Of a DNA stretch of 52,042 bases, positions 1 through 52,042 are shown in pieces. The translations under genes and the position numbers were made by a program. The notes beneath the pieces are model-generated. The model saw only the letters and a program-made list of their open reading frames with translations. It was not told where the DNA came from and made no database searches. The stretch comes from Acidimicrobiia bacterium (GTDB lineage Bacteria > Actinomycetota > Acidimicrobiia > Spongiisociales > UBA5794): assembly GCA_003235475.1 (NCBI GenBank), contig QJWC01000068.1, positions 1 to 52,042 on the forward strand, given 5' to 3'. Numbering within the stretch: the stretch's first letter is position 1; each line of letters opens with the position of its first letter.

Positions 1-2
1 CG

Positions 3-104
3 CTAGGCATTGGCACGGCGTGCGACCTTCTGCTCGAGCCAACGCCGGAGAACTGCGGCAAGGCGCGCAGCGGCTGCGTCGCTGAGTTGGACGTCAGGCC
101 GCAT
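3..104 (-). CDS. Hypothetical 33-residue ORF overlapping the XRE gene end
   Basis: A complete small frame opens with ATG inside the last codons of the XRE gene (the ATG lies 11 nt before the end of that gene) and ends with TAG at 3-5. The predicted peptide is rich in alanine and arginine, with a helical amphipathic look (AAAARLAAVLRRWLEQK). The overlap suggests translational coupling to the regulator. It could be a small partner of the regulator, or simply a chance frame in G+C-rich DNA. No family is recognised. Confidence 0.3.
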   Translation of the reverse strand: MRPDVQLSDAAAARLAAVLRRWLEQKVARRANA

Positions 105-309
105 CGGAATCGTCCTCGAAGAAGAACCCCATATCCCTTCCGAGGACGTTGGCGATGAGCGTCAGCGTCCTGAGGCTGGGCGTGCGAAAACCGCCTTCAT
201 ACGCACTTACTAGGGGGTACGAACGCTCGATGTCGATTGCGAGCTGTTCCCGTGAGAGACCGGCGTCCTCACGTGCTTGCCGGAGTTTGTGAGCCGCGAA
301 CATGGGCAT
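94..309 (-). CDS. XRE-family helix-turn-helix regulator, 71 aa
   Basis: A small single-domain DNA-binding protein of the Cro/C1 (HTH_3) type. Residues about 8-60 form the helix-turn-helix: LRQAREDAGLSREQLAIDI is the typical first and second helix, followed by YPLVSAYEGGFRTPS for the recognition helix and LTLIANVLG for the closing helices. The tail is acidic (EDDSD). There is no dimerisation or peptidase domain, so it resembles immunity repressors or antitoxin-like regulators of mobile elements. A second in-frame ATG at codon 3 is an alternative start. It is transcribed away from the 100-residue gene at 482, with 172 nt between them containing an inverted repeat that could be its operator. The role in controlling the element is inference. 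Confidence 0.75.
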   Translation of the reverse strand: MPMFAAHKLRQAREDAGLSREQLAIDIERSYPLVSAYEGGFRTPSLRTLTLIANVLGRDMGFFFEDDSDAA

Positions 310-348
310 ACGAAGAACTTCCTTCGTGTGCGCCCGTCGCGGTCACCT

Positions 349-365
349 GGGGAACCTGATTCCCC
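349..365. promoter_or_regulatory. Perfect inverted repeat, candidate operator
   Basis: GGGGAA-5 nt-TTCCCC, perfect 6-bp arms, in the divergent region between the XRE gene and the 100-residue gene, 40 nt upstream of the XRE start. Position and symmetry suit autoregulation by the neighbouring XRE protein. Only one copy was noticed, so the assignment is tentative. Confidence 0.35.
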
Positions 366-481
366 GGACCAGCCAGATGGACTGGGTGTTTCCACAATCC
401 ACGTGTCACCCTGAGGTAATACGCTGAATGCGAATGACATGAGTGTAGTTCACATCTCGAATCCGTCAAGGGGGTAGACAC

Positions 482-784
482 ATGCCAGAGTTTCGGGTCT
501 TCAAGACGAGTTGGACCACCGATCAAGCTGTTCGACGGATGGTGGAGGCGGTGGAAGTAGATGGCGGGATGGCAGCGTTCCAGGTCCGTGGACGGCGTGC
601 CCGGGCTCGGCTGAAGAAGGCGGCATATTCGCTGCCCGACGGTTATATCGCTGAAGGTATCGGACACGAACATGCACCCGACGAAGTGTCTCTCGCTTCG
701 AGCGAGTTCGTGACGTTCCTCACAGTTAGGCGGTCGCAGATGGACCTGCCCCGCCTGGGTCCCGCCTTCTTTCGCAACGACTAG
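482..784 (+). CDS. Hypothetical basic protein, 100 aa, in the mobile element
   Basis: No family is recognised. The start is supported by an AAGGGGG ribosome site about 9 nt upstream. The protein is basic in its middle (RVRGRRARARLKKAAY) with mixed alpha/beta character, no membrane segment and no cysteine. It is divergent from the XRE regulator and convergent with the recombinase; the two convergent stop codons overlap on a shared CTAG (781-784). A small basic protein beside a serine integrase could be a recombination directionality factor, but nothing in the sequence proves that. It may equally be a cargo gene of the element. Confidence 0.55.
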   Translation: MPEFRVFKTSWTTDQAVRRMVEAVEVDGGMAAFQVRGRRARARLKKAAYSLPDGYIAEGIGHEHAPDEVSLASSEFVTFLTVRRSQMDLPRLGPAFFRND

Positions 785-2148
785 TTCCGCACGACGAACG
801 TGGCCCGGTTGGGATCGTGGAAGTTCCAGCCTCGCACGGCCTCGCCTACCACAATGTGATCGAGGACCGCTGCGAGCAGTTCACGCTTGGTTTCCACGTC
901 GCCGTTTTCCCAAAGGTCACTAACGGCCTCCCCTGCCGACAGCGATGCGATCGTGCGACTGGTCGGTCGGAGCAGTGACCGCTCGGCTTCGAGGTCATCG
1001 TTGATCCTCTGCGATGCCTTCTCGAACTGTCGGCGGGAGATAGACCCTTCGGCGAACATCGTCGCCAACACGTCGGCCCGTTCCTCGAGCTCGGCGATCC
1101 GTGCCACGCTGCCGCGTTCTTCGGGCTCTGCTGCGAGATGCTCGTCAATAACCGGACTCGTGGCGACTTCGAAGATCCAGTCCCGTACTTGTTCCTCGAG
1201 CGGTTCGGCTTTGATCGTTGTTCCGCCGCATCCACCGAGCGCGGTCGGAGGGCATCCGTAGGAGCGGTTGCCGTGGTTCTTCCTGGTGGTGAGCGTGCGT
1301 CCGCACTTAGTGCAGCGGAGGAACCCGGTCAGAAGGTTCTGTGTCCTTGGCCCCTGTCTCGGCTTGCGTGCGGGGTCGTTCAAGATTGCCTGCAGACGTT
1401 CCCAGTCGCCGCGATCAACTAGTGGTGGCCAGTCAGCCTCGGCGACGATTTCGCCCTTGTACGCGCGGAGCCCTGCGTACCTCGGATTGTGGAGGTACCC
1501 CCGCAGAATCGCGGTGGTCACGGGACGGCCCGTCGTTGTCGTGATTCCCCGGTTCTGGAAATCGCGGACGATGCCGTGGATTGTCTCGCCGCGGAGGAAC
1601 CTCCGCACGGCTTCGCGGTAAGCCTCGGCCTCCCCGGTCCGGAAGTCGTGTCCGTTGTTCTCGTACCCAAATGCGCGGCGGCCGCCCATCCGCTTTCCCT
1701 TCAATGCGGCGTGACGATTGGCATCCTGGAGTCGGACCGCCTTCCGTTCCGACTCTTGGCGGGCCATCGCTCCAAAGATCCTGGCTTGAGCGCGGCCCTC
1801 GGGGCTGGAGAGATCGTACGAGCCAGACGAAACGGTTTCGACCTGTGTTCCGGTCGCCTCGAGTAGGTCCACCAGATCCTCAAGTTCCCGCGGATGTCGA
1901 GTGAGGCGGTCAGTTGCGTATGCGACCACCACATCGACTCCCCCGGCTCTGATCGTGTCAGTGAGGTCGATCCATCCCGGTCTGGTTGCACCCTTGTACG
2001 CGCTTCGGTCGTTGTCTGAGAACACACCAACGAGGTCCCATCCCCGCTTGTCCACGAGGGCGGTACAGAGGTCGTGTTGCCGAGCGACGCCCTCGGCTTC
2101 GCCGGTCGGGTCGTTGCTTATTCGCAGATAGACAGCAGCGCGCATCAT
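781..2148 (-). CDS. Large serine recombinase (integrase), about 455 aa
   Basis: A site-specific recombinase of the large serine family, which cuts and rejoins DNA through a 5'-phosphoserine link. The N-terminal resolvase domain (about residues 1-145) has AVYLRIS with the catalytic serine near residue 10, then DRLTRHPRELEDL and EGRAQARIFGAMARQESER. A recombinase domain follows (RMGGRRAFGY through YLHNPRYAGLRAYKGE). A zinc ribbon comes next, with CTKCGRTL and further cysteines near CPPTALGGC, and last a coiled-coil region (SVARIAELEERADVLATMF). The start was placed at the double ATG 2148/2145 because AGAGGA lies just upstream. Further upstream the frame only reads through antisense-frame dprA sequence. 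The gene looks intact. Its start lies about 40 nt from the dprA junction, so this enzyme most likely made the insertion. Confidence 0.93.
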   Translation of the reverse strand: MMRAAVYLRISNDPTGEAEGVARQHDLCTALVDKRGWDLVGVFSDNDRSAYKGATRPGWIDLTDTIRAGGVDVVVAYATDRLTRHPRELEDLVDLLEATGTQVETVSSGSYDLSSPEGRAQARIFGAMARQESERKAVRLQDANRHAALKGKRMGGRRAFGYENNGHDFRTGEAEAYREAVRRFLRGETIHGIVRDFQNRGITTTTGRPVTTAILRGYLHNPRYAGLRAYKGEIVAEADWPPLVDRGDWERLQAILNDPARKPRQGPRTQNLLTGFLRCTKCGRTLTTRKNHGNRSYGCPPTALGGCGGTTIKAEPLEEQVRDWIFEVATSPVIDEHLAAEPEERGSVARIAELEERADVLATMFAEGSISRRQFEKASQRINDDLEAERSLLRPTSRTIASLSAGEAVSDLWENGDVETKRELLAAVLDHIVVGEAVRGWNFHDPNRATFVVRN

Positions 2149-2182
2149 CGTTCCTCTCGGCTGACCACTCATAGTTGAGATT

Positions 2183-2195
2183 ATCAGATTCGCGT
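2183..2195. other. Element-chromosome junction (att half-site) inside dprA
   Basis: Reading the minus strand, dprA codes W-R-F-P-T-R and then abruptly I-stop. In the DprA family this motif is followed by N-R-x-I-A in a continuous frame. The switch from native to foreign DNA therefore falls within about ten bases here. Large serine integrases recombine at short cores of this kind, so this should be attL or attR. The exact core needs the other junction, which is outside the window. Confidence 0.65.
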
Positions 2196-2798
2196 CGGGA
2201 ACCTCCAACCGTCCGGTCGGATCCCCGGTGGATACTCGCTGACGACTCCCCCTCCAGATTCGAGGATCGAGTCGTGGAGGTCGCCGTTCGACCGCGGGTA
2301 TACGACGTCGATGCCCGAACCGAGCACAGCCACGCAGTGGCCGCAGGCCGCCCTGGACCCTTCGTGTGCCGCGGTGTCGATGCCGCGGGCCAGGCCGCTC
2401 ACGACCGTCCACCCCATCCGAGCCGCCCTTGCCCCGTACTCGGCTGCGAGATCGAGACCGTACGCGGTGCACGTTCGGGTGCCCACGATGCCGATCGACG
2501 GTCGATCACCACAGTCGCCACGCATGAACAGCCAGCGCGGCGCGTCAGGGAACCGCGCAAGGCGCGTCGGATAACCAGCGCCGTCCTTCTGCACCCACGA
2601 GACGCCGAGTTCAGCCAGCTGCGATCGCCGAATCGACGCATCGATCGAGACGGCCTCCCTGACGGTGGAATCATGCGACGTTTTCCCCTTCTCGATCGCA
2701 CGGGCGGCCCCCTTCGCCGAGCCGAAGCGCGCCATGAGCTTGTCGATCGCCCGCGGTGCCAGACCCGTGTACGACAGCCGCAACATCGCATCGCTCAT
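2184..2798 (-). pseudogene. dprA: dprA (DNA processing protein A), 5' part, cut by the element
   Basis: DprA loads RecA on incoming single-stranded DNA during transformation. This frame starts at an ATGA overlap with the end of comM. It keeps the N-terminal helical region and the first half of the Rossmann fold: GIVGTRTCTAYG near residue 100, SGLARGIDTAAHEGS, and AVLGSGIDVVYP. It stops after 204 residues at W-R-F-P-T-R-I, where the family continues with an RN-x-I-A motif and some 90-170 more residues. The remaining 3' part must lie beyond the inserted element, left of the window. The truncated protein lacks part of the DNA-binding fold and the RecA-interacting end, so it is probably inactive unless the element excises. 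Confidence 0.9.
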
Positions 2799-4258
2799 GC
2801 CGGGGACCTCAGCGCGAGCGCCTCTCGCACGTGTTCAGCACGCACGACGTCGGACCGTGCGAGATCGGCGATCGTGCAGCTCACGCGCCGGATTCGGTCC
2901 CACCCCCTCGCGCTCAGGGTCCCGCCGTTCATCGCGTTCTCGAGCATCGAGACGCCGCTGGGTTCGAAGGTCATTGCATCCAGGCGGCTACCCGTGAGGC
3001 GTCGATTCAGCTCACCCCGAGCCGCCTGACGCTCACGTGCATGCATCACCCGTTGTCGGACGGTCGCCGACGACTCCCCAGCATCGCCATGGAGGTCTCT
3101 GGCATCGAGACGCGGCACATCGATCGCCATGTCGAATCGATCTCGTAGCGGGCCCGACAGCCGACGTCGGTACTGCGCGAGCCGTGCATCGCTGCACTCG
3201 CATGGTGTGCGCCTGTCACCGAGGAACCCACAAGGGCAGGGATTCGTGGCAGCAACCACTTGCACGTCCGCGGGAAAGGTCACTGTGTCCGCGACACGCG
3301 CAACCGTGACGATCCCGTCCTCGAGTGGCTGCCGGAGCGCGTCCAGCGTCGAAGGAGCGAACTCGCCCAGTTCATCGAGGAACAACACACCTTGATGCGC
3401 CTTCGACACCTCGCCCGGACGCGGGACGCCTGATCCACCACCAACCATCGCCGGCAACGTCGATGAATGGTGAGGCGCCCGGAAGGGTGGAAGTGAACCG
3501 CTTCCGCGAGGGGTGCCGGCAGCCGCCCACACGAGCGCTACCTCGCGTTCGGCTGCGCGGTCGAGAGGCGGAAGGATCCCCGGGAGGCACTTCGACAACA
3601 GCGACTTCCCTGCCCCCGGAGGGCCGGAGAACAGCAGGTGGTGCCCTCCTGCGGCCGCGATCTCGAGTGCCCGCCTGGCCTGGTGCTGACCGCGCACCGC
3701 CGACAGGTCTGGACACCTCACGGGTGGGCTGGCGTGTGGCACGAGCCGCTCGACGGGGCGCATGCCGGTCGCCGTCGAGACCGCATGCCGGAGTTCTGCG
3801 ATGGCAGCAGTGCAGTCGATGCCCCGGTCGGAGATCATCGTGTCAGCCGACAAGAGGCAGCGACGCTTCCCGCGCTCTGCGACGACGATCCCGCCGAGCG
3901 CAGCCGGTACAGGCTGGACCTGCCCGTTCAGCGACAGTTCCCCGACCGCGACGAAGTCGTTGAACGAGATCGTCCCCTGCGACGCCGCTGCGATGATCGA
4001 CAGCGCTATCGGAAGGTCATACGTGACCCCGGCTTTCGGAATCCCTGCTGGTGAGAGATTGCACACCACGCGACCGCCCGGGAACGAGAAGCCCTGCTGG
4101 CGCATCGCTGACTTGACTCGCTCCCGCGCTTCGCGGACTGCAGCGTCGGGAAGCCCGACGATGATGAAGTTCCCCCGCCCGCCGAGGATCGTCGTTTCGA
4201 TGGTGACGGGTGTCGGATCCGCGCCGACCATGGCGCACGAGGTGACCGTTGAGTACAT
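2795..4258 (-). CDS. comM: ComM/YifB-family Mg-chelatase-like AAA+ ATPase, 487 aa
   Basis: The family includes ComM, a hexameric helicase that helps branch migration during natural transformation. The N-terminal lon-like domain (about 1-160; LPDAAVREARERVKSA, PAGIPKAG) is followed by the AAA+ core with Walker A GPPGAGKS near residue 212, GVLFLDELGEF as Walker B and AATNPCPCGF as sensor. The C-terminal Mg_chelatase_C region contains LSARGWDRIRRVSCTIADL. Length matches the family (about 500). It overlaps dprA by ATGA, so the two were a competence pair before the insertion. A -10 hexamer lies 6 nt upstream of the ATG with no ribosome site, so the transcript is probably leaderless. Confidence 0.95.
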   Translation of the reverse strand: MYSTVTSCAMVGADPTPVTIETTILGGRGNFIIVGLPDAAVREARERVKSAMRQQGFSFPGGRVVCNLSPAGIPKAGVTYDLPIALSIIAAASQGTISFNDFVAVGELSLNGQVQPVPAALGGIVVAERGKRRCLLSADTMISDRGIDCTAAIAELRHAVSTATGMRPVERLVPHASPPVRCPDLSAVRGQHQARRALEIAAAGGHHLLFSGPPGAGKSLLSKCLPGILPPLDRAAEREVALVWAAAGTPRGSGSLPPFRAPHHSSTLPAMVGGGSGVPRPGEVSKAHQGVLFLDELGEFAPSTLDALRQPLEDGIVTVARVADTVTFPADVQVVAATNPCPCGFLGDRRTPCECSDARLAQYRRRLSGPLRDRFDMAIDVPRLDARDLHGDAGESSATVRQRVMHARERQAARGELNRRLTGSRLDAMTFEPSGVSMLENAMNGGTLSARGWDRIRRVSCTIADLARSDVVRAEHVREALALRSPA

Positions 4259-4264
4259 GGCGAC

Positions 4265-4270
4265 AACGTA
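4265..4270 (-). promoter_or_regulatory. -10 element of comM, leaderless type
   Basis: TACGTT 6 nt before the comM ATG; no Shine-Dalgarno sequence is present between. Confidence 0.5.
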
Positions 4271-4309
4271 TGGACGCCGTGTGACACGCTCAAGGGGCGT
4301 GTCACGGGA

Positions 4310-4783
4310 TCAAGCCTGAATCACGGAGATCCAACCGAGGATGCTCGCAACGGGCATGACGATTCCCGGGATCCACATGAAGGGAGGGAGGTCGCTCACG
4401 GCAAGCTTGATCCCCGCCTGGCGATACGGGGACAGGGCGAACCACCACGAAGGCACCACAGCGAGTCCGATGATCGTCAGGACCACGAGAGCCCATGTCT
4501 GCGACTCACCGAGACCGAACCAGGAAATCGCCGCGGTCGCCAGTCCAGCGGCAATGAGCAAACCACCGATCACTCGAATCGCAGTGTGTCGAAATGTTGT
4601 GAGATCCGAAGGCTCCCCGAGGATCGCCTCCGGAGGCCTCCCATAGACAGCACGATCGGTGCGATTCGACACGAAGATGATCGCGGGCCCGACTCCTCGA
4701 TTGTCGAGAAACCCGGTGAGGAACCCGATGAGGAACCACAGCGCGCCGGAGAACGTGAAGAGAACTCGGGCGATCTCCATCAC
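4310..4783 (-). CDS. Small multi-pass membrane protein, 157 aa
   Basis: No family is recognised. Four hydrophobic segments are visible: about residues 8-27 (ARVLFTFSGALWFLIGFLTG), 72-92 (VIGGLLIAAGLATAAISWFG), 97-117 (TWALVVLTIIGLAVVPSWWF) and 136-154 (WIPGIVMPVASILGWISVI). Segment 1 is separated from the rest by a polar loop. The start is GTG at 4783 or the next codon ATG. It lies 51 nt upstream of comM on the same strand and divergent from the small gene at 4935. It is likely an inner-membrane protein of unknown role. Confidence 0.65.
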   Translation of the reverse strand: MMEIARVLFTFSGALWFLIGFLTGFLDNRGVGPAIIFVSNRTDRAVYGRPPEAILGEPSDLTTFRHTAIRVIGGLLIAAGLATAAISWFGLGESQTWALVVLTIIGLAVVPSWWFALSPYRQAGIKLAVSDLPPFMWIPGIVMPVASILGWISVIQA

Positions 4784-4922
4784 GGGAGCAGCACCCGCTC
4801 ATTTCGACCCATGACGATCCCTCCGAGCCGTCATCGACCCGTGACAGCCGCAACCTACGCGTCGTGCACTCCAGAATCAATCCGCGGGCGGGCCATGAGC
4901 CGTTGGCCACCGTCGAACGACA

Positions 4923-4928
4923 TACTCT
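4923..4928 (+). promoter_or_regulatory. -10 element, leaderless type
   Basis: TACTCT 6 nt before the ATG of the 91-residue gene; no ribosome site between. Confidence 0.5.
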
Positions 4929-4934
4929 GCAGAC

Positions 4935-5210
4935 ATGAAGTGGATCTCGATTGCCGTCGCTGTGGGGATCGTCGCCCTTGTCGGATACGGCGTCCACCGT
5001 GGGCTCACGGCTGCCGATCGTCGGGGATGGATCTACTACCGGAACCCGAACCGGCCGCCTCCGCGCCCGATGGGGTTGATCGAGGAGATCTACCAGCCAT
5101 CAGCCACGCACGCCGTGGAACAGGAGACGGTCGAGGACTCGATTGCGGACGACGACGAGTCCGGTGATCCTGACCAGCCAGGATTCGACCCGAGTGCTAC
5201 TCGCCCGTGA
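4935..5210 (+). CDS. Small single-pass membrane protein, 91 aa
   Basis: One N-terminal membrane helix (residues about 3-22, ISIAVAVGIVALVGYGVHRG) precedes a short basic and aromatic stretch (DRRGWIYYRNPNRPPPRP) and a strongly acidic tail (EDSIADDDESGDPD). There is no lipobox. No family is recognised. The start is supported by a -10 hexamer at leaderless spacing. The 3' end overlaps the end of the crotonase gene by 14 nt in the convergent direction. Confidence 0.55.
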   Translation: MKWISIAVAVGIVALVGYGVHRGLTAADRRGWIYYRNPNRPPPRPMGLIEEIYQPSATHAVEQETVEDSIADDDESGDPDQPGFDPSATRP

Positions 5211-5976
5211 ACTCGGGCTGGCGTTTCTCGACGAACGCCGAAGCTCCCTCGGAGGAGTCCTGGGACGCGGACAGCAACGCTTGGGCTTGTTCTTCGAACG
5301 CGAGCGCCTGCTCGAACGTGAAGGCGGACGACCGGTCCAGCGCTCGCTTGATGAACGCCTGCGCGAGCGGTGCTCCCGCTGCCAGCGTCTCGGCGAGGGT
5401 ACGAACCCTCCCACCCAGCTCCTCGACGTCGACGACCTCCGTCAGGAGCCCGTACTCCGCTGCCTCAGCGGCGCCGAACACCCGGCCCGTGAGGGCGAGC
5501 TCCCGTGCACGAGAGAGCCCGACGAGCCGTGGGAGTAGCCATGTGCCGCCGAAGTCGATCGTGAGCCCGCGCTTGACGAAGATCTCTGCGAAGCGTGCGC
5601 GTTCGGTTGCAATCACGAAGTCACAACCGATCGCGAGATTCATCCCCGCGCCGACGGCAACCCCATCGACCGCTGCAATGGTTGGCTTCGACGTGCGATG
5701 GAGCGTCGTCGCGGCACGGGTGATGTCCTTCATCCGTGCAACGTTCTCGGCTGCACTCGGCTGGCTCGACCGTTCTCTGTTCATGTCCGCACCGGCGCAG
5801 AAGTTGTCGCCTTCTCCGGTGAGGACCATCACGCGTTGCCTCGACGCGTCGAAGTCCGCAAACGCTTCCGCGAGCTGTTTCCAACCGTCCGGGGGCGCTG
5901 CGTTCATCGTTCCGGGGTTCGACATGGTGACGGTTCGGACCGACCCCTGATCGTGCACGATTACAAATCCGGCCAT
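5197..5976 (-). CDS. Enoyl-CoA hydratase/isomerase (crotonase) family protein, 259 aa
   Basis: A crotonase-fold acyl-CoA enzyme. The oxyanion-hole segments are present (DNFCAGADM near residue 62 and AAVDGVAVGAGMNLAIGCD near 105-123), then RARFAEIFVKRGLTIDFGGTW and LTGRVFGAAEAAEYGLL. In classical hydratases the first acid of the catalytic pair lies in GGGCEL. Here the matching position is Asn (GAGMNL), while the second region reads GLTIDFGG with Asp, as in PaaG-type isomerases. The enzyme is therefore more likely an isomerase or another crotonase subtype than a housekeeping hydratase. The substrate cannot be told. The neighbouring yraN and comM are unrelated, but icmF and etfBA in the window make an acyl-CoA role plausible. 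Confidence 0.9.
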   Translation of the reverse strand: MAGFVIVHDQGSVRTVTMSNPGTMNAAPPDGWKQLAEAFADFDASRQRVMVLTGEGDNFCAGADMNRERSSQPSAAENVARMKDITRAATTLHRTSKPTIAAVDGVAVGAGMNLAIGCDFVIATERARFAEIFVKRGLTIDFGGTWLLPRLVGLSRARELALTGRVFGAAEAAEYGLLTEVVDVEELGGRVRTLAETLAAGAPLAQAFIKRALDRSSAFTFEQALAFEEQAQALLSASQDSSEGASAFVEKRQPEFTGE

Positions 5977-5984
5977 GTCGGTGC

Positions 5985-5990
5985 AGCGTA
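5985..5990 (-). promoter_or_regulatory. -10 element of the crotonase gene, leaderless type
   Basis: TACGCT 8 nt before the ATG; no ribosome site between. Confidence 0.4.
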
Positions 5991-6031
5991 CCGGAGCAGG
6001 CGGGGTCAGACGGGTTCCCGAAAGCCCCTCC

Positions 6032-6037
6032 TAGGCT
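6032..6037 (+). promoter_or_regulatory. -10 element, leaderless type
   Basis: TAGGCT 7 nt before the ATG of the zinc-site gene at 6045; the spacer CCCCGCC holds no ribosome site. Confidence 0.5.
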
Positions 6038-6044
6038 CCCCGCC

Positions 6045-6290
6045 ATGTTGGGATCCGAAGCACCCCGTCTCGAGAGCAGCCTCGATGACGAGCTCGTCAA
6101 GCCGATCCAGCCGTATCAGGCGCGCAAGGAATACCTGTGCCCCGGCTGTGAATCGATCATCGACGAGGGAGTCGGACACGTCGTCGTGGTCCCGACGGAC
6201 GCTCCTGACCTCCGCCGGCATTGGCATCGTGGGTGCTGGTACAAGGAGCGTCGCCGGCGAGGCGACCACCGGTCATTCAACGCCTCGTAG
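6045..6290 (+). CDS. Small zinc-site protein conserved in actinobacteria, 81 aa
   Basis: The core YLCPGCESIIDEGVGHVVVVP gives one C-x2-C knuckle, and RRHWHRGCW supplies histidines and a third cysteine, together a likely zinc-binding fold. The end is very basic (KERRRRGDHR). Small proteins of this layout are widespread in actinobacteria, often named only as hypothetical or, misleadingly, ATP/GTP-binding. It sits divergent from the crotonase gene and overlaps the 3' end of yraN by 18 nt in the convergent direction. Its function is unknown; nucleic-acid binding is a guess from charge. Confidence 0.65.
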   Translation: MLGSEAPRLESSLDDELVKPIQPYQARKEYLCPGCESIIDEGVGHVVVVPTDAPDLRRHWHRGCWYKERRRRGDHRSFNAS

Positions 6291-6605
6291 CCACCGGATC
6301 GTCGCACCGACCTCCCCGAATTCCACGCCAACGATGTCAAGGCGGGCGATCAATCGCGGGTATGCGTGTGCGGCCCTCGCGAAGCGAGCAAACTTCTCGT
6401 CGTCGACGGCTGCGACTGGGTCATCTCCGTTCCACGACGTCTTCACTTCGACCGCGACGAGCGACCGGCCATCGCGGACAACGACATCGATCTCATCGAC
6501 ATCCACGCGAGCATTGCGTTCGACAACCGTGCAGCCGCGAGATGTGAGGAAGCGCACGGCGAAGTCCTCACCGCTCGTGCCCTTGTCAATGGAGCGCGTC
6601 GTCAT
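6273..6605 (-). CDS. yraN: YraN/UPF0102-family nuclease-like protein, 110 aa
   Basis: The family has a restriction-endonuclease-like fold. Visible motifs are GEDFAVRFL at residue 13, VVERNARVDVDEIDVVVRDG with the acidic residues of the PD-(D/E)xK site, and LVAVEVKTSW. The family usually has G-E-I-D at the E-I-D position; here it is D-E-I-D. Length is normal. Its place beside lepB and comM/dprA is the conserved bacterial context. The gene has its own -10 hexamer at leaderless spacing. The molecular role of the family is poorly defined. Confidence 0.9.
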   Translation of the reverse strand: MTTRSIDKGTSGEDFAVRFLTSRGCTVVERNARVDVDEIDVVVRDGRSLVAVEVKTSWNGDDPVAAVDDEKFARFARAAHAYPRLIARLDIVGVEFGEVGATIRWLRGVE

Positions 6606-6611
6606 CCCGCC

Positions 6612-6617
6612 ACCGTA
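6612..6617 (-). promoter_or_regulatory. -10 element of yraN, leaderless type
   Basis: TACGGT 6 nt before the yraN ATG. Confidence 0.45.
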
Positions 6618-6638
6618 TGAGGCGGCACCGACACGACC

Positions 6639-7355
6639 TCAGATGCCAGACCACCTCGACGGCGGCCAGATGATGACGAATGCCTTGCCGACGACGTCCT
6701 CGATCGGGATGGGCCCGAAGAATCGGGAGTCCTGGCTCGCGGCACGGTTGTCGCCCATGACGAACAGGCGGCCTTCGGGCACCGTCACGGGCCCGAACTC
6801 GCGGATCGGTCGGTCAGGGTCCTTGAGGTACGGTTCGACGAGGCGCAAACCGTTCACCCACACCGCACCGTCCTTGCCTTCCACGACGTCACCGGGGAGC
6901 CCGATGACCCGTTTGATGAACTCCGAGCGCGGGGTGACGACGCCGATGGATTCGAACAGGTTCCGAACGGCAGCCTGGAACGCCGACTCGTCCGGTTGCT
7001 CGAAACCGCCTCGAGGATCGTCGAACACGACGATGTCGCCCCGAGAGATGTCGTTGATCGCATACGTCACTTTGTTGACGAGGACCCTGTCGTTGATGTC
7101 GAGTGTGTCCTCCATCGACGATGATGGGATGTAGAACGCCTGGAACAGGAAGGTCTTGATGCCGATCGCCACGAGGAGGGCGATGACGATCAGGAGCGGA
7201 AACTCGACCCAGAACGGGAGCAACGGTTCCTTCTTCGTGGCTTCCGCATCCTCGGGCTCCTCCTCGATGTCGTGGAGGTCGAGTACGAGATCCTCGGTCG
7301 GGAGGCGCTCGGCGTCGGGCGGGCCCTGGATCGGGTGCTCGTCTTCGTGGGTCAC
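6639..7355 (-). CDS. lepB: Signal peptidase I, 238 aa
   Basis: Cleaves signal peptides of exported proteins at the outer face of the membrane. The N-terminal 50 residues are acidic and cytoplasmic, then one membrane helix (about 52-72, PLLIVIALLVAIGIKTFLF). The catalytic serine is in IPSSSMEDTL and the general-base lysine in RVLVNKVTY. The later boxes are GDIVVFDDP, FIKRVIGLPGD and VMGDNRAASQDSRFFG. Length and box order fit type I actinobacterial LepB. Start is GTG at 7355, chosen because a -10 hexamer lies 7 nt upstream. The gene keeps its usual place near rplS and yraN, although an AlkA gene has come between rplS and lepB, and no rnhB follows. Confidence 0.96.
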   Translation of the reverse strand: MTHEDEHPIQGPPDAERLPTEDLVLDLHDIEEEPEDAEATKKEPLLPFWVEFPLLIVIALLVAIGIKTFLFQAFYIPSSSMEDTLDINDRVLVNKVTYAINDISRGDIVVFDDPRGGFEQPDESAFQAAVRNLFESIGVVTPRSEFIKRVIGLPGDVVEGKDGAVWVNGLRLVEPYLKDPDRPIREFGPVTVPEGRLFVMGDNRAASQDSRFFGPIPIEDVVGKAFVIIWPPSRWSGI

Positions 7356-7362
7356 GGATGGA

Positions 7363-7368
7363 ACCCTA
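7363..7368 (-). promoter_or_regulatory. -10 element of lepB, leaderless type
   Basis: TAGGGT 7 nt before the GTG start of lepB; no ribosome site. Confidence 0.5.
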
Positions 7369-7376
7369 CCGGTGGG

Positions 7377-8072
7377 TCACGTGAACCCTGCGATCGAATC
7401 CGGGTCATTTGCAGCACCGCCGAGGTAGTCGTGCCACAGCATCCTCGCGGCGACGGAGCGCCACGGCGCCCACGGTTCGGCAAGCCTGGCAGCGGTATCC
7501 GTATCGGGCACCGCGTCCAACTCGAGCACCTTCGCCATCGCGACGTGGAGCGCACGGTCTCCCGACGGCCACACATCGGCCTCACCGATCACGAAGAGCC
7601 TGAAGCACGCTGTCGTCCACGGGCCGACACCCCTCATCGCGAGCAGGCGCGTCTCCGCGGTGGACGGGTCCGCGGCGATCGCGTCGAAGCCCACCGTTCC
7701 CGCAAGCACATCGTCGGCGATCCCCCGGATGTAGGACGTCTTCTGGCGCGAGAACCCGTCCTCGCGTAGCTGCGCGTCGGTGAGCGAAAGGATTGCGGCT
7801 GGCTCGACAACTCCGATGCGCGTTTCGAGTTTCGAGAACGCGGCGTTCGCAGAAGCCAGCGAGACCTGCTGTTCGAGGATGAAGCGCACCATCGTCGCGA
7901 AGGTGGGTTCACGACGCCACATCGGTGGTACTCCGTTGGCCTCGTACAACTCGGCGAACACTTCGTGTTCCGCAGCGAGGGCCCCTGCACCTGCGGAGAG
8001 GTCATCGATCGTCGAAAGCAGAACGGCCGACCCTCGCGGATCGGCCGAACCAACATGGGATCTGGGACTCAT
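7377..8072 (-). CDS. AlkA-type DNA-3-methyladenine glycosylase (HhH-GPD), 231 aa
   Basis: A base-excision repair glycosylase that removes alkylated bases. The alpha-helical core carries FILEQQVSLASANAAFSKL near residue 68 and a helix-hairpin-helix LLAMRGVGPWTTACFRL, followed by DVWPSGDRALHVAMAKVL with the catalytic aspartate (SGD). There is no lysine at the position used by bifunctional members and no iron-sulfur cysteine set, so it should be a monofunctional AlkA-like enzyme. It lies 11 nt after rplS on the same strand, with GGTGGA just before the ATG, so it is probably read from the trmD-rplS transcript. This is an unusual place, since lepB normally follows rplS. Confidence 0.88.
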   Translation of the reverse strand: MSPRSHVGSADPRGSAVLLSTIDDLSAGAGALAAEHEVFAELYEANGVPPMWRREPTFATMVRFILEQQVSLASANAAFSKLETRIGVVEPAAILSLTDAQLREDGFSRQKTSYIRGIADDVLAGTVGFDAIAADPSTAETRLLAMRGVGPWTTACFRLFVIGEADVWPSGDRALHVAMAKVLELDAVPDTDTAARLAEPWAPWRSVAARMLWHDYLGGAANDPDSIAGFT

Positions 8073-8083
8073 TCCACCGGCGG

Positions 8084-8431
8084 TCAGTCGCGCTTCTCCT
8101 TGATTCGCGTCGCCTTGCCGACACGATCGCGGAGGTAATACAGCTTGGCCCGGCGGACGTCCCCCCTGCGCACGACCTCGATCGACTGGAGGATCGGCGA
8201 ATGGACAGGGAAGATGCGCTCGACGCCCACGCCGAAGCTCAGCTTTCGGACGGTGAAGGTCGCTCGTGCGCCATGGCCGCCACTGCGGCCGATGACGACG
8301 CCTTCGAACGCCTGGACCCGCTCACGGCCGCCTTCGAGGACGCGCACGTTCACACGCACCGTATCGCCCGGCGAGAATTCCGGGATGTCGTCGCGCAGCT
8401 GCGCGGCTTCGATCTGCTCGATCGTGTTCAC
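8084..8431 (-). CDS. rplS: 50S ribosomal protein L19, 115 aa
   Basis: L19 lies at the subunit interface of the ribosome. The sequence runs [59 protein letters not shown] and [20 protein letters not shown], all typical. The start is GTG at 8431 because GGAGG lies 6 nt upstream; the open frame extends further but that part does not match the family. It follows trmD by 77 nt, the normal arrangement. Confidence 0.97.
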
Positions 8432-8508
8432 GGGTTCCTCCAAGAAAACAAGATCCGACGGCATACACCGATGCCTGGATGCGGACGGAAGTGTATCGAA
8501 CGGGTTTG

Positions 8509-9198
8509 CTAATCGTCGCTGGCAATGCCGTCGTCGCCGGGGAGGAGATCGGGCCGGACCGCAACGGTCCGCGCACGGCGCTGTTCGGCTCGCCACTCCT
8601 CGATCCGGGCGTGGTCGCCCGAGAGGAGGACCTCAGGCACGTCCCATCCTCTGAACGACGCCGGGCGCGTGTACTGGGGTTCCTCGAGGAGCCCCTGCCT
8701 GAAGCTCTCGGTCTCGATCGAGACTGGGTTGCCGACGACACCCGGCAGCAGACGCGTGACCCCCTCGATGACCGCGAGGGCCGCGACTTCTCCCCCGAGC
8801 ATCACGAAGTCGCCGACCGACACCTCCTCATCAACCATGTGCTCGGCGATGCGGTGATCCACACCTTCGTAGCGGCCGCACACGAGCGTGACTTCATCCA
8901 TCTTTGCCAGCCGATCGATCGCGTGCTGGTCGAGCGGCGTGCCAGCCGCCGCGAACAGCACACGGTGCGTGTGCATGAGCGCGTCGAGCGTCTTCGCGAG
9001 CGGCTCGACCATCATCACCATCCCTGCTCCACCGCCATAGGGGGCGTCGTCCACAGAACGGTGGACATCGGTCGTTCGATCACGCGGGTCGTGGAACTCG
9101 ACGACGAGATCGCCCGACTCGATTGCCTTGCCGACGAGCGACACGGCGAGGGCGGACTCGAAGAACTCAGGAAAGATCGTGACGATGTGGATCTTCAT
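8509..9198 (-). CDS. trmD: tRNA (guanine-N1)-methyltransferase TrmD, 229 aa
   Basis: Methylates G37 of tRNAs with SAM, preventing frameshifts. The trefoil-knot SPOUT fold is marked by [13 protein letters not shown] at the start, [24 protein letters not shown], and the knot segment [23 protein letters not shown]. In the knot the usual LTGGE is changed to LGGE with a Met before it. The C-terminal domain includes [21 protein letters not shown], which binds the anticodon. Length is normal. It lies 5 nt after a TetR gene, not after rimM, which is over 10 kb away; this split is the oddity here. Confidence 0.97.
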
Positions 9199-9203
9199 CG
9201 AGG

Positions 9204-9797
9204 TCAGGTCTCGGGACGGAGCGCGGCGACGAGCATGTCCGCGGTGTACCTCGCCGTCGCTTCCGCGTGCTTCGACGGATCGGCCGAATCCATGACGACC
9301 TTGCCGCCCATCATGATGATGCCCTCCATCATGCGCCCCGCGAGCTGTGGAGGAAAGCTCCTGAACGAGCCCTCTTCGACGCCTTCCCGATAGATCGCGG
9401 CGAACTCCCTCGCAAGCCCCGCGTGAGCCTCCGCGATGTCGCGTTGGGCCGCCGGCGAAAGACGCGGGACCTCAGTGTGGAGGATGAGGCCGATGTGGTC
9501 GGTCCCGACATACCGGACCATCTCGAACGCGAGCTGTCGCAGCCGCTCGACCGGCGGAAGGTCAGGATCGACGAGGCCGAGCAGCTCCTGTGATCGTGGC
9601 GGAAGATCCCTGCGCACGAGTTGGACGAGGAGGTCCTCCTTCGACCCGAAGTGCTCGTAGAAGGTCGTGCGACCGATCCCGACGGACGCCGTGATATCGG
9701 CGTGGGACATCGCCTCGTAGCCGATTTCGATGATGAGCTCTCGCGCTGCGTCGAGCATCGCGTCGCGCGTTGTCGCGGTGTGCGCACGTGTGGACAT
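9204..9797 (-). CDS. TetR-family transcriptional regulator, 197 aa
   Basis: The N-terminal DNA-binding domain (residues about 10-57) reads TRDAMLDAARELIIEIGYEAMSHADI, then the recognition helix IGRTTFYEHFGSKEDLLVQLV. The C-terminal ligand-binding part is all-helical and contains a methionine-rich helix (RMMEGIIMMGGKVVMDSAD). The ligand is unknown. The stop is 5 nt from the trmD start, so trmD may be partly read from this promoter. The cofGH pair lies 60 nt upstream on the same strand, so it could regulate F420 genes, itself, or something distant. A -10 hexamer precedes the ATG by 6 nt. Confidence 0.92.
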   Translation of the reverse strand: MSTRAHTATTRDAMLDAARELIIEIGYEAMSHADITASVGIGRTTFYEHFGSKEDLLVQLVRRDLPPRSQELLGLVDPDLPPVERLRQLAFEMVRYVGTDHIGLILHTEVPRLSPAAQRDIAEAHAGLAREFAAIYREGVEEGSFRSFPPQLAGRMMEGIIMMGGKVVMDSADPSKHAEATARYTADMLVAALRPET

Positions 9798-9803
9798 GAT
9801 GGC

Positions 9804-9809
9804 AGGGTA
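9804..9809 (-). promoter_or_regulatory. -10 element of the TetR gene, leaderless type
   Basis: TACCCT 6 nt before the ATG. It could also drive trmD, rplS and the AlkA gene. Confidence 0.5.
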
Positions 9810-9857
9810 CCGCCGAGGACATATGGCGCGTCGGACAAGGTGCCGATTTCGGCGGTG

Positions 9858-11726
9858 TCAGTCGATCGTGATGCCGGATTCGATCGGCTCGTAGACCGTG
9901 TTGCGACGCACCGGGTGTCGATCGAGGCCCAGGATCAACTCCCGGAAGTCCGTCGCTGTGACCTCGGTGCCATGTGAGGCTCCTGCCGCCCGTGAAATCG
10001 ACTCGTCCATGAGCGTCCCGCCCACATCGTTGCATCCGGCGCGCAGCAGCGCCTCCGCTCCGCCGAGTCCCAGCTTCACCCACGACGCCTGGATGTTGTC
10101 GATGAGGCCGATGAAAGCGATCCGCGCAACCGCGTGGACCAGGATCACCTCGTCCCACGTCGGGCCGGGCCGCGAATCGCCGCGAAGCCAGATGGGAGAG
10201 CCCATGTGCACGAACGGCAGCGGCACGAACTCAGTGAAGCCGCCGGTCCGTCGCTGGATGTCGCGGAGGACCTCGATGTGGTTCGCCCACGACACAGGGC
10301 CGTCCACGTGGCCGAACATCATCGTCGAGGTGGTGCGTATACCGAGCTCGTGCGCGGTCATCATGACCTCGGCCCACTGACTCGTCCGGATCTTGTCCGG
10401 ACACAGCGTGAGGCGCACATCGTCATCGAGGATCTCGGCGGCCGTGCCGGGAAGGGTTCCGAGTCCTGCTTCCTTGAGCTCAGCGAGGAGATCCCTGATC
10501 GTGCGGCCGCTCGTCTCGGCGCCCTGCCACACCTCGAGTGGCGTAAAGCCATGGATGTGCATTCCCGGCACGGTGGCCTTGATCGCCGTGACCACGTCGA
10601 GATAGAAGTCGCCTGTGAAGTCGGGGTGGATTCCTCCCTGGAGGCACACCTCCGTCGCGCCGCGATCCCAAGCCTCGACGCTGCGGTCGACGACCTCCTC
10701 GATGGACATGAGGTACGGCTTCCCCCTCAGGTCGAGCGATCGGGGTCCCTTCGAGAAGGCGCAGAACCCGCACTTGAAGTAGCACTGGTTCGTGTAGTTG
10801 ATGTTGCGGTTGACGATGAAGGTGACATCGTCGCCCGCGATCGTGCGGCGGATCATGTCCGCCGTGTCGGCGATCGCCTCGACGTCCGTGCCGTGCGCAC
10901 CGAACAGCACCTCCACCTCGTCGCGGGTCGGTGCGGTGCCAGCGATCGCACGATCGAGTATCGGGCGAATCCCCGGAGAGGCATCTTCGATGGAACCCCG
11001 TGGCGCCGAGCGCCACGCGTCGTCGCCCCACTGGCCAGACGGCCTGAGGTCGATCGGTGGCTCGAGCTCCTTGCCGGGCGCCCATTCGGTTCGAGGCCTT
11101 GCCCAACCCGAACCGTCGACCTGGTTGAGCCAGGCGGAAAACGCGCCAGCCTCGAGTTCCTCGCGAACGTCGTCGTAGCCGAGCCCCAACGGGAAAGCCG
11201 TGCGCTCGGCGAGTTGCCGATCCCCGAGTGCATCCCGCAGCGATCCGATCAGGTCGGAGTTCCAAGCGCGGAGGACGAGATCGCTCGCACCCGCTCCAAC
11301 GGCGCGGAGCGCGTCGTCGACCGTGTCGACGAGCACCGAGACCTCGACCTGCAGGCCCGGACGATCGACGAGCGCGGCAGCTTCCTCAACCGTGCTCCTG
11401 CCCGTCCTCAGGTAGGCGGCCCTCGTGAACGCAAGCGCGTCCAGCACATCCATCGGCGTGCCCTCATGGACCACTGTTACACGCCAACCTGCCGTGCGGC
11501 CTTTCCGGAGGGAGCCGACCGCGTCCGGCGTGACGATGTACGCAGGCGAAGGGGATTCGGCGTCACGGGCGATGATGAGGATGCCCGCCCTCTGCGCGGC
11601 CTCGTGGTCGGCCGCCGACGGCGAACCCATCTCAGCCGCAAGCGTGCCTTCCTTCCTCCGTGTCGAGGCCCATACCTCGTTGATCGCGTCGACGGGACGG
11701 ACTTGGAGGAACGTGATCGGCTTCAT
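9858..11726 (-). CDS. cofH: 7,8-didemethyl-8-hydroxy-5-deazariboflavin synthase subunit CofH with N-terminal extension, 622 aa
   Basis: CofH is the radical SAM enzyme that joins tyrosine-derived material to the pyrimidine precursor of coenzyme F420. The radical SAM part occupies about residues 250-622: IVNRNINYTNQCYFKCGFCAF gives the CxxxCxxC cluster, followed by EVCLQGGIHPDF, HIHGFTPLEVW, AGLGTLPGTAAEILDD, and near the end GGAEALLRAGCNDVGGTLMDE. About 225 residues precede it, with stretches such as AGILIIARD and VSVLVDTVDDALRAVGAGASDLVLRAW. These suggest a TIM-barrel, perhaps luciferase-like, domain not found in ordinary CofH. Start overlaps the cofG stop by ATGA. In mycobacteria CofG and CofH are fused as FbiC; here they are separate genes. 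Confidence 0.93.
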   Translation of the reverse strand: MKPITFLQVRPVDAINEVWASTRRKEGTLAAEMGSPSAADHEAAQRAGILIIARDAESPSPAYIVTPDAVGSLRKGRTAGWRVTVVHEGTPMDVLDALAFTRAAYLRTGRSTVEEAAALVDRPGLQVEVSVLVDTVDDALRAVGAGASDLVLRAWNSDLIGSLRDALGDRQLAERTAFPLGLGYDDVREELEAGAFSAWLNQVDGSGWARPRTEWAPGKELEPPIDLRPSGQWGDDAWRSAPRGSIEDASPGIRPILDRAIAGTAPTRDEVEVLFGAHGTDVEAIADTADMIRRTIAGDDVTFIVNRNINYTNQCYFKCGFCAFSKGPRSLDLRGKPYLMSIEEVVDRSVEAWDRGATEVCLQGGIHPDFTGDFYLDVVTAIKATVPGMHIHGFTPLEVWQGAETSGRTIRDLLAELKEAGLGTLPGTAAEILDDDVRLTLCPDKIRTSQWAEVMMTAHELGIRTTSTMMFGHVDGPVSWANHIEVLRDIQRRTGGFTEFVPLPFVHMGSPIWLRGDSRPGPTWDEVILVHAVARIAFIGLIDNIQASWVKLGLGGAEALLRAGCNDVGGTLMDESISRAAGASHGTEVTATDFRELILGLDRHPVRRNTVYEPIESGITID

Positions 11727-12859
11727 CGCGCAGCGACCGGTTCGATCAGCGCGTACCCGGAGTCATCGGTCCGCGCAGCGATGTCGCCGAGCAGGGTTGG
11801 GGCGATCCACCGGTCGTCGATGTATTCGGGGTACACGGGCATACGAGGACGCAGCGTAAAGCCCGCTGCTTCGGTGACGGCCCTGAGTCGATCGAGATGC
11901 GGCCACGGCGCTTCGGGGTTGACCCAGTCGATCGTCACAGGGCTCACGCCGCCCCAGTCGTTGATTCCTGCGTCGAGGTAGACCTCGAACGAATCAGTGA
12001 GGTTTGGCGGCACCTGGACATTCGCCTCGGCGCCGAGGATCCATCGAGCCGCGGCGACCACCTTCACGAAGTACGGGACCCCGGGCTCGGGATGCCTGCG
12101 CATGCGCGTATCCGCCTTCGCCCTGAAGTTCTGGATGATGAACTCCTGGAGATGCCCATGGAGGCGTTGAAGGTCACCAAGCGCGAAGAGGCTGTCGACC
12201 ACCTCCTCATTGGTCTCGCCAATGCCCACGAGGATGCCAGTCGTGAACGGCACCCGCTCGGCCGCGGCAGCGGCGATCGTGCCGACCCGTGCCGCCGGAT
12301 CCTTGTCGGGGCAGTTGTGGTGCGGCATCCCCGGCTCCATGAGGCGCGGCGAGATGTTCTCGAGCATGAGGCCCATCGACGGGTTGGTCTCTCGCAGCGA
12401 GCGCATGTCGGCGGCCGACATGATGCCGGGATTGGCATGGGGAAAGAGCCCGGTCTCGTCCCGAATGAGCGATGACATCTTCGCCACGTACTCGAGCGTC
12501 GTCGTGCAACCTTGCGCTTCGAGGAACCGCTCGGCCTGCGGCCACTTGTCCTCCGGGCGGTCACCCAACGTCAACAACGCTTCCGTGCACCCGTGGGCGT
12601 CGCCCGCCGTGACGATGGCGAGCACATCTTCCGGGGTGAGGTATTGCCCGCCAGCACCCGGGGGTTTGACGAACGTGCAGTAGGTACACGTATCGCGGCA
12701 AAGCGTCGTGATCGGCACGAACACCTTGCGCGAGTACGTGACGACACGGCCGCGGCCCTCATCGCGGAGTCGACGCGCCTCCTCGAGCAGCGGAGCAGCG
12801 TCGGCGCGACCGTCGAGCACCGCAATGGCATGGTCTCGATCAGGTGCGGTCAGTGGCAT
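11723..12859 (-). CDS. cofG: 7,8-didemethyl-8-hydroxy-5-deazariboflavin synthase subunit CofG, 378 aa
   Basis: The radical SAM partner of CofH in making the deazaflavin FO, the chromophore of F420. VTYSRKVFVPITTLCRDTC starts the cluster motif C-x3-C-x2-C (CRDTCTYC). Further family marks are ALLTLGDRPEDKWP, GLFPHANPG, LGLMLENISPRL-like SMGLMLENIS, TGILVGIGET, QEFIIQNFRAK and INDWGGVSPVT. Length is as expected for a stand-alone CofG. It is first in the cofG-cofH operon, with a -10 hexamer 6 nt before the ATG. Other F420 genes (fbiA, fbiB, cofC) are not in the window. Confidence 0.96.
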   Translation of the reverse strand: MPLTAPDRDHAIAVLDGRADAAPLLEEARRLRDEGRGRVVTYSRKVFVPITTLCRDTCTYCTFVKPPGAGGQYLTPEDVLAIVTAGDAHGCTEALLTLGDRPEDKWPQAERFLEAQGCTTTLEYVAKMSSLIRDETGLFPHANPGIMSAADMRSLRETNPSMGLMLENISPRLMEPGMPHHNCPDKDPAARVGTIAAAAAERVPFTTGILVGIGETNEEVVDSLFALGDLQRLHGHLQEFIIQNFRAKADTRMRRHPEPGVPYFVKVVAAARWILGAEANVQVPPNLTDSFEVYLDAGINDWGGVSPVTIDWVNPEAPWPHLDRLRAVTEAAGFTLRPRMPVYPEYIDDRWIAPTLLGDIAARTDDSGYALIEPVAAR

Positions 12860-12865
12860 GCCGAG

Positions 12866-12871
12866 ACGCTA
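12866..12871 (-). promoter_or_regulatory. -10 element of cofGH, leaderless type
   Basis: TAGCGT 6 nt before the cofG ATG; no ribosome site. Confidence 0.5.
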
Positions 12872-12897
12872 TCAGCGAATCGACCCGACGGCGACAG

Positions 12898-14319
12898 CTA
12901 CGACGTCGGGTCGAACGCGAACTCGTCCCCGTCGTCGAGGTGGGAATGCACCGAGGGAATGTCGTCGTTGGCCGGCGCGACGTCTTCGGACGGATCGTCC
13001 GGAATACCCTCTGCGTCCGGAACATCGCGCTCCAGGTGCCGGAGGGTCGGAACCAGCCAACCTATCACGCCCATCGCGACGGTGGTCAATCCGAGCACGA
13101 CGAAGAGCGCCGCGTACCCCGATCCCTCCTCCCGGCCGGTGAAGATCGCCAGGAAATCGCTGAGGATGCTTTCACCACCCATCAACGGGACGAAGATCCC
13201 ATCGGCGATGGCACCGATGAACAGGAGGGCGACGGGATTGGTTGCCTGGGCGATCATGGCCCGCGCGGCGAAGACCTTCCCCTGGACGTCAGGCTCGACC
13301 TTGGCCATCCACAGCGACTGGCTCATCGCGGACGCATAGGGGACGACGAACATGCCGAGCCACAACGATCCGACGATCAGGAACACGTTCCGACTGCTCG
13401 CGATGAACACCATCATCGCGCCGAGGATCATCGTTGCGCCGAGGATCCGAGCGACACGGCCCGTATTCACCTTCCTCGCGGACGCAACGATCGAGCCCAC
13501 GAGCATGCCGGTTGCGCCGACGGAGAACACCGTGCCCATCGCCGCCTCAGAAGAGAACGAGAGCAGGTAAGCGATGAGGATCGGGCCGATGCCGCCGAGC
13601 ATGAGGTTGATGCCCGCAAAGACGGCGAGGAGGTACAGGAGGGGCCGTTTCCGCCAGATGTACCTGAACCCGAAGGCCGACTCCTGGAGCACCGATCCGC
13701 GGCTGGCGATGCCCTGCGCCGTCTGGGGCACGTTCGGGAACCTCACAAGAGCAAGCATGGCGACGGCGAAAAGGAAGGTGATCACGTCCACTGCGATCAG
13801 CCCGCCGACACCACCGACCGCGACCATCGACGCCCCGAGGACCGGCGCAAGCAGCTGCCCCGCCGCTTCGGACATCTGGATCATGCCGGAGGCTTGGGAG
13901 AAGCGGTCCTTCGGAACCAGCAAGGTCGTGGCTGCTTGATACGCGGGCCAGTGAAACGCTTCGAACACCGCGATCACCGCTGCGACGGTGACGAGCAACG
14001 GGAAGGAGATGGAATCGGTGAAGAAAGCGATGGCGATGACCACCGTCCCGAGACCAGCGAGAGAGTCCGCAGCGATCATCACGACGCGACGATCGACGCG
14101 ATCGACGACGACCCCGGCGATCGGCGACAAGAGGATCCGGGGCGCGTTCGCCGCGAGCATCATCATCGAGAGCTGCGTGACGGAACCCGTTTCGAGGTAC
14201 ACCCACACGCTCAATCCGAACCACGTGAGCGACGTGCCGATGATGGATACCAGCTGACCGGACCACACCACGAAGAAGGGCTTCATGGACGTTGCCGGAG
14301 ACTCTGCATGTATGACCAC
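12898..14319 (-). CDS. Major facilitator superfamily transporter (MFS_3/MefA-like), 473 aa
   Basis: A predicted 12-helix exporter. The first helix pair contains FFVVWSGQLVSIIGTSLTWFGLSVWVY, and the loop between helices 2 and 3 reads GVVVDRVDRRVVMI, matching the MFS cytoplasmic D-R-x-x-R-R motif. The middle region AFGFRYIWRKRPLLYLL is typical of MefA-like macrolide efflux and enterobactin-exporter relatives. A hydrophilic acidic tail of about 45 residues ends the protein. GTG at 14319 is chosen over the ATG at 14286 because AGGAGG copies lie 4-7 nt upstream. The substrate is unknown. It lies divergent from the lipoprotein gene and upstream of cofG. Confidence 0.88.
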   Translation of the reverse strand: MVIHAESPATSMKPFFVVWSGQLVSIIGTSLTWFGLSVWVYLETGSVTQLSMMMLAANAPRILLSPIAGVVVDRVDRRVVMIAADSLAGLGTVVIAIAFFTDSISFPLLVTVAAVIAVFEAFHWPAYQAATTLLVPKDRFSQASGMIQMSEAAGQLLAPVLGASMVAVGGVGGLIAVDVITFLFAVAMLALVRFPNVPQTAQGIASRGSVLQESAFGFRYIWRKRPLLYLLAVFAGINLMLGGIGPILIAYLLSFSSEAAMGTVFSVGATGMLVGSIVASARKVNTGRVARILGATMILGAMMVFIASSRNVFLIVGSLWLGMFVVPYASAMSQSLWMAKVEPDVQGKVFAARAMIAQATNPVALLFIGAIADGIFVPLMGGESILSDFLAIFTGREEGSGYAALFVVLGLTTVAMGVIGWLVPTLRHLERDVPDAEGIPDDPSEDVAPANDDIPSVHSHLDDGDEFAFDPTS

Positions 14320-14411
14320 GAGCCCTCCTCCTGCTCAGTTCGAGTTATTGTCGGGTTTTCCCGACCGTTTGTCAAGTAGGTGGGCAGCAGTCCGGCTTTC
14401 ACCTCCACGGG

Positions 14412-14417
14412 TACAGT
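14412..14417 (+). promoter_or_regulatory. -10 element of the lipoprotein gene, leaderless type
   Basis: TACAGT 7 nt before the ATG at 14425. Confidence 0.5.
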
Positions 14418-14424
14418 TCGCGGG

Positions 14425-15291
14425 ATGCGCTGGTGGATCACAATCGTCGTTGCGGGCCTCGTTGTCGGTGCGTGCAGCCCGGTGCGCGAGGCTGGCTCGT
14501 CGACAACGACCGGACCGGCGCCCGAGACGACCACGACCCAGCCACCTGCAGACGCCTGTCTCGGCGGTGACCTCCCATTCAAGTCCGAGGGCCTCATCGC
14601 TGCAGTCGGTGAAGCGGGTGCCGACGCCGCACGTATCTCCCAGATCAGGTGGGCAAGGGGAAGTGAGTGCGAGCGGGTCGTCGTGTCGTTCGTCGCAGAT
14701 TCGGGTTCGCCGGCCTCCTCGCTCGGACTCACCGGGGTGAGCATCCTGGCGTTCGCGGGAACCGTTCGAGTGGACCTCCCCCCTTCGATCACGGACACGG
14801 CAATCGCCGACATGCTGACCGACGGTGAGCTCGTCGATCGCACCTATGTCATCCGCGATGGCGAGGGTGAGTTGTCGATCGACATCCACGGTGCGGGCGG
14901 CGTCCCGATCGCGGCTCGCGCGGTTTTGACCTCCTCGCCGGCGACGCTGGTCATCGACTTCGCGAGGGCGCCCGATCAGGCCGATCCCATCGGGGCAGCG
15001 ACGAGCGACACCGCCGTCATCGTCTCACCCACAGGAGGCGAGGCCCTCTACCCGTTCATCATCGAATCGTACGCGCAGCCCGGCCTCGACGCCGTGCGCC
15101 TGCAGATCGAGGTTGACGGGGCCATCGTGGAGGATCGGGCGATCGCGCTTCCGGGTTACGCCTCGGCATGGCAACGGTTCACTGCCCAGATCGAGGACGG
15201 CCCTTCCGGAGCGGCAACGATCTTTTCCGGCACGGCAGACGCGAACGGGCGTCCGCTCGCAGGCGCACGTGTGAGCGTGCTCCTGCCATAG
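14425..15291 (+). CDS. Secreted lipoprotein with AMIN-like and Gmad2-like domains, 288 aa
   Basis: The signal peptide MRWWITIVVAGLVVGAC ends in a lipobox (V-V-G-A-C), so Cys17 should carry lipid. A low-complexity Thr/Ser/Pro linker follows (STTTGPAPETTTTQPP). The middle domain, about residues 50-180, has the shape of an AMIN-like fold: CERVVVSFVAD, VRVDLPPS, TYVIRDGEGELSIDIH, SPATLVIDFA. The last 95 residues begin AVIVSPTGGEALYPFIIESYA and end in GRPLAGARVSVLLP, like the immunoglobulin-type Gmad2 domain of cell-wall-associated lipoproteins. Domain naming is by eye. It probably sits on the outer face of the membrane, but its ligand is unknown. It is convergent with icmF, with only 5 nt between stops. 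Confidence 0.75.
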   Translation: MRWWITIVVAGLVVGACSPVREAGSSTTTGPAPETTTTQPPADACLGGDLPFKSEGLIAAVGEAGADAARISQIRWARGSECERVVVSFVADSGSPASSLGLTGVSILAFAGTVRVDLPPSITDTAIADMLTDGELVDRTYVIRDGEGELSIDIHGAGGVPIAARAVLTSSPATLVIDFARAPDQADPIGAATSDTAVIVSPTGGEALYPFIIESYAQPGLDAVRLQIEVDGAIVEDRAIALPGYASAWQRFTAQIEDGPSGAATIFSGTADANGRPLAGARVSVLLP

Positions 15292-15296
15292 GGCAG

Positions 15297-18200
15297 CTAC
15301 ATGTTGCGCCGGTACCGGCCGCCCACTTCGAAGAGTGCCTGGCTGATCTGTCCGAGCGAGCAGTGTCGCACGGCATCGACAAGCGCCGAGAACACGTTCG
15401 CACCGCTGAGCGCCGCCTGCTGGAGCTGATCGAGGGCGGCCTCAGCCTCCTTCGCATAGCGCGCGCGGAGGGCGGCGAGATCGTTGATCAGCCGATCCTT
15501 GTCCTCGTCGGTCGAACGGATGACCTCACTGGGACGGACGAAAGGTGAACCCTCAGGCGAAAGGAAGCTGTTCACTCCGATGATGGGGAGATCGCCGCTG
15601 TCCTTGAGGGTCTCGTAGAGCATCGATTCTTCCTGGATGCGCGACCGTTGGTACATGGTCTCCATGGCACCGAGCACACCGCCCCGCTCGGTGAGGCGGT
15701 CGAACTCCGTCATCACGGCCTCCTCGACGAGGTCGGTCAGCTCCTCGATGATGAATGAGCCCTGGCCGCTGTTCTCGTTCCGGTTGAGTCCGAGCTCGCG
15801 GTTGATGATCAGCTGGATTGCGAGTGCCCTCCTCACCGAGGCCTCGGTCGGCGTCGTGATTGCCTCGTCGAACGCGTTCGTGTGGAGCGAGTTGCAGTTG
15901 TCGTAGATCGCGTAGAGGGCCTGGAGCGTCGTGCGGATGTCGTTGAACTCGATGTCCTGCGCGTGGAGGCTCCGCCCGGAGGTCTGGATGTGGTACTTGA
16001 GCTTCTGGGATCGCTCGTCTGCCCCATACACCTCGCGCATGGCCTTTGCCCAGATCCTCCGCGCGACGCGCCCGATGACCGCGTACTCGGGGTCGAGCCC
16101 ATTCGAGAAGAAGAAGGAGAGGTTGGGTGCGAACGCGTCGACGTCCATGCCCCTCGCCAGAAAATACTCGACGAAGGTGAACCCGTTGGCGAGCGTGAAC
16201 GCCAATTGTGTGATCGGGTTCGCTCCGGCCTCTGCCATGTGGTACCCGGATATCGATACCGAGTAGAAGTTCCGGACGGCGTGATCGAGGAAGTACTGCT
16301 GGATGTCGCCCTGCATCGAGAGTGCGAACTCCGTCGAGAAGATGCAGGTGTTCTGCGCCTGATCCTCCTTGAGGATGTCGGCCTGGATCGTGCCGCGAAT
16401 CGTCGATAGGGTCTTGGCCTTGATGCGTTCGTACACCTCGCGCTCGAGGACGTCAGCACCCGTCACGCCGAGCAGCAGCAGGCCAGAACCGTCGTGGCCT
16501 TCAGGGAGTTCGCCGTGGTATTCGGGGTGCGGACCGCCTCGCTCGTCGAGGATCGCTTCGACGGAAGAGCGGACCTGGTCCGTGAGCCCTTGTTCACGGA
16601 TGTACGCCTCGCACGCCTGGTCGATCGCAACGTTGAGGTAGAACGCGAGCATGGTCGGCGCCGGCCCGTTGATGGTCATCGACACAGACGTCGTCGGACT
16701 CAGAAGGTCGAAACCCGAGTAGAGCTTCTTGGCGTCGTCGAGCGTCGAAATCGAGACACCGGAGTTACCAACCTTGCCGTAGATGTCGGGCCGCCTCGCA
16801 GGATCATGTCCGTAGAGGGTCACCGAATCGAAGGCGGTGGACAGGCGCACAGCTGGCATCCCCTTGGCGAGGTAGTGGAAACGCCGGTTCGTCTGCTCGG
16901 GCCCTCCCTCGCCGGCGAACATCCTCGTCGGATCCTCTGCCATCCGGCGGAACGGGTAGACCCCCGCCGTGAACGGGAAGGAGCCGGGAAGGTTCTCCTG
17001 GCGGATCCATCGCACTCGATCCGCCCAGCCGTCGAGCCTCGGATGGATCACCTTTGGGAACTCGGTGCCGGAGAGGGACCGCACGGTGTTGTCGACCACG
17101 ACGTCGCGGCCGCGCACGTCGTAGGTGACGGTCCCGCCGGAGTAGGTCGCAACCCGGTGATCCCACTCTTCGAGCGCATCGTCGACGTCCGCGGGCAATG
17201 AGGCGCGCGCCGCGGCTGCCTGCGCCGCGATCTCGGCGGACTCAACGAGTTCCGACGCGCGGGACAGCGACTGAACGTCTGCGGCGAGGGCCGCGGAGCG
17301 CTCGGTGTCGTCGTTGTACACGCGCACGGCGTCCGCGATCTCGGACAAGTACCGGGTCCTCGATCGCGGAACGAGGGGACCCCGGGAAGGAGCGCCGCCT
17401 CGGTGCGGCACGTCGGCGAACGAGCCGAAGCCTGCAGCGTCCACCGCTCTCAGGATTCGCTCGTAGAGCTCCTGCGTGCCGGCGTCGTTGAACTGCGAGG
17501 CGATCGTCGCCACCACGGGCAGGTCAGCCTCGTCCGCGTCGAAGGCGAGGCGATTGCGGCGGTACTGCTTTCGCACGTCCCGGAGCGCGTCCTCGGCGCC
17601 CTGGCGATCGGACTTGTTGATTGCGATCACGTCTGCGAAGTCGAGCATGTCGATCTTCTCGAGTTGGGTTCCCGCGCCGTACTCGGGGGTCATCACGTAC
17701 ACGGCGACATCCGAGGAATCCACGATCTCCGTATCCGACTGCCCGATCCCCGATGTCTCGAGGAACACGAGATCGAACCCAGCGGCCTTCACAACCGCGA
17801 CCGCATCGGCGACGTGGGGCGACATCGCAAGGTTGGCCTGCCGTGTCGCGAGCGACCGCATGAATGTCGTCTCGCCGGCAACCGAATTCATGCGGATGCG
17901 ATCCCCCAGGAGAGCCCCACCCGTGCGTCGTCGCGACGGGTCGACGGAGATCACCGCGATCTTGCGGTCCGGGAAGTCGCGTCGGAACCGGAGCACGAGC
18001 TCATCGAGGATCGAGGACTTCCCCGACCCGCCCGTGCCGGTGAAGCCGACCACGGGCGTTTCCATGCCGCTTGCTCGCGATCGGATGGCCGAGAGGACAT
18101 CGTCAGCCCGCGAGGAGTGGTTCTCCGCAAGGGTGATCGCGCGAGCGATCGCCGCTGGCTCGCCGCCGACCACCCGCTCCTCGAGGTCGCCCTGCCATGC

Positions 18201-18623
18201 ATCCTGGGTGTGTGAAGCGCGTTGGAGGAGATCGTCGATCATCCCCGTGAGCCCAAGCGTCCTTCCGTCGTCAGGCGAGTAGATACGGGCGACGCCTTGA
18301 TCGAGAAGTTCCTGGCCCTCCTCGGGGAGGATCGTGCCTCCGCCACCACCGAAGATGCCGATCTCCGATCCGCCGGCATCGTCGAGCAGCTTCCGCAAGT
18401 AGCGGAAGAACTCCATGTGCCCGCCCTGGTAGGAAGTGACGGCGACGGCGTGGGCGTCTTCTTCGATCGCCGCCTCGGCTATGTCCGCCGCCGAACGGTC
18501 GTGTCCCAGATGGATGACCTCCGCACCCGCGGCTTGGAGGATCCTTCGCATGACGTTGATCGACGCGTCATGGCCGTCAAAGAGGGACGTAGCCGTCACG
18601 ATCCGGACGCGGGGAGCTGCCAT
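15297..18623 (-). CDS. icmF: Fused isobutyryl-CoA mutase IcmF, about 1108 aa
   Basis: A B12-dependent mutase that interconverts isobutyryl-CoA and n-butyryl-CoA, with its G-protein chaperone built in. Order: cobalamin-binding domain (about 1-140; [15 protein letters not shown] with the lower-ligand His, and [14 protein letters not shown]), MeaB-like GTPase (about 185-430; Walker [48 protein letters not shown]), then the TIM-barrel mutase domain ([53 protein letters not shown]-like [10 protein letters not shown]). Start at 18623 was chosen on the DGHD domain and a -10 hexamer 6 nt upstream; the open frame runs on but encodes only antisense of the GT87 gene. Length fits known IcmF. It was probably placed between rimM and trmD by rearrangement. 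Confidence 0.96.
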
Positions 18624-18629
18624 GTCGCA

Positions 18630-18635
18630 AGGATA
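18630..18635 (-). promoter_or_regulatory. -10 element of icmF, leaderless type
   Basis: TATCCT 6 nt before the icmF ATG; the best match to the consensus TANNNT/TATAAT among the set. Confidence 0.5.
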
Positions 18636-18658
18636 GGGAGCACGCTCCACGGACTCGA

Positions 18659-19867
18659 TCAGAGATCGGACGCCGTTTCCCGGATCGCCTGGCCTTGCCG
18701 GTCCGAACGGTGCTCGAGCTGCGTGACGATCCATGCGAACGTCGCGAGCAGGACGAGCGGTGCCAGGTGGAGCGCGCGGCCAAACATGTCGAGTTGCCAC
18801 GCAGTCATCTGGTCGCCACCGTACAGGACGGCGCCGAGCACGAGCCCGATGAGCCCGGCCTCGGAGCTCGCGAGGGCACCGCTGCGCACGAGCAAGGCTC
18901 CCGCGACCAGAAGGACCGTCCAGTCGTACACGAGTCCGTGGACCGCCAGCAGCACTGAAGCAACGATGGCGAGAGCAGCACATGTTCCGACGTCGGCCGC
19001 CCGCCTGAGGCCGCTCAGGAGGAGCGCGAGGACGACAGCCGACAGACCCATCGCCACAATCAGGGCGGCGGTCGACTCGCCGAACGCCAGACGCGCGGTA
19101 GCCCACACCGTGACCTCGGTATCGGGGCGGACAAGGCTCGACGTGTCGGGGAGACGATGGAACCACGCAGACCAGCCGCCCGGTAACCACCACCATGAGA
19201 CAGCGACCAGGCAGATCGTGGTGCCGAGTCCGACGATGATCCACCGCCATCGACGCCTGGCGTCCACCAGCCACCACACCACGAAGCCGAGGAGCAAGTG
19301 CGGTTTGAAGGCCGCGAGGGCGAGGAGGGATGCGCCAGCCATGCCCTTTCGGCGCTCGAGGAGGAGAACGCTCGACGCGACGAGCGCGGTGAAGAAGAAC
19401 GCGACCTGCCCGTACCAGACGTTGAAGAATCCGGCCAGCGTGACGAGAAGGATGACGATCAACGTGCCGACTCGTGCAATGCCAAGGCGTCTGAGCGCCA
19501 TTGCAATCAGCGAGATGCCAGCAAGTGTCCACAAGGGAAACACGAGACCGAACGGGAGCCAGGAAACCGGGATCACGGCGACAGAGAACCACGGTGGGTT
19601 CAGTGGCAGCGCCGCGCCGACCGCGACGAACTCCGCACGCTCCGGGTCGTACAACGCCTCACCCAAGCGGTCGGACGCAAGCGACCCGGCGGCTTGGAAA
19701 CCACGGAGGTCCTGCCCGAAGTCGATGTCGGCGAGCTCGGTCCCCGGCGAACGCACGAGGTGTCGGGCAAAGGTGGTCCACGCAACCGCGCCGAACGTCA
19801 GTATCACAACCAACGATCCGATCGCGACGTACCGCTCCCATGACAGCCGCGAACGCTCTGGTTGCAT
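18659..19867 (-). CDS. GT87-type (DUF2029) polyprenyl-phosphate glycosyltransferase, 402 aa, copy 1
   Basis: A GT-C fold integral membrane protein with about ten helices. The first helix is followed by an outside loop with acidic residues ([15 protein letters not shown]), the usual site of the catalytic aspartate. The [17 protein letters not shown] segment then corresponds to the PP-x-x-x-x-x-x-P-x-x-x-x-P motif of GT87 (PimE-like mannosyltransferases). Further marks are [19 protein letters not shown] and [16 protein letters not shown]. It is clearly paralogous to the gene at 22497. Such enzymes move sugars from polyprenyl phosphate to outer-face glycans; the acceptor is unknown. A -10 hexamer lies 6 nt before the ATG. 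It separates rimM from icmF. Confidence 0.85.
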
Positions 19868-19873
19868 CCGATG

Positions 19874-19879
19874 AGCTTA
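19874..19879 (-). promoter_or_regulatory. -10 element of GT87 copy 1, leaderless type
   Basis: TAAGCT 6 nt before the ATG. Confidence 0.5.
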
Positions 19880-19935
19880 CGGCCGAGCCTCGAGCACGCG
19901 TGGTTCGTGCCGGGCTGCCGGAACCGGTTCGGGAG

Positions 19936-20487
19936 CTAGCGCGTGGGACCTTGCTCGTCCATCAGCCCGTCTGGCAACGACACGGTGACGATGCGGGCCC
20001 TGACGTCCACCGTCGGCACGAGCGCCTCGACGAGCGGGACCTCGAATCCGACCCCACCATCTCGCTCGACGACGAGCCTGTCCTGCGCGGGCCCCGAGAC
20101 GACATCGGACACCACGCCGAGCACCCGGCCATCCTCGTCTATCACCGCACACCCGATAAGGTCCTCGACCCACCACTCATCGTCCTCAAGGGAACGTCGC
20201 TCGGTCGACGGCACTACGAATCGCGTTCCGACGAGGCTCTCCGCAGTGTTGCGATCGATCACACCCGAGAGGCGGACGATGAAGTCATCCCCCTTCGGGC
20301 TGACGGAGACGACGGTGAACGGTGGCGCTTCGTCGCCCTCGACCCGCAGCGATGCGCCGACAACGAACCGGACGCTCGCGTCCGCCACCATCCCCCGAAC
20401 GAGAACATCCCCACGGATGCCGTGCGCTCTCCGCACGTACCCGATGGGGATGAAGTTCGATTCTGGCGACGGTGCGCCGTCGGTCAC
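19936..20487 (-). CDS. rimM: Ribosome maturation factor RimM, 183 aa
   Basis: Helps 30S head assembly through binding S19. The N-terminal domain begins FIPIGYVRRAHGIRGDVLV, the family hallmark. The PRC-barrel domain follows at about residue 100 (DEWWVEDLIGCAVIDEDGRVLGVV) and ends with the VPLVEALVPTVDVRARIVTV and LPDGLMD motifs. It is 2 nt after the KH gene, in the rpsP-KH-rimM operon. In most bacteria trmD and rplS follow directly. Here the operon ends after rimM with a 68 nt gap to a GT87 gene. Confidence 0.96.
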   Translation of the reverse strand: MTDGAPSPESNFIPIGYVRRAHGIRGDVLVRGMVADASVRFVVGASLRVEGDEAPPFTVVSVSPKGDDFIVRLSGVIDRNTAESLVGTRFVVPSTERRSLEDDEWWVEDLIGCAVIDEDGRVLGVVSDVVSGPAQDRLVVERDGGVGFEVPLVEALVPTVDVRARIVTVSLPDGLMDEQGPTR

Positions 20488-20489
20488 GC

Positions 20490-20741
20490 TCAGTCGAGGA
20501 AGTCGACGTCGACGGCGACGCCTTCCTCGTCCCCCGCCGCACTCGCGACGTTGCGGATCGCCCGTGCGACGCGGCCGCGCTTTCCGATCACGCGCCCCAT
20601 GTCGCTCTTGGCTGCGCGCACCTCGGCGACGACGGCGTCGTCACCGTCCTGGACCACGTTGACCTCGACGGCATCCTTGTCGTCGACGATCTCGGACACC
20701 ACGTAGGTGACCACCTTGTCGACGATTTCGCCCTGGCTCAT
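20490..20741 (-). CDS. khpA: KH-domain RNA-binding protein (KhpA/YlqC), 83 aa
   Basis: A single KH domain: the strand EVNVVQDGDDAVVAEVRAAKSDMGRVIGKRGRVARAIRNV region carries the G-x-x-G loop as IGKRGR, and the protein ends VAVDVDFLD. In the N-terminal strand, VTYVVSEIVDDKDAVEV is typical. It starts by an ATGA overlap with rpsP and lies 2 nt before rimM, the standard actinobacterial and Gram-positive order. KhpA proteins bind many RNAs and affect cell-size control in some bacteria; that role here is inferred from family. Confidence 0.95.
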   Translation of the reverse strand: MSQGEIVDKVVTYVVSEIVDDKDAVEVNVVQDGDDAVVAEVRAAKSDMGRVIGKRGRVARAIRNVASAAGDEEGVAVDVDFLD

Positions 20742-21139
20742 TCGTCCTCCCCGGACTCGTCACTCATCTCATCCATCTCGGCGGCAGGCGCTTCCTCGGC
20801 TACATCCTCGATGGCTGGCTCAGCTTCCACCTTGGCTGCTGGCTCGGGTGCGGGTGCCCCAACGGTGTGGATGTCGCCCTTGGCGACCTTGAACAAGGTC
20901 CACGCGCCGGAGATCTCGAGCAGCTTCTGTGCGCGCTCGGTCGGCTGCGCGCCGGTGCGGAGCCAATGCAGCGCCCGTTCGTTGTCGATCTTGATCAGCG
21001 ACGGTTCCTGGCGCGGGTCATAGACGCCCAACTGTTCGATGTAGCGACCATCCCTCGGCTTGCGCGAGTCCATGACGACCACGCGGTAGGTCGGCTGCTT
21101 CTTCTTGCCAAGCCGCGTAAGGCGGATCTTGACTGCCAT
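20738..21139 (-). CDS. rpsP: 30S ribosomal protein S16 with acidic tail, 133 aa
   Basis: The S16 core is residues 1-85: MAVKIRLTRLGKKKQPTYRV, DSRKPRDGRYIEQLGVYDP, RALHWLRTGAQPTERAQKLL. The remaining 45 residues form an Ala/Glu/Pro-rich acidic tail (VEAEPAIEDVAEEAPAAEMDEM). Some actinobacterial S16 proteins have such tails; here it is about a third of the protein. A ribosome site AGAGGTGA lies upstream, in the 3 nt gap and the end of ffh, so it is co-transcribed with ffh. Confidence 0.96.
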   Translation of the reverse strand: MAVKIRLTRLGKKKQPTYRVVVMDSRKPRDGRYIEQLGVYDPRQEPSLIKIDNERALHWLRTGAQPTERAQKLLEISGAWTLFKVAKGDIHTVGAPAPEPAAKVEAEPAIEDVAEEAPAAEMDEMSDESGEDE

Positions 21140-21142
21140 CGG

Positions 21143-22486
21143 TCACCTCTTCTTGGTATGGCGAGCCATGGGCGGCATTTGGAGCCCAGGGATGGGACTC
21201 TTTCCTCCGGCCATGGCCTTCATCATCGTCTGTGCTTGCGAGAACTGCTTGAGGACGCCGTTGACGTCCTGTGGCCGGGTACCTGACCCGGCAGCGATGC
21301 GGCGCTTCCGACTCCCGTTGATCACCTTCGGATTCCTGCGTTCCTCGGGAGTCATCGAGCGGATGATCGCTTCGACGCGACCCAACTGACGCTCATCGAT
21401 CTGGACGTCGCGCAGGGCCGTTCCTGCGCCGGGGAGCATACCAACCAACTGCTGCAAAGGCCCCATCTTGCGCAGCTGCTGGAACTGCTCGAGGAAGTCC
21501 TCGAGGTCGAACGAGGCGTTTCGCATCTTCTCAGCGGCGCGCTCGGCCTCTGCCTCGTCGAACGCCTCCTCCGCCTTCTCGATGAGTGAGAGGACATCAC
21601 CCATCCCAAGGATTCGCGACGCCATTCGATCCGGGTGGAAGACGTCGAGATCCCCGATCGACTCACCCGTTCCGACGAACTTGATGGGCACCCCAGTGAC
21701 CTCACGGGCGGAGATCGCCGCACCGCCACGGGCATCGCCGTCGATCTTCGTGAGGATCAGTCCGGTGAGATCTGTGTACGCGGCGAATCCCGTCGCCACG
21801 TTGATCGCTTCCTGGCCTGTCATCGCATCGACGACGAGCAGCGTGTCCGTCGGAGCGGCGGCCTTCCTCACGGCGGCGAGTTCGCCCATGAGTTCTTCGT
21901 CGATCTGCAGTCGGCCGGCCGTGTCGATGATCACGACGTTGTGGGTCGAAGCTCTCGCCTCCTTCAGGGCAGCCTTCACGAGACGCGGCGGTTTCGCTGC
22001 ACGGTCGGTGTACACCGGCACGCCGATTCGGGCGCCGAGGGTCTCGAGCTGCTCGATCGCTGCTGGCCTCTGGAGGTCAGCAGCAACCAGCAGCGGTCGC
22101 TTGCCTGTCGTCTTGAGTCGATGCGCGAGCTTCGCGGCCGTGGTCGTCTTCCCGGAACCCTGGAGCCCGACGACCATGACGATTGACGGCGGTGCAGCCG
22201 GCCGCTCGAGCGGAACGTCCTTCTCCCCGAGCGTGACGACGAGTTCTTCGTGGACGATCTTGATGACCTGCTGACCCGGCGTGAGGCTCCTGGCCACCTC
22301 GGAACCCACCGCGCGCTCGGTGACGCGAGCGAGGAAGGACTTGACGACGGGGAGGGCGACATCGGCCTCGAGAAGCGCAAGGCGAATCTCCCTCATCGCT
22401 CCGTTGACGTCCGCCTCGGAGAGCTTTCCTTTGCCCCGGAGCGTCGCGAACACGCCACCGAGTCGGGTTGAGAGCGAGTCGAACAT
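21143..22486 (-). CDS. ffh: Signal recognition particle GTPase Ffh, 447 aa
   Basis: Binds signal sequences and 4.5S RNA, and docks on FtsY. The N domain begins MFDSLSTRLGGVFATLRGKG. The G domain has GLQGSGKTTTAAKLA near residue 108, ADLQRPAA, DTAGRLQ and TKIDGDARGG. The methionine-rich M domain (about 300-447) includes LEQFQQLRKMGPLQQLVGMLPG and GSGTRPQDVNGVLKQF. The ATG at 22486 matches the family; upstream sequence does not. A -10 hexamer 7 nt upstream overlaps the stop codon of the GT87 gene before it. It heads the ffh-rpsP-khpA-rimM unit. Confidence 0.97.
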   Translation of the reverse strand: MFDSLSTRLGGVFATLRGKGKLSEADVNGAMREIRLALLEADVALPVVKSFLARVTERAVGSEVARSLTPGQQVIKIVHEELVVTLGEKDVPLERPAAPPSIVMVVGLQGSGKTTTAAKLAHRLKTTGKRPLLVAADLQRPAAIEQLETLGARIGVPVYTDRAAKPPRLVKAALKEARASTHNVVIIDTAGRLQIDEELMGELAAVRKAAAPTDTLLVVDAMTGQEAINVATGFAAYTDLTGLILTKIDGDARGGAAISAREVTGVPIKFVGTGESIGDLDVFHPDRMASRILGMGDVLSLIEKAEEAFDEAEAERAAEKMRNASFDLEDFLEQFQQLRKMGPLQQLVGMLPGAGTALRDVQIDERQLGRVEAIIRSMTPEERRNPKVINGSRKRRIAAGSGTRPQDVNGVLKQFSQAQTMMKAMAGGKSPIPGLQMPPMARHTKKR

Positions 22487-22493
22487 GGCGGGG

Positions 22494-22499
22494 AGTCTA
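22494..22499 (-). promoter_or_regulatory. -10 element of ffh, leaderless type
   Basis: TAGACT 7 nt before the ffh ATG, overlapping the TAG stop of GT87 copy 2. Confidence 0.45.
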
Positions 22500-23693
22500 C
22501 GGGTGGCTCGCTGGGACCTCCGTGGAACGGATGTCGATGTGCGCCTTTGTGACCAGCCATGCGAACACGCCGCCGAGGATGAGCGGCGCGAGATGCAGCG
22601 CCCTTCCGAACGACTCCAACTGCCATGCGGTCGCAGTGTCCCCAGCGGCGACCGCGGCTCCGAGCACCGCACCGATCAACCCAAGCGTTTCCGGGCTGAC
22701 CGCCCTCGCTCTCACCAGCAGAGCACCTGCGGGGAGCAACAGCAGCCAGTCGTACATGAGCCCATGCGGAGCGAGGAGGAGCGACGCAACGATCGAGAGC
22801 GACGCAACCACCTCCACCTGGTCAGCCCATCTGCGCATCCCAACGAACAGGAGCGACAGGACCAAACCGACGGCGGCAGTGATGCCCACAGCGAGTGTGA
22901 TGCCGGTCGCCCCGAGGAGTTGCACCACGCTGATGAGGGTGACCTCCCTCGCAGGGTCGACAAGGCTGCTCGGGTCAGACACGGCAGAGAAGAACGCAGG
23001 CCACGAACCGGGCAGCCACAGCGCCGACACCGCGGCGAGGGTTGCCGTCACGGCGCCAGTGATCGCCAGCCAACGCCACCGTGATCGGATCTCGAGTGCC
23101 CACCAAACAGCGAAACCGAACAGCAGGTGTGGTTTGAACGCGAGGAACGCAAGCCCCACGGCGCCAAGTGTCCCGTCGGCCCGAGCAAGCGACATCGTCG
23201 CCAGCATCAGTACTGCGACCATGAAGTACGTGGTCTGCCCGAAGTACAGCGCGAACATCCCTGACAAAGTGAGCAGCGTCATTCCCATGACCCGCTTCAC
23301 ATCGGGTGTACGTGCGCGGGCCAGAGCGAACCACGCCGCGGCAACGCCGAACAACGACCACAGTGGGAACGCGACCGAGAACGGCACCTTCGACAAGGGG
23401 ATCATCGCGATCGCGAACCACGGCGGATAGACGAACTTCGAAGCTCCGAGTTCTGCGTACGTCGGGTCGGCTTGGTCGTAGATCGAGCGTCCCTCACGTT
23501 GGGCTGCGAGTTCGCCTGCGCCAAGGAAGGCCCGCAGATCTTCGCCGTATTCGATGCTTTGCGGAGGGTCACCGACCGTACCGAGCATCTGCGACCCGAA
23601 GGTCGCCCAGAACAGCATGCCGTAGACCGCGATCGCGACCAGCGACGCGAAGAGCACGTAGCTGCGCCACGGGAGCGTGGGCGACTTCGTCAT
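22497..23693 (-). CDS. GT87-type (DUF2029) glycosyltransferase, 398 aa, copy 2
   Basis: A GT-C membrane glycosyltransferase and a close paralog of the gene at 18659. Shared blocks include the acidic first loop (SIEYGEDLRAFLGAGELA), YPPWFAIAMIPLSKVPF, LAFLAFKPHLLFGFAVWW, APHGLMYDWLLLLPAGALLVR and [17 protein letters not shown]. About ten helices are visible. It starts by an ATGA overlap with the PMT-like gene before it and ends 10 nt before ffh. The acceptor is unknown; arrangement with a second GT-C enzyme suggests a glycan or glycolipid built at the outer membrane face. Confidence 0.87.
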   Translation of the reverse strand: MTKSPTLPWRSYVLFASLVAIAVYGMLFWATFGSQMLGTVGDPPQSIEYGEDLRAFLGAGELAAQREGRSIYDQADPTYAELGASKFVYPPWFAIAMIPLSKVPFSVAFPLWSLFGVAAAWFALARARTPDVKRVMGMTLLTLSGMFALYFGQTTYFMVAVLMLATMSLARADGTLGAVGLAFLAFKPHLLFGFAVWWALEIRSRWRWLAITGAVTATLAAVSALWLPGSWPAFFSAVSDPSSLVDPAREVTLISVVQLLGATGITLAVGITAAVGLVLSLLFVGMRRWADQVEVVASLSIVASLLLAPHGLMYDWLLLLPAGALLVRARAVSPETLGLIGAVLGAAVAAGDTATAWQLESFGRALHLAPLILGGVFAWLVTKAHIDIRSTEVPASHP

Positions 23694-25402
23694 GGTTGTG
23701 GCCCGACGACGGTGAACTCGACCGGTCCCCCGTCATCCGTCTCGCTCAAGGCGCCGTAGCCACGCGAGGCGAACCGCTCGATCGCCGCTGCGTTCCACTC
23801 GCCGAGATACAAGAATCGCTCCGGCCGGAGCGCCGTGTACCGATCGAGGTAGGTCTCGAGGTCGGTCGGGATCATCAGCATGTCGACGGCTTCGACGTGC
23901 TGCCATGCGAAGCGACCGAGTTGGCTGTCGGGGGACACCCACACCGGGCGGCTCCCGACGCCGTCCGGCCCCATCTCGACCGACACGGACAACCACGTGT
24001 CGACCGTCTCCTCAACCGTCGACCGACCACGGTCGAGCACCACCACCGTCGTGACGAAGAGCGCGGCAGCGGTCACGGCTGAAGCGGTGGCGAGCGCTCG
24101 AACGCTCCTTGCGGGAACCACATCCGCCACCGCACGCCACGCCACGACGACCACTGGCACCACGAGCGGGAGCGCGAGAACGAGGTACCTCCCGCCCCAC
24201 TGCGCGCCGCCCGCGTGGCGCTCCTGGGTCACGATCACGGCACCTGCATAGGTTGCGGCAGCGACCAACAGCGTCGGAGCGCCTCGCATCGCTGCCAGAC
24301 GGCCCGGAACGAGGAAGAGGCCGCCGATCAGCCACGGCATCGCGATCACGAAGCCGCCGAGCAACGGCTGCGCGACGCCGACGATCGCGGCAGCCCCCAC
24401 GGACGCCGCGATGGCGAACATCCAGTGCATTCGACCGGCTTGCCGATGTGCAGCGAACCCTCGTCCGAGGCCGACCCATCCGACGAGGAACAGGAGCGCC
24501 CACACCGCCGTCAGGCTGACCACGCCCTCGAAGTCGAAGAGGCCTGCTGCGATTCCCTCGACGACGCGGGCGAGCGAGAGAAACGGGCGATCTCCCTCGA
24601 TGACCGCTGGCTCGCCTGCAATCGCACGGGCCCACCAGCCGTTCGCCACCATGCCCGCGAGACCAGATGCAGCAATGATCGAGCCGACAGCGAGTCGTCG
24701 GCGAAGGTCGGATGCGCGACGAGTGACGACCACGGCGAACCCAAGCGCAACCGCGAAGAGCACACCCTCCCTCCGTATGAACGGCAGAACCAACACCGAT
24801 GCTGCGGCAACTGCGACCGCCGGTGTGCTCGTCTTGCGAACCTCGTGCATCAACGCGAGCACCGCAGCAGCAGCGATGAGGGCGGCGAGCGAGTGGTGCA
24901 GCACCGTGAACCCGTAGAACAGCAGCGACGTTCCGATGGCACCTGTCCACAGCGTCCAGGCTCGGGCACGGACATCCCACATGCCAGCGATGAGCGACAT
25001 CACGACCGCGGCGGCGAGCGTCGCTGCGAGCGTCAGGAGCACAGGTACCCAGCCATCGGACGAGCCAGGCACGAGCGCCACGAGGAGCGGAGTGATGGGA
25101 TGCTTCGTGAACGGCGCGTACCGATCTCCATCCACCGTCGCCGCCTGGATCGGCGCGGTCGCGCCCTCCGGATCGATCCCGCTGAACGGACGCTCCAGGA
25201 ACCAACCTCCGGACTCGATCGTCGTCGCCTGCAGGCGGATGGCGCCCTCGTCGGACGACCACACCTGCGTAGGCTTCACGAACACGAGGGCCGACAGCAG
25301 GACCACTGCGACCAATACCGTGTGTATCCACAGCGGCATGGCCTCGAATGCCCTGATGGCACCAGTTCGGGAAGCAGCGTTCGATTCGGATGTCGATGCC
25401 AT
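23690..25402 (-). CDS. PMT/ArnT-like GT-C membrane glycosyltransferase, about 570 aa
   Basis: Some eleven to thirteen membrane helices. After the first helix (HTVLVAVVLLSALVFVKPT) the loop has WSSDEGAIR, an acidic pair as found at the catalytic site of GT39-like enzymes, and then RYAPFTKHPITPLLVALVP, the K/Y-x-HP motif. A soluble C-terminal part of about 100 residues follows (DTWLSVSVEMG to the end). Start at 25402 is set by GAGG about 6 nt upstream; another ATG five codons earlier is possible. It overlaps the GT87 gene and is divergent from upp. Sugar and acceptor are unknown. Confidence 0.75.
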   Translation of the reverse strand: MASTSESNAASRTGAIRAFEAMPLWIHTVLVAVVLLSALVFVKPTQVWSSDEGAIRLQATTIESGGWFLERPFSGIDPEGATAPIQAATVDGDRYAPFTKHPITPLLVALVPGSSDGWVPVLLTLAATLAAAVVMSLIAGMWDVRARAWTLWTGAIGTSLLFYGFTVLHHSLAALIAAAAVLALMHEVRKTSTPAVAVAAASVLVLPFIRREGVLFAVALGFAVVVTRRASDLRRRLAVGSIIAASGLAGMVANGWWARAIAGEPAVIEGDRPFLSLARVVEGIAAGLFDFEGVVSLTAVWALLFLVGWVGLGRGFAAHRQAGRMHWMFAIAASVGAAAIVGVAQPLLGGFVIAMPWLIGGLFLVPGRLAAMRGAPTLLVAAATYAGAVIVTQERHAGGAQWGGRYLVLALPLVVPVVVVAWRAVADVVPARSVRALATASAVTAAALFVTTVVVLDRGRSTVEETVDTWLSVSVEMGPDGVGSRPVWVSPDSQLGRFAWQHVEAVDMLMIPTDLETYLDRYTALRPERFLYLGEWNAAAIERFASRGYGALSETDDGGPVEFTVVGPQP

Positions 25403-25524
25403 CTGTGACCTCGGCATGCAGCATGCATCGGCGGAGTGGGCGGTTTCTTTACTCCCCCGGGACTCAAACACACATCGGGGCGGTTCCGGCGTCAATCGGC
25501 CCACGGGTCGTGCCAGCCACCTGA

Positions 25525-25530
25525 TAGCCT
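25525..25530 (+). promoter_or_regulatory. -10 element of upp, leaderless type
   Basis: TAGCCT 7 nt before the upp ATG. It should drive the whole upp-ATL-pdp-punA operon. Confidence 0.5.
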
Positions 25531-25537
25531 CGCAGAC

Positions 25538-26155
25538 ATGAATCTGACCGTCATCGACCATCCCCTCACCAGGCACTACCTCACCATCCTGCGGGACAAG
25601 CGCACTGACGCCCAGGCCTTCCGTGCCGCAGCGCGCGGCCTCACCTACACGTTGGTGCACGAAGCGACGCTTCGCGTCCCATACGACGCATTCGACGTCG
25701 AAACCCCCCTCGAGATGGCCAAGGGTCACAGGATCCGCAACGTCGTGGCCGTGCCTGTGCTGAGGGCAGGGCTTGGCATGCTCGATGCCGTCCTCGAGAT
25801 GATCCCCGACGTGAAAGTCGGGTTCGCGGGCGTCGCCCGCAACGAGGAAACGGCGCTCCCACAGGAGTATTACGCCAAACTCCCAGACCTGTCCGACGCG
25901 TACGTCATCATCTGTGAACCGATGCTCGCGACGGGTGGCTCGCTGTCGTGGGCGGTCGACAAGGTCAAGTCCTCCGGCGCGAAGACCATCACCGCGATCT
26001 GTGTGGTCGCGTGCCCCGAGGGCGTCGACCGCATGCGCCAGGATCACCCGGATGTGCAGGTCATCGCGGCATCGCTCGACCGAGGGCTCAACGACCGCGC
26101 CTACATCCTTCCCGGCCTCGGTGACATGGGCGATCGGCTCTTCGGCACGACATGA
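25538..26155 (+). CDS. upp: Uracil phosphoribosyltransferase, 205 aa
   Basis: Makes UMP from uracil and PRPP. MNLTVIDHPLTRHYLTILRDK at the start is typical. Substrate loops are VAVPVLRAGLGMLDAVL, GFAGVARNEETALPQEYYAKLP and the PRPP loop ICEPMLATGGSLSWAVD. The end LPGLGDMGDRLFGT closes the uracil pocket. Length fits. First gene of a four-gene operon in which each junction overlaps by 4 nt (ATGA or GTGA). Confidence 0.97.
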   Translation: MNLTVIDHPLTRHYLTILRDKRTDAQAFRAAARGLTYTLVHEATLRVPYDAFDVETPLEMAKGHRIRNVVAVPVLRAGLGMLDAVLEMIPDVKVGFAGVARNEETALPQEYYAKLPDLSDAYVIICEPMLATGGSLSWAVDKVKSSGAKTITAICVVACPEGVDRMRQDHPDVQVIAASLDRGLNDRAYILPGLGDMGDRLFGTT

Positions 26156-26436
26156 CGAGCGGGAAACCCTTCGAGGACGCGGTCAGGGACGTCATCGAGG
26201 CGATTCCAGCCGGGGAGATCAGCACCTACGGCGAGGTGGCGGCCGAGGCCGGCTACCCGGGTGCAGCCCGGGCCGTCGGCAACCTCCTCCGTTCCACACC
26301 AGGCCTTCCATGGTGGCGGGTCGTCGCTGCGAACGGGCGACTGGTGCCGGGCCATGAGCGGCACCACGCCCAACACCTGCGGGCAGAAGGAGTCCGCGTC
26401 CGCCGGGGACGCGTTGCGATGGGGGCACGCTCGTGA
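26152..26436 (+). CDS. Alkyltransferase-like (ATL) protein, 94 aa
   Basis: The DNA-binding domain of O6-alkylguanine-DNA alkyltransferases without the reactive cysteine. Visible are the helix-turn-helix GEISTYGEVAAEAGYPGAARAVGNLLRSTPG with the arginine finger, and PWWRVVAANGRL in the place of the active-site P-C-H-R-V. Trp replaces Cys and a second Trp replaces His. ATL proteins bind alkylated guanine and hand it to nucleotide excision repair. Start overlaps the upp stop by ATGA. Its place inside a nucleoside salvage operon is unusual. Confidence 0.88.
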   Translation: MTSGKPFEDAVRDVIEAIPAGEISTYGEVAAEAGYPGAARAVGNLLRSTPGLPWWRVVAANGRLVPGHERHHAQHLRAEGVRVRRGRVAMGARS

Positions 26437-27737
26437 GCTTCTCGATGGTCGAGTTGATCGTCAGCAAACGCGATGGCCTCGAGCTCTCCGCGGATGCAAT
26501 CCGGTGGATCATCCGCGAGTACACCGCGGACAGGATCCCCGACTACCAGATGTCCGCCTTGCTCATGGCGATCCTCCTGAATGGCCTCACCGACGAGGAG
26601 CTGGCGCCGTGGACCGAGGCGATGCTCCACAGCGGTGAGACGCTCGACCTCTCCGATGTCAGCAAGCCGAAGATCGACAAGCATTCAACGGGTGGCGTGG
26701 GCGACAAGATCTCGATCCCGCTCGCGCCGATCGTCGCGGCATGCGGGGTGGCGGTACCCATGATCTCGGGCAGGGCCCTTGGTCACACCGGGGGCACACT
26801 CGACAAGCTCGAGTCGATACCAGGGTTCTCCGTGATGGTCGATCCGGAGGAGTTCAAGGATCAACTCGACACCGTCGGCGTCGTCATGGCCGGACAGACC
26901 GAGACGCTCGTTCCCGCCGATCGACGTATGTACGGGCTGAGGGACGCCACGGGAACGGTTCCCTCGATCCCGCTCATCGCATCGTCCGTGATGTCGAAGA
27001 AGCTCGCTGAGGACCTCGACGGCCTCGTGCTCGACGTGAAGGTCGGCTCGGGCGCCTTCATGCGTTCCCTCGAGGACGCCACGACACTTGCTGAGACGAT
27101 GGTGGAGATCGGACGGGCCGCTGGCACACCGACGGTCGCGATCCTCACGCGTATGGATCAACCGCTCGGAGCCATGGTCGGCAACGCGAACGAGATCGCG
27201 GAGTCGATAGATGTGCTCAAGGGCGGAGGTCCAGACGACGTCGCCCAATTGGTCGAAACCCTCGCTGTCGCCATGCTCAAGCGCGTGGGCCAGTCGACGG
27301 ACGAGGCGACGCATTCCGTTCGCAAGGCGGTCGCTTCTGGTGCGGCGCTCGATGTGTTCGCCGAGCTGGTGAAGGTGCAGGGTGGAGACCCTGGCATCAT
27401 CGACAACCCGAACCTGCTTCCGCACGCACCGCGCGAGTACGTGCTCAAAGCCAGACGCGACGGGTGGGTGACACGGTGCGACGCCCGCGTGATCGGCAAC
27501 GCCGCGGTCCGCCTCCGAGCCGGCCGCGCCACGAAGGAAGACGCCATCGACCCGAGCGTCGGCTTTGAGATCCTGGCCAAGGTCGGCCAGCGGGTGACCG
27601 AAGGCCACCCGCTGGCAAGGGTTGCATTCGAGAGCGAAACCGTGCTGGAGCGGGCGCTCCAGGGCCTCTCGGGTGCGTGGACCATATCCGACGACGAACC
27701 GGAACCAACCGACGTGATCCTGGGGGTGGTCGAGTGA
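26433..27737 (+). CDS. deoA: Pyrimidine-nucleoside (thymidine) phosphorylase, 434 aa
   Basis: Splits pyrimidine nucleosides with phosphate. N-terminal helical domain: VELIVSKRDGLELSADAI. Phosphate and base site: KHSTGGVGDKISIPLAPIV, MISGRALGHTGGTLDKLESIPGF, and ATGTVPSIPLIASSVMSKKLAED with the catalytic SxxxK and LVLDVKVGSGAFM. The C-terminal PYNP domain starts near residue 345. The start may be GTG at 26433 (GTGA overlap) or the ATG at 26445. Gene name could also be pdp; the two subfamilies are not separable by eye. Confidence 0.95.
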   Translation: MSFSMVELIVSKRDGLELSADAIRWIIREYTADRIPDYQMSALLMAILLNGLTDEELAPWTEAMLHSGETLDLSDVSKPKIDKHSTGGVGDKISIPLAPIVAACGVAVPMISGRALGHTGGTLDKLESIPGFSVMVDPEEFKDQLDTVGVVMAGQTETLVPADRRMYGLRDATGTVPSIPLIASSVMSKKLAEDLDGLVLDVKVGSGAFMRSLEDATTLAETMVEIGRAAGTPTVAILTRMDQPLGAMVGNANEIAESIDVLKGGGPDDVAQLVETLAVAMLKRVGQSTDEATHSVRKAVASGAALDVFAELVKVQGGDPGIIDNPNLLPHAPREYVLKARRDGWVTRCDARVIGNAAVRLRAGRATKEDAIDPSVGFEILAKVGQRVTEGHPLARVAFESETVLERALQGLSGAWTISDDEPEPTDVILGVVE

Positions 27738-28561
27738 CCTATCACACCATCATGGCTGCCGCAGCCGTCATTGCGTCGAGGACCGAGCGAGAGCGCCACC
27801 ATGCAGCAGTGGTGCTCGGGTCGGGGCTCTCCGACTATGCGAGATCGCTCCCCGACGCGGTCGAGATCCCCTACGCCGACCTTCCGGGCCTGCCAGTGCC
27901 GAAGGTCCCGGGGCACGGCGGCTCCCTGTTCTCTGTCGCGTTGGACGGTGGTTCCGTGCTCGTGTTCGCCGGGAGGGTCCACGCCTACGAGGGCTGGGAG
28001 ATGGACGATGTCGTCGCCGGGGTCAGGACCGCTGTCGCATGCGGCGCATCGAGGTTGATGCTGACGAACGCGGCTGGCGGAGTCAACGCCGCCTATTCGC
28101 CGGGCGACCTCGTGATCATCTCGGATCATCTGAACCTCACCGGTCTCAACCCTCTGAAGGGCGCAAACGACGACAGGCTCGGCCCGAGATTCCCGGACAT
28201 GTCTGCGGTATACAACCCCCGCCTCCGAGGGGCCCTCGCGGGCGTCCTCGCGGACAAGGGACTGCCCGTTCACGAAGGTGTGTACGCCTGGTTCCCCGGA
28301 CCGTCCTACGAGACGCCCGCCGAGGTCGAGATGGCAAGACGCATGGGAGCGGACCTCGTCGGAATGTCAACCGTGCCGGAAGCCATCGCCGCGCGCCACA
28401 TGGGCGCGGATGTCGTCGCTGTGTCCCTTGTCACCAACCTCGCGGCAGGCATCTCACCGACGCCCCTTTCGCACGACGAGGTGAACGAGATCGCCACGAG
28501 GGCGCGATCCACGTTCAGCGACGTTGTCGACGCCTTCCTCCCGCAGCTCGTGCAGCACTAG
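27734..28561 (+). CDS. punA: Purine nucleoside phosphorylase, trimeric type, 275 aa
   Basis: Phosphorolysis of inosine and guanosine type nucleosides. Motifs: AVVLGSGLSDYARSLP, VPGHGGSLF, FAGRVHAYEGW, LTNAAGGVNAAYSPGDLVIISDHLNLTG, and GVYAWFPGPSYETPAEV with the purine-binding Glu. Finally GADVVAVSLVTNLAAG has the Asn that selects 6-oxopurines. Start GTG at 27734 overlaps the stop of the previous gene and has GGGGGTGG upstream. Last gene of the salvage operon. Confidence 0.95.
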   Translation: MTYHTIMAAAAVIASRTERERHHAAVVLGSGLSDYARSLPDAVEIPYADLPGLPVPKVPGHGGSLFSVALDGGSVLVFAGRVHAYEGWEMDDVVAGVRTAVACGASRLMLTNAAGGVNAAYSPGDLVIISDHLNLTGLNPLKGANDDRLGPRFPDMSAVYNPRLRGALAGVLADKGLPVHEGVYAWFPGPSYETPAEVEMARRMGADLVGMSTVPEAIAARHMGADVVAVSLVTNLAAGISPTPLSHDEVNEIATRARSTFSDVVDAFLPQLVQH

Positions 28562-28581
28562 CCGCCGATTCCAGCCAGACG

Positions 28582-28624
28582 CGGAGGCTCCGTAACATGT
28601 GGGGGCTTCATCGCATCAAGGGAG
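28582..28624 (+). promoter_or_regulatory. etfBA promoter with palindrome and ribosome site
   Basis: An 11-bp palindrome CGGAG-G-CTCCG (28582-28592) abuts a -10 hexamer TAACAT (28593-28598), and AAGGGAG (28618-28624) precedes the etfB ATG by 7 nt. The palindrome would lie between -35 and -10, a classic repressor position. Unlike most transcription units here, this one has a leader. Confidence 0.4.
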
Positions 28625-28631
28625 TCCGTCC

Positions 28632-29390
28632 ATGAACATCGCCGTCTGCGTCAAGCAGATTCCCGATCCCGCTACGCCGTACAAGCTCGATCCGGAAACC
28701 CACCTCGTGGTTCGGCCCGACGACCAGGTGCTCGACGACACGGACCGGTATGGGATCGAGATCGGCCTCCAGCTCGCCGAGGCGACGGATGGTTCGGTCA
28801 CCGTCGTCTCCATGTCGCCTTCCGGAACGCTCCAGGGCATTCGGCAGGCCCTCGCGATGGGCGCGGACGCTGCAGTCCTCATCGACGACCCGACCCTCAA
28901 AGGATCCGATGCACTCGTGACGGCGAGGGTCCTGAGCGCTGCGATCAGCCGTGGCGACTACGACCTCGTGGTCGCGGGCACCGAGTCCACAGACGGCTAC
29001 TCGGGCGTCATGCCGCAGATGATGTCGGAGCTGCTCGCCCTTCCGTGCCTCTCGTTCGCAACCCATGTCGAAACGACGGACGCGGGTCTCCGCATCAAGC
29101 GCCAGACACCTTCCGGCTACGACGAGGTCGAAGCAGCGCTTCCTGCGCTCCTGACGGTGACGGCCGGAGTCGTTGAGCCCCGCTACCCGACGTTCAAAGG
29201 CATCATGCAGGCGAAATCCAAACCAATCGAAACGCTGACCGCCGCGGACCTGGGCGTCGACACCGCGGTCACCCAGTGCGTCCAGTCGGTGGAGCCGATT
29301 GCAGCAAGGGCCGCCGGTGAGATCGTCGAGGACGATGGCGAGGGATACCGACGCATCATCGAGCTTCTCGAGACCGTGAAGGTGATCTGA
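28632..29390 (+). CDS. etfB: Electron transfer flavoprotein beta subunit, 252 aa
   Basis: EtfAB takes electrons from acyl-CoA dehydrogenases and passes them toward quinone. MNIAVCVKQIPDP opens the fold. The AMP/nucleotide-binding region has ATDGSVTVVSMSP, GADAAVLIDDP, LVVAGTESTDGYSGVMPQMMSELL, and the signature VVEPRYPTFKGIMQAKSKPIE near the end. The ATG at 28632 was chosen because AAGGGAG lies 7 nt upstream. It overlaps etfA by TGATG. Confidence 0.96.
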   Translation: MNIAVCVKQIPDPATPYKLDPETHLVVRPDDQVLDDTDRYGIEIGLQLAEATDGSVTVVSMSPSGTLQGIRQALAMGADAAVLIDDPTLKGSDALVTARVLSAAISRGDYDLVVAGTESTDGYSGVMPQMMSELLALPCLSFATHVETTDAGLRIKRQTPSGYDEVEAALPALLTVTAGVVEPRYPTFKGIMQAKSKPIETLTAADLGVDTAVTQCVQSVEPIAARAAGEIVEDDGEGYRRIIELLETVKVI

Positions 29391-30331
29391 TGGCCGTATG
29401 GGTATTCACTGAGGAAGTCGACGGATCTGTGAGCCAGAGTGGCCTCGAGCTGGTGACCAAGGCCCGCGATCTTGGCGATGTGAGCGTGATGTACGTCGGT
29501 GAGGGCAGCGACGAGGCGTTCGGAGCGCTCGGCGCACACGGTGCCGGCTCCGTGACGCACCTCGATCCAGGCTCCACCCTCCCGGGCGCGCCCGCGGCCG
29601 CCGCCATGGCGGATGCCATCGGCGACTCGTGCTCCTTGATCCTGTTCGGAGCGTCGAACACCGACCGTGACGTCGCGGGTCGCCTCGCTGCACGGCTTGG
29701 CGTTCCCGTCATCGCAAACGCGCTGGATGTCGCCGTGAACGGCGGTGTCAGCGTGACGTCCGAGATCCTCGGAGGCACGAAAGCCGTGACCACGACCTCC
29801 GAGGCATCCCCCACCATCGTGATAACACGTCCGAAGGCATTCGTGGCCGCACCCTCTGGTGGCGGTGCGCCCGTCGTGACGGCGGTCGACCTTCCGGATG
29901 TCGGAGCATGTGCGGCCACGGTGACCGCGAGCCATGCGGAGGAGTCGGAGGGACCTGACCTCGAGGCTGCGTCGATCGTGGTATCCGGTGGACGAGGGCT
30001 CGGCGCAGCCGACAAATTCGCCCTCATGGACGAGCTGGCTTCGCTTTTGGGAGGCGCCGTTGGGGGAACCCGAGCGGTGGTCGATGCCGGATGGGTTCCC
30101 TACTCGTATCAGGTCGGCCAGACGGGCAAGACCGTCAAGCCCGACGTGTACATCGCGTGCGGGATCTCAGGAGCGATGCAGCACGTGGTCGGGATGAAAG
30201 GGTCATCAACCATCATCGCGATCAACAAGGATCCGGACGCACCAATCTTCGGCATCGCCGACCTCGGAATCGTGGGCGACCTGCACTCGGTGGTTCCCCA
30301 ACTCATCGACGCGCTGAAGGCTCGCGACTAG
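29390..30331 (+). CDS. etfA: Electron transfer flavoprotein alpha subunit, 313 aa
   Basis: Binds the redox FAD. The N-terminal domain ([12 protein letters not shown] to about 180) is like EtfB. The FAD domain shows [51 protein letters not shown] and [23 protein letters not shown], all family signatures. Length is normal. Convergent with cdd, 4 nt apart. Confidence 0.97.
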
Positions 30332-30335
30332 GCCG

Positions 30336-30734
30336 TCACTCGTTGAGGGCCTCGGGACCGAACCACTCGGGGAGGAGCTCATCGAGCGTGAACTCCGCGA
30401 CACGACCGTCGCGACCGCGCGCGATGACGCGCTGCACGCCGAATTCGCGCATGACCTGGCGGCAGTTCCCGCACGGTGTGCAGGTGTCCCCATCGAGACA
30501 GGCAACGGCGACTGTGTCGATGGTCGTTGTACCTGCCGAGACGGCAGATCCGATCACGTTCGCCTCGGCGCACATCGTCGAGCCGTATGCGGCGTTCTCG
30601 ACGTTCGATCCGGTGACGACGTTTCCGTCGGCGCCCACCAACGCCGCACCGACGCGGTAGTTGGAGTACGGCGCGTAGGCACTGCGTGCGGCCTCGGCCG
30701 CAGCATCGAGAAGCGTGGCGTCCTGATCAGTCAT
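30336..30734 (-). CDS. cdd: Cytidine deaminase, 132 aa
   Basis: Converts cytidine to uridine at a zinc site. Substrate binding: SAYAPYSNYRVGAALVG and GSNVENAAYGSTMCAEA. Zinc ligands are Cys in TMCAEA plus the two cysteines of PCGNCRQ, the homotetrameric three-cysteine type, with the catalytic Glu in C-A-E. The family usually has C-A-E-R; here the Arg, which in the B. subtilis enzyme contacts the zinc cysteines, is Ala. Start overlaps ftsY by ATGA, so it ends the long smc-ftsY series. Confidence 0.94.
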   Translation of the reverse strand: MTDQDATLLDAAAEAARSAYAPYSNYRVGAALVGADGNVVTGSNVENAAYGSTMCAEANVIGSAVSAGTTTIDTVAVACLDGDTCTPCGNCRQVMREFGVQRVIARGRDGRVAEFTLDELLPEWFGPEALNE

Positions 30735-31735
30735 GGTGCGAGGAGGGCGTTGACAAATTCCTCCGGTTCGAATGGAACCACATCGCCGATCCCTTCGCCA
30801 ACACCGATCAGCTTCACGGGGATCCCGAGTTCCTGCTCGACAGCGATCGCGATGCCACCCCTCGACGTCCCGTCGAGCTTGGTGATGATCACCCCACTCA
30901 CCGGCACGGCCTGTGTGAACGCCCTCGCCTGCGCAATGCCGTTCTGGCCGACCGTACCGTCGAGGACGAGCAGGATCTCGTCGATCGAGCCCGCCTCGTT
31001 CGCGAGCACGCGGACGACCTTCCCCAACTCATCCATGAGGTTGCTGCGCGAGTGCAGCCGACCGGCGGTGTCGATGATGACACACGATGCCCCCGCTTCG
31101 ACTCCCGCACGGTATGCGTTGAAGGCTACGGAAGCGGGATCGGCACCTTCCGCCCCCGAAACCACGGGCACACCTATCCGGTCGCCCCACGTCTCGAGTT
31201 GGGACACGGCCGCGGCTCGGAACGTGTCGGCGGCGCCCAGCGTGACGGTATGCCCGTCCTCCGAAAGGAGGTGCGCGAGCTTTGCAACCGTTGTCGTCTT
31301 TCCTGTGCCGTTCACGCCGACGGCGACGATCACGGATGGTCGACCGTCGAGCACCAGACGCCGATCGACCCCTTCGAACAGCGATACGAGCTCATCGGCA
31401 AGGGAATCCCTGGCCTCGCTCGACGATGTGGGTGACGACGCTCGCACGCGACCGACGATCGAAGCAGCGATCGCGGGCCCGACGTCGGCAGTCACGAGTG
31501 CATCCTCGAGCGCCGTCCACGCATCGTCGTCAGGTTCGCCGGATCCGAAGAGCGAGGCGATCGCCCCAGACCACGCCTCACGCGACCTCCCGAGCCGCGA
31601 CGCGAGACCGAAAGGCACTTCCGTGGACGGTGCCGGAGCGTCCGTCGTTCCTGATCGTCGTCGGAGGAGCAAGGCGCCGACAGCGATCAGCACGACCGAA
31701 ACAAGGACGAGGACCACAAATAGCGACTGATCCAT
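30731..31735 (-). CDS. ftsY: SRP receptor GTPase FtsY with N-terminal membrane anchor, 334 aa
   Basis: Docks ribosome-Ffh complexes at the membrane. A hydrophobic helix (SLFVVLVLVSVVLIAVGALLL) is at the very N-terminus, replacing the long acidic A domain of E. coli; this is usual for actinobacteria. NG domain: GVNGTGKTTTVAKLAHLL near residue 145, AADTFRAAAVSQLETW, DTAGRLHSRSNLMDEL, TKLDGTSRGGIAI. ATG at 31735 is favoured, with GTG directly before it as an alternative. It follows smc by about 24 nt. Confidence 0.96.
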   Translation of the reverse strand: MDQSLFVVLVLVSVVLIAVGALLLRRRSGTTDAPAPSTEVPFGLASRLGRSREAWSGAIASLFGSGEPDDDAWTALEDALVTADVGPAIAASIVGRVRASSPTSSSEARDSLADELVSLFEGVDRRLVLDGRPSVIVAVGVNGTGKTTTVAKLAHLLSEDGHTVTLGAADTFRAAAVSQLETWGDRIGVPVVSGAEGADPASVAFNAYRAGVEAGASCVIIDTAGRLHSRSNLMDELGKVVRVLANEAGSIDEILLVLDGTVGQNGIAQARAFTQAVPVSGVIITKLDGTSRGGIAIAVEQELGIPVKLIGVGEGIGDVVPFEPEEFVNALLAP

Positions 31736-31759
31736 CACATCACCGACGACAACCGAGGC

Positions 31760-34700
31760 TCACACCCTGGCCGTGCTCATGCGCTTCGAGAGCACCTTCG
31801 ACGATTCGCCGGGCTCCATCGTGACACCGTACAGCACGTCCGCAGCGCCCATCGTCTGCTGCTGATGCGTGATGATCACGAGCTGGGTGTTCTGGCGAAG
31901 CGAGTCGACGAGCCTGAGGAATCGGTGCAGGTTCGTGTCGTCGAGCGCGGCCTCGACCTCGTCGAGGACGTAGAACGGGCTCGGCCGTGCACGGAACACG
32001 GCGAAGAGGAAGGCCAACGCTGCGAGAGATCGCTCGCCCCCCGAAAGCAGGGAGAGCCGACCCACCGCCTTTCCGGCGGGTTGGGCCTCGACAAGCACAC
32101 CGGTCGATTGGCGATCCGACGGATCGGTGAGGCGGAGACTCCCCTTGCCTCCGGGGAACACGAGGGCAAAGTTCTCCTCGTAGAACCTGGCGATGTCAGC
32201 GAACGCTTCGTCGAAGAGGTCCGCCATCTTGTCATCGAGGGCCCTGATGACCCCTTTGAGCTCCGAACGGGACGACGACAGGTCCGCCAGCTGCGTCTCG
32301 AGCGTCTCGACCTCCTCGGCGAGCGTCGCGTACTCCTCGGCGGCGAGCGGGTTGATCGGTCCCATTCGCTTGAGATCGGCATCGAGGGACGCCAAGCGGT
32401 CCTCGAGCTCGATGCCCGACTCGACTTCAGGCCTTTCGGCTGCAAGGGCGGTTGCTTCGTCCGTATCAGCGTCGCGACGGAGCGCTTCAGCAACACTCTC
32501 GAGGCGGACCCTGAGCTCAGCAAGCTCGACATCGAGCGCGGACAACGCTGCACCCGACGCCCGAAGCTCGGTGTCATATCGCTCCCTCCTGGCCTCGGCC
32601 TCCGAGAGCTCCGAGTTCGCGCTTCCTGCCTGCTCGCGGTGCATCCGCTGACGGGCGCGCAGCTCCTCGACGTGGGCTGTGACGGTGGCAATGGCAGCGA
32701 TCGCACGCGCTTCGATGGATTCGAGCTCGTCGATCGATTCCGCGTTCTGCGGCAGAAGGGTGAGTTGGCTCAGCTCGGCGTTCACCACTTCGAGCCGCTG
32801 TTCGCTCAACCTGTGGCGTTCAACGATCGACGCTCGATCGGCGGCAGCCTGCTCGAGGGCCTTTCGGGCCTCATCGCGCTTCACCGCGACATCGCGGCGA
32901 CGCTCGTTCAACGCATCCCATGCTGCTTGCCTGGCTGCTTCTTCGCCTTCGAAGTCCTCGACGCGCGCCCTCACCTGCGACAGACGCTCGTTGCGTGAGA
33001 CGGCGGCTTCTTCGATCGCCGAGATCCTCGCGAGCAACCTCTCCCGCTCGTTGACAGAGGCCGCAGACGCGCGTTCGACGAGGCCCAACGCTTCGGTGTA
33101 TCCGGACAACTCTGCCTCGATCGACTCGAGGTCCGCAAGGGCGATCCGGTGCTGCTCGGACGCAGCATCCGCGGACCGCCGGGCGCCAGCCTCGGCACTC
33201 ACGAGCCTGTGGACTTCGCGGTCGGCGACCTCGACGGCGACGCTCGCAGCCTCGATCGCCGCGGGCCCCGCGCCATCGGGTTGGGCGACGATCATTCCGG
33301 ATGCGGTGACGACATCACCCTCAGGCGTCACGACGCGAACCTCCGGGTGGGCCGCGACGATCCGGTGGGCCGTCTGCCAACCCTCAGCCACCACGACATC
33401 GCCGACAACCGACGTGGCGACCGAGCGGTCAGCATCCGGGCCGAGCATGTCGATCAGTGTGTCGACGCCGAACGCAATGGCCGCCGCTTGGGCCGCTTTC
33501 GTGTCTGCCGACGAGACCGTGACGAAGGCGACACCACCCCCACCCGTGGCTTTGACCCGCGTTGCAGCATCGAGAAGCGCAGTGTCGTCCGCCGCGACGT
33601 ACGCGTGGCGCCACCCCCCGAGCACCACGTCGACGGCGACCGCAAGTTCGCCGGGCACGTCGAGGGCGCTGACGATGGTCCCGAGTACGCCTTCGGACGC
33701 CTCGGCCGCCTCGATTGCAGCAGGGTCGACGAGCCCCGCGACGGCGTTCTCGAGTGCCTCGGCGCGGGCCCTGGCCCCAGCGAGCCCGACGCGGGCGATC
33801 GCGAGGTCGGCGCTCACAGCAGCGAGACGTTCCTCTGCCTCGGACAGCACCTGTGCCGCCTTCTCGTACGCTGCCTGAACCGTCCCCGCCTTGGCGTCCG
33901 CCGTCTCGATCGCGGCATTGAGGCGCTCACGTTCGGCCTCTTCCTCCTCGATGCGGCTGTCGATCACCGAAAGGCGTGATCGGATGCGGGTGACCTCCTC
34001 GTCGTCGCGTGCGGCGGCCATCTCGAGGGATCGAAGGTCCCCTCTGAGGTTCGCGACGACGCCCTCTGCTGGAAGTTGGACCTGCTCTGCGAGCGCTCGC
34101 TCCTCGTCCTCGAGGCCCTTGAGCGCCACATCACGGCGCTCGACGATGTCCGCGAGCTCAACGGACTCAGATTGCGCAGCCGCAATCGCCGCGATGAGCG
34201 ATTCACGCTCGTCTTCGAGGTCGACTCTGCGGTCGTCCGCACCGTCGATACGAGCCTGCTGGCTCGAGCGTCGTTCCCTTGCGACCTGTGCAATCCTGGT
34301 GAGCCGCTCCTTCACCGTTTCGAGGCGTGCCGCCGCGCCGGTGTCCCGTTCGAGCGCAGCTCCCACCTCGCCGGCCTGCGCTCGGAGTTCGATCAGGCGC
34401 CCCTTGAGGGCACCCAGCGCGGCGTCCGCTTCGTCGCGCGCGGTCATCGCGGCCTCGCGCTCCAACGATGCGGCACCGAGACGGGAGCGGATTCGGCGTA
34501 GCTCCTCGCCGCCGAGGAAGATCCGAATGGCGTGCGCCTCGTCGCGCACGGCATCGTGGCGAGCCGCGGCATTCGCCTGCCGTTTCAGCGGTCGAAGGGC
34601 CTTGCGCTGCTGGAGCAGGATGTCGTTCAGCCGCTCCATGTCGTGGTCGGTGCGTTCGAGGCGGCGGACGGCCCGCTCGCGCCTGCTTCGGTGCTTCGTG

Positions 34701-35200
34701 ACCCCGGCTGCCTCTTCGATGACGGCGCGGTGGTCCTCGGGGCGGGCGTTCAGGATCTGCCCGACCTCGCCCTGCCCGACCAGGACGTGCTGGTGGCGGC
34801 CGATTCCGCCGTCAGAGAGGAGTTCCTGGATGTCGAGGAGCCGGCAAGGGGCGCCGTTCAGTTCGTACTCGGACGTGCCGTCCGCGAAGAGCCGCCGAGT
34901 CACGGTGATCTCAGCCAGGTTGAGGGGCATCAGCTCCTCGTCGTTCTCAAAGGTGAGGTTGACCTCTGCTCGAGACAATGCAGGGCGCGTCGCGGTGCCG
35001 GCGAACACGACGTCCTCCATCTTCTCGGTGCGGAGGGCTTTGGTCGCCTGCGTGCCCATGACCCATGCGATCGCGTCGAGGATGTTCGACTTTCCGGACC
35101 CGTTCGGCCCGACCACCACATTCACACCCGTGGAGAAGTCGAGTCGTGTGCGGTCCGCGAACGACTTGAAGCCGCGCAGAGTCAGATGTTTCAGTCTCAC
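31760..35200 (-). CDS. smc: Chromosome segregation ATPase Smc, 1146 aa
   Basis: The SMC subunit of condensin, which organises the chromosome with ScpA/B. MRLKHLTLRGFKSFADRTRLDF at the start, Walker A GPNGSGKSN near residue 33, then a long coiled coil. The hinge lies at about 490-660 (VAVDVVLGGWRHAYVAADD, MIVAQPDGAGP), followed by the second coil, the ABC signature LLSGGERSLAALAFLFAVF and Walker B FYVLDEVEAALDD near the end. Start is GTG at 35200, with a -10 hexamer 7 nt upstream. The usual fpg gene between rnc and smc is missing. Confidence 0.97.
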   Translation of the reverse strand: MRLKHLTLRGFKSFADRTRLDFSTGVNVVVGPNGSGKSNILDAIAWVMGTQATKALRTEKMEDVVFAGTATRPALSRAEVNLTFENDEELMPLNLAEITVTRRLFADGTSEYELNGAPCRLLDIQELLSDGGIGRHQHVLVGQGEVGQILNARPEDHRAVIEEAAGVTKHRSRRERAVRRLERTDHDMERLNDILLQQRKALRPLKRQANAAARHDAVRDEAHAIRIFLGGEELRRIRSRLGAASLEREAAMTARDEADAALGALKGRLIELRAQAGEVGAALERDTGAAARLETVKERLTRIAQVARERRSSQQARIDGADDRRVDLEDERESLIAAIAAAQSESVELADIVERRDVALKGLEDEERALAEQVQLPAEGVVANLRGDLRSLEMAAARDDEEVTRIRSRLSVIDSRIEEEEAERERLNAAIETADAKAGTVQAAYEKAAQVLSEAEERLAAVSADLAIARVGLAGARARAEALENAVAGLVDPAAIEAAEASEGVLGTIVSALDVPGELAVAVDVVLGGWRHAYVAADDTALLDAATRVKATGGGGVAFVTVSSADTKAAQAAAIAFGVDTLIDMLGPDADRSVATSVVGDVVVAEGWQTAHRIVAAHPEVRVVTPEGDVVTASGMIVAQPDGAGPAAIEAASVAVEVADREVHRLVSAEAGARRSADAASEQHRIALADLESIEAELSGYTEALGLVERASAASVNERERLLARISAIEEAAVSRNERLSQVRARVEDFEGEEAARQAAWDALNERRRDVAVKRDEARKALEQAAADRASIVERHRLSEQRLEVVNAELSQLTLLPQNAESIDELESIEARAIAAIATVTAHVEELRARQRMHREQAGSANSELSEAEARRERYDTELRASGAALSALDVELAELRVRLESVAEALRRDADTDEATALAAERPEVESGIELEDRLASLDADLKRMGPINPLAAEEYATLAEEVETLETQLADLSSSRSELKGVIRALDDKMADLFDEAFADIARFYEENFALVFPGGKGSLRLTDPSDRQSTGVLVEAQPAGKAVGRLSLLSGGERSLAALAFLFAVFRARPSPFYVLDEVEAALDDTNLHRFLRLVDSLRQNTQLVIITHQQQTMGAADVLYGVTMEPGESSKVLSKRMSTARV

Positions 35201-35207
35201 GCAGGCG

Positions 35208-35213
35208 AGGTTA
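35208..35213 (-). promoter_or_regulatory. -10 element of smc, leaderless type
   Basis: TAACCT 7 nt before the GTG start of smc, inside the 24 nt rnc-smc gap. Confidence 0.45.
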
Positions 35214-35224
35214 CCAGAGGTGAA

Positions 35225-35932
35225 TTACACCGATGTGATCTCGCCGGGGAGCCCGGTATCGAGGGCGTTCGCGGCCGCGGCCACGGCTGCGGCCTTCTTC
35301 GATGCACCCTCGCCGCTGCCGATGGGCCTGCCGTCCACGATCGCCGTTGCCGTGAAGACGGCTGCATGGTCTGGCCCGCCGCGCTCGAAGGCGTACTCGA
35401 TCGACAGACCGCGGCTCGCGAGCGTCTCCTGGAGTCGCGAGCGGGCGTCCCGGTGGTCTTCGGCGTCGAGCCTGTCCGCGAGGATCGGCTTCCACGCCTC
35501 CCGAACGACGCTCAGCGCGTGATCGGCACCGCCATCGAGGGCGATTGCGGCGACAATCGCCTCGGTCGCATCGGCGAGGATCGAGTCGCGGTCGCGGCCA
35601 CCGGCGCGGTCCTCCCCCACGCCGAGGCGCAGTCCCGCTCCTACGCCCCAGCTGCGGGCAACGGCCGCGAGGGTCTGCTCGTCGACGAGGAGGGCGCGAA
35701 CCCGCGTCATCGTGCCCTCGGGTTCGTCTGGCATCGCCTCGAAGATCAGCAGCGTGATCGCGAGGCCGAGGACGGAATCGCCGAGGAACTCGTATCGCTC
35801 ATAGCTGTCGGTTCCCGGGTGCTCCCCGGCGTAGGAGGTGTGCGTCAAGGCCGTCACGAGGTGAGATGGGTCCGAGAAGGCGTAACCCAGGTGTTCCTCG
35901 ATCGCTGCGAGGGAGGACGAGTCGGCCATCAC
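35225..35932 (-). CDS. rnc: Ribonuclease III, 235 aa
   Basis: Cuts double-stranded RNA, including rRNA precursors. The catalytic domain has LVTALTHTSYAGEH and the signature YERYEFLGDSVLGLAIT (family ERLEFLGD), then DATEAIVAAIALDGG with the second acidic pair. The C-terminal dsRNA-binding domain runs from about residue 165 (ARSRLQETLASRGLSIEY, GEGASKKAAAVAAAANAL). Start overlaps the plsX stop by ATGA. Confidence 0.96.
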   Translation of the reverse strand: MMADSSSLAAIEEHLGYAFSDPSHLVTALTHTSYAGEHPGTDSYERYEFLGDSVLGLAITLLIFEAMPDEPEGTMTRVRALLVDEQTLAAVARSWGVGAGLRLGVGEDRAGGRDRDSILADATEAIVAAIALDGGADHALSVVREAWKPILADRLDAEDHRDARSRLQETLASRGLSIEYAFERGGPDHAAVFTATAIVDGRPIGSGEGASKKAAAVAAAANALDTGLPGEITSV

Positions 35933-36906
35933 TGGGCCGCGGCGCTGATCCCCGCTGCCATTTCGGCAACGAGGCCGTGGCGCGCCCCCTCATCGGCGAT
36001 GGCGATGGCGTTGCGGATGGCAATCCGCGAGGACGAACCGTGCGCGATCACGACGACGCCCTTCGTTCCGACGAGATGCGCTCCGCCCACGGTCTCGGGG
36101 CTGAGGCGCTCCCTGAGCTCAGCGAACGCAGGCAAGAGGTTCATCACCGCGTCCTGGTATTCGGGCTTGGCGAGTGTTTCAAGGATCATCGCCTGGATCG
36201 CTCTGCCGACGCCCTCGCTGGTCTTGAGGAGGACGTTCCCTGTGAATCCGTCGGTGACCAGGACTGTGGCCTTCTGCGTTCCAAGGTCACGGCCTTCGAC
36301 GTTGCCCACGAAGTTGATGGACGCGCTCTGAGCCATCAACGCGTGGGCCTGGCGTTCCACGTCACGGCCCTTGGACACCTCCTCGCCGATGTTGACGAGG
36401 CCGACCGTCGGATTGTCCTTGTGCAGATAGACCCTCGCGAGGGCTGATCCCAGGACGCCGAACTGAAGGAGGTGCTCAGGCCGGCATTCGATGTTGGCGC
36501 CGACATCGAGCACGACGTGGCCCGTCGGATAGATGCTCGCGATCCCGGGGCGCTTCACCCCTTCGAGGCGTCCGATGAGGAAGGTCGCACAGGCCATCGC
36601 CGCGCCCGTCGAACCCGCAGAGACGAGTGCTGCGGCATCGCCTGTGGTGACGAGTTTCGAAGCGACGACGATCGACGCATCCTTCTTCTCGCGGACCGCG
36701 TGCGTGGGATCGTCGTCGAAATCGATCACCTGCGATGCGTGGACGACGTCGATGCCGTCACCTCGCGCTCCGAGGATGCCCTCGATCTGTTCTTTGTCGC
36801 CGACGAGGACGGTGTTGACACCGTCCTGCGCGGCGAGGATCGCACCTTCGACAACCTCGAGCGGCGCCTGATCGCCCCCCATGGCATCGACGGCGACGCG
36901 TGTCAT
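35929..36906 (-). CDS. plsX: Phosphate acyltransferase PlsX, 325 aa
   Basis: Makes acyl-phosphate from acyl-ACP for phospholipid synthesis. Starts MTRVAVDAMGGDQAPLEVVEG; other marks are ALVSAGSTGAAMACATFLIGRL, PGIASIYPTGHVVLDVGANIEC, GLVNIGEEVSKG and NFVGNVEGRD, VTDGFTGNVLLKTSEGV. It lies 4 nt after rpmF, the common rpmF-plsX pair. Confidence 0.96.
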   Translation of the reverse strand: MTRVAVDAMGGDQAPLEVVEGAILAAQDGVNTVLVGDKEQIEGILGARGDGIDVVHASQVIDFDDDPTHAVREKKDASIVVASKLVTTGDAAALVSAGSTGAAMACATFLIGRLEGVKRPGIASIYPTGHVVLDVGANIECRPEHLLQFGVLGSALARVYLHKDNPTVGLVNIGEEVSKGRDVERQAHALMAQSASINFVGNVEGRDLGTQKATVLVTDGFTGNVLLKTSEGVGRAIQAMILETLAKPEYQDAVMNLLPAFAELRERLSPETVGGAHLVGTKGVVVIAHGSSSRIAIRNAIAIADEGARHGLVAEMAAGISAAAQ

Positions 36907-36910
36907 TTGG

Positions 36911-37087
36911 CTACGACGTCTCGGTGATCTCGCGACCGTTGTAGGTGCCGCAGTTCTGGCACGCGCGATGCGGCACGTGGAGTGATCCGCACCGCTGGCA
37001 TCGTGCCGTGGCGGGTCGTGCCACTTTCCACTGTGCCTTGCGCCTGCGGGTACGGGACCGCGACATCTTCTTTTTCGGGACAGCCAT
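36911..37087 (-). CDS. rpmF: 50S ribosomal protein L32, 58 aa
   Basis: MAVPKKKMSRSRTRRRKAQWK is the typical start, and the zinc ribbon is CQRCGSLHVPHRACQNCG with both C-x2-C knuckles intact, so this is the zinc-binding form. ATG at 37087, supported by AGAGG about 9 nt upstream and family length; the open frame runs further upstream without similarity. It follows yceD by 19 nt. Confidence 0.96.
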   Translation of the reverse strand: MAVPKKKMSRSRTRRRKAQWKVARPATARCQRCGSLHVPHRACQNCGTYNGREITETS

Positions 37088-37106
37088 GATGGAAAACCTC
37101 TTCTTT

Positions 37107-37607
37107 TCAGTCCTCGTCGAGCAGGTCCTTGAGGACCGCGAAGGGCGAGCGCGCACCTTCTTCGTCGTCCGAGGTGTCCGTATTCAAGTCCTTTTGTGCA
37201 CTACTCACAACTCGTTCGCACCCGTCGGGGCATTCTGGGGACATGGGCAGCGACAGCAGGATCTCGTCGCGCAACATCTGTTCGACGTCGATGTCCGCCC
37301 CGTCGAGCGGGTACGACTCGTCGTCTTCGGTGGTGTCGAACAATGCACCGATCATCGCTGTGCGGTCCGTCTCGGTCACGTCGAGGCACCGGAAGCATGC
37401 ATCCTGTGTTCGAAACGCGACGGAGCCCGTGACGGCAATCCCCTTCGACACCGGGTGCAGCATCAGATCGGCCTCGATCGGCGTGTCGCCGCTGACGCGG
37501 GACAGCTCTATGCCCCAATCGACCGTTGCGACGACTCGCTCGGGACGCGGTGACGCATCGCGGCCGAGCAGGTCGGCGACATTGAGCACGAAGGGACCGC
37601 GTGACAT
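37107..37607 (-). CDS. yceD: YceD/DUF177-family protein, 166 aa
   Basis: A conserved partner of rpmF, linked in other bacteria to 23S rRNA accumulation. FVLNVADLLGR at the start and the cysteine-containing middle (GSVAFRTQDACFRCLDVTETD) with YPLDGADIDVEQMLRDEILLSLPMSPECPDGC are typical. The ending is acidic. The order yceD-rpmF-plsX-rnc is conserved. A -10 hexamer is 6 nt before the ATG. Confidence 0.93.
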   Translation of the reverse strand: MSRGPFVLNVADLLGRDASPRPERVVATVDWGIELSRVSGDTPIEADLMLHPVSKGIAVTGSVAFRTQDACFRCLDVTETDRTAMIGALFDTTEDDESYPLDGADIDVEQMLRDEILLSLPMSPECPDGCERVVSSAQKDLNTDTSDDEEGARSPFAVLKDLLDED

Positions 37608-37613
37608 CTTCAG

Positions 37614-37619
37614 AAGGTA
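37614..37619 (-). promoter_or_regulatory. -10 element of yceD, leaderless type
   Basis: TACCTT 6 nt before the yceD ATG. Confidence 0.45.
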
Positions 37620-37637
37620 GCGACCGAACGGGTCCGC

Positions 37638-38153
37638 TCAGGTCCCCTGTGGCTCGGGCGCTGGCGGAAGCGACTTGTGCAACTCTGCGCGGGCCTCCGT
37701 CACGTAGCGGTAGAGCTCTCCGAGGATGTTCTCAGCCTCGTTCAAGTGCCGCTCGGCGTAATCCTCTGCCTCGAGGCGGATGCGCTGTGCCTCGTTCTCG
37801 GCGTTCCGGATCAGGGTGTTCGCCTCCTCGACAGCCTCCTGGACGATGTAGTTGTCGGAGACGAGCCTCTCGGACTCTGCCTTGGCATCCGTCAGGATCT
37901 TCTTGGCCTTCTCGTTGGTCCTGGCGATGTAGGTCTCGCGTTCGCGGACCATCCACCGTGCGGCCCTCAACTCCTCGGGCAGGCCCTCAGCGGCTTGGTG
38001 GAGGCTTTCGAGCATCTCTTCCTGATTGATCATCACGCTGCTCGACAGCGGCACCGCGCGAGCGTTTTCGATCTCGGTGAGCAGGTGCTCGAGAAGGTCG
38101 GCGAGCGCTCCTGGGACGACAGGTGCAGGGGTCGGTTGGTCGTGATCGGTCAT
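37638..38153 (-). CDS. sepIVA: SepIVA-like DivIVA-domain coiled-coil protein, 171 aa
   Basis: Mostly coiled coil from about residue 65 to 160 (ARTNEKAKKILTDAKAESERLV, EAVEEANTLIRNAENEAQRIRLEAEDYAERHL), with a Pro-rich head and tail. An uncleaved ENARAVPLSSSVMINQEEMLESL segment precedes the coil. The same place, beside yceD and rnc, is held in mycobacteria by SepIVA, a septum and polar growth factor. Assignment rests on context and coiled-coil type. Start overlaps the coaD stop by ATGA. Confidence 0.75.
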   Translation of the reverse strand: MTDHDQPTPAPVVPGALADLLEHLLTEIENARAVPLSSSVMINQEEMLESLHQAAEGLPEELRAARWMVRERETYIARTNEKAKKILTDAKAESERLVSDNYIVQEAVEEANTLIRNAENEAQRIRLEAEDYAERHLNEAENILGELYRYVTEARAELHKSLPPAPEPQGT

Positions 38154-38626
38154 GCGAGACGCTCCTTCAGGGCCGATGCGACGTTCGGCGGGACGAGTGC
38201 CTCCACATCCCCGCCGAGTCGCGCGACTTCTTTGACCAGAGACGATGACAGGTAACCGAACTCGGGCTTCGTCGCCACGAACAACGATACGACGTCACCT
38301 GCGAGATGCCGGTTCATCTGCGACATCTGGATCTCGTAATCGAAGTCCGTGACGGCCCGCAGCCCCTTGACGACGGTCCTCGCCCCAACGTGGTGTGCGA
38401 AGTCCACGAGGAGCCCCTGGAAGGTCGCGACACGGACGTTGTCCCACTGGACGCAGCACTCCTCGAGCATTGCGACACGCTCGTCGGACGTGAACATCGG
38501 TGACTTGGAGGGGTTCAGGATGACCCCGACGACGACCTGGTCGAACAAGGTCGTGCATCGCTCGACCACGTCGAGATGGCCCTTGGTCGGCGGGTCGAAG
38601 CTTCCCGGCACAAGGGCAGTGATCAC
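38150..38626 (-). CDS. coaD: Phosphopantetheine adenylyltransferase CoaD, 158 aa
   Basis: The fourth step of CoA synthesis. ALVPGSFDPPTKGHLDVVERC carries the TxGH nucleotide motif; VVVGVILNPSKSPMFTSDER, GLRAVTDFDYEIQMSQMNRHL and the ISSS-like YLSSSLVKEVA motif follow. Length is normal. Start overlaps the rsmD stop by ATGA. Confidence 0.97.
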   Translation of the reverse strand: MITALVPGSFDPPTKGHLDVVERCTTLFDQVVVGVILNPSKSPMFTSDERVAMLEECCVQWDNVRVATFQGLLVDFAHHVGARTVVKGLRAVTDFDYEIQMSQMNRHLAGDVVSLFVATKPEFGYLSSSLVKEVARLGGDVEALVPPNVASALKERLA

Positions 38627-39159
38627 GGCTCGGACCTTTCAAGCATCGTCACGACGGCATCACCGTACCTCCGCTCGTCTCGGGACCTGAGGAATTCAGG
38701 CACCATCAGGGTAGAACGCGCCTGTCGGTGAACGACGACGATCCCGTCGGGTGCCAACACGGCTTCGAGGAGGGCGAGCACCTCCCCCACCGACAGATCA
38801 TCCTCTGCGTACGGCGGGTCCACGAACACGAGGTCGAACACTTGACGCGCCGACTCGAGGTACCGCTCGACCGTCGACGAGAAAACCTCTCCGCCGAGGC
38901 CGACGCGTTCGATGTTTCCCTCGAGGGCGTGCACCGCCCTCCTGGCCACCTCGACGAAATCGGCATCGGCCGCACCCCTGCTGAGCGCCTCGAGGCCGAG
39001 CGACCCCGATCCCGCGTACAGGTCGAGCACCCTGGCGCCCGGAATGCGGTCGGCGAGGATCGAGAAGATGGACTCCTTGGCGCGGCCGGTCATCGGACGC
39101 GTGCCCTCTGATGGCGTGACGAGCTTCCTACCCTTGGCGACACCCGCGACGATCCTCAA
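38623..39159 (-). CDS. rsmD: 16S rRNA (guanine966-N2)-methyltransferase RsmD, 178 aa
   Basis: Methylates G966 of 16S rRNA. LRIVAGVAKGRKL, TRPMTGRAKESIFSIL, VLDLYAGSGSLGLEALSRGA (SAM motif I) and FVDPPYAEDD (motif IV) are clear. No ATG fits; TTG at 39159 is chosen because GGAGG lies 7 nt upstream and family proteins start here. It begins 16 nt after recG. Confidence 0.93.
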   Translation of the reverse strand: MRIVAGVAKGRKLVTPSEGTRPMTGRAKESIFSILADRIPGARVLDLYAGSGSLGLEALSRGAADADFVEVARRAVHALEGNIERVGLGGEVFSSTVERYLESARQVFDLVFVDPPYAEDDLSVGEVLALLEAVLAPDGIVVVHRQARSTLMVPEFLRSRDERRYGDAVVTMLERSEP

Positions 39160-39175
39160 CTCGATACCTCCGAGG

Positions 39176-41368
39176 TCAACTCTTCGCCAACCATTCTTCG
39201 CGGTCGCCCACGAACATCGCGAACTCATCGGTGTATGTCCGGACGACGTCCGAGAAGCGGTTCATACGAACGAGTTCGGTTGCGTGGGCAGACGCGGCTT
39301 CGACAAGTGCCTTGTGGTCCCGCCGCGTGAGGTCCCCGAATCGCAGGTCGCCGACGCCGGATTGCGCGGCGCCGAAGATGGTCCCGTGGCCGCGAATCGC
39401 GAGGTCGACCTCGGCCAGCTCGAACCCGTCGTTCGTCCGCACCATCGCGTCGACGCGAAGCGTGCCTTCGTCGGTGGGGTCGTCCGCGACCAACACGCAC
39501 CTGCCGGGGATCTTCCCCCGGCCGACCCGGCCGCGGAGCTGGTGAAGCTGGCTCAGCCCGAAGCGTTCTGCGTTCCACACGACCATCAGCGTCGCGTTGG
39601 GCACGTCGATCCCCACCTCGATCACGGTCGTTGCCACGAGCACGTCGATGTCGCCTGCTCGGAACCGGCCCATCACTTCCGCCTTCTCGGGCGAGGCCAT
39701 CTGTCCATGGAGAAGCCCAACCCGGGCGTCGACCGACTTCGAGAGGCGGCCGAACTCCGATGCCGCCGACCTGGCCTCGATCTTGTCCGAATCATCGACA
39801 AGCGGGCACACCACGAAGACCTGCTGGCCCTTGGCCACCTCGGCGGCAATCATCGCATCGACCTTGCCCTCCGCGTCATCGAGTGCGTCGATCGCCGAGG
39901 TCGCGATCGGCGAGCGGCCCGGCGGCAGCGTTTCGATGGTCGAGACGTCGAGATCCCCGTAGAGCGCCATCACGAACGTACGAGGAATCGGTGTGGCGGT
40001 CATGAGGAGCAGGTCGGGAACGCCCTCATCCGACGACCGATCCCGCAGGTTCACCCGCTGTTCGACACCGAATCGGTGCTGTTCGTCGACCACGGTGATG
40101 CCCAGGGATCGGAAGACGACGTCGTCCTGGATGAGGGCGTGGGTGCCGAATGCGATGTCGATCGTGCCGTCGGCAAGCCACTCCAGCCCCTGCTGGCGCG
40201 AAACATCGTCCGCACGGAAGTTGACCGACACACGTGAGCTCGTGAACAGCCCGATCCGCACCGGACGGGAGACGAGGGAGGGGGTGTCGAACAGCGAGCC
40301 TGTCCCGGCCTGGTCGCCGAAGACGTCGGGTGCCATCCCCGCGTCTGCCAGGGCCTGTCGCGTCGCGAGATAGTGCTGGGTCGCGAGGACCTCGGTCGGC
40401 GCCATCACCGCGCCTTGGTGCCCGCTCTCGACGGATGTGAGGAGGGCGAGGATCACGACCACCGTCTTGCCGGACCCGACCTCCCCCTGCAACAGCCGAT
40501 GAAGCGGGATCTCCTTCGCCATGTCCTCGAGGATCGCATCGAGCGCCGACCGCTGGTCCTCCGTGAGCGAGAACGGAAGGGCTGCGAGATACCGCTCATA
40601 CAGCGGCCCCCGAATCGAGTTCGACACTCCGATCCTCGTCTCGTAATCGTCGTGCGCCCGGGCCTTGAGCGCCATCTGGATGCGAAGGAACTCGTCGAAG
40701 GCGAGCCGCCTCTTCGCTGCATCGACCTCGGAGAGCGACTCTGGCCCGTGGAGGGAACGGATTGCGGTCGAACGGTCGATCAGGTCGAGCCTGTCGAGCG
40801 TCGGCTCGTCGAGTGGCTCTTCGACGGGAATGCTCCTTCTCACGGCGTTCTCAACGGCCTCCCTGATCTTCGCCGACCGCAATCCGCCGAACGACCCGTA
40901 CACGGGGACGACCCGTCCGGTCTGCCTGCTCGACACCCTTGCGAGGCGATCGATCGCGGGCGTGTTCATCTGGCGTTTCCCCCGGTACATCTCGATCTTC
41001 CCCGAGGCCGCCACCTCCTCACCGACCTCGAGGGTGAGGTACGGGTTGAAGGAGACGATGTCGAGCGAACCCGTCGCATCCTCGATTCGGGCATCGACCA
41101 TCGTTCGCCTGGCGCGCAGCCTCCGCTTCGAGAAGGCCGTGACCGTCCCGAGCACGGTGATGTCCTCGCCGAAGGGCGCCCCTGCGATCGGCACCATCTG
41201 GCTCCGATCGAGGTACCGGCGTGGAGCGGTCATCAACAGGTCGGCGACGGAGCGGATGCCGTCGTCTGCCAGGCGCTTCAGGGACTTCGGCCCGATGCCC
41301 TTGACGGCGTCGACCTGGATGCTCCCGAGGTACAGGAGGGTGCGCGGTTCGAGTCGTGGCGCCGTCAT
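39176..41368 (-). CDS. recG: ATP-dependent DNA helicase RecG, 730 aa
   Basis: Reverses stalled replication forks and moves branched DNA. The N-terminal part has VKGIGPKSLKRLADDGI and the OB wedge (about 70-150). The helicase core has RLLQGEVGSGKTVVVILAL, ATEVLATQHY-like MAPTEVLATQHY, the DEQHRFGV box, TATPIPRTFVMALYGDLDVS, VATTVIEVGIDVPNAT and QLHQLRGRVGRG. ATG at 41368 fits the family; TTG at 41398 is possible. No clear -10 or ribosome site was seen. It is divergent from rpmB; a YloV/DAK gene often found beside recG is absent. Confidence 0.97.
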   Translation of the reverse strand: MTAPRLEPRTLLYLGSIQVDAVKGIGPKSLKRLADDGIRSVADLLMTAPRRYLDRSQMVPIAGAPFGEDITVLGTVTAFSKRRLRARRTMVDARIEDATGSLDIVSFNPYLTLEVGEEVAASGKIEMYRGKRQMNTPAIDRLARVSSRQTGRVVPVYGSFGGLRSAKIREAVENAVRRSIPVEEPLDEPTLDRLDLIDRSTAIRSLHGPESLSEVDAAKRRLAFDEFLRIQMALKARAHDDYETRIGVSNSIRGPLYERYLAALPFSLTEDQRSALDAILEDMAKEIPLHRLLQGEVGSGKTVVVILALLTSVESGHQGAVMAPTEVLATQHYLATRQALADAGMAPDVFGDQAGTGSLFDTPSLVSRPVRIGLFTSSRVSVNFRADDVSRQQGLEWLADGTIDIAFGTHALIQDDVVFRSLGITVVDEQHRFGVEQRVNLRDRSSDEGVPDLLLMTATPIPRTFVMALYGDLDVSTIETLPPGRSPIATSAIDALDDAEGKVDAMIAAEVAKGQQVFVVCPLVDDSDKIEARSAASEFGRLSKSVDARVGLLHGQMASPEKAEVMGRFRAGDIDVLVATTVIEVGIDVPNATLMVVWNAERFGLSQLHQLRGRVGRGKIPGRCVLVADDPTDEGTLRVDAMVRTNDGFELAEVDLAIRGHGTIFGAAQSGVGDLRFGDLTRRDHKALVEAASAHATELVRMNRFSDVVRTYTDEFAMFVGDREEWLAKS

Positions 41369-41435
41369 GGCTCTGATGTTGGTCGACCTCTGCGACAACC
41401 GCCACGACCGAGCGTGGGAAAGGCCACCCCGCTGC

Positions 41436-41460
41436 TACGCTTCCGGATCGCCTCAGGAGG
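41436..41460 (+). promoter_or_regulatory. rpmB -10 element and strong ribosome site
   Basis: TACGCT (41436-41441) and AGGAGG (41455-41460), the latter 10 nt before the ATG. This unit has a leader, in contrast to most heads in the window. Confidence 0.5.
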
Positions 41461-41470
41461 TCTCCCGCAC

Positions 41471-41659
41471 ATGGCATACAGATGTGAAGTCTGCGGCAAA
41501 GAACCGTGGACAGGAAAACAGGTCAGCTTCTCACACAAGCGCTCCTCGAAGACCTGGCGTCCGAATATCCAGAAGATCCGCGTCAAGCACGGCTCGAACT
41601 CCCGCCGGGCACGCGTCTGCACGGCCTGCATCAAGGCCGGCAAGGTCGAAAAGGTCTGA
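41471..41659 (+). CDS. rpmB: 50S ribosomal protein L28, 62 aa
   Basis: MAYRCEVCGKEPWTGKQVSFSHKR gives the first C-x2-C, and RRARVCTACIKAGKV the second, so this is the zinc-binding form. The body KTWRPNIQKIRVKHGSNSRR is typical. AGGAGG upstream sets the start. Its stop overlaps the next gene by TGATG. Confidence 0.97.
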   Translation: MAYRCEVCGKEPWTGKQVSFSHKRSSKTWRPNIQKIRVKHGSNSRRARVCTACIKAGKVEKV

Positions 41660-41871
41660 TGCAGGGCGTCGTCAAGGCCTACGACGATGCGACGGGTGTC
41701 GGCGTCATCGTGCGCGACGACGACCGGTCCGAGGTCATCCTCAAGCCAGGGAGCCTCGAGGGGTCGATGTTCCGATTCCTGAGGCAGGGCCAGCGTGTTC
41801 GTTTCGACCTCCACGGCGAGGGCGACGAGGCATACGCCACCAACCTGCGATTCGGGTCCGACGGCTACTGA
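41659..41871 (+). CDS. Degenerate cold-shock-domain protein coupled to rpmB, 70 aa
   Basis: The whole protein follows the five-strand cold-shock pattern: GVVKAYDDATGVGVIVRDD matches the first strands of CspA (G-x-VKWF, KGFGFI), and FLRQGQRVRFDLHGEGDEAYATNL matches the last three. The two RNA-binding motifs have lost their aromatic residues: RNP1 KGFGFI reads TGVGVI and RNP2 VFVHF reads VILKP. So the fold is likely kept but classic nucleic-acid stacking is not. It starts in the rpmB stop (TGATG), implying coupled synthesis with L28. A role at the ribosome is possible but unproven. Confidence 0.75.
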   Translation: MQGVVKAYDDATGVGVIVRDDDRSEVILKPGSLEGSMFRFLRQGQRVRFDLHGEGDEAYATNLRFGSDGY

Positions 41872-41898
41872 CCAGACTCGGGGCGTTGGGGCCGCTGC

Positions 41899-41904
41899 TA
41901 CGAT
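41899..41904 (+). promoter_or_regulatory. -10 element of the RAM-domain gene, leaderless type
   Basis: TACGAT 6 nt before the ATG at 41911. Confidence 0.5.
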
Positions 41905-41910
41905 CCCACC

Positions 41911-42144
41911 ATGGTGCAAGCCTTCGTCCTCATCCAAACCGACAGCGGCAAGGCGTCCGAGGTCGCGCGGGCGATCGGTGACATCGACGGCGTCCAGAGT
42001 TCCGACGCGGTCACCGGTCCCTACGACGTGATCGTGGCTGCCGAAGCGAGCGACGTCGATGCCCTCGGGCAGCTGGTCGTGACAAAGATCCAGCCTGTCA
42101 CAGGGATCGTCCGAACGCTCACCTGCCCCGTCGTCAAGCTCTAG
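41911..42144 (+). CDS. Stand-alone RAM (Lrp/AsnC ligand-binding) domain protein, 77 aa
   Basis: VQAFVLIQTDSGKASEVARAIGDIDGVQSSDAVTGPYDVIVAAEASDVDALGQLVVTKI is the effector-binding and oligomerising domain of Lrp/AsnC regulators, including the V-TGPYD turn. The helix-turn-helix part is absent and no upstream frame could supply it. Such single-domain proteins bind amino acids in other actinobacteria and archaea and may modulate full-length Lrp proteins. Its stop overlaps the ddl stop on a shared CTAG. Confidence 0.88.
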   Translation: MVQAFVLIQTDSGKASEVARAIGDIDGVQSSDAVTGPYDVIVAAEASDVDALGQLVVTKIQPVTGIVRTLTCPVVKL

Positions 42145-43184
42145 CGGATCGCGAGCCTCGCTCGCGCCTCGTGGCGGCTGAACGCCGCCGCGACCAGATG
42201 GTCACAGAGCTCCGGATAGGTCATCCCTGACGCGATCCACATCTTCGGGAACCCGCTAATGGACGTGAAACCGGGCATGGTGTTGATCTCGTTGAGAAGG
42301 AATCTGCGAGTCGAGCGGTCGAAGAGGAAGTCGACCCGTGCCAAGCCACTGCACTCGAGCAGCTCGTAGACCCGCTCCGCCAGCATCCGCACCATCCCAG
42401 CCTGCTCCCCCGTGAGGTCGGCTGGTGCCTCGAAGCGGCTCGAGTCATCCGCGTACTTCGCGTCGTAGGTGTACCAGCCCGAGCTGACGATGACCTCTCC
42501 CGGTTGGGAGGCACGGGGTCCGTCGAGGACCGCCACCTCGATTTCCCTCGCATCGATGCCCTGCTCGATGATCACCTTGTCGTCGTACCTGAATGCCGTA
42601 CCGATGGCGTCCTTGAGGCCGTCGGGGTCCTCCACCTTCTCGATCCCCACCGAAGAGCCCTGCGCCGCGGGCTTGACGAACACAGGGAGCCCGAGGTCCT
42701 TCAACGCCCTGTCGATCGCATCCCCTGGGTCGGTGTCCCACTCGCTTCGGCGGATCGCCACCCACGGTGACGTGTCGATGCCAGCTGCTGCAACCAGCTG
42801 CTTTGTGAGATCCTTGTCCATCGCCACGGCAGAGCTCATCACCCCACAGCCAACGTAGGGCAGGTCTGCGACCTCGAACGCCCCGTGGACCGTTCCGTCC
42901 TCTCCCCTCGGGCCGTGGAGGACGGGAAACGCGACATCGACGTTGATTTCGTCGTCACCGACGCGAATGGAACCGGAAGGGATCATGAACGACACCGGCC
43001 GACCTTCGGCGCGGAACGGCCGCATCGCCGTATCAGCAAGGAACCAGGCGCCCGAGCGGTCGATGCCAACGGGAATGACACGGTGTCCGGCCTGCTCGAG
43101 TGCGTCGAAGACCGACACCGCAGAGGAGCAGGACACCTCGTGTTCGGCTGACTTCCCGCCGAAGAGAAGGAGTACCCGGGCCAT
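42141..43184 (-). CDS. ddl: D-alanine-D-alanine ligase, 347 aa
   Basis: Makes the D-Ala-D-Ala dipeptide for peptidoglycan. ARVLLLFGGKSAEHEVSCSSA at the start, FPVLHGPRGEDGTVHGAFEVADLPYVGCG, FVKPAAQGSSVGIEKV for the ATP-grasp loop, and ARVDFLFDRSTRRFLLNEINTMPGFT for the metal site are all present. ATG at 43184 fits the family and a -10 hexamer 6 nt upstream; an in-frame ATG at 43214 is less likely. Divergent from the sensor kinase gene. Confidence 0.96.
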   Translation of the reverse strand: MARVLLLFGGKSAEHEVSCSSAVSVFDALEQAGHRVIPVGIDRSGAWFLADTAMRPFRAEGRPVSFMIPSGSIRVGDDEINVDVAFPVLHGPRGEDGTVHGAFEVADLPYVGCGVMSSAVAMDKDLTKQLVAAAGIDTSPWVAIRRSEWDTDPGDAIDRALKDLGLPVFVKPAAQGSSVGIEKVEDPDGLKDAIGTAFRYDDKVIIEQGIDAREIEVAVLDGPRASQPGEVIVSSGWYTYDAKYADDSSRFEAPADLTGEQAGMVRMLAERVYELLECSGLARVDFLFDRSTRRFLLNEINTMPGFTSISGFPKMWIASGMTYPELCDHLVAAAFSRHEARARLAIR

Positions 43185-43190
43185 GGGTGG

Positions 43191-43200
43191 AGGGTACCGT
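43191..43200. promoter_or_regulatory. Overlapping divergent -10 elements, ddl and sensor kinase
   Basis: On the minus strand TACCCT (43191-43196) is 6 nt before the ddl ATG. On the plus strand TACCGT (43195-43200) lies 31 nt before the kinase ATG, which also has GAGG at 43218-43221. The two hexamers share bases, so the two polymerases would compete. Confidence 0.4.
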
Positions 43201-43231
43201 GTGGCCACAATCATCCCGAGGTAATCACCCG

Positions 43232-44998
43232 ATGCAGGGAAAAGACCCCATCATCGACTACCGGATCCGCGTCGTCACGACCGGGTTGATCGTCTCATGG
43301 TTCGGATTGATCGTCTTCGCCATCTGGTCACTGACGGTCGACGAGGTGTCCGGTGTGTACCTCTGGACCTTCCTGGGCGGCTTGCTGGTGGCTCTCATTC
43401 TCATCACCCTGACGCCGTGGCGGTCGATGTTGGAGTCCGGCGTCGGTGATTGGGTGTTGCTCGTCTGGTCGCTCGCGATCCTTGCTGCCGTGATCGTGTT
43501 CGAGACGGCAAGGAACGATGAAGTCGCGTCCGGCATCGGGTTCCTGCTCGTCACGTTCTTCGCCGCCGCGACGTTGATGCCGAACGCCTCGTTGCTCGCG
43601 GTTGGAATCGCATCGACCGCGGCATACGGGGCGTCGCTGTTCGCCACGTCGTCCATCGCGGACGTCCCCGTCGCGGGCACGTTGCTCGCCTACCTCGCAG
43701 CCGTCGTGTTCGTGCTGCTGATCTCCATCGGCATCCGCACGCAGCTCGAACGCACGAACCGCGCCTACACGGAGCTCGTTGCCCAGGGAGCCGCGCTGGA
43801 GAGGCGTGAGAGGGAGATCAGCCAGCTCTACGACGTGTCGCGGACGATCGGCGCCGGCACCAAGCTCGACGAGGTGCTCCCCGAGCTCGTGGGACGGATT
43901 GCACAGAGCGTCGGAGCACGGGTCGGCCTCGTGCTGCTGTACGACCCCGAAACCGAGCACCTCGACCTCATGTCACCCATCTGGGCGGCGGGACACACCG
44001 TCCACGCCGACCCTCTGTCGCTCTCGCTCGACGAGCCGGGCGTCGCCCCGAGGGTGTTCATGACCGGCGACCCGGCCGTCATGAACGACGAGTCCGCAAC
44101 GAGCGCCGATCGCCTCGCGTCGCAACTCGCGGCCGACCGCGTCGCCTCGGTCGCGATGCGCGTCGAGGACCGCACGATCGGCGTCCTGCTCGTTGGCGAC
44201 AAGGAGAGCGAGTTCACCGAGGATGACCTGCGGACGCTCGAGTCGGTCGCGGCTCCGGCTGCCTTGGTGCTCAACCAGATGGCGCGGTACGAGGCAGCCC
44301 GTACGACGGGCGAGCGAATGGCAGAGCTCGCCGAACTCAAGACGGACTTCGTGTCGGTCGTCTCCCACGAACTGCGTACACCCCTCACGAGCATCATCGG
44401 CGCGCTCTCGACGCTGAAGAGGCCGGAGCTGAGTCCGAGCGACCCGAGGGCCGTCGAACTCGTCGAGATGGCGGCGAAACAGTCGCAACGACTGAAGACG
44501 CTCATCGAGGACCTCCTCGTCATCTCGCGCATCGAGGCGCAGTCCCTTCCCATGCGGCCGGAAACCATCGACCTCACCACGTTCCTCGGAGAGCTCCTCG
44601 AGTCGATCCCGGGTGGGGATCGACTCGTTCACGACCGATCGGCGACTCTGCCGTCAGTGATTGCCGACCCGGACCATCTCACTCGCGTGATGACGAACCT
44701 CATCGACAACGCGATCAAGTACGGCGGGGAAAAGGACGTCGCGATCTCTGTGGGCCAGGTTGGCAACCGCGTCCACATCGCCGTCATCGACCATGGGCCC
44801 GGCGTCCCTTACGAGCAGCGCGACCGCATGTTCGAGCGGTTCACCCAACTCCAGCCGCACGCGACAAGATCAAGGGGCGGGGCGGGGCTCGGGCTCTCGA
44901 TCGTGAAGGGGTTGGTCGAAGCGATGGATGGCCGTGTGTGGTTCGAGCCGACCGTCGGCGGCGGCGCCACGTTCACCGTGGCCATCCCTGCGGCCTGA
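43232..44998 (+). CDS. Membrane sensor histidine kinase with GAF domain, 588 aa
   Basis: Six N-terminal membrane helices (about residues 10-170: TTGLIVSWFGLIVFAIWSL, LWTFLGGLLVALILITL and so on) precede a short coil (LERTNRAYTELVAQGAALERRE) and a GAF domain (about 190-345; ISQLYDVSRTIGAGTKLDEVL, AMRVEDRTIGVLLVGDKE). The HisKA domain has VSHELRTPLTSIIGAL with the phospho-accepting His. The ATPase domain has TNLIDNAIKYGG, DHGPGVPYEQRDRMFERF and GGAGLGLSIVKGLVEAM. No response regulator is nearby, so it is an orphan. Sitting between ddl and inhA it may watch the envelope. Confidence 0.92.
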   Translation: MQGKDPIIDYRIRVVTTGLIVSWFGLIVFAIWSLTVDEVSGVYLWTFLGGLLVALILITLTPWRSMLESGVGDWVLLVWSLAILAAVIVFETARNDEVASGIGFLLVTFFAAATLMPNASLLAVGIASTAAYGASLFATSSIADVPVAGTLLAYLAAVVFVLLISIGIRTQLERTNRAYTELVAQGAALERREREISQLYDVSRTIGAGTKLDEVLPELVGRIAQSVGARVGLVLLYDPETEHLDLMSPIWAAGHTVHADPLSLSLDEPGVAPRVFMTGDPAVMNDESATSADRLASQLAADRVASVAMRVEDRTIGVLLVGDKESEFTEDDLRTLESVAAPAALVLNQMARYEAARTTGERMAELAELKTDFVSVVSHELRTPLTSIIGALSTLKRPELSPSDPRAVELVEMAAKQSQRLKTLIEDLLVISRIEAQSLPMRPETIDLTTFLGELLESIPGGDRLVHDRSATLPSVIADPDHLTRVMTNLIDNAIKYGGEKDVAISVGQVGNRVHIAVIDHGPGVPYEQRDRMFERFTQLQPHATRSRGGAGLGLSIVKGLVEAMDGRVWFEPTVGGGATFTVAIPAA

Positions 44999-45005
44999 CG
45001 TCGGT

Positions 45006-45839
45006 TCAGTCGGCTTCGTTCAGGACTTGCTGGGCTGCGAGCAAGCCTTCGGCATCCCCGGCAGCGACGGCATGGAATCCCCCGTCGACGTGGACGATCT
45101 CGCCGGATGTCGACGATGCGTAATCCGAGAGAAGCACGCAGACCATGTTGGCGACAGGCTCGGGATCGTGGGGATCCCATCCGAGCGGGGCTCGAACCTG
45201 CCACAGGTTCTCGAACTGGTCGAACCCGGGGATCGACTTTGCCGCAACGGTTCCCAGGGGCCCTGCCGACACCAGGTTGACCCGGATCCCCTCCTTGCCG
45301 AGATAGCTCGCCAGGTACCGGTTGACAGATTGAAGCGCGGACTTGGAAACACCCATCCAGTCATACGCAGGCCACGCGAGGCGGTTGTCGAAGTCGAGGC
45401 CCACGAGCGCACCCCCGCCTGCCTTGGCGAACAGCGGTCGAAGCCCCACCGCGAGCGTCTTGAAGGAGAACGCGGACGTCAGGAATGCCGTGCTCGCCGA
45501 ATCCGGTGGCGTGTTGAGGAAGTTGCCGCCGAGCGCGTCGTTGGGTGCGAACGCAATGGCGTGGAGTGCCCCGTCGATCCCGCCCCACTTCTCATCGAGG
45601 AAGGTCACGAGGTCGTCCATGTGCGAGGTGTCATTGATGTCGAGCTCGATCACCTCTGCCTCGACGGGGAGCCGCTTCGCCGAGCGCTTCGTGAGCGACA
45701 TACCGCGCCCGAACCCGGTGAGCACGACTTCGGCACCGAGTTCCTGAGCGACCCTGGCCGAGTGCCACGCGATCGATCCATCGGTGAGCACGCCGGTGAT
45801 CAGCAGCCTCTTGCCATCGAGCATTGCGGTCTTCCCCAT
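45006..45839 (-). CDS. fabI: Enoyl-ACP reductase (NADH), InhA/FabI type, 277 aa
   Basis: Last step of the fatty-acid elongation cycle. LDGKRLLITGVLTDGSIAWHSARVAQE is the dinucleotide site with the SIA motif of FabI. ALVGLDFDNRLAWPAYDWMGVSKSALQSVNRYL has the catalytic Tyr and Lys (Y-x6-K) in nearly the same context as mycobacterial InhA, and AGPLGTVAAKSIPGF follows. Gene could be called inhA. The start overlaps poor upstream signals: TATTCG lies 7 nt before the ATG, an imperfect -10. Convergent with the sensor kinase. Confidence 0.95.
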   Translation of the reverse strand: MGKTAMLDGKRLLITGVLTDGSIAWHSARVAQELGAEVVLTGFGRGMSLTKRSAKRLPVEAEVIELDINDTSHMDDLVTFLDEKWGGIDGALHAIAFAPNDALGGNFLNTPPDSASTAFLTSAFSFKTLAVGLRPLFAKAGGGALVGLDFDNRLAWPAYDWMGVSKSALQSVNRYLASYLGKEGIRVNLVSAGPLGTVAAKSIPGFDQFENLWQVRAPLGWDPHDPEPVANMVCVLLSDYASSTSGEIVHVDGGFHAVAAGDAEGLLAAQQVLNEAD

Positions 45840-45891
45840 CCCTTGTCGAATAGCGGGCTTCCAGCCTAGACCGACCCGCCGGAGTCCGGCC

Positions 45892-46263
45892 TCAGCCGAC
45901 GTTCATCCATGCCCGGATGCCGAGCCCCATCACGAACAGCAGCAGGATCCCGTACGTGAGGGCCGGCCGTTTGGCCATCGTCGATCGGTATACGTACGCG
46001 AGTGTCAGCGTGATCACGATCACGACACCGTAGAACACGTGGAAGCCCGAGGCAGGGCGAACGTCGTTCGAGTAGAGGTACACCCCGGCTGCGACCTGGA
46101 TCAGCATCGCCACGATCGCCACGCCTCGTGCGACGACGAATGCCCTGTTCGGGGCCTTTCTTGCGATCGCCAGGCCGAGGCCCCAGACACCCACGATGCC
46201 GCATGACACGACGGCGACGTAGAACCAGTTCTGGTGGAAGCTGAGCACGTTTGCGAGGTTCAC
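45892..46263 (-). CDS. Small four-helix membrane protein, 123 aa
   Basis: Hydrophobic stretches at about residues 13-33 (WFYVAVVSCGIVGVWGLGLAI), 43-64, 74-92 (FHVFYGVVIVITLTLAYVY) and 101-119 (LTYGILLLFVMGLGIRAWM). Start GTG at 46263 with GGAGGG just upstream. Conserved His and Tyr residues are present but no family can be named. Divergent from the methyltransferase gene at 46327 and upstream of fabI on the same strand. Confidence 0.65.
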   Translation of the reverse strand: MNLANVLSFHQNWFYVAVVSCGIVGVWGLGLAIARKAPNRAFVVARGVAIVAMLIQVAAGVYLYSNDVRPASGFHVFYGVVIVITLTLAYVYRSTMAKRPALTYGILLLFVMGLGIRAWMNVG

Positions 46264-46313
46264 GGACCCTCCGTTCGACGCGGTGAACCCTGATGGTGGG
46301 GTGCGGTCGGCAG

Positions 46314-46319
46314 TAGGTT
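46314..46319 (+). promoter_or_regulatory. -10 element, leaderless type
   Basis: TAGGTT 7 nt before the ATG of the RNA methyltransferase gene at 46327. Confidence 0.5.
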
Positions 46320-46326
46320 ATCCACC

Positions 46327-47544
46327 ATGGTCGAGCTCCATCCTCATGCGATGGCCCACGGGGGCGAAGCCGTCGCGCGGCGCGACGGAAAAGCACATTT
46401 CGTCGCGGGTGCGATGCCGGGAGAAGTCGTCGAGGCGTCGATCGTCGAGGACAAGGGATCGTGGGCCCGTGCCGCCCTCATAGAGGTACTCGTCCCTTCC
46501 GAGGAGCGTCGGACACCTCCGTGCCCGCATGCGGTGGCGTGTGGCGGTTGTCAGTGGCAGTTTGCTGACGAAACCACCCAGCGCGGCTGGAAACGGGACA
46601 CCGTGGCCTCCCAACTCGAGCATCTCGGTCGGATCGAGAGCCCCTCCGTGCGCCCGATCGTCGCTCCGGGCCCGGGCCTCGGGTACAGGAACCGCATGGA
46701 CTTCCACGTGGTCGACGGCAGGCCGGGACTCATGCGGAGTCGATCGAACGACGTCGAACCCCTCTCCGAATGCCTCCTCATCGATCCGCTGCTCGAGCCC
46801 GTGTGGCACTCGCTCGGGTCGCTCGAAGGTGTGTCACGGCTGACCTTGCGGTGCGGGACGCGGACGGGGGACGTCCTCGCGATCGTGGAAGGCGAGGTAC
46901 CCGAGCAGGCCGGTTCGTGGGGCGTTCCCGTGGTTCACAGGCGTGGGAACCGCCTCGAGCCGGTGATCGGCGAAGCGACCCTCACCGAGATCGTCGATGG
47001 CGCGACCTTCGAGATCCCCCTCGATGGCTTCTTCCAGAACAACACCCACGGCGCCGAGGCCCTCGTCGAGCTGGCGAAGGCGGCGGCGGCGCTCGAACCC
47101 CACGAAACCCTTCTCGACGGCTACTGCGGGGTCGGGCTCTTCGGGGCCACGGTGGGCAGAGGCGCGGGGTTCGTCGTGGGCATCGACGCTTCCAAACGCG
47201 CCGTCGAGTACGCGAGACGCAACCTCTCCAGTGCCGGGGTCGAATCACGGGTGGTCGCTGGCTCGTTCACGCACGACATCGAATCGCTCGATGCGTATTG
47301 GGATGTCGCCATCGTCGACCCGCCGAGAAAGGGCCTGACGGAACGTGGGGTCGAAGCGGTGACCTCTGCGATGCCGAGGCGGATCGTGTACGTGTCATGC
47401 GATCCAGCATCCCTTGCGCGCGATGCCCGCACCCTCGCGACGTTCGGATACGACTTCGTCGAGGCGACGCCGGTGGACATGTTCCCGCAGACCTTCCACG
47501 TCGAAGTGGTCGCAACCTTCGACCGTCAGCCGCTCGACGACTGA
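46327..47544 (+). CDS. RumA/TrmA-type RNA 5-methyluridine methyltransferase, 405 aa
   Basis: Methylates C5 of uridine in rRNA or tRNA. A TRAM domain occupies about 1-58 (HAMAHGGEAVARRDGKAHFVAG, PGEVVEASIVE). The iron-sulfur site is C-x5-C-x2-C in PCPHAVACGGCQW, with a fourth Cys in LSECLLID. The catalytic half has FFQNNTHGAEALVELA, DGYCGVGLFGATVG, VDPPRKGL and YVSCDPASLARDA with the nucleophilic Cys. Cluster ligands favour the rRNA (RlmC/RlmD) branch over TrmA, but the target base cannot be set. Confidence 0.93.
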   Translation: MVELHPHAMAHGGEAVARRDGKAHFVAGAMPGEVVEASIVEDKGSWARAALIEVLVPSEERRTPPCPHAVACGGCQWQFADETTQRGWKRDTVASQLEHLGRIESPSVRPIVAPGPGLGYRNRMDFHVVDGRPGLMRSRSNDVEPLSECLLIDPLLEPVWHSLGSLEGVSRLTLRCGTRTGDVLAIVEGEVPEQAGSWGVPVVHRRGNRLEPVIGEATLTEIVDGATFEIPLDGFFQNNTHGAEALVELAKAAAALEPHETLLDGYCGVGLFGATVGRGAGFVVGIDASKRAVEYARRNLSSAGVESRVVAGSFTHDIESLDAYWDVAIVDPPRKGLTERGVEAVTSAMPRRIVYVSCDPASLARDARTLATFGYDFVEATPVDMFPQTFHVEVVATFDRQPLDD

Positions 47545-48881
47545 GCCGATCGTTCGCCGTCATCACGCCGCGATCGTCGCGGGTACGCGCCGACGATCCC
47601 CGCGCCGACGAGCGTCGAAATCGGGATGATCCAATTCACCGTGGCACGGTTCGTCGCGAGCCCGAAGTACGAGATCGCCGCCGCTGATCCGATGAGGAGC
47701 AGCAACCCGACGAGGAGGTACGAGGCGCGCCTTGGGGCTCGGTCCTTGTTGATGCGCCACTCGTAGCGGGCAAACAGGAGGACGAGCCCGATCGTGACGA
47801 TCCCGAGGCTGGCGATCCACAGCGGCCGCGTCGCCCACCACAAGGTGGTCCCCGGTTCGACGCGGAACACCGCACCGTCGAACGCGAAGAGGAAGACCGA
47901 TGCGACGAGCGTCATCGCTGTGAGGTGCCAGAGGTACAGCGTCATCATGACGCCAGACACGGACACGACCCGATGCCATGACCGGAGCGAGGCGAGCCGT
48001 CGCGCCATTGCATCCTTCGTTGCCCATACGACACCCATCTGTACCCCGCCGAGCATCGCAATGGCGAACGTGGGGGGCGTCATATTCGTCAACGCAGCGC
48101 CCGGAACGCCAACCATGGCCACCGGGTACCACCCGATCCAGGTGACCGCGATCAGCGCAGCCAGCCACACGCCTCCGAATGCCCAACCGAATGCTGCCGA
48201 GATCGGCGGACCGTCGGTGTCGCGGTCAGCCCACCAGTATCCGACCTGGTGGACCGCCGCCCACACGAACAGGAAGTTCACCCACCCGATGCCAGGGACA
48301 TCGAACGCAAACCGGGCGAGGTCGACGGCCATCGACGCGACACACAGCACGGCCAGCGACAGCAGTCCGTGGCGGCGCCACCATGAGTGCGTGAACGGTG
48401 CGAGCGCCGTCAGCGACACGTAGACGGAAATGAACCACAGGGGAACCGTTGCCGACATGGCCCCTGCCCGGACGACGTCCGATGGCAGGAAGGGGCCGAG
48501 CACAACGATCAGCACCGTCCACACCAGGACCAGCGGGATGACCGGTGTGAACAGCCGACGCACCCTGCTCGTGATCCACGCCACATGGTCGACCTCTCCA
48601 CTCCGTGACAGGGCTCTGGCGTTCGCGTATCCACCGACGAAGAAGAAGATCGGCATCACCTGGACGATCCACGTCACCCAGCCGGCGTACGGGATCCACT
48701 CGAGGGAGTTCATCAGCCGGATCTCGTCATCCGGCATCAGCCAGATCGACGCGGCGAGCCAGTGCCCGAACATGACGACGAGGATCGCGACGACGCGCCA
48801 CGCATCCACGACCCGATTCCGCTCAGGCGGCGTCTGCTCAGCCAGGGACTTCGTGTAATTGAGATATGCGGTCACGGGCAC
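47526..48881 (-). CDS. Acyltransferase-3 (OafA/Atf) family membrane protein, 451 aa
   Basis: Ten or so membrane helices with the AT3 marks: RVVDAWRVVAILVVMFGHWL with the essential His, then MPIFFFVGGYANARAL with the FFxxG motif and RVRRLFTPVIPLVLVW. Such proteins move acyl groups onto glycans or lipids across the membrane. Start GTG at 48881 lies 1 nt after the stop of the patatin-like gene, so the two should be coupled. The 3' end overlaps the methyltransferase gene by 19 nt in the convergent direction. Confidence 0.9.
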   Translation of the reverse strand: MPVTAYLNYTKSLAEQTPPERNRVVDAWRVVAILVVMFGHWLAASIWLMPDDEIRLMNSLEWIPYAGWVTWIVQVMPIFFFVGGYANARALSRSGEVDHVAWITSRVRRLFTPVIPLVLVWTVLIVVLGPFLPSDVVRAGAMSATVPLWFISVYVSLTALAPFTHSWWRRHGLLSLAVLCVASMAVDLARFAFDVPGIGWVNFLFVWAAVHQVGYWWADRDTDGPPISAAFGWAFGGVWLAALIAVTWIGWYPVAMVGVPGAALTNMTPPTFAIAMLGGVQMGVVWATKDAMARRLASLRSWHRVVSVSGVMMTLYLWHLTAMTLVASVFLFAFDGAVFRVEPGTTLWWATRPLWIASLGIVTIGLVLLFARYEWRINKDRAPRRASYLLVGLLLLIGSAAAISYFGLATNRATVNWIIPISTLVGAGIVGAYPRRSRRDDGERSAQSSSG

Positions 48882-48882
48882 C

Positions 48883-51800
48883 TCACTCGATTGGTCGCTT
48901 CGAACAGGACAGGCCGCCGAACCACGAAGCGACCTCGAAGATCTCGGACTGGTTCTCGGGGATGTCGAGCTGGTTCTTCAGATCGTCGAACGACACGCCC
49001 GAAAGCGACCATCCGAGAGGAGCCTGGACGCCGGGATGGGCTCGCGTCGTGATCCGCGCATAGCGGCTCGCTACCTCGCTGCCGGTCGCATCGGTCACGA
49101 GGAGGACGTTGGATCCCGCCGCCAGCGGGCGGTTGAACTCGAGCGCTGCGAGCTCCCTCGCGTTTGCCAGTCTGCCGAACTGGCTCCCGAAGAGCGCCTG
49201 GAGCGGGACCAGCACCTCTCGCGGCGCGCCGGATCCGCCAGTTCCAGGGTTCTCGTAACCGTTGTCGATCTGGATCAGGAACGGGACGACGCACGAGGTC
49301 TCGTGGGACGCGTTGTAGGCCTCGACGTGGTCTCGGAGGGCGAGCCACAGATCGGTCACGGCGCTCGCAGCCGAGGCCTCGAGGTATCCCCCATCGACCA
49401 CGTACTCAGGAGCGTCGGCACCTCCACACTCCCGGAGAGACCCTCCGACGCGGCCCGAAGGCGACACCACGGGGAATCTCGCCGAGAGCATCACCGCGGT
49501 CGACAAGCGAACGTCGTCGGCGCGACAGACGTAACTCGCGAGGTCCCGCGACGCCGCGAACGAGGATCCCGGCGGCACGCCTTCGTCTTGTGCTTCGAAT
49601 TGCTCGAGTGAAGTACATGTTTGGCTCGGCTCGTGGGGAGATGCCGAGAGGACCGATGCATTGAAGCGGCACGGCTCGGTGATGCTCGTACCGCTGAACA
49701 CCATCAACGGCAGATCCGGTTCGTTCACCCACAGGTCGAAGATGCCCCGCGCGAGAACACTGTCGCCGGTCCCCGTCGCCCACGAGGCTTCGAATGCGCG
49801 CTCGGTGAGCTCGGCGCGGTCGCGAACCTCCGGCCCGAACCCGATGAGGCTCCTCGGCGTGTCGACAAGCACCAGCCACGCCATCGTCCCGGCGAGGTAG
49901 TCGTCGCCGAGGCGTGACTTCACCCAGTCATCCGATGGCGTGGGTTCGAGCTGTGACGCCGCGAACGACGCGATCCCGAGGCTTCCGCCGGACACGCCCG
50001 ACATGACCATGATCGACGAGGGAGATCCGATCTGAGAGCCCGCGCAGTGATCGTACGACTGCGCTTCGCCCGTGAAGAGGCAGTCGAGCACGTACGAAGT
50101 CCACACGGCCGCTCTGAGTCCCCCTCCGGAGCTCGCGACGAACACGAGGGGAATGGCGCCATCCCTCGAATCGTCAAGGTTGCGATTGCTCCATCGCTCC
50201 CATGCGTCGTCGATGGTGACGCCGGCGTACGCCGTGCGCGTGCCGTGCGCGGCGATCGTGGCGATGTCGTTGCTTGCACCCGTCGCAGCGACCGACGCCA
50301 GCGCGAGCCACGCGAACAGGAACACGAACACCGGCGTACGCCTGAGCCTGAAGGCTGCGAGGATCTTCGGGGGCTCTGTCACTTCCGCGAACGCCACGGA
50401 CGCCGCCGCGATGCCTGCGAACCCCATTCCCCCGAGGAACACGATGGCGACGGTGCCGACATTGTCGGCGAACGACAGCGGATACGCCACAAGGCCGATC
50501 GACACGACCACCGCGATCACCGTCCCGCCGAGCAAGAGCGGCTGGATGCGAAGCCAGGCAAACCTCTCGGCAAGCAGTCGACTCGGCTTCGATTCCGGCT
50601 CGTACGAGTAGTAGAACGGCATGCACCCGAACAGCAGCATGAACCCGGTAAACGTCAACGCCACCGGGGACAGCTCCTGATCACCGTCGAACATCATCCG
50701 ATAGATCACCGCGACGACCACCCCGGCCACGATGAAGAACTCGATCACGCCCATGCGGTGCCACGACCGGGTGTGGATGCGATAGGCGCCGAGCAGCACG
50801 GGCGTTATCGCGAACACCAGCCACGGATCGCCGTGCCTGGCGAACACGACCTGGGGCACCGCGGCCCGCACGACGGCGATGCCGAGGACAACGAACAACA
50901 AGGCGCCGAGCAAGCGCGGGAGCTGCGCGCGCAGCAACTCGGACACCACTCGGTCGCCTCTTCGGAACGGCGTCGGTGGGACGGGTATCCCGAACAGCCA
51001 TAGCAGGAAGATGAGCGTCGAAGGGACGAGGAATCCAAGTCCTATCGCAACACCTGCGGAGACGAACACCACTTGGGTCAGCGCTGCAATGAAGATGCCC
51101 GTCACCACGGCCCTGCGAAGGCTCACGTCAGCGCTGGCAAAGGGAAGTCTGATTTGAAGGGGTTCAACTTTCTCGCCCGCCTGCACTCGCGCACCCGTCG
51201 ACGTCAGCACCGCAAGCGTCCGAGTCGACGTGTAGTACACGAGCACAGCGAGCGCCGTCGCGAACGCTGTGGTGATGAGCGCCATCGACCCGGTCCATGA
51301 GCGGATCACATCCTCGGTCTGTGAAAGCATGAGGGCCACCGCGATCAACGAGACCACCAACACCTCACCGCGCACGGCGACGACGCCGCGTGCGATCGAG
51401 GCAAACCGGGAACGCCGAAACGCCAGGATCAGCACGCCGGCAGCGCCCACCCCCATCATGCCCAAGGTACGGAAAAGGGACCCGAACCAGGCAAGCCGAA
51501 CGGTCCAGTTCGATACTGCGTCCGGTGCGTGCCACGCACGATCGATCACGATCCACGCCATGAGGTTCTCGACGAGGTCTGCCGCAGCCACCACCAACAC
51601 GAGCACGATGCCGATGCCGACGATGAAGATGTAGCTCTTCGTGTCGGTCTCCGAGATCCCTTCGGGCGGCGTACGGCGCGCATGGAGCAGCAGGATCGTG
51701 AAGACGATGGTGTACGACGGGACGAGGACCAGGCTGTCGATCAGCGTCGACGCACTGGCAACGGCGTACCCGGAGGCGAAGTCGTTGCCGACCTTCGCGG

Positions 51801-52042
51801 CATAGTCGCCCCAGATCCGGACGCCGTCGATGAACTGGCCCGGTTTCTGGCTGAGATCGAGCTCGAAGACCGATACCAGGTCGTTCAAGCCGACACGGGG
51901 CTCGCCCGTGAGATGCATGCCTTGGAGCAGGGCGTCGAGTTGGCCGAGCACGACGTATGCGGCGATGCCGAGGATCGAGAGAAGGACGACGACCAGGAGC
52001 CAGCGCGACCGCCCGTGAACCTCCTCGAAGAGGTAGCGGTCG
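48883..52042 (-). CDS. Multi-TM protein with C-terminal patatin-like hydrolase domain, 5' end outside window
   Basis: The frame is open at the right edge (reading D-R-Y-L-F-E-E-V then a first helix), so at least 1050 residues. About the first 580 residues hold some twelve to fourteen membrane helices. The last 430 form a patatin-type lipase: the oxyanion motif ASSGGGLRAA, the nucleophile elbow GVSGGS about 50 residues later, and the dyad aspartate in VDGGYLE about 200 after that. All three are intact, so activity is likely. Target lipid is unknown. It directly precedes and probably is coupled to the acyltransferase-3 gene. Confidence 0.82.
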   Translation of the reverse strand, partial: DRYLFEEVHGRSRWLLVVVLLSILGIAAYVVLGQLDALLQGMHLTGEPRVGLNDLVSVFELDLSQKPGQFIDGVRIWGDYAAKVGNDFASGYAVASASTLIDSLVLVPSYTIVFTILLLHARRTPPEGISETDTKSYIFIVGIGIVLVLVVAAADLVENLMAWIVIDRAWHAPDAVSNWTVRLAWFGSLFRTLGMMGVGAAGVLILAFRRSRFASIARGVVAVRGEVLVVSLIAVALMLSQTEDVIRSWTGSMALITTAFATALAVLVYYTSTRTLAVLTSTGARVQAGEKVEPLQIRLPFASADVSLRRAVVTGIFIAALTQVVFVSAGVAIGLGFLVPSTLIFLLWLFGIPVPPTPFRRGDRVVSELLRAQLPRLLGALLFVVLGIAVVRAAVPQVVFARHGDPWLVFAITPVLLGAYRIHTRSWHRMGVIEFFIVAGVVVAVIYRMMFDGDQELSPVALTFTGFMLLFGCMPFYYSYEPESKPSRLLAERFAWLRIQPLLLGGTVIAVVVSIGLVAYPLSFADNVGTVAIVFLGGMGFAGIAAASVAFAEVTEPPKILAAFRLRRTPVFVFLFAWLALASVAATGASNDIATIAAHGTRTAYAGVTIDDAWERWSNRNLDDSRDGAIPLVFVASSGGGLRAAVWTSYVLDCLFTGEAQSYDHCAGSQIGSPSSIMVMSGVSGGSLGIASFAASQLEPTPSDDWVKSRLGDDYLAGTMAWLVLVDTPRSLIGFGPEVRDRAELTERAFEASWATGTGDSVLARGIFDLWVNEPDLPLMVFSGTSITEPCRFNASVLSASPHEPSQTCTSLEQFEAQDEGVPPGSSFAASRDLASYVCRADDVRLSTAVMLSARFPVVSPSGRVGGSLRECGGADAPEYVVDGGYLEASAASAVTDLWLALRDHVEAYNASHETSCVVPFLIQIDNGYENPGTGGSGAPREVLVPLQALFGSQFGRLANARELAALEFNRPLAAGSNVLLVTDATGSEVASRYARITTRAHPGVQAPLGWSLSGVSFDDLKNQLDIPENQSEIFEVASWFGGLSCSKRPIE

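Follow-up and report, generated by a model that had tools for sequence, protein, structure and literature searches.

Mobile elements that interrupt competence genes are known from several bacteria. Insertions into comK, comM and comFA are on record (PMC4774983), as the preliminary description of this locus had anticipated for the first two; those in comM occur in Acinetobacter, Aggregatibacter and others, and for insertions in comK, comM, comFA and comYC it has been argued that reduced transformation guards the resident element (PMC4774983). The A118 integrase is a serine recombinase (PMC3556126). Across predicted site-specific large serine recombinases (LSRs), PMC10083194 gives Mg-chelatase homologues as the targets of 12.4% and reports that DNA competence genes are strongly enriched among LSR targets.

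We analyzed a stretch of 52,042 bases (the window), which is the entire contig C95 of a draft genome, G000 (2.14 Mb in 117 contigs, 95% complete). Near its start, a gene for an LSR adjoins a broken dprA. The evidence set out below makes it very likely that a mobile element, by means of its own LSR, underwent site-specific integration into the host dprA, inside the conserved W-R-F-P-x-R-N-R codons. Coordinates of the features are collected in Table 1.

Table 1. Features at the two ends of the element and in the adjoining host DNA (window coordinates unless a contig is named)
Feature	Coordinates	Strand	Family matches and remarks
Element side of attL	1-2194	.	G+C 61.6%
Small XRE-type helix-turn-helix regulator	94-309	-	PF13560, PF01381; phage transcriptional regulator PHROGs
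100-aa ORF of the element	482-784	+	no family match
LSR, 455 aa, intact frame	781-2148	-	PF00239, PF07508, PF13408; phrog_95 integrase
ACG common to attL (window) and attR (C58:349-351)	2193-2195	-	putative crossover, central dinucleotide AC
dprA 5' part, 204 codons, ending WRFPTR-I-stop	2184-2798	-	PF02481 4-148/212; TIGR00732 12-148/220
comM/yifB, intact, host context	2795-4258	-	TIGR00368 above cut-off
dprA 3' half, to the native stop	G000:C58:349-594		(T)RNRIIVGLSDVVVVVEAG...; PF02481 142-211

The split dprA and the probable element between its halves

Within the window, dprA follows directly on comM (yifB), which overlaps its start. The frame matches PF02481 (DNA_processg_A) with an E value of 4e-40 and, as had been read from the letters, is native up to ...DGWRFPTR before turning into I-stop. 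Its host portion stops near position 2193, and the final I and stop codons are supplied by the element. The product is almost surely inactive, judging from its sequence, as the final third of the PF02481 fold is missing and just these two codons are gained.

A 3' half of dprA, predicted to exist beyond the element, is indeed present in the same genome. It lies on contig C58, where from base 349 the reading is ACG AGG AAC CGA ATC ATC (T-R-N-R-I-I), so that it begins at the next codon after the break and continues as an 80-codon remnant. A PF02481 search of the 117-contig draft returned two matches only, the two halves (the C58 match spans C58:334-543), and dprA in G000 is therefore split, with no further, intact copy found. 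The TIGR00732 dprA model is likewise divided, with positions 12-148 in the window fragment and 148-218 in the C58 piece. When joined, the halves encode a 282-aa DprA in frame, which aligns over its full length to the protein of a same-genus genome (G001), the 283 columns containing one gap. Taken separately, the halves each align to the G001 protein gap-free, with 55% and 76% identity, both frames being open, and they meet at G001 residues 203 and 204. The dprA of G001, rather than sharing the truncation in the absence of an element, is intact. Both junctions lie within contigs, which rules out a contig-border effect.

Foreign DNA precedes the 3' half on C58 (348 bp) and follows the 5' part in the window. 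An earlier estimate had extended the element over positions 1-2798; this holds for about 1-2194, and what lies beyond, up to 2798, is host dprA. The G+C content of the element side (61.6%) is about 4 sd below the mean of equal-sized windows over the remainder of the contig (65.5%, sd 1.0%). All tested genes from 2,795 onward are ordinary chromosome, among them comM/yifB, a radical-SAM pair, methylmalonyl-CoA mutase, SRP proteins, SMC, RecG and D-Ala ligase. This chromosomal part also holds, at 15300-19592 on the minus strand, an IcmF-like fusion of 1431 aa that combines a B12-binding domain, a MeaB-type GTPase and methylmalonyl-CoA mutase.

The integrase of the element is a single long protein in which the Resolvase, Recombinase and Zn_ribbon_recom domains all score above cut-off; it matches the phrog_95 integrase family with an E value of 5e-101. 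Its catalytic positions R9, S11, D13, R23, R81 and R84 are invariant across nine aligned LSRs. The preliminary description had placed the gene close to the break and pointing into the element, and we find the same: the ATG, on the strand of dprA, comes ~45 nt after the crossover, so the LSR is directed inward. Behind it come the 100-aa ORF and the divergent XRE-type regulator, which together with the integrase make up the genes on the C95 side; the C58 side holds its 348 bp, including the beginning of a secreted-protein-like frame. Both contigs end inside the element, whose interior is absent from the assembly, and no joining contig was found by contig-end matching, in which the starts of C95 and C58 match nothing else in the assembly. 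The frame that begins at the C58 end (L004:3-182, minus strand) is signal-peptide-like; over 80 bp, its start and the sequence upstream show 73% identity to the corresponding part of a secreted-protein-like host gene on contig C12 (L006:1500-1640).

Serine integrases of the phiC31 family usually have a very short core and a dyad-symmetric attB. At this locus, attL reads GGAGGTTCCCG-ACG-CGAATCTGATAATC and attR reads TTGTCGTTTTCCT-ACG-AGGAACCGAATC. Comparison of the two junctions, as had been proposed, gives an exact common core of 3 bp, ACG, with little other nearby likeness, and this fits site-specific recombination; for mycobacterial serine integrases, the quoted cores are 5-8 bp long (PMC8092301). 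The implied attB is GGTTCC-CGACGA-GGAACC, with perfect 6-bp inverted arms and AC at its centre, and of the centres tried for the implied attP, this AC gives the strongest dyad, with 11 of 20 positions. The locus presents features of site-specific integration, namely two junctions that divide one target, a common core, an exact empty site and an intact gene in G001.

From these sites we infer that strands were exchanged at the AC dinucleotide. In the proposed sequence of events, the LSR would pair the attP of the element with an attB within dprA that has GGTTCC-CG-AC-GA-GGAACC at its centre, and exchange at AC would generate attL, now in the window, and attR, now on C58. Integration would in this way divide dprA into the 204-codon 5' frame and the 80-codon 3' remnant. 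DprA would be inactive for as long as the element is integrated, and precise excision, which may still occur, could restore it.

Insertions at the same dprA codons in other genomes

Matches to dprA were found in 127 of the 138 genomes of the order and in 372 of the 396 genomes sampled from the phylum. Besides G000, three genomes of the order (G042, G071 and G072) have a dprA that is broken within the same FP-x-R-N codons, and in all three, foreign DNA flanks both halves of the gene. G042 belongs to another family of the order; its LSR, which is 33-34% identical to that of the window, begins ~40 nt past the same break, and TTCCCGCC is found at both junctions. The G042 element also encodes a DUF3631 protein, a small-terminase gene, an Mrr-type nuclease and a RelA/SpoT-domain protein. 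In G071 and G072, two members of one genus in a third family, a tyrosine integrase adjoins the dprA 3' half, and the common core is CCCACCCA in the former and a 27-bp imperfect repeat in the latter. Given that these two integrases are 47.5% identical and the rest of the elements little alike, they look like separate insertions as far as the sequences tell. The survey of 396 genomes of the phylum additionally identified G652, from a different family, in which dprA stops at PWHFPAR and gives way to unrelated sequence for about 200 bases up to the contig end; any integrase lies outside the sequence present.

Were four independent insertions distributed uniformly along a gene of ~900 bp, the other three would all land within ~9 bp of the first in about 1 case in a million by hand arithmetic, (9/900)^3. 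The presence of unrelated elements at the same spot suggests that mobile DNA has a natural docking site in this stretch of dprA.

Several further candidates were set aside. The dprA halves of G050, G048, G127 and G105 end at contig borders without foreign sequence and were not counted as insertions; their breaks may reflect mixed populations with occupied and empty sites or ordinary assembly breaks. In G050 (end of L059, start of L060) and G048 (end of L061, start of L062), the contigs stop exactly at the dprA site, and their ends share no more than 11 and 16 bp of overlap, respectively, which is what coexisting occupied and empty copies might leave; no element contig was seen in either. The phylum survey also yielded G632, G206 and G558, where dprA is broken elsewhere than at this site. 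G632 is a single-contig genome from another family of the phylum, and its dprA (G632:C1:1558255-1558901; L134, L150) is apparently frameshifted near PF02481 position 157.

Across 345 genomes of the class, the best relatives of the window LSR are 41-44% identical to it, and the only copies that adjoin dprA are those of G000 and G042; among relatives in genome-contig and viral-contig collections, no examined locus has dprA beside it. In none of these searches did a relative exceed about 44% identity, except for 48% over one 149-residue piece. Relatives of the G072 tyrosine integrase are abundant in 395 genomes, and of the loci examined, its own copy alone lies near dprA. A recombinase of this kind beside a split dprA elsewhere, for which the preliminary description proposed a search, is present in G042, in another family and with a considerably diverged enzyme, and in the genomes searched no closer copy adjoins dprA. 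The related proposal, that the dprA motif is a conserved landing site, holds for the site, which several unrelated integrases use, and less so for this one enzyme.

One family of tyrosine integrases appears unusually expanded in some genomes, among G071, G072 and members of genera g25 and g49, with dozens of first-look candidates (up to 42 in G071) that mostly lie distant from dprA. In G071, a further tyrosine integrase is encoded just upstream of comM (L118:1502-2683, minus strand), and the comM-dprA region of this genome may have been struck from both sides.

The other genomes bear on how the G000 locus itself should be read. It is improbable, though it remains the best of the alternatives, that the insertion is real and the window LSR is not its maker, in which case the LSR would lie in a second element, or be the remnant of a composite or tandem insertion, and another integrase, at the C58 end, would have used dprA. 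That end of the element comprises only 348 bp, with neighbour genes out of view, and in G071 and G072 this site is used by tyrosine integrases. Yet the distance of the LSR from attL, ~45 nt, is typical of the enzyme responsible for a site, the same layout recurs in G042 with a different LSR, and serine integrases tolerate a core as short as the 3 bp here. We infer that the window LSR made the insertion. Very unlikely is a reading in which the assembly wrongly fused a phage or plasmid contig to the chromosome at one junction or at both: although G000 is a draft, metagenome-type assembly from which the interior of the element is absent, so that neither contig spans it, two separate chimeras would be needed at the same codon, both with ACG and with the integrase at the expected distance, and the unrelated genome G042 has the same arrangement. 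Least probable of all is that dprA is simply decaying in this lineage beside an unrelated recombinase, the 3' piece being a leftover; this would explain a broken gene and a genome that lacks an intact copy, but not halves that meet at the same codon without gap or loss, that are open and conserved at the identities given above and bordered each by foreign DNA, or a break point that recurs with integrases in other genomes. LSR-mediated, site-specific integration into dprA is the reading we retain in what follows.

A peptide-encoded inverted repeat at the insertion point

Dimeric recombinases bind dyad-symmetric DNA. Using the geometry of the G000 attB, we scored inverted-repeat symmetry along 30 intact dprA orthologues, which are kin to each other and so do not amount to 30 independent trials. 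The insertion point is the top of 651 positions for short dyad symmetry, with a mean score of 5.2 of 7 at the site versus 2.0 along the gene. With arms taken at 3-7, 1-9, 2-10 or 3-12 bp from the centre, it keeps the first rank; scoring the innermost 6 bp places it third, and with ranges that reach 15 bp it drops to 14th and 19th. Redrawing the codons synonymously left the dyad level unchanged (5.46), which indicates that the peptide R-F-P-x-R-N-R (CGG TTC C...G GAA CCG) itself gives rise to the symmetry, with no separate selection for it. Dyad-symmetric DNA forced by the invariant RFPxRNR peptide is a probable reason for the choice of this site, and the same symmetry may be why unrelated recombinases converge on it.

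DprA brings RecA onto incoming single strands. Loss of DprA in the integrated state would be expected to lower transformation and, with it, the frequency at which an empty allele takes the place of the element; that the element gains protection in this manner is conjecture, by analogy with the competence genes named at the outset. Taken together, these ideas can be extended, tentatively and with less confidence than the integration itself, to a broader possibility: the RFPxRNR codons may be a convergent docking site that both integrase superfamilies adopted independently, with insertions that switch DprA off reversibly and so shield the element from transformation.

Relation to described insertions and significance

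Insertion into competence genes is already known. What we have not seen described is the use of one dprA site by both integrase superfamilies and an inverted repeat there that is encoded by a peptide. In openly licensed papers, our search met no account of dprA serving as an attachment site; the target lists that supplement PMC10083194 may include it.

With these insertions, dprA, which is matched in nearly all sampled genomes, joins the competence genes broken by mobile elements, and serine and tyrosine integrases are seen to use the same few of its codons. A strictly conserved peptide whose codons make an inverted repeat offers a testable reason for the choice of a site in protein-coding sequence. 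Should this hold generally, peptides of this type could be used to predict where elements integrate and in the search for integrases that have natural attB sites. The locus also offers an instance, outside the classic competent species, where a proposed anti-curing attack on transformation can be studied.

Among phages, the nearest relatives of the window LSR are the enzymes of the Mycobacterium prophage prophiGD54-2 and phage Kumao, with 34-37% identity. Prophages of the prophiGD54-2 cluster insert at MAB_3230 or MAB_3265 (PMC8092301), unlike the insertion in dprA here. Close parallels in kind are the serine-integrase prophages in Listeria comK and the related integrases in comFA of the Bacillus cereus group, which likewise split a competence gene (PMC4774983). 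Those cases involve other genes and unrelated sites, whereas ours comes from the draft genome of an uncultured actinobacterium and an element known from its ends alone. For the elements in comM and Mg-chelatase-like ATPase genes, comM is itself the target; in G000, comM is intact immediately upstream and dprA is struck instead. Pneumococcal prophages provide a further likeness, in that independently evolved integrases each disrupt a transformation gene, comYC or ssbB, as the part of PMC12637031 considered here reports. They differ in the genes hit and in the role of DprA, which in that account is a regulator of induction, whereas at our locus its gene is the attachment site.
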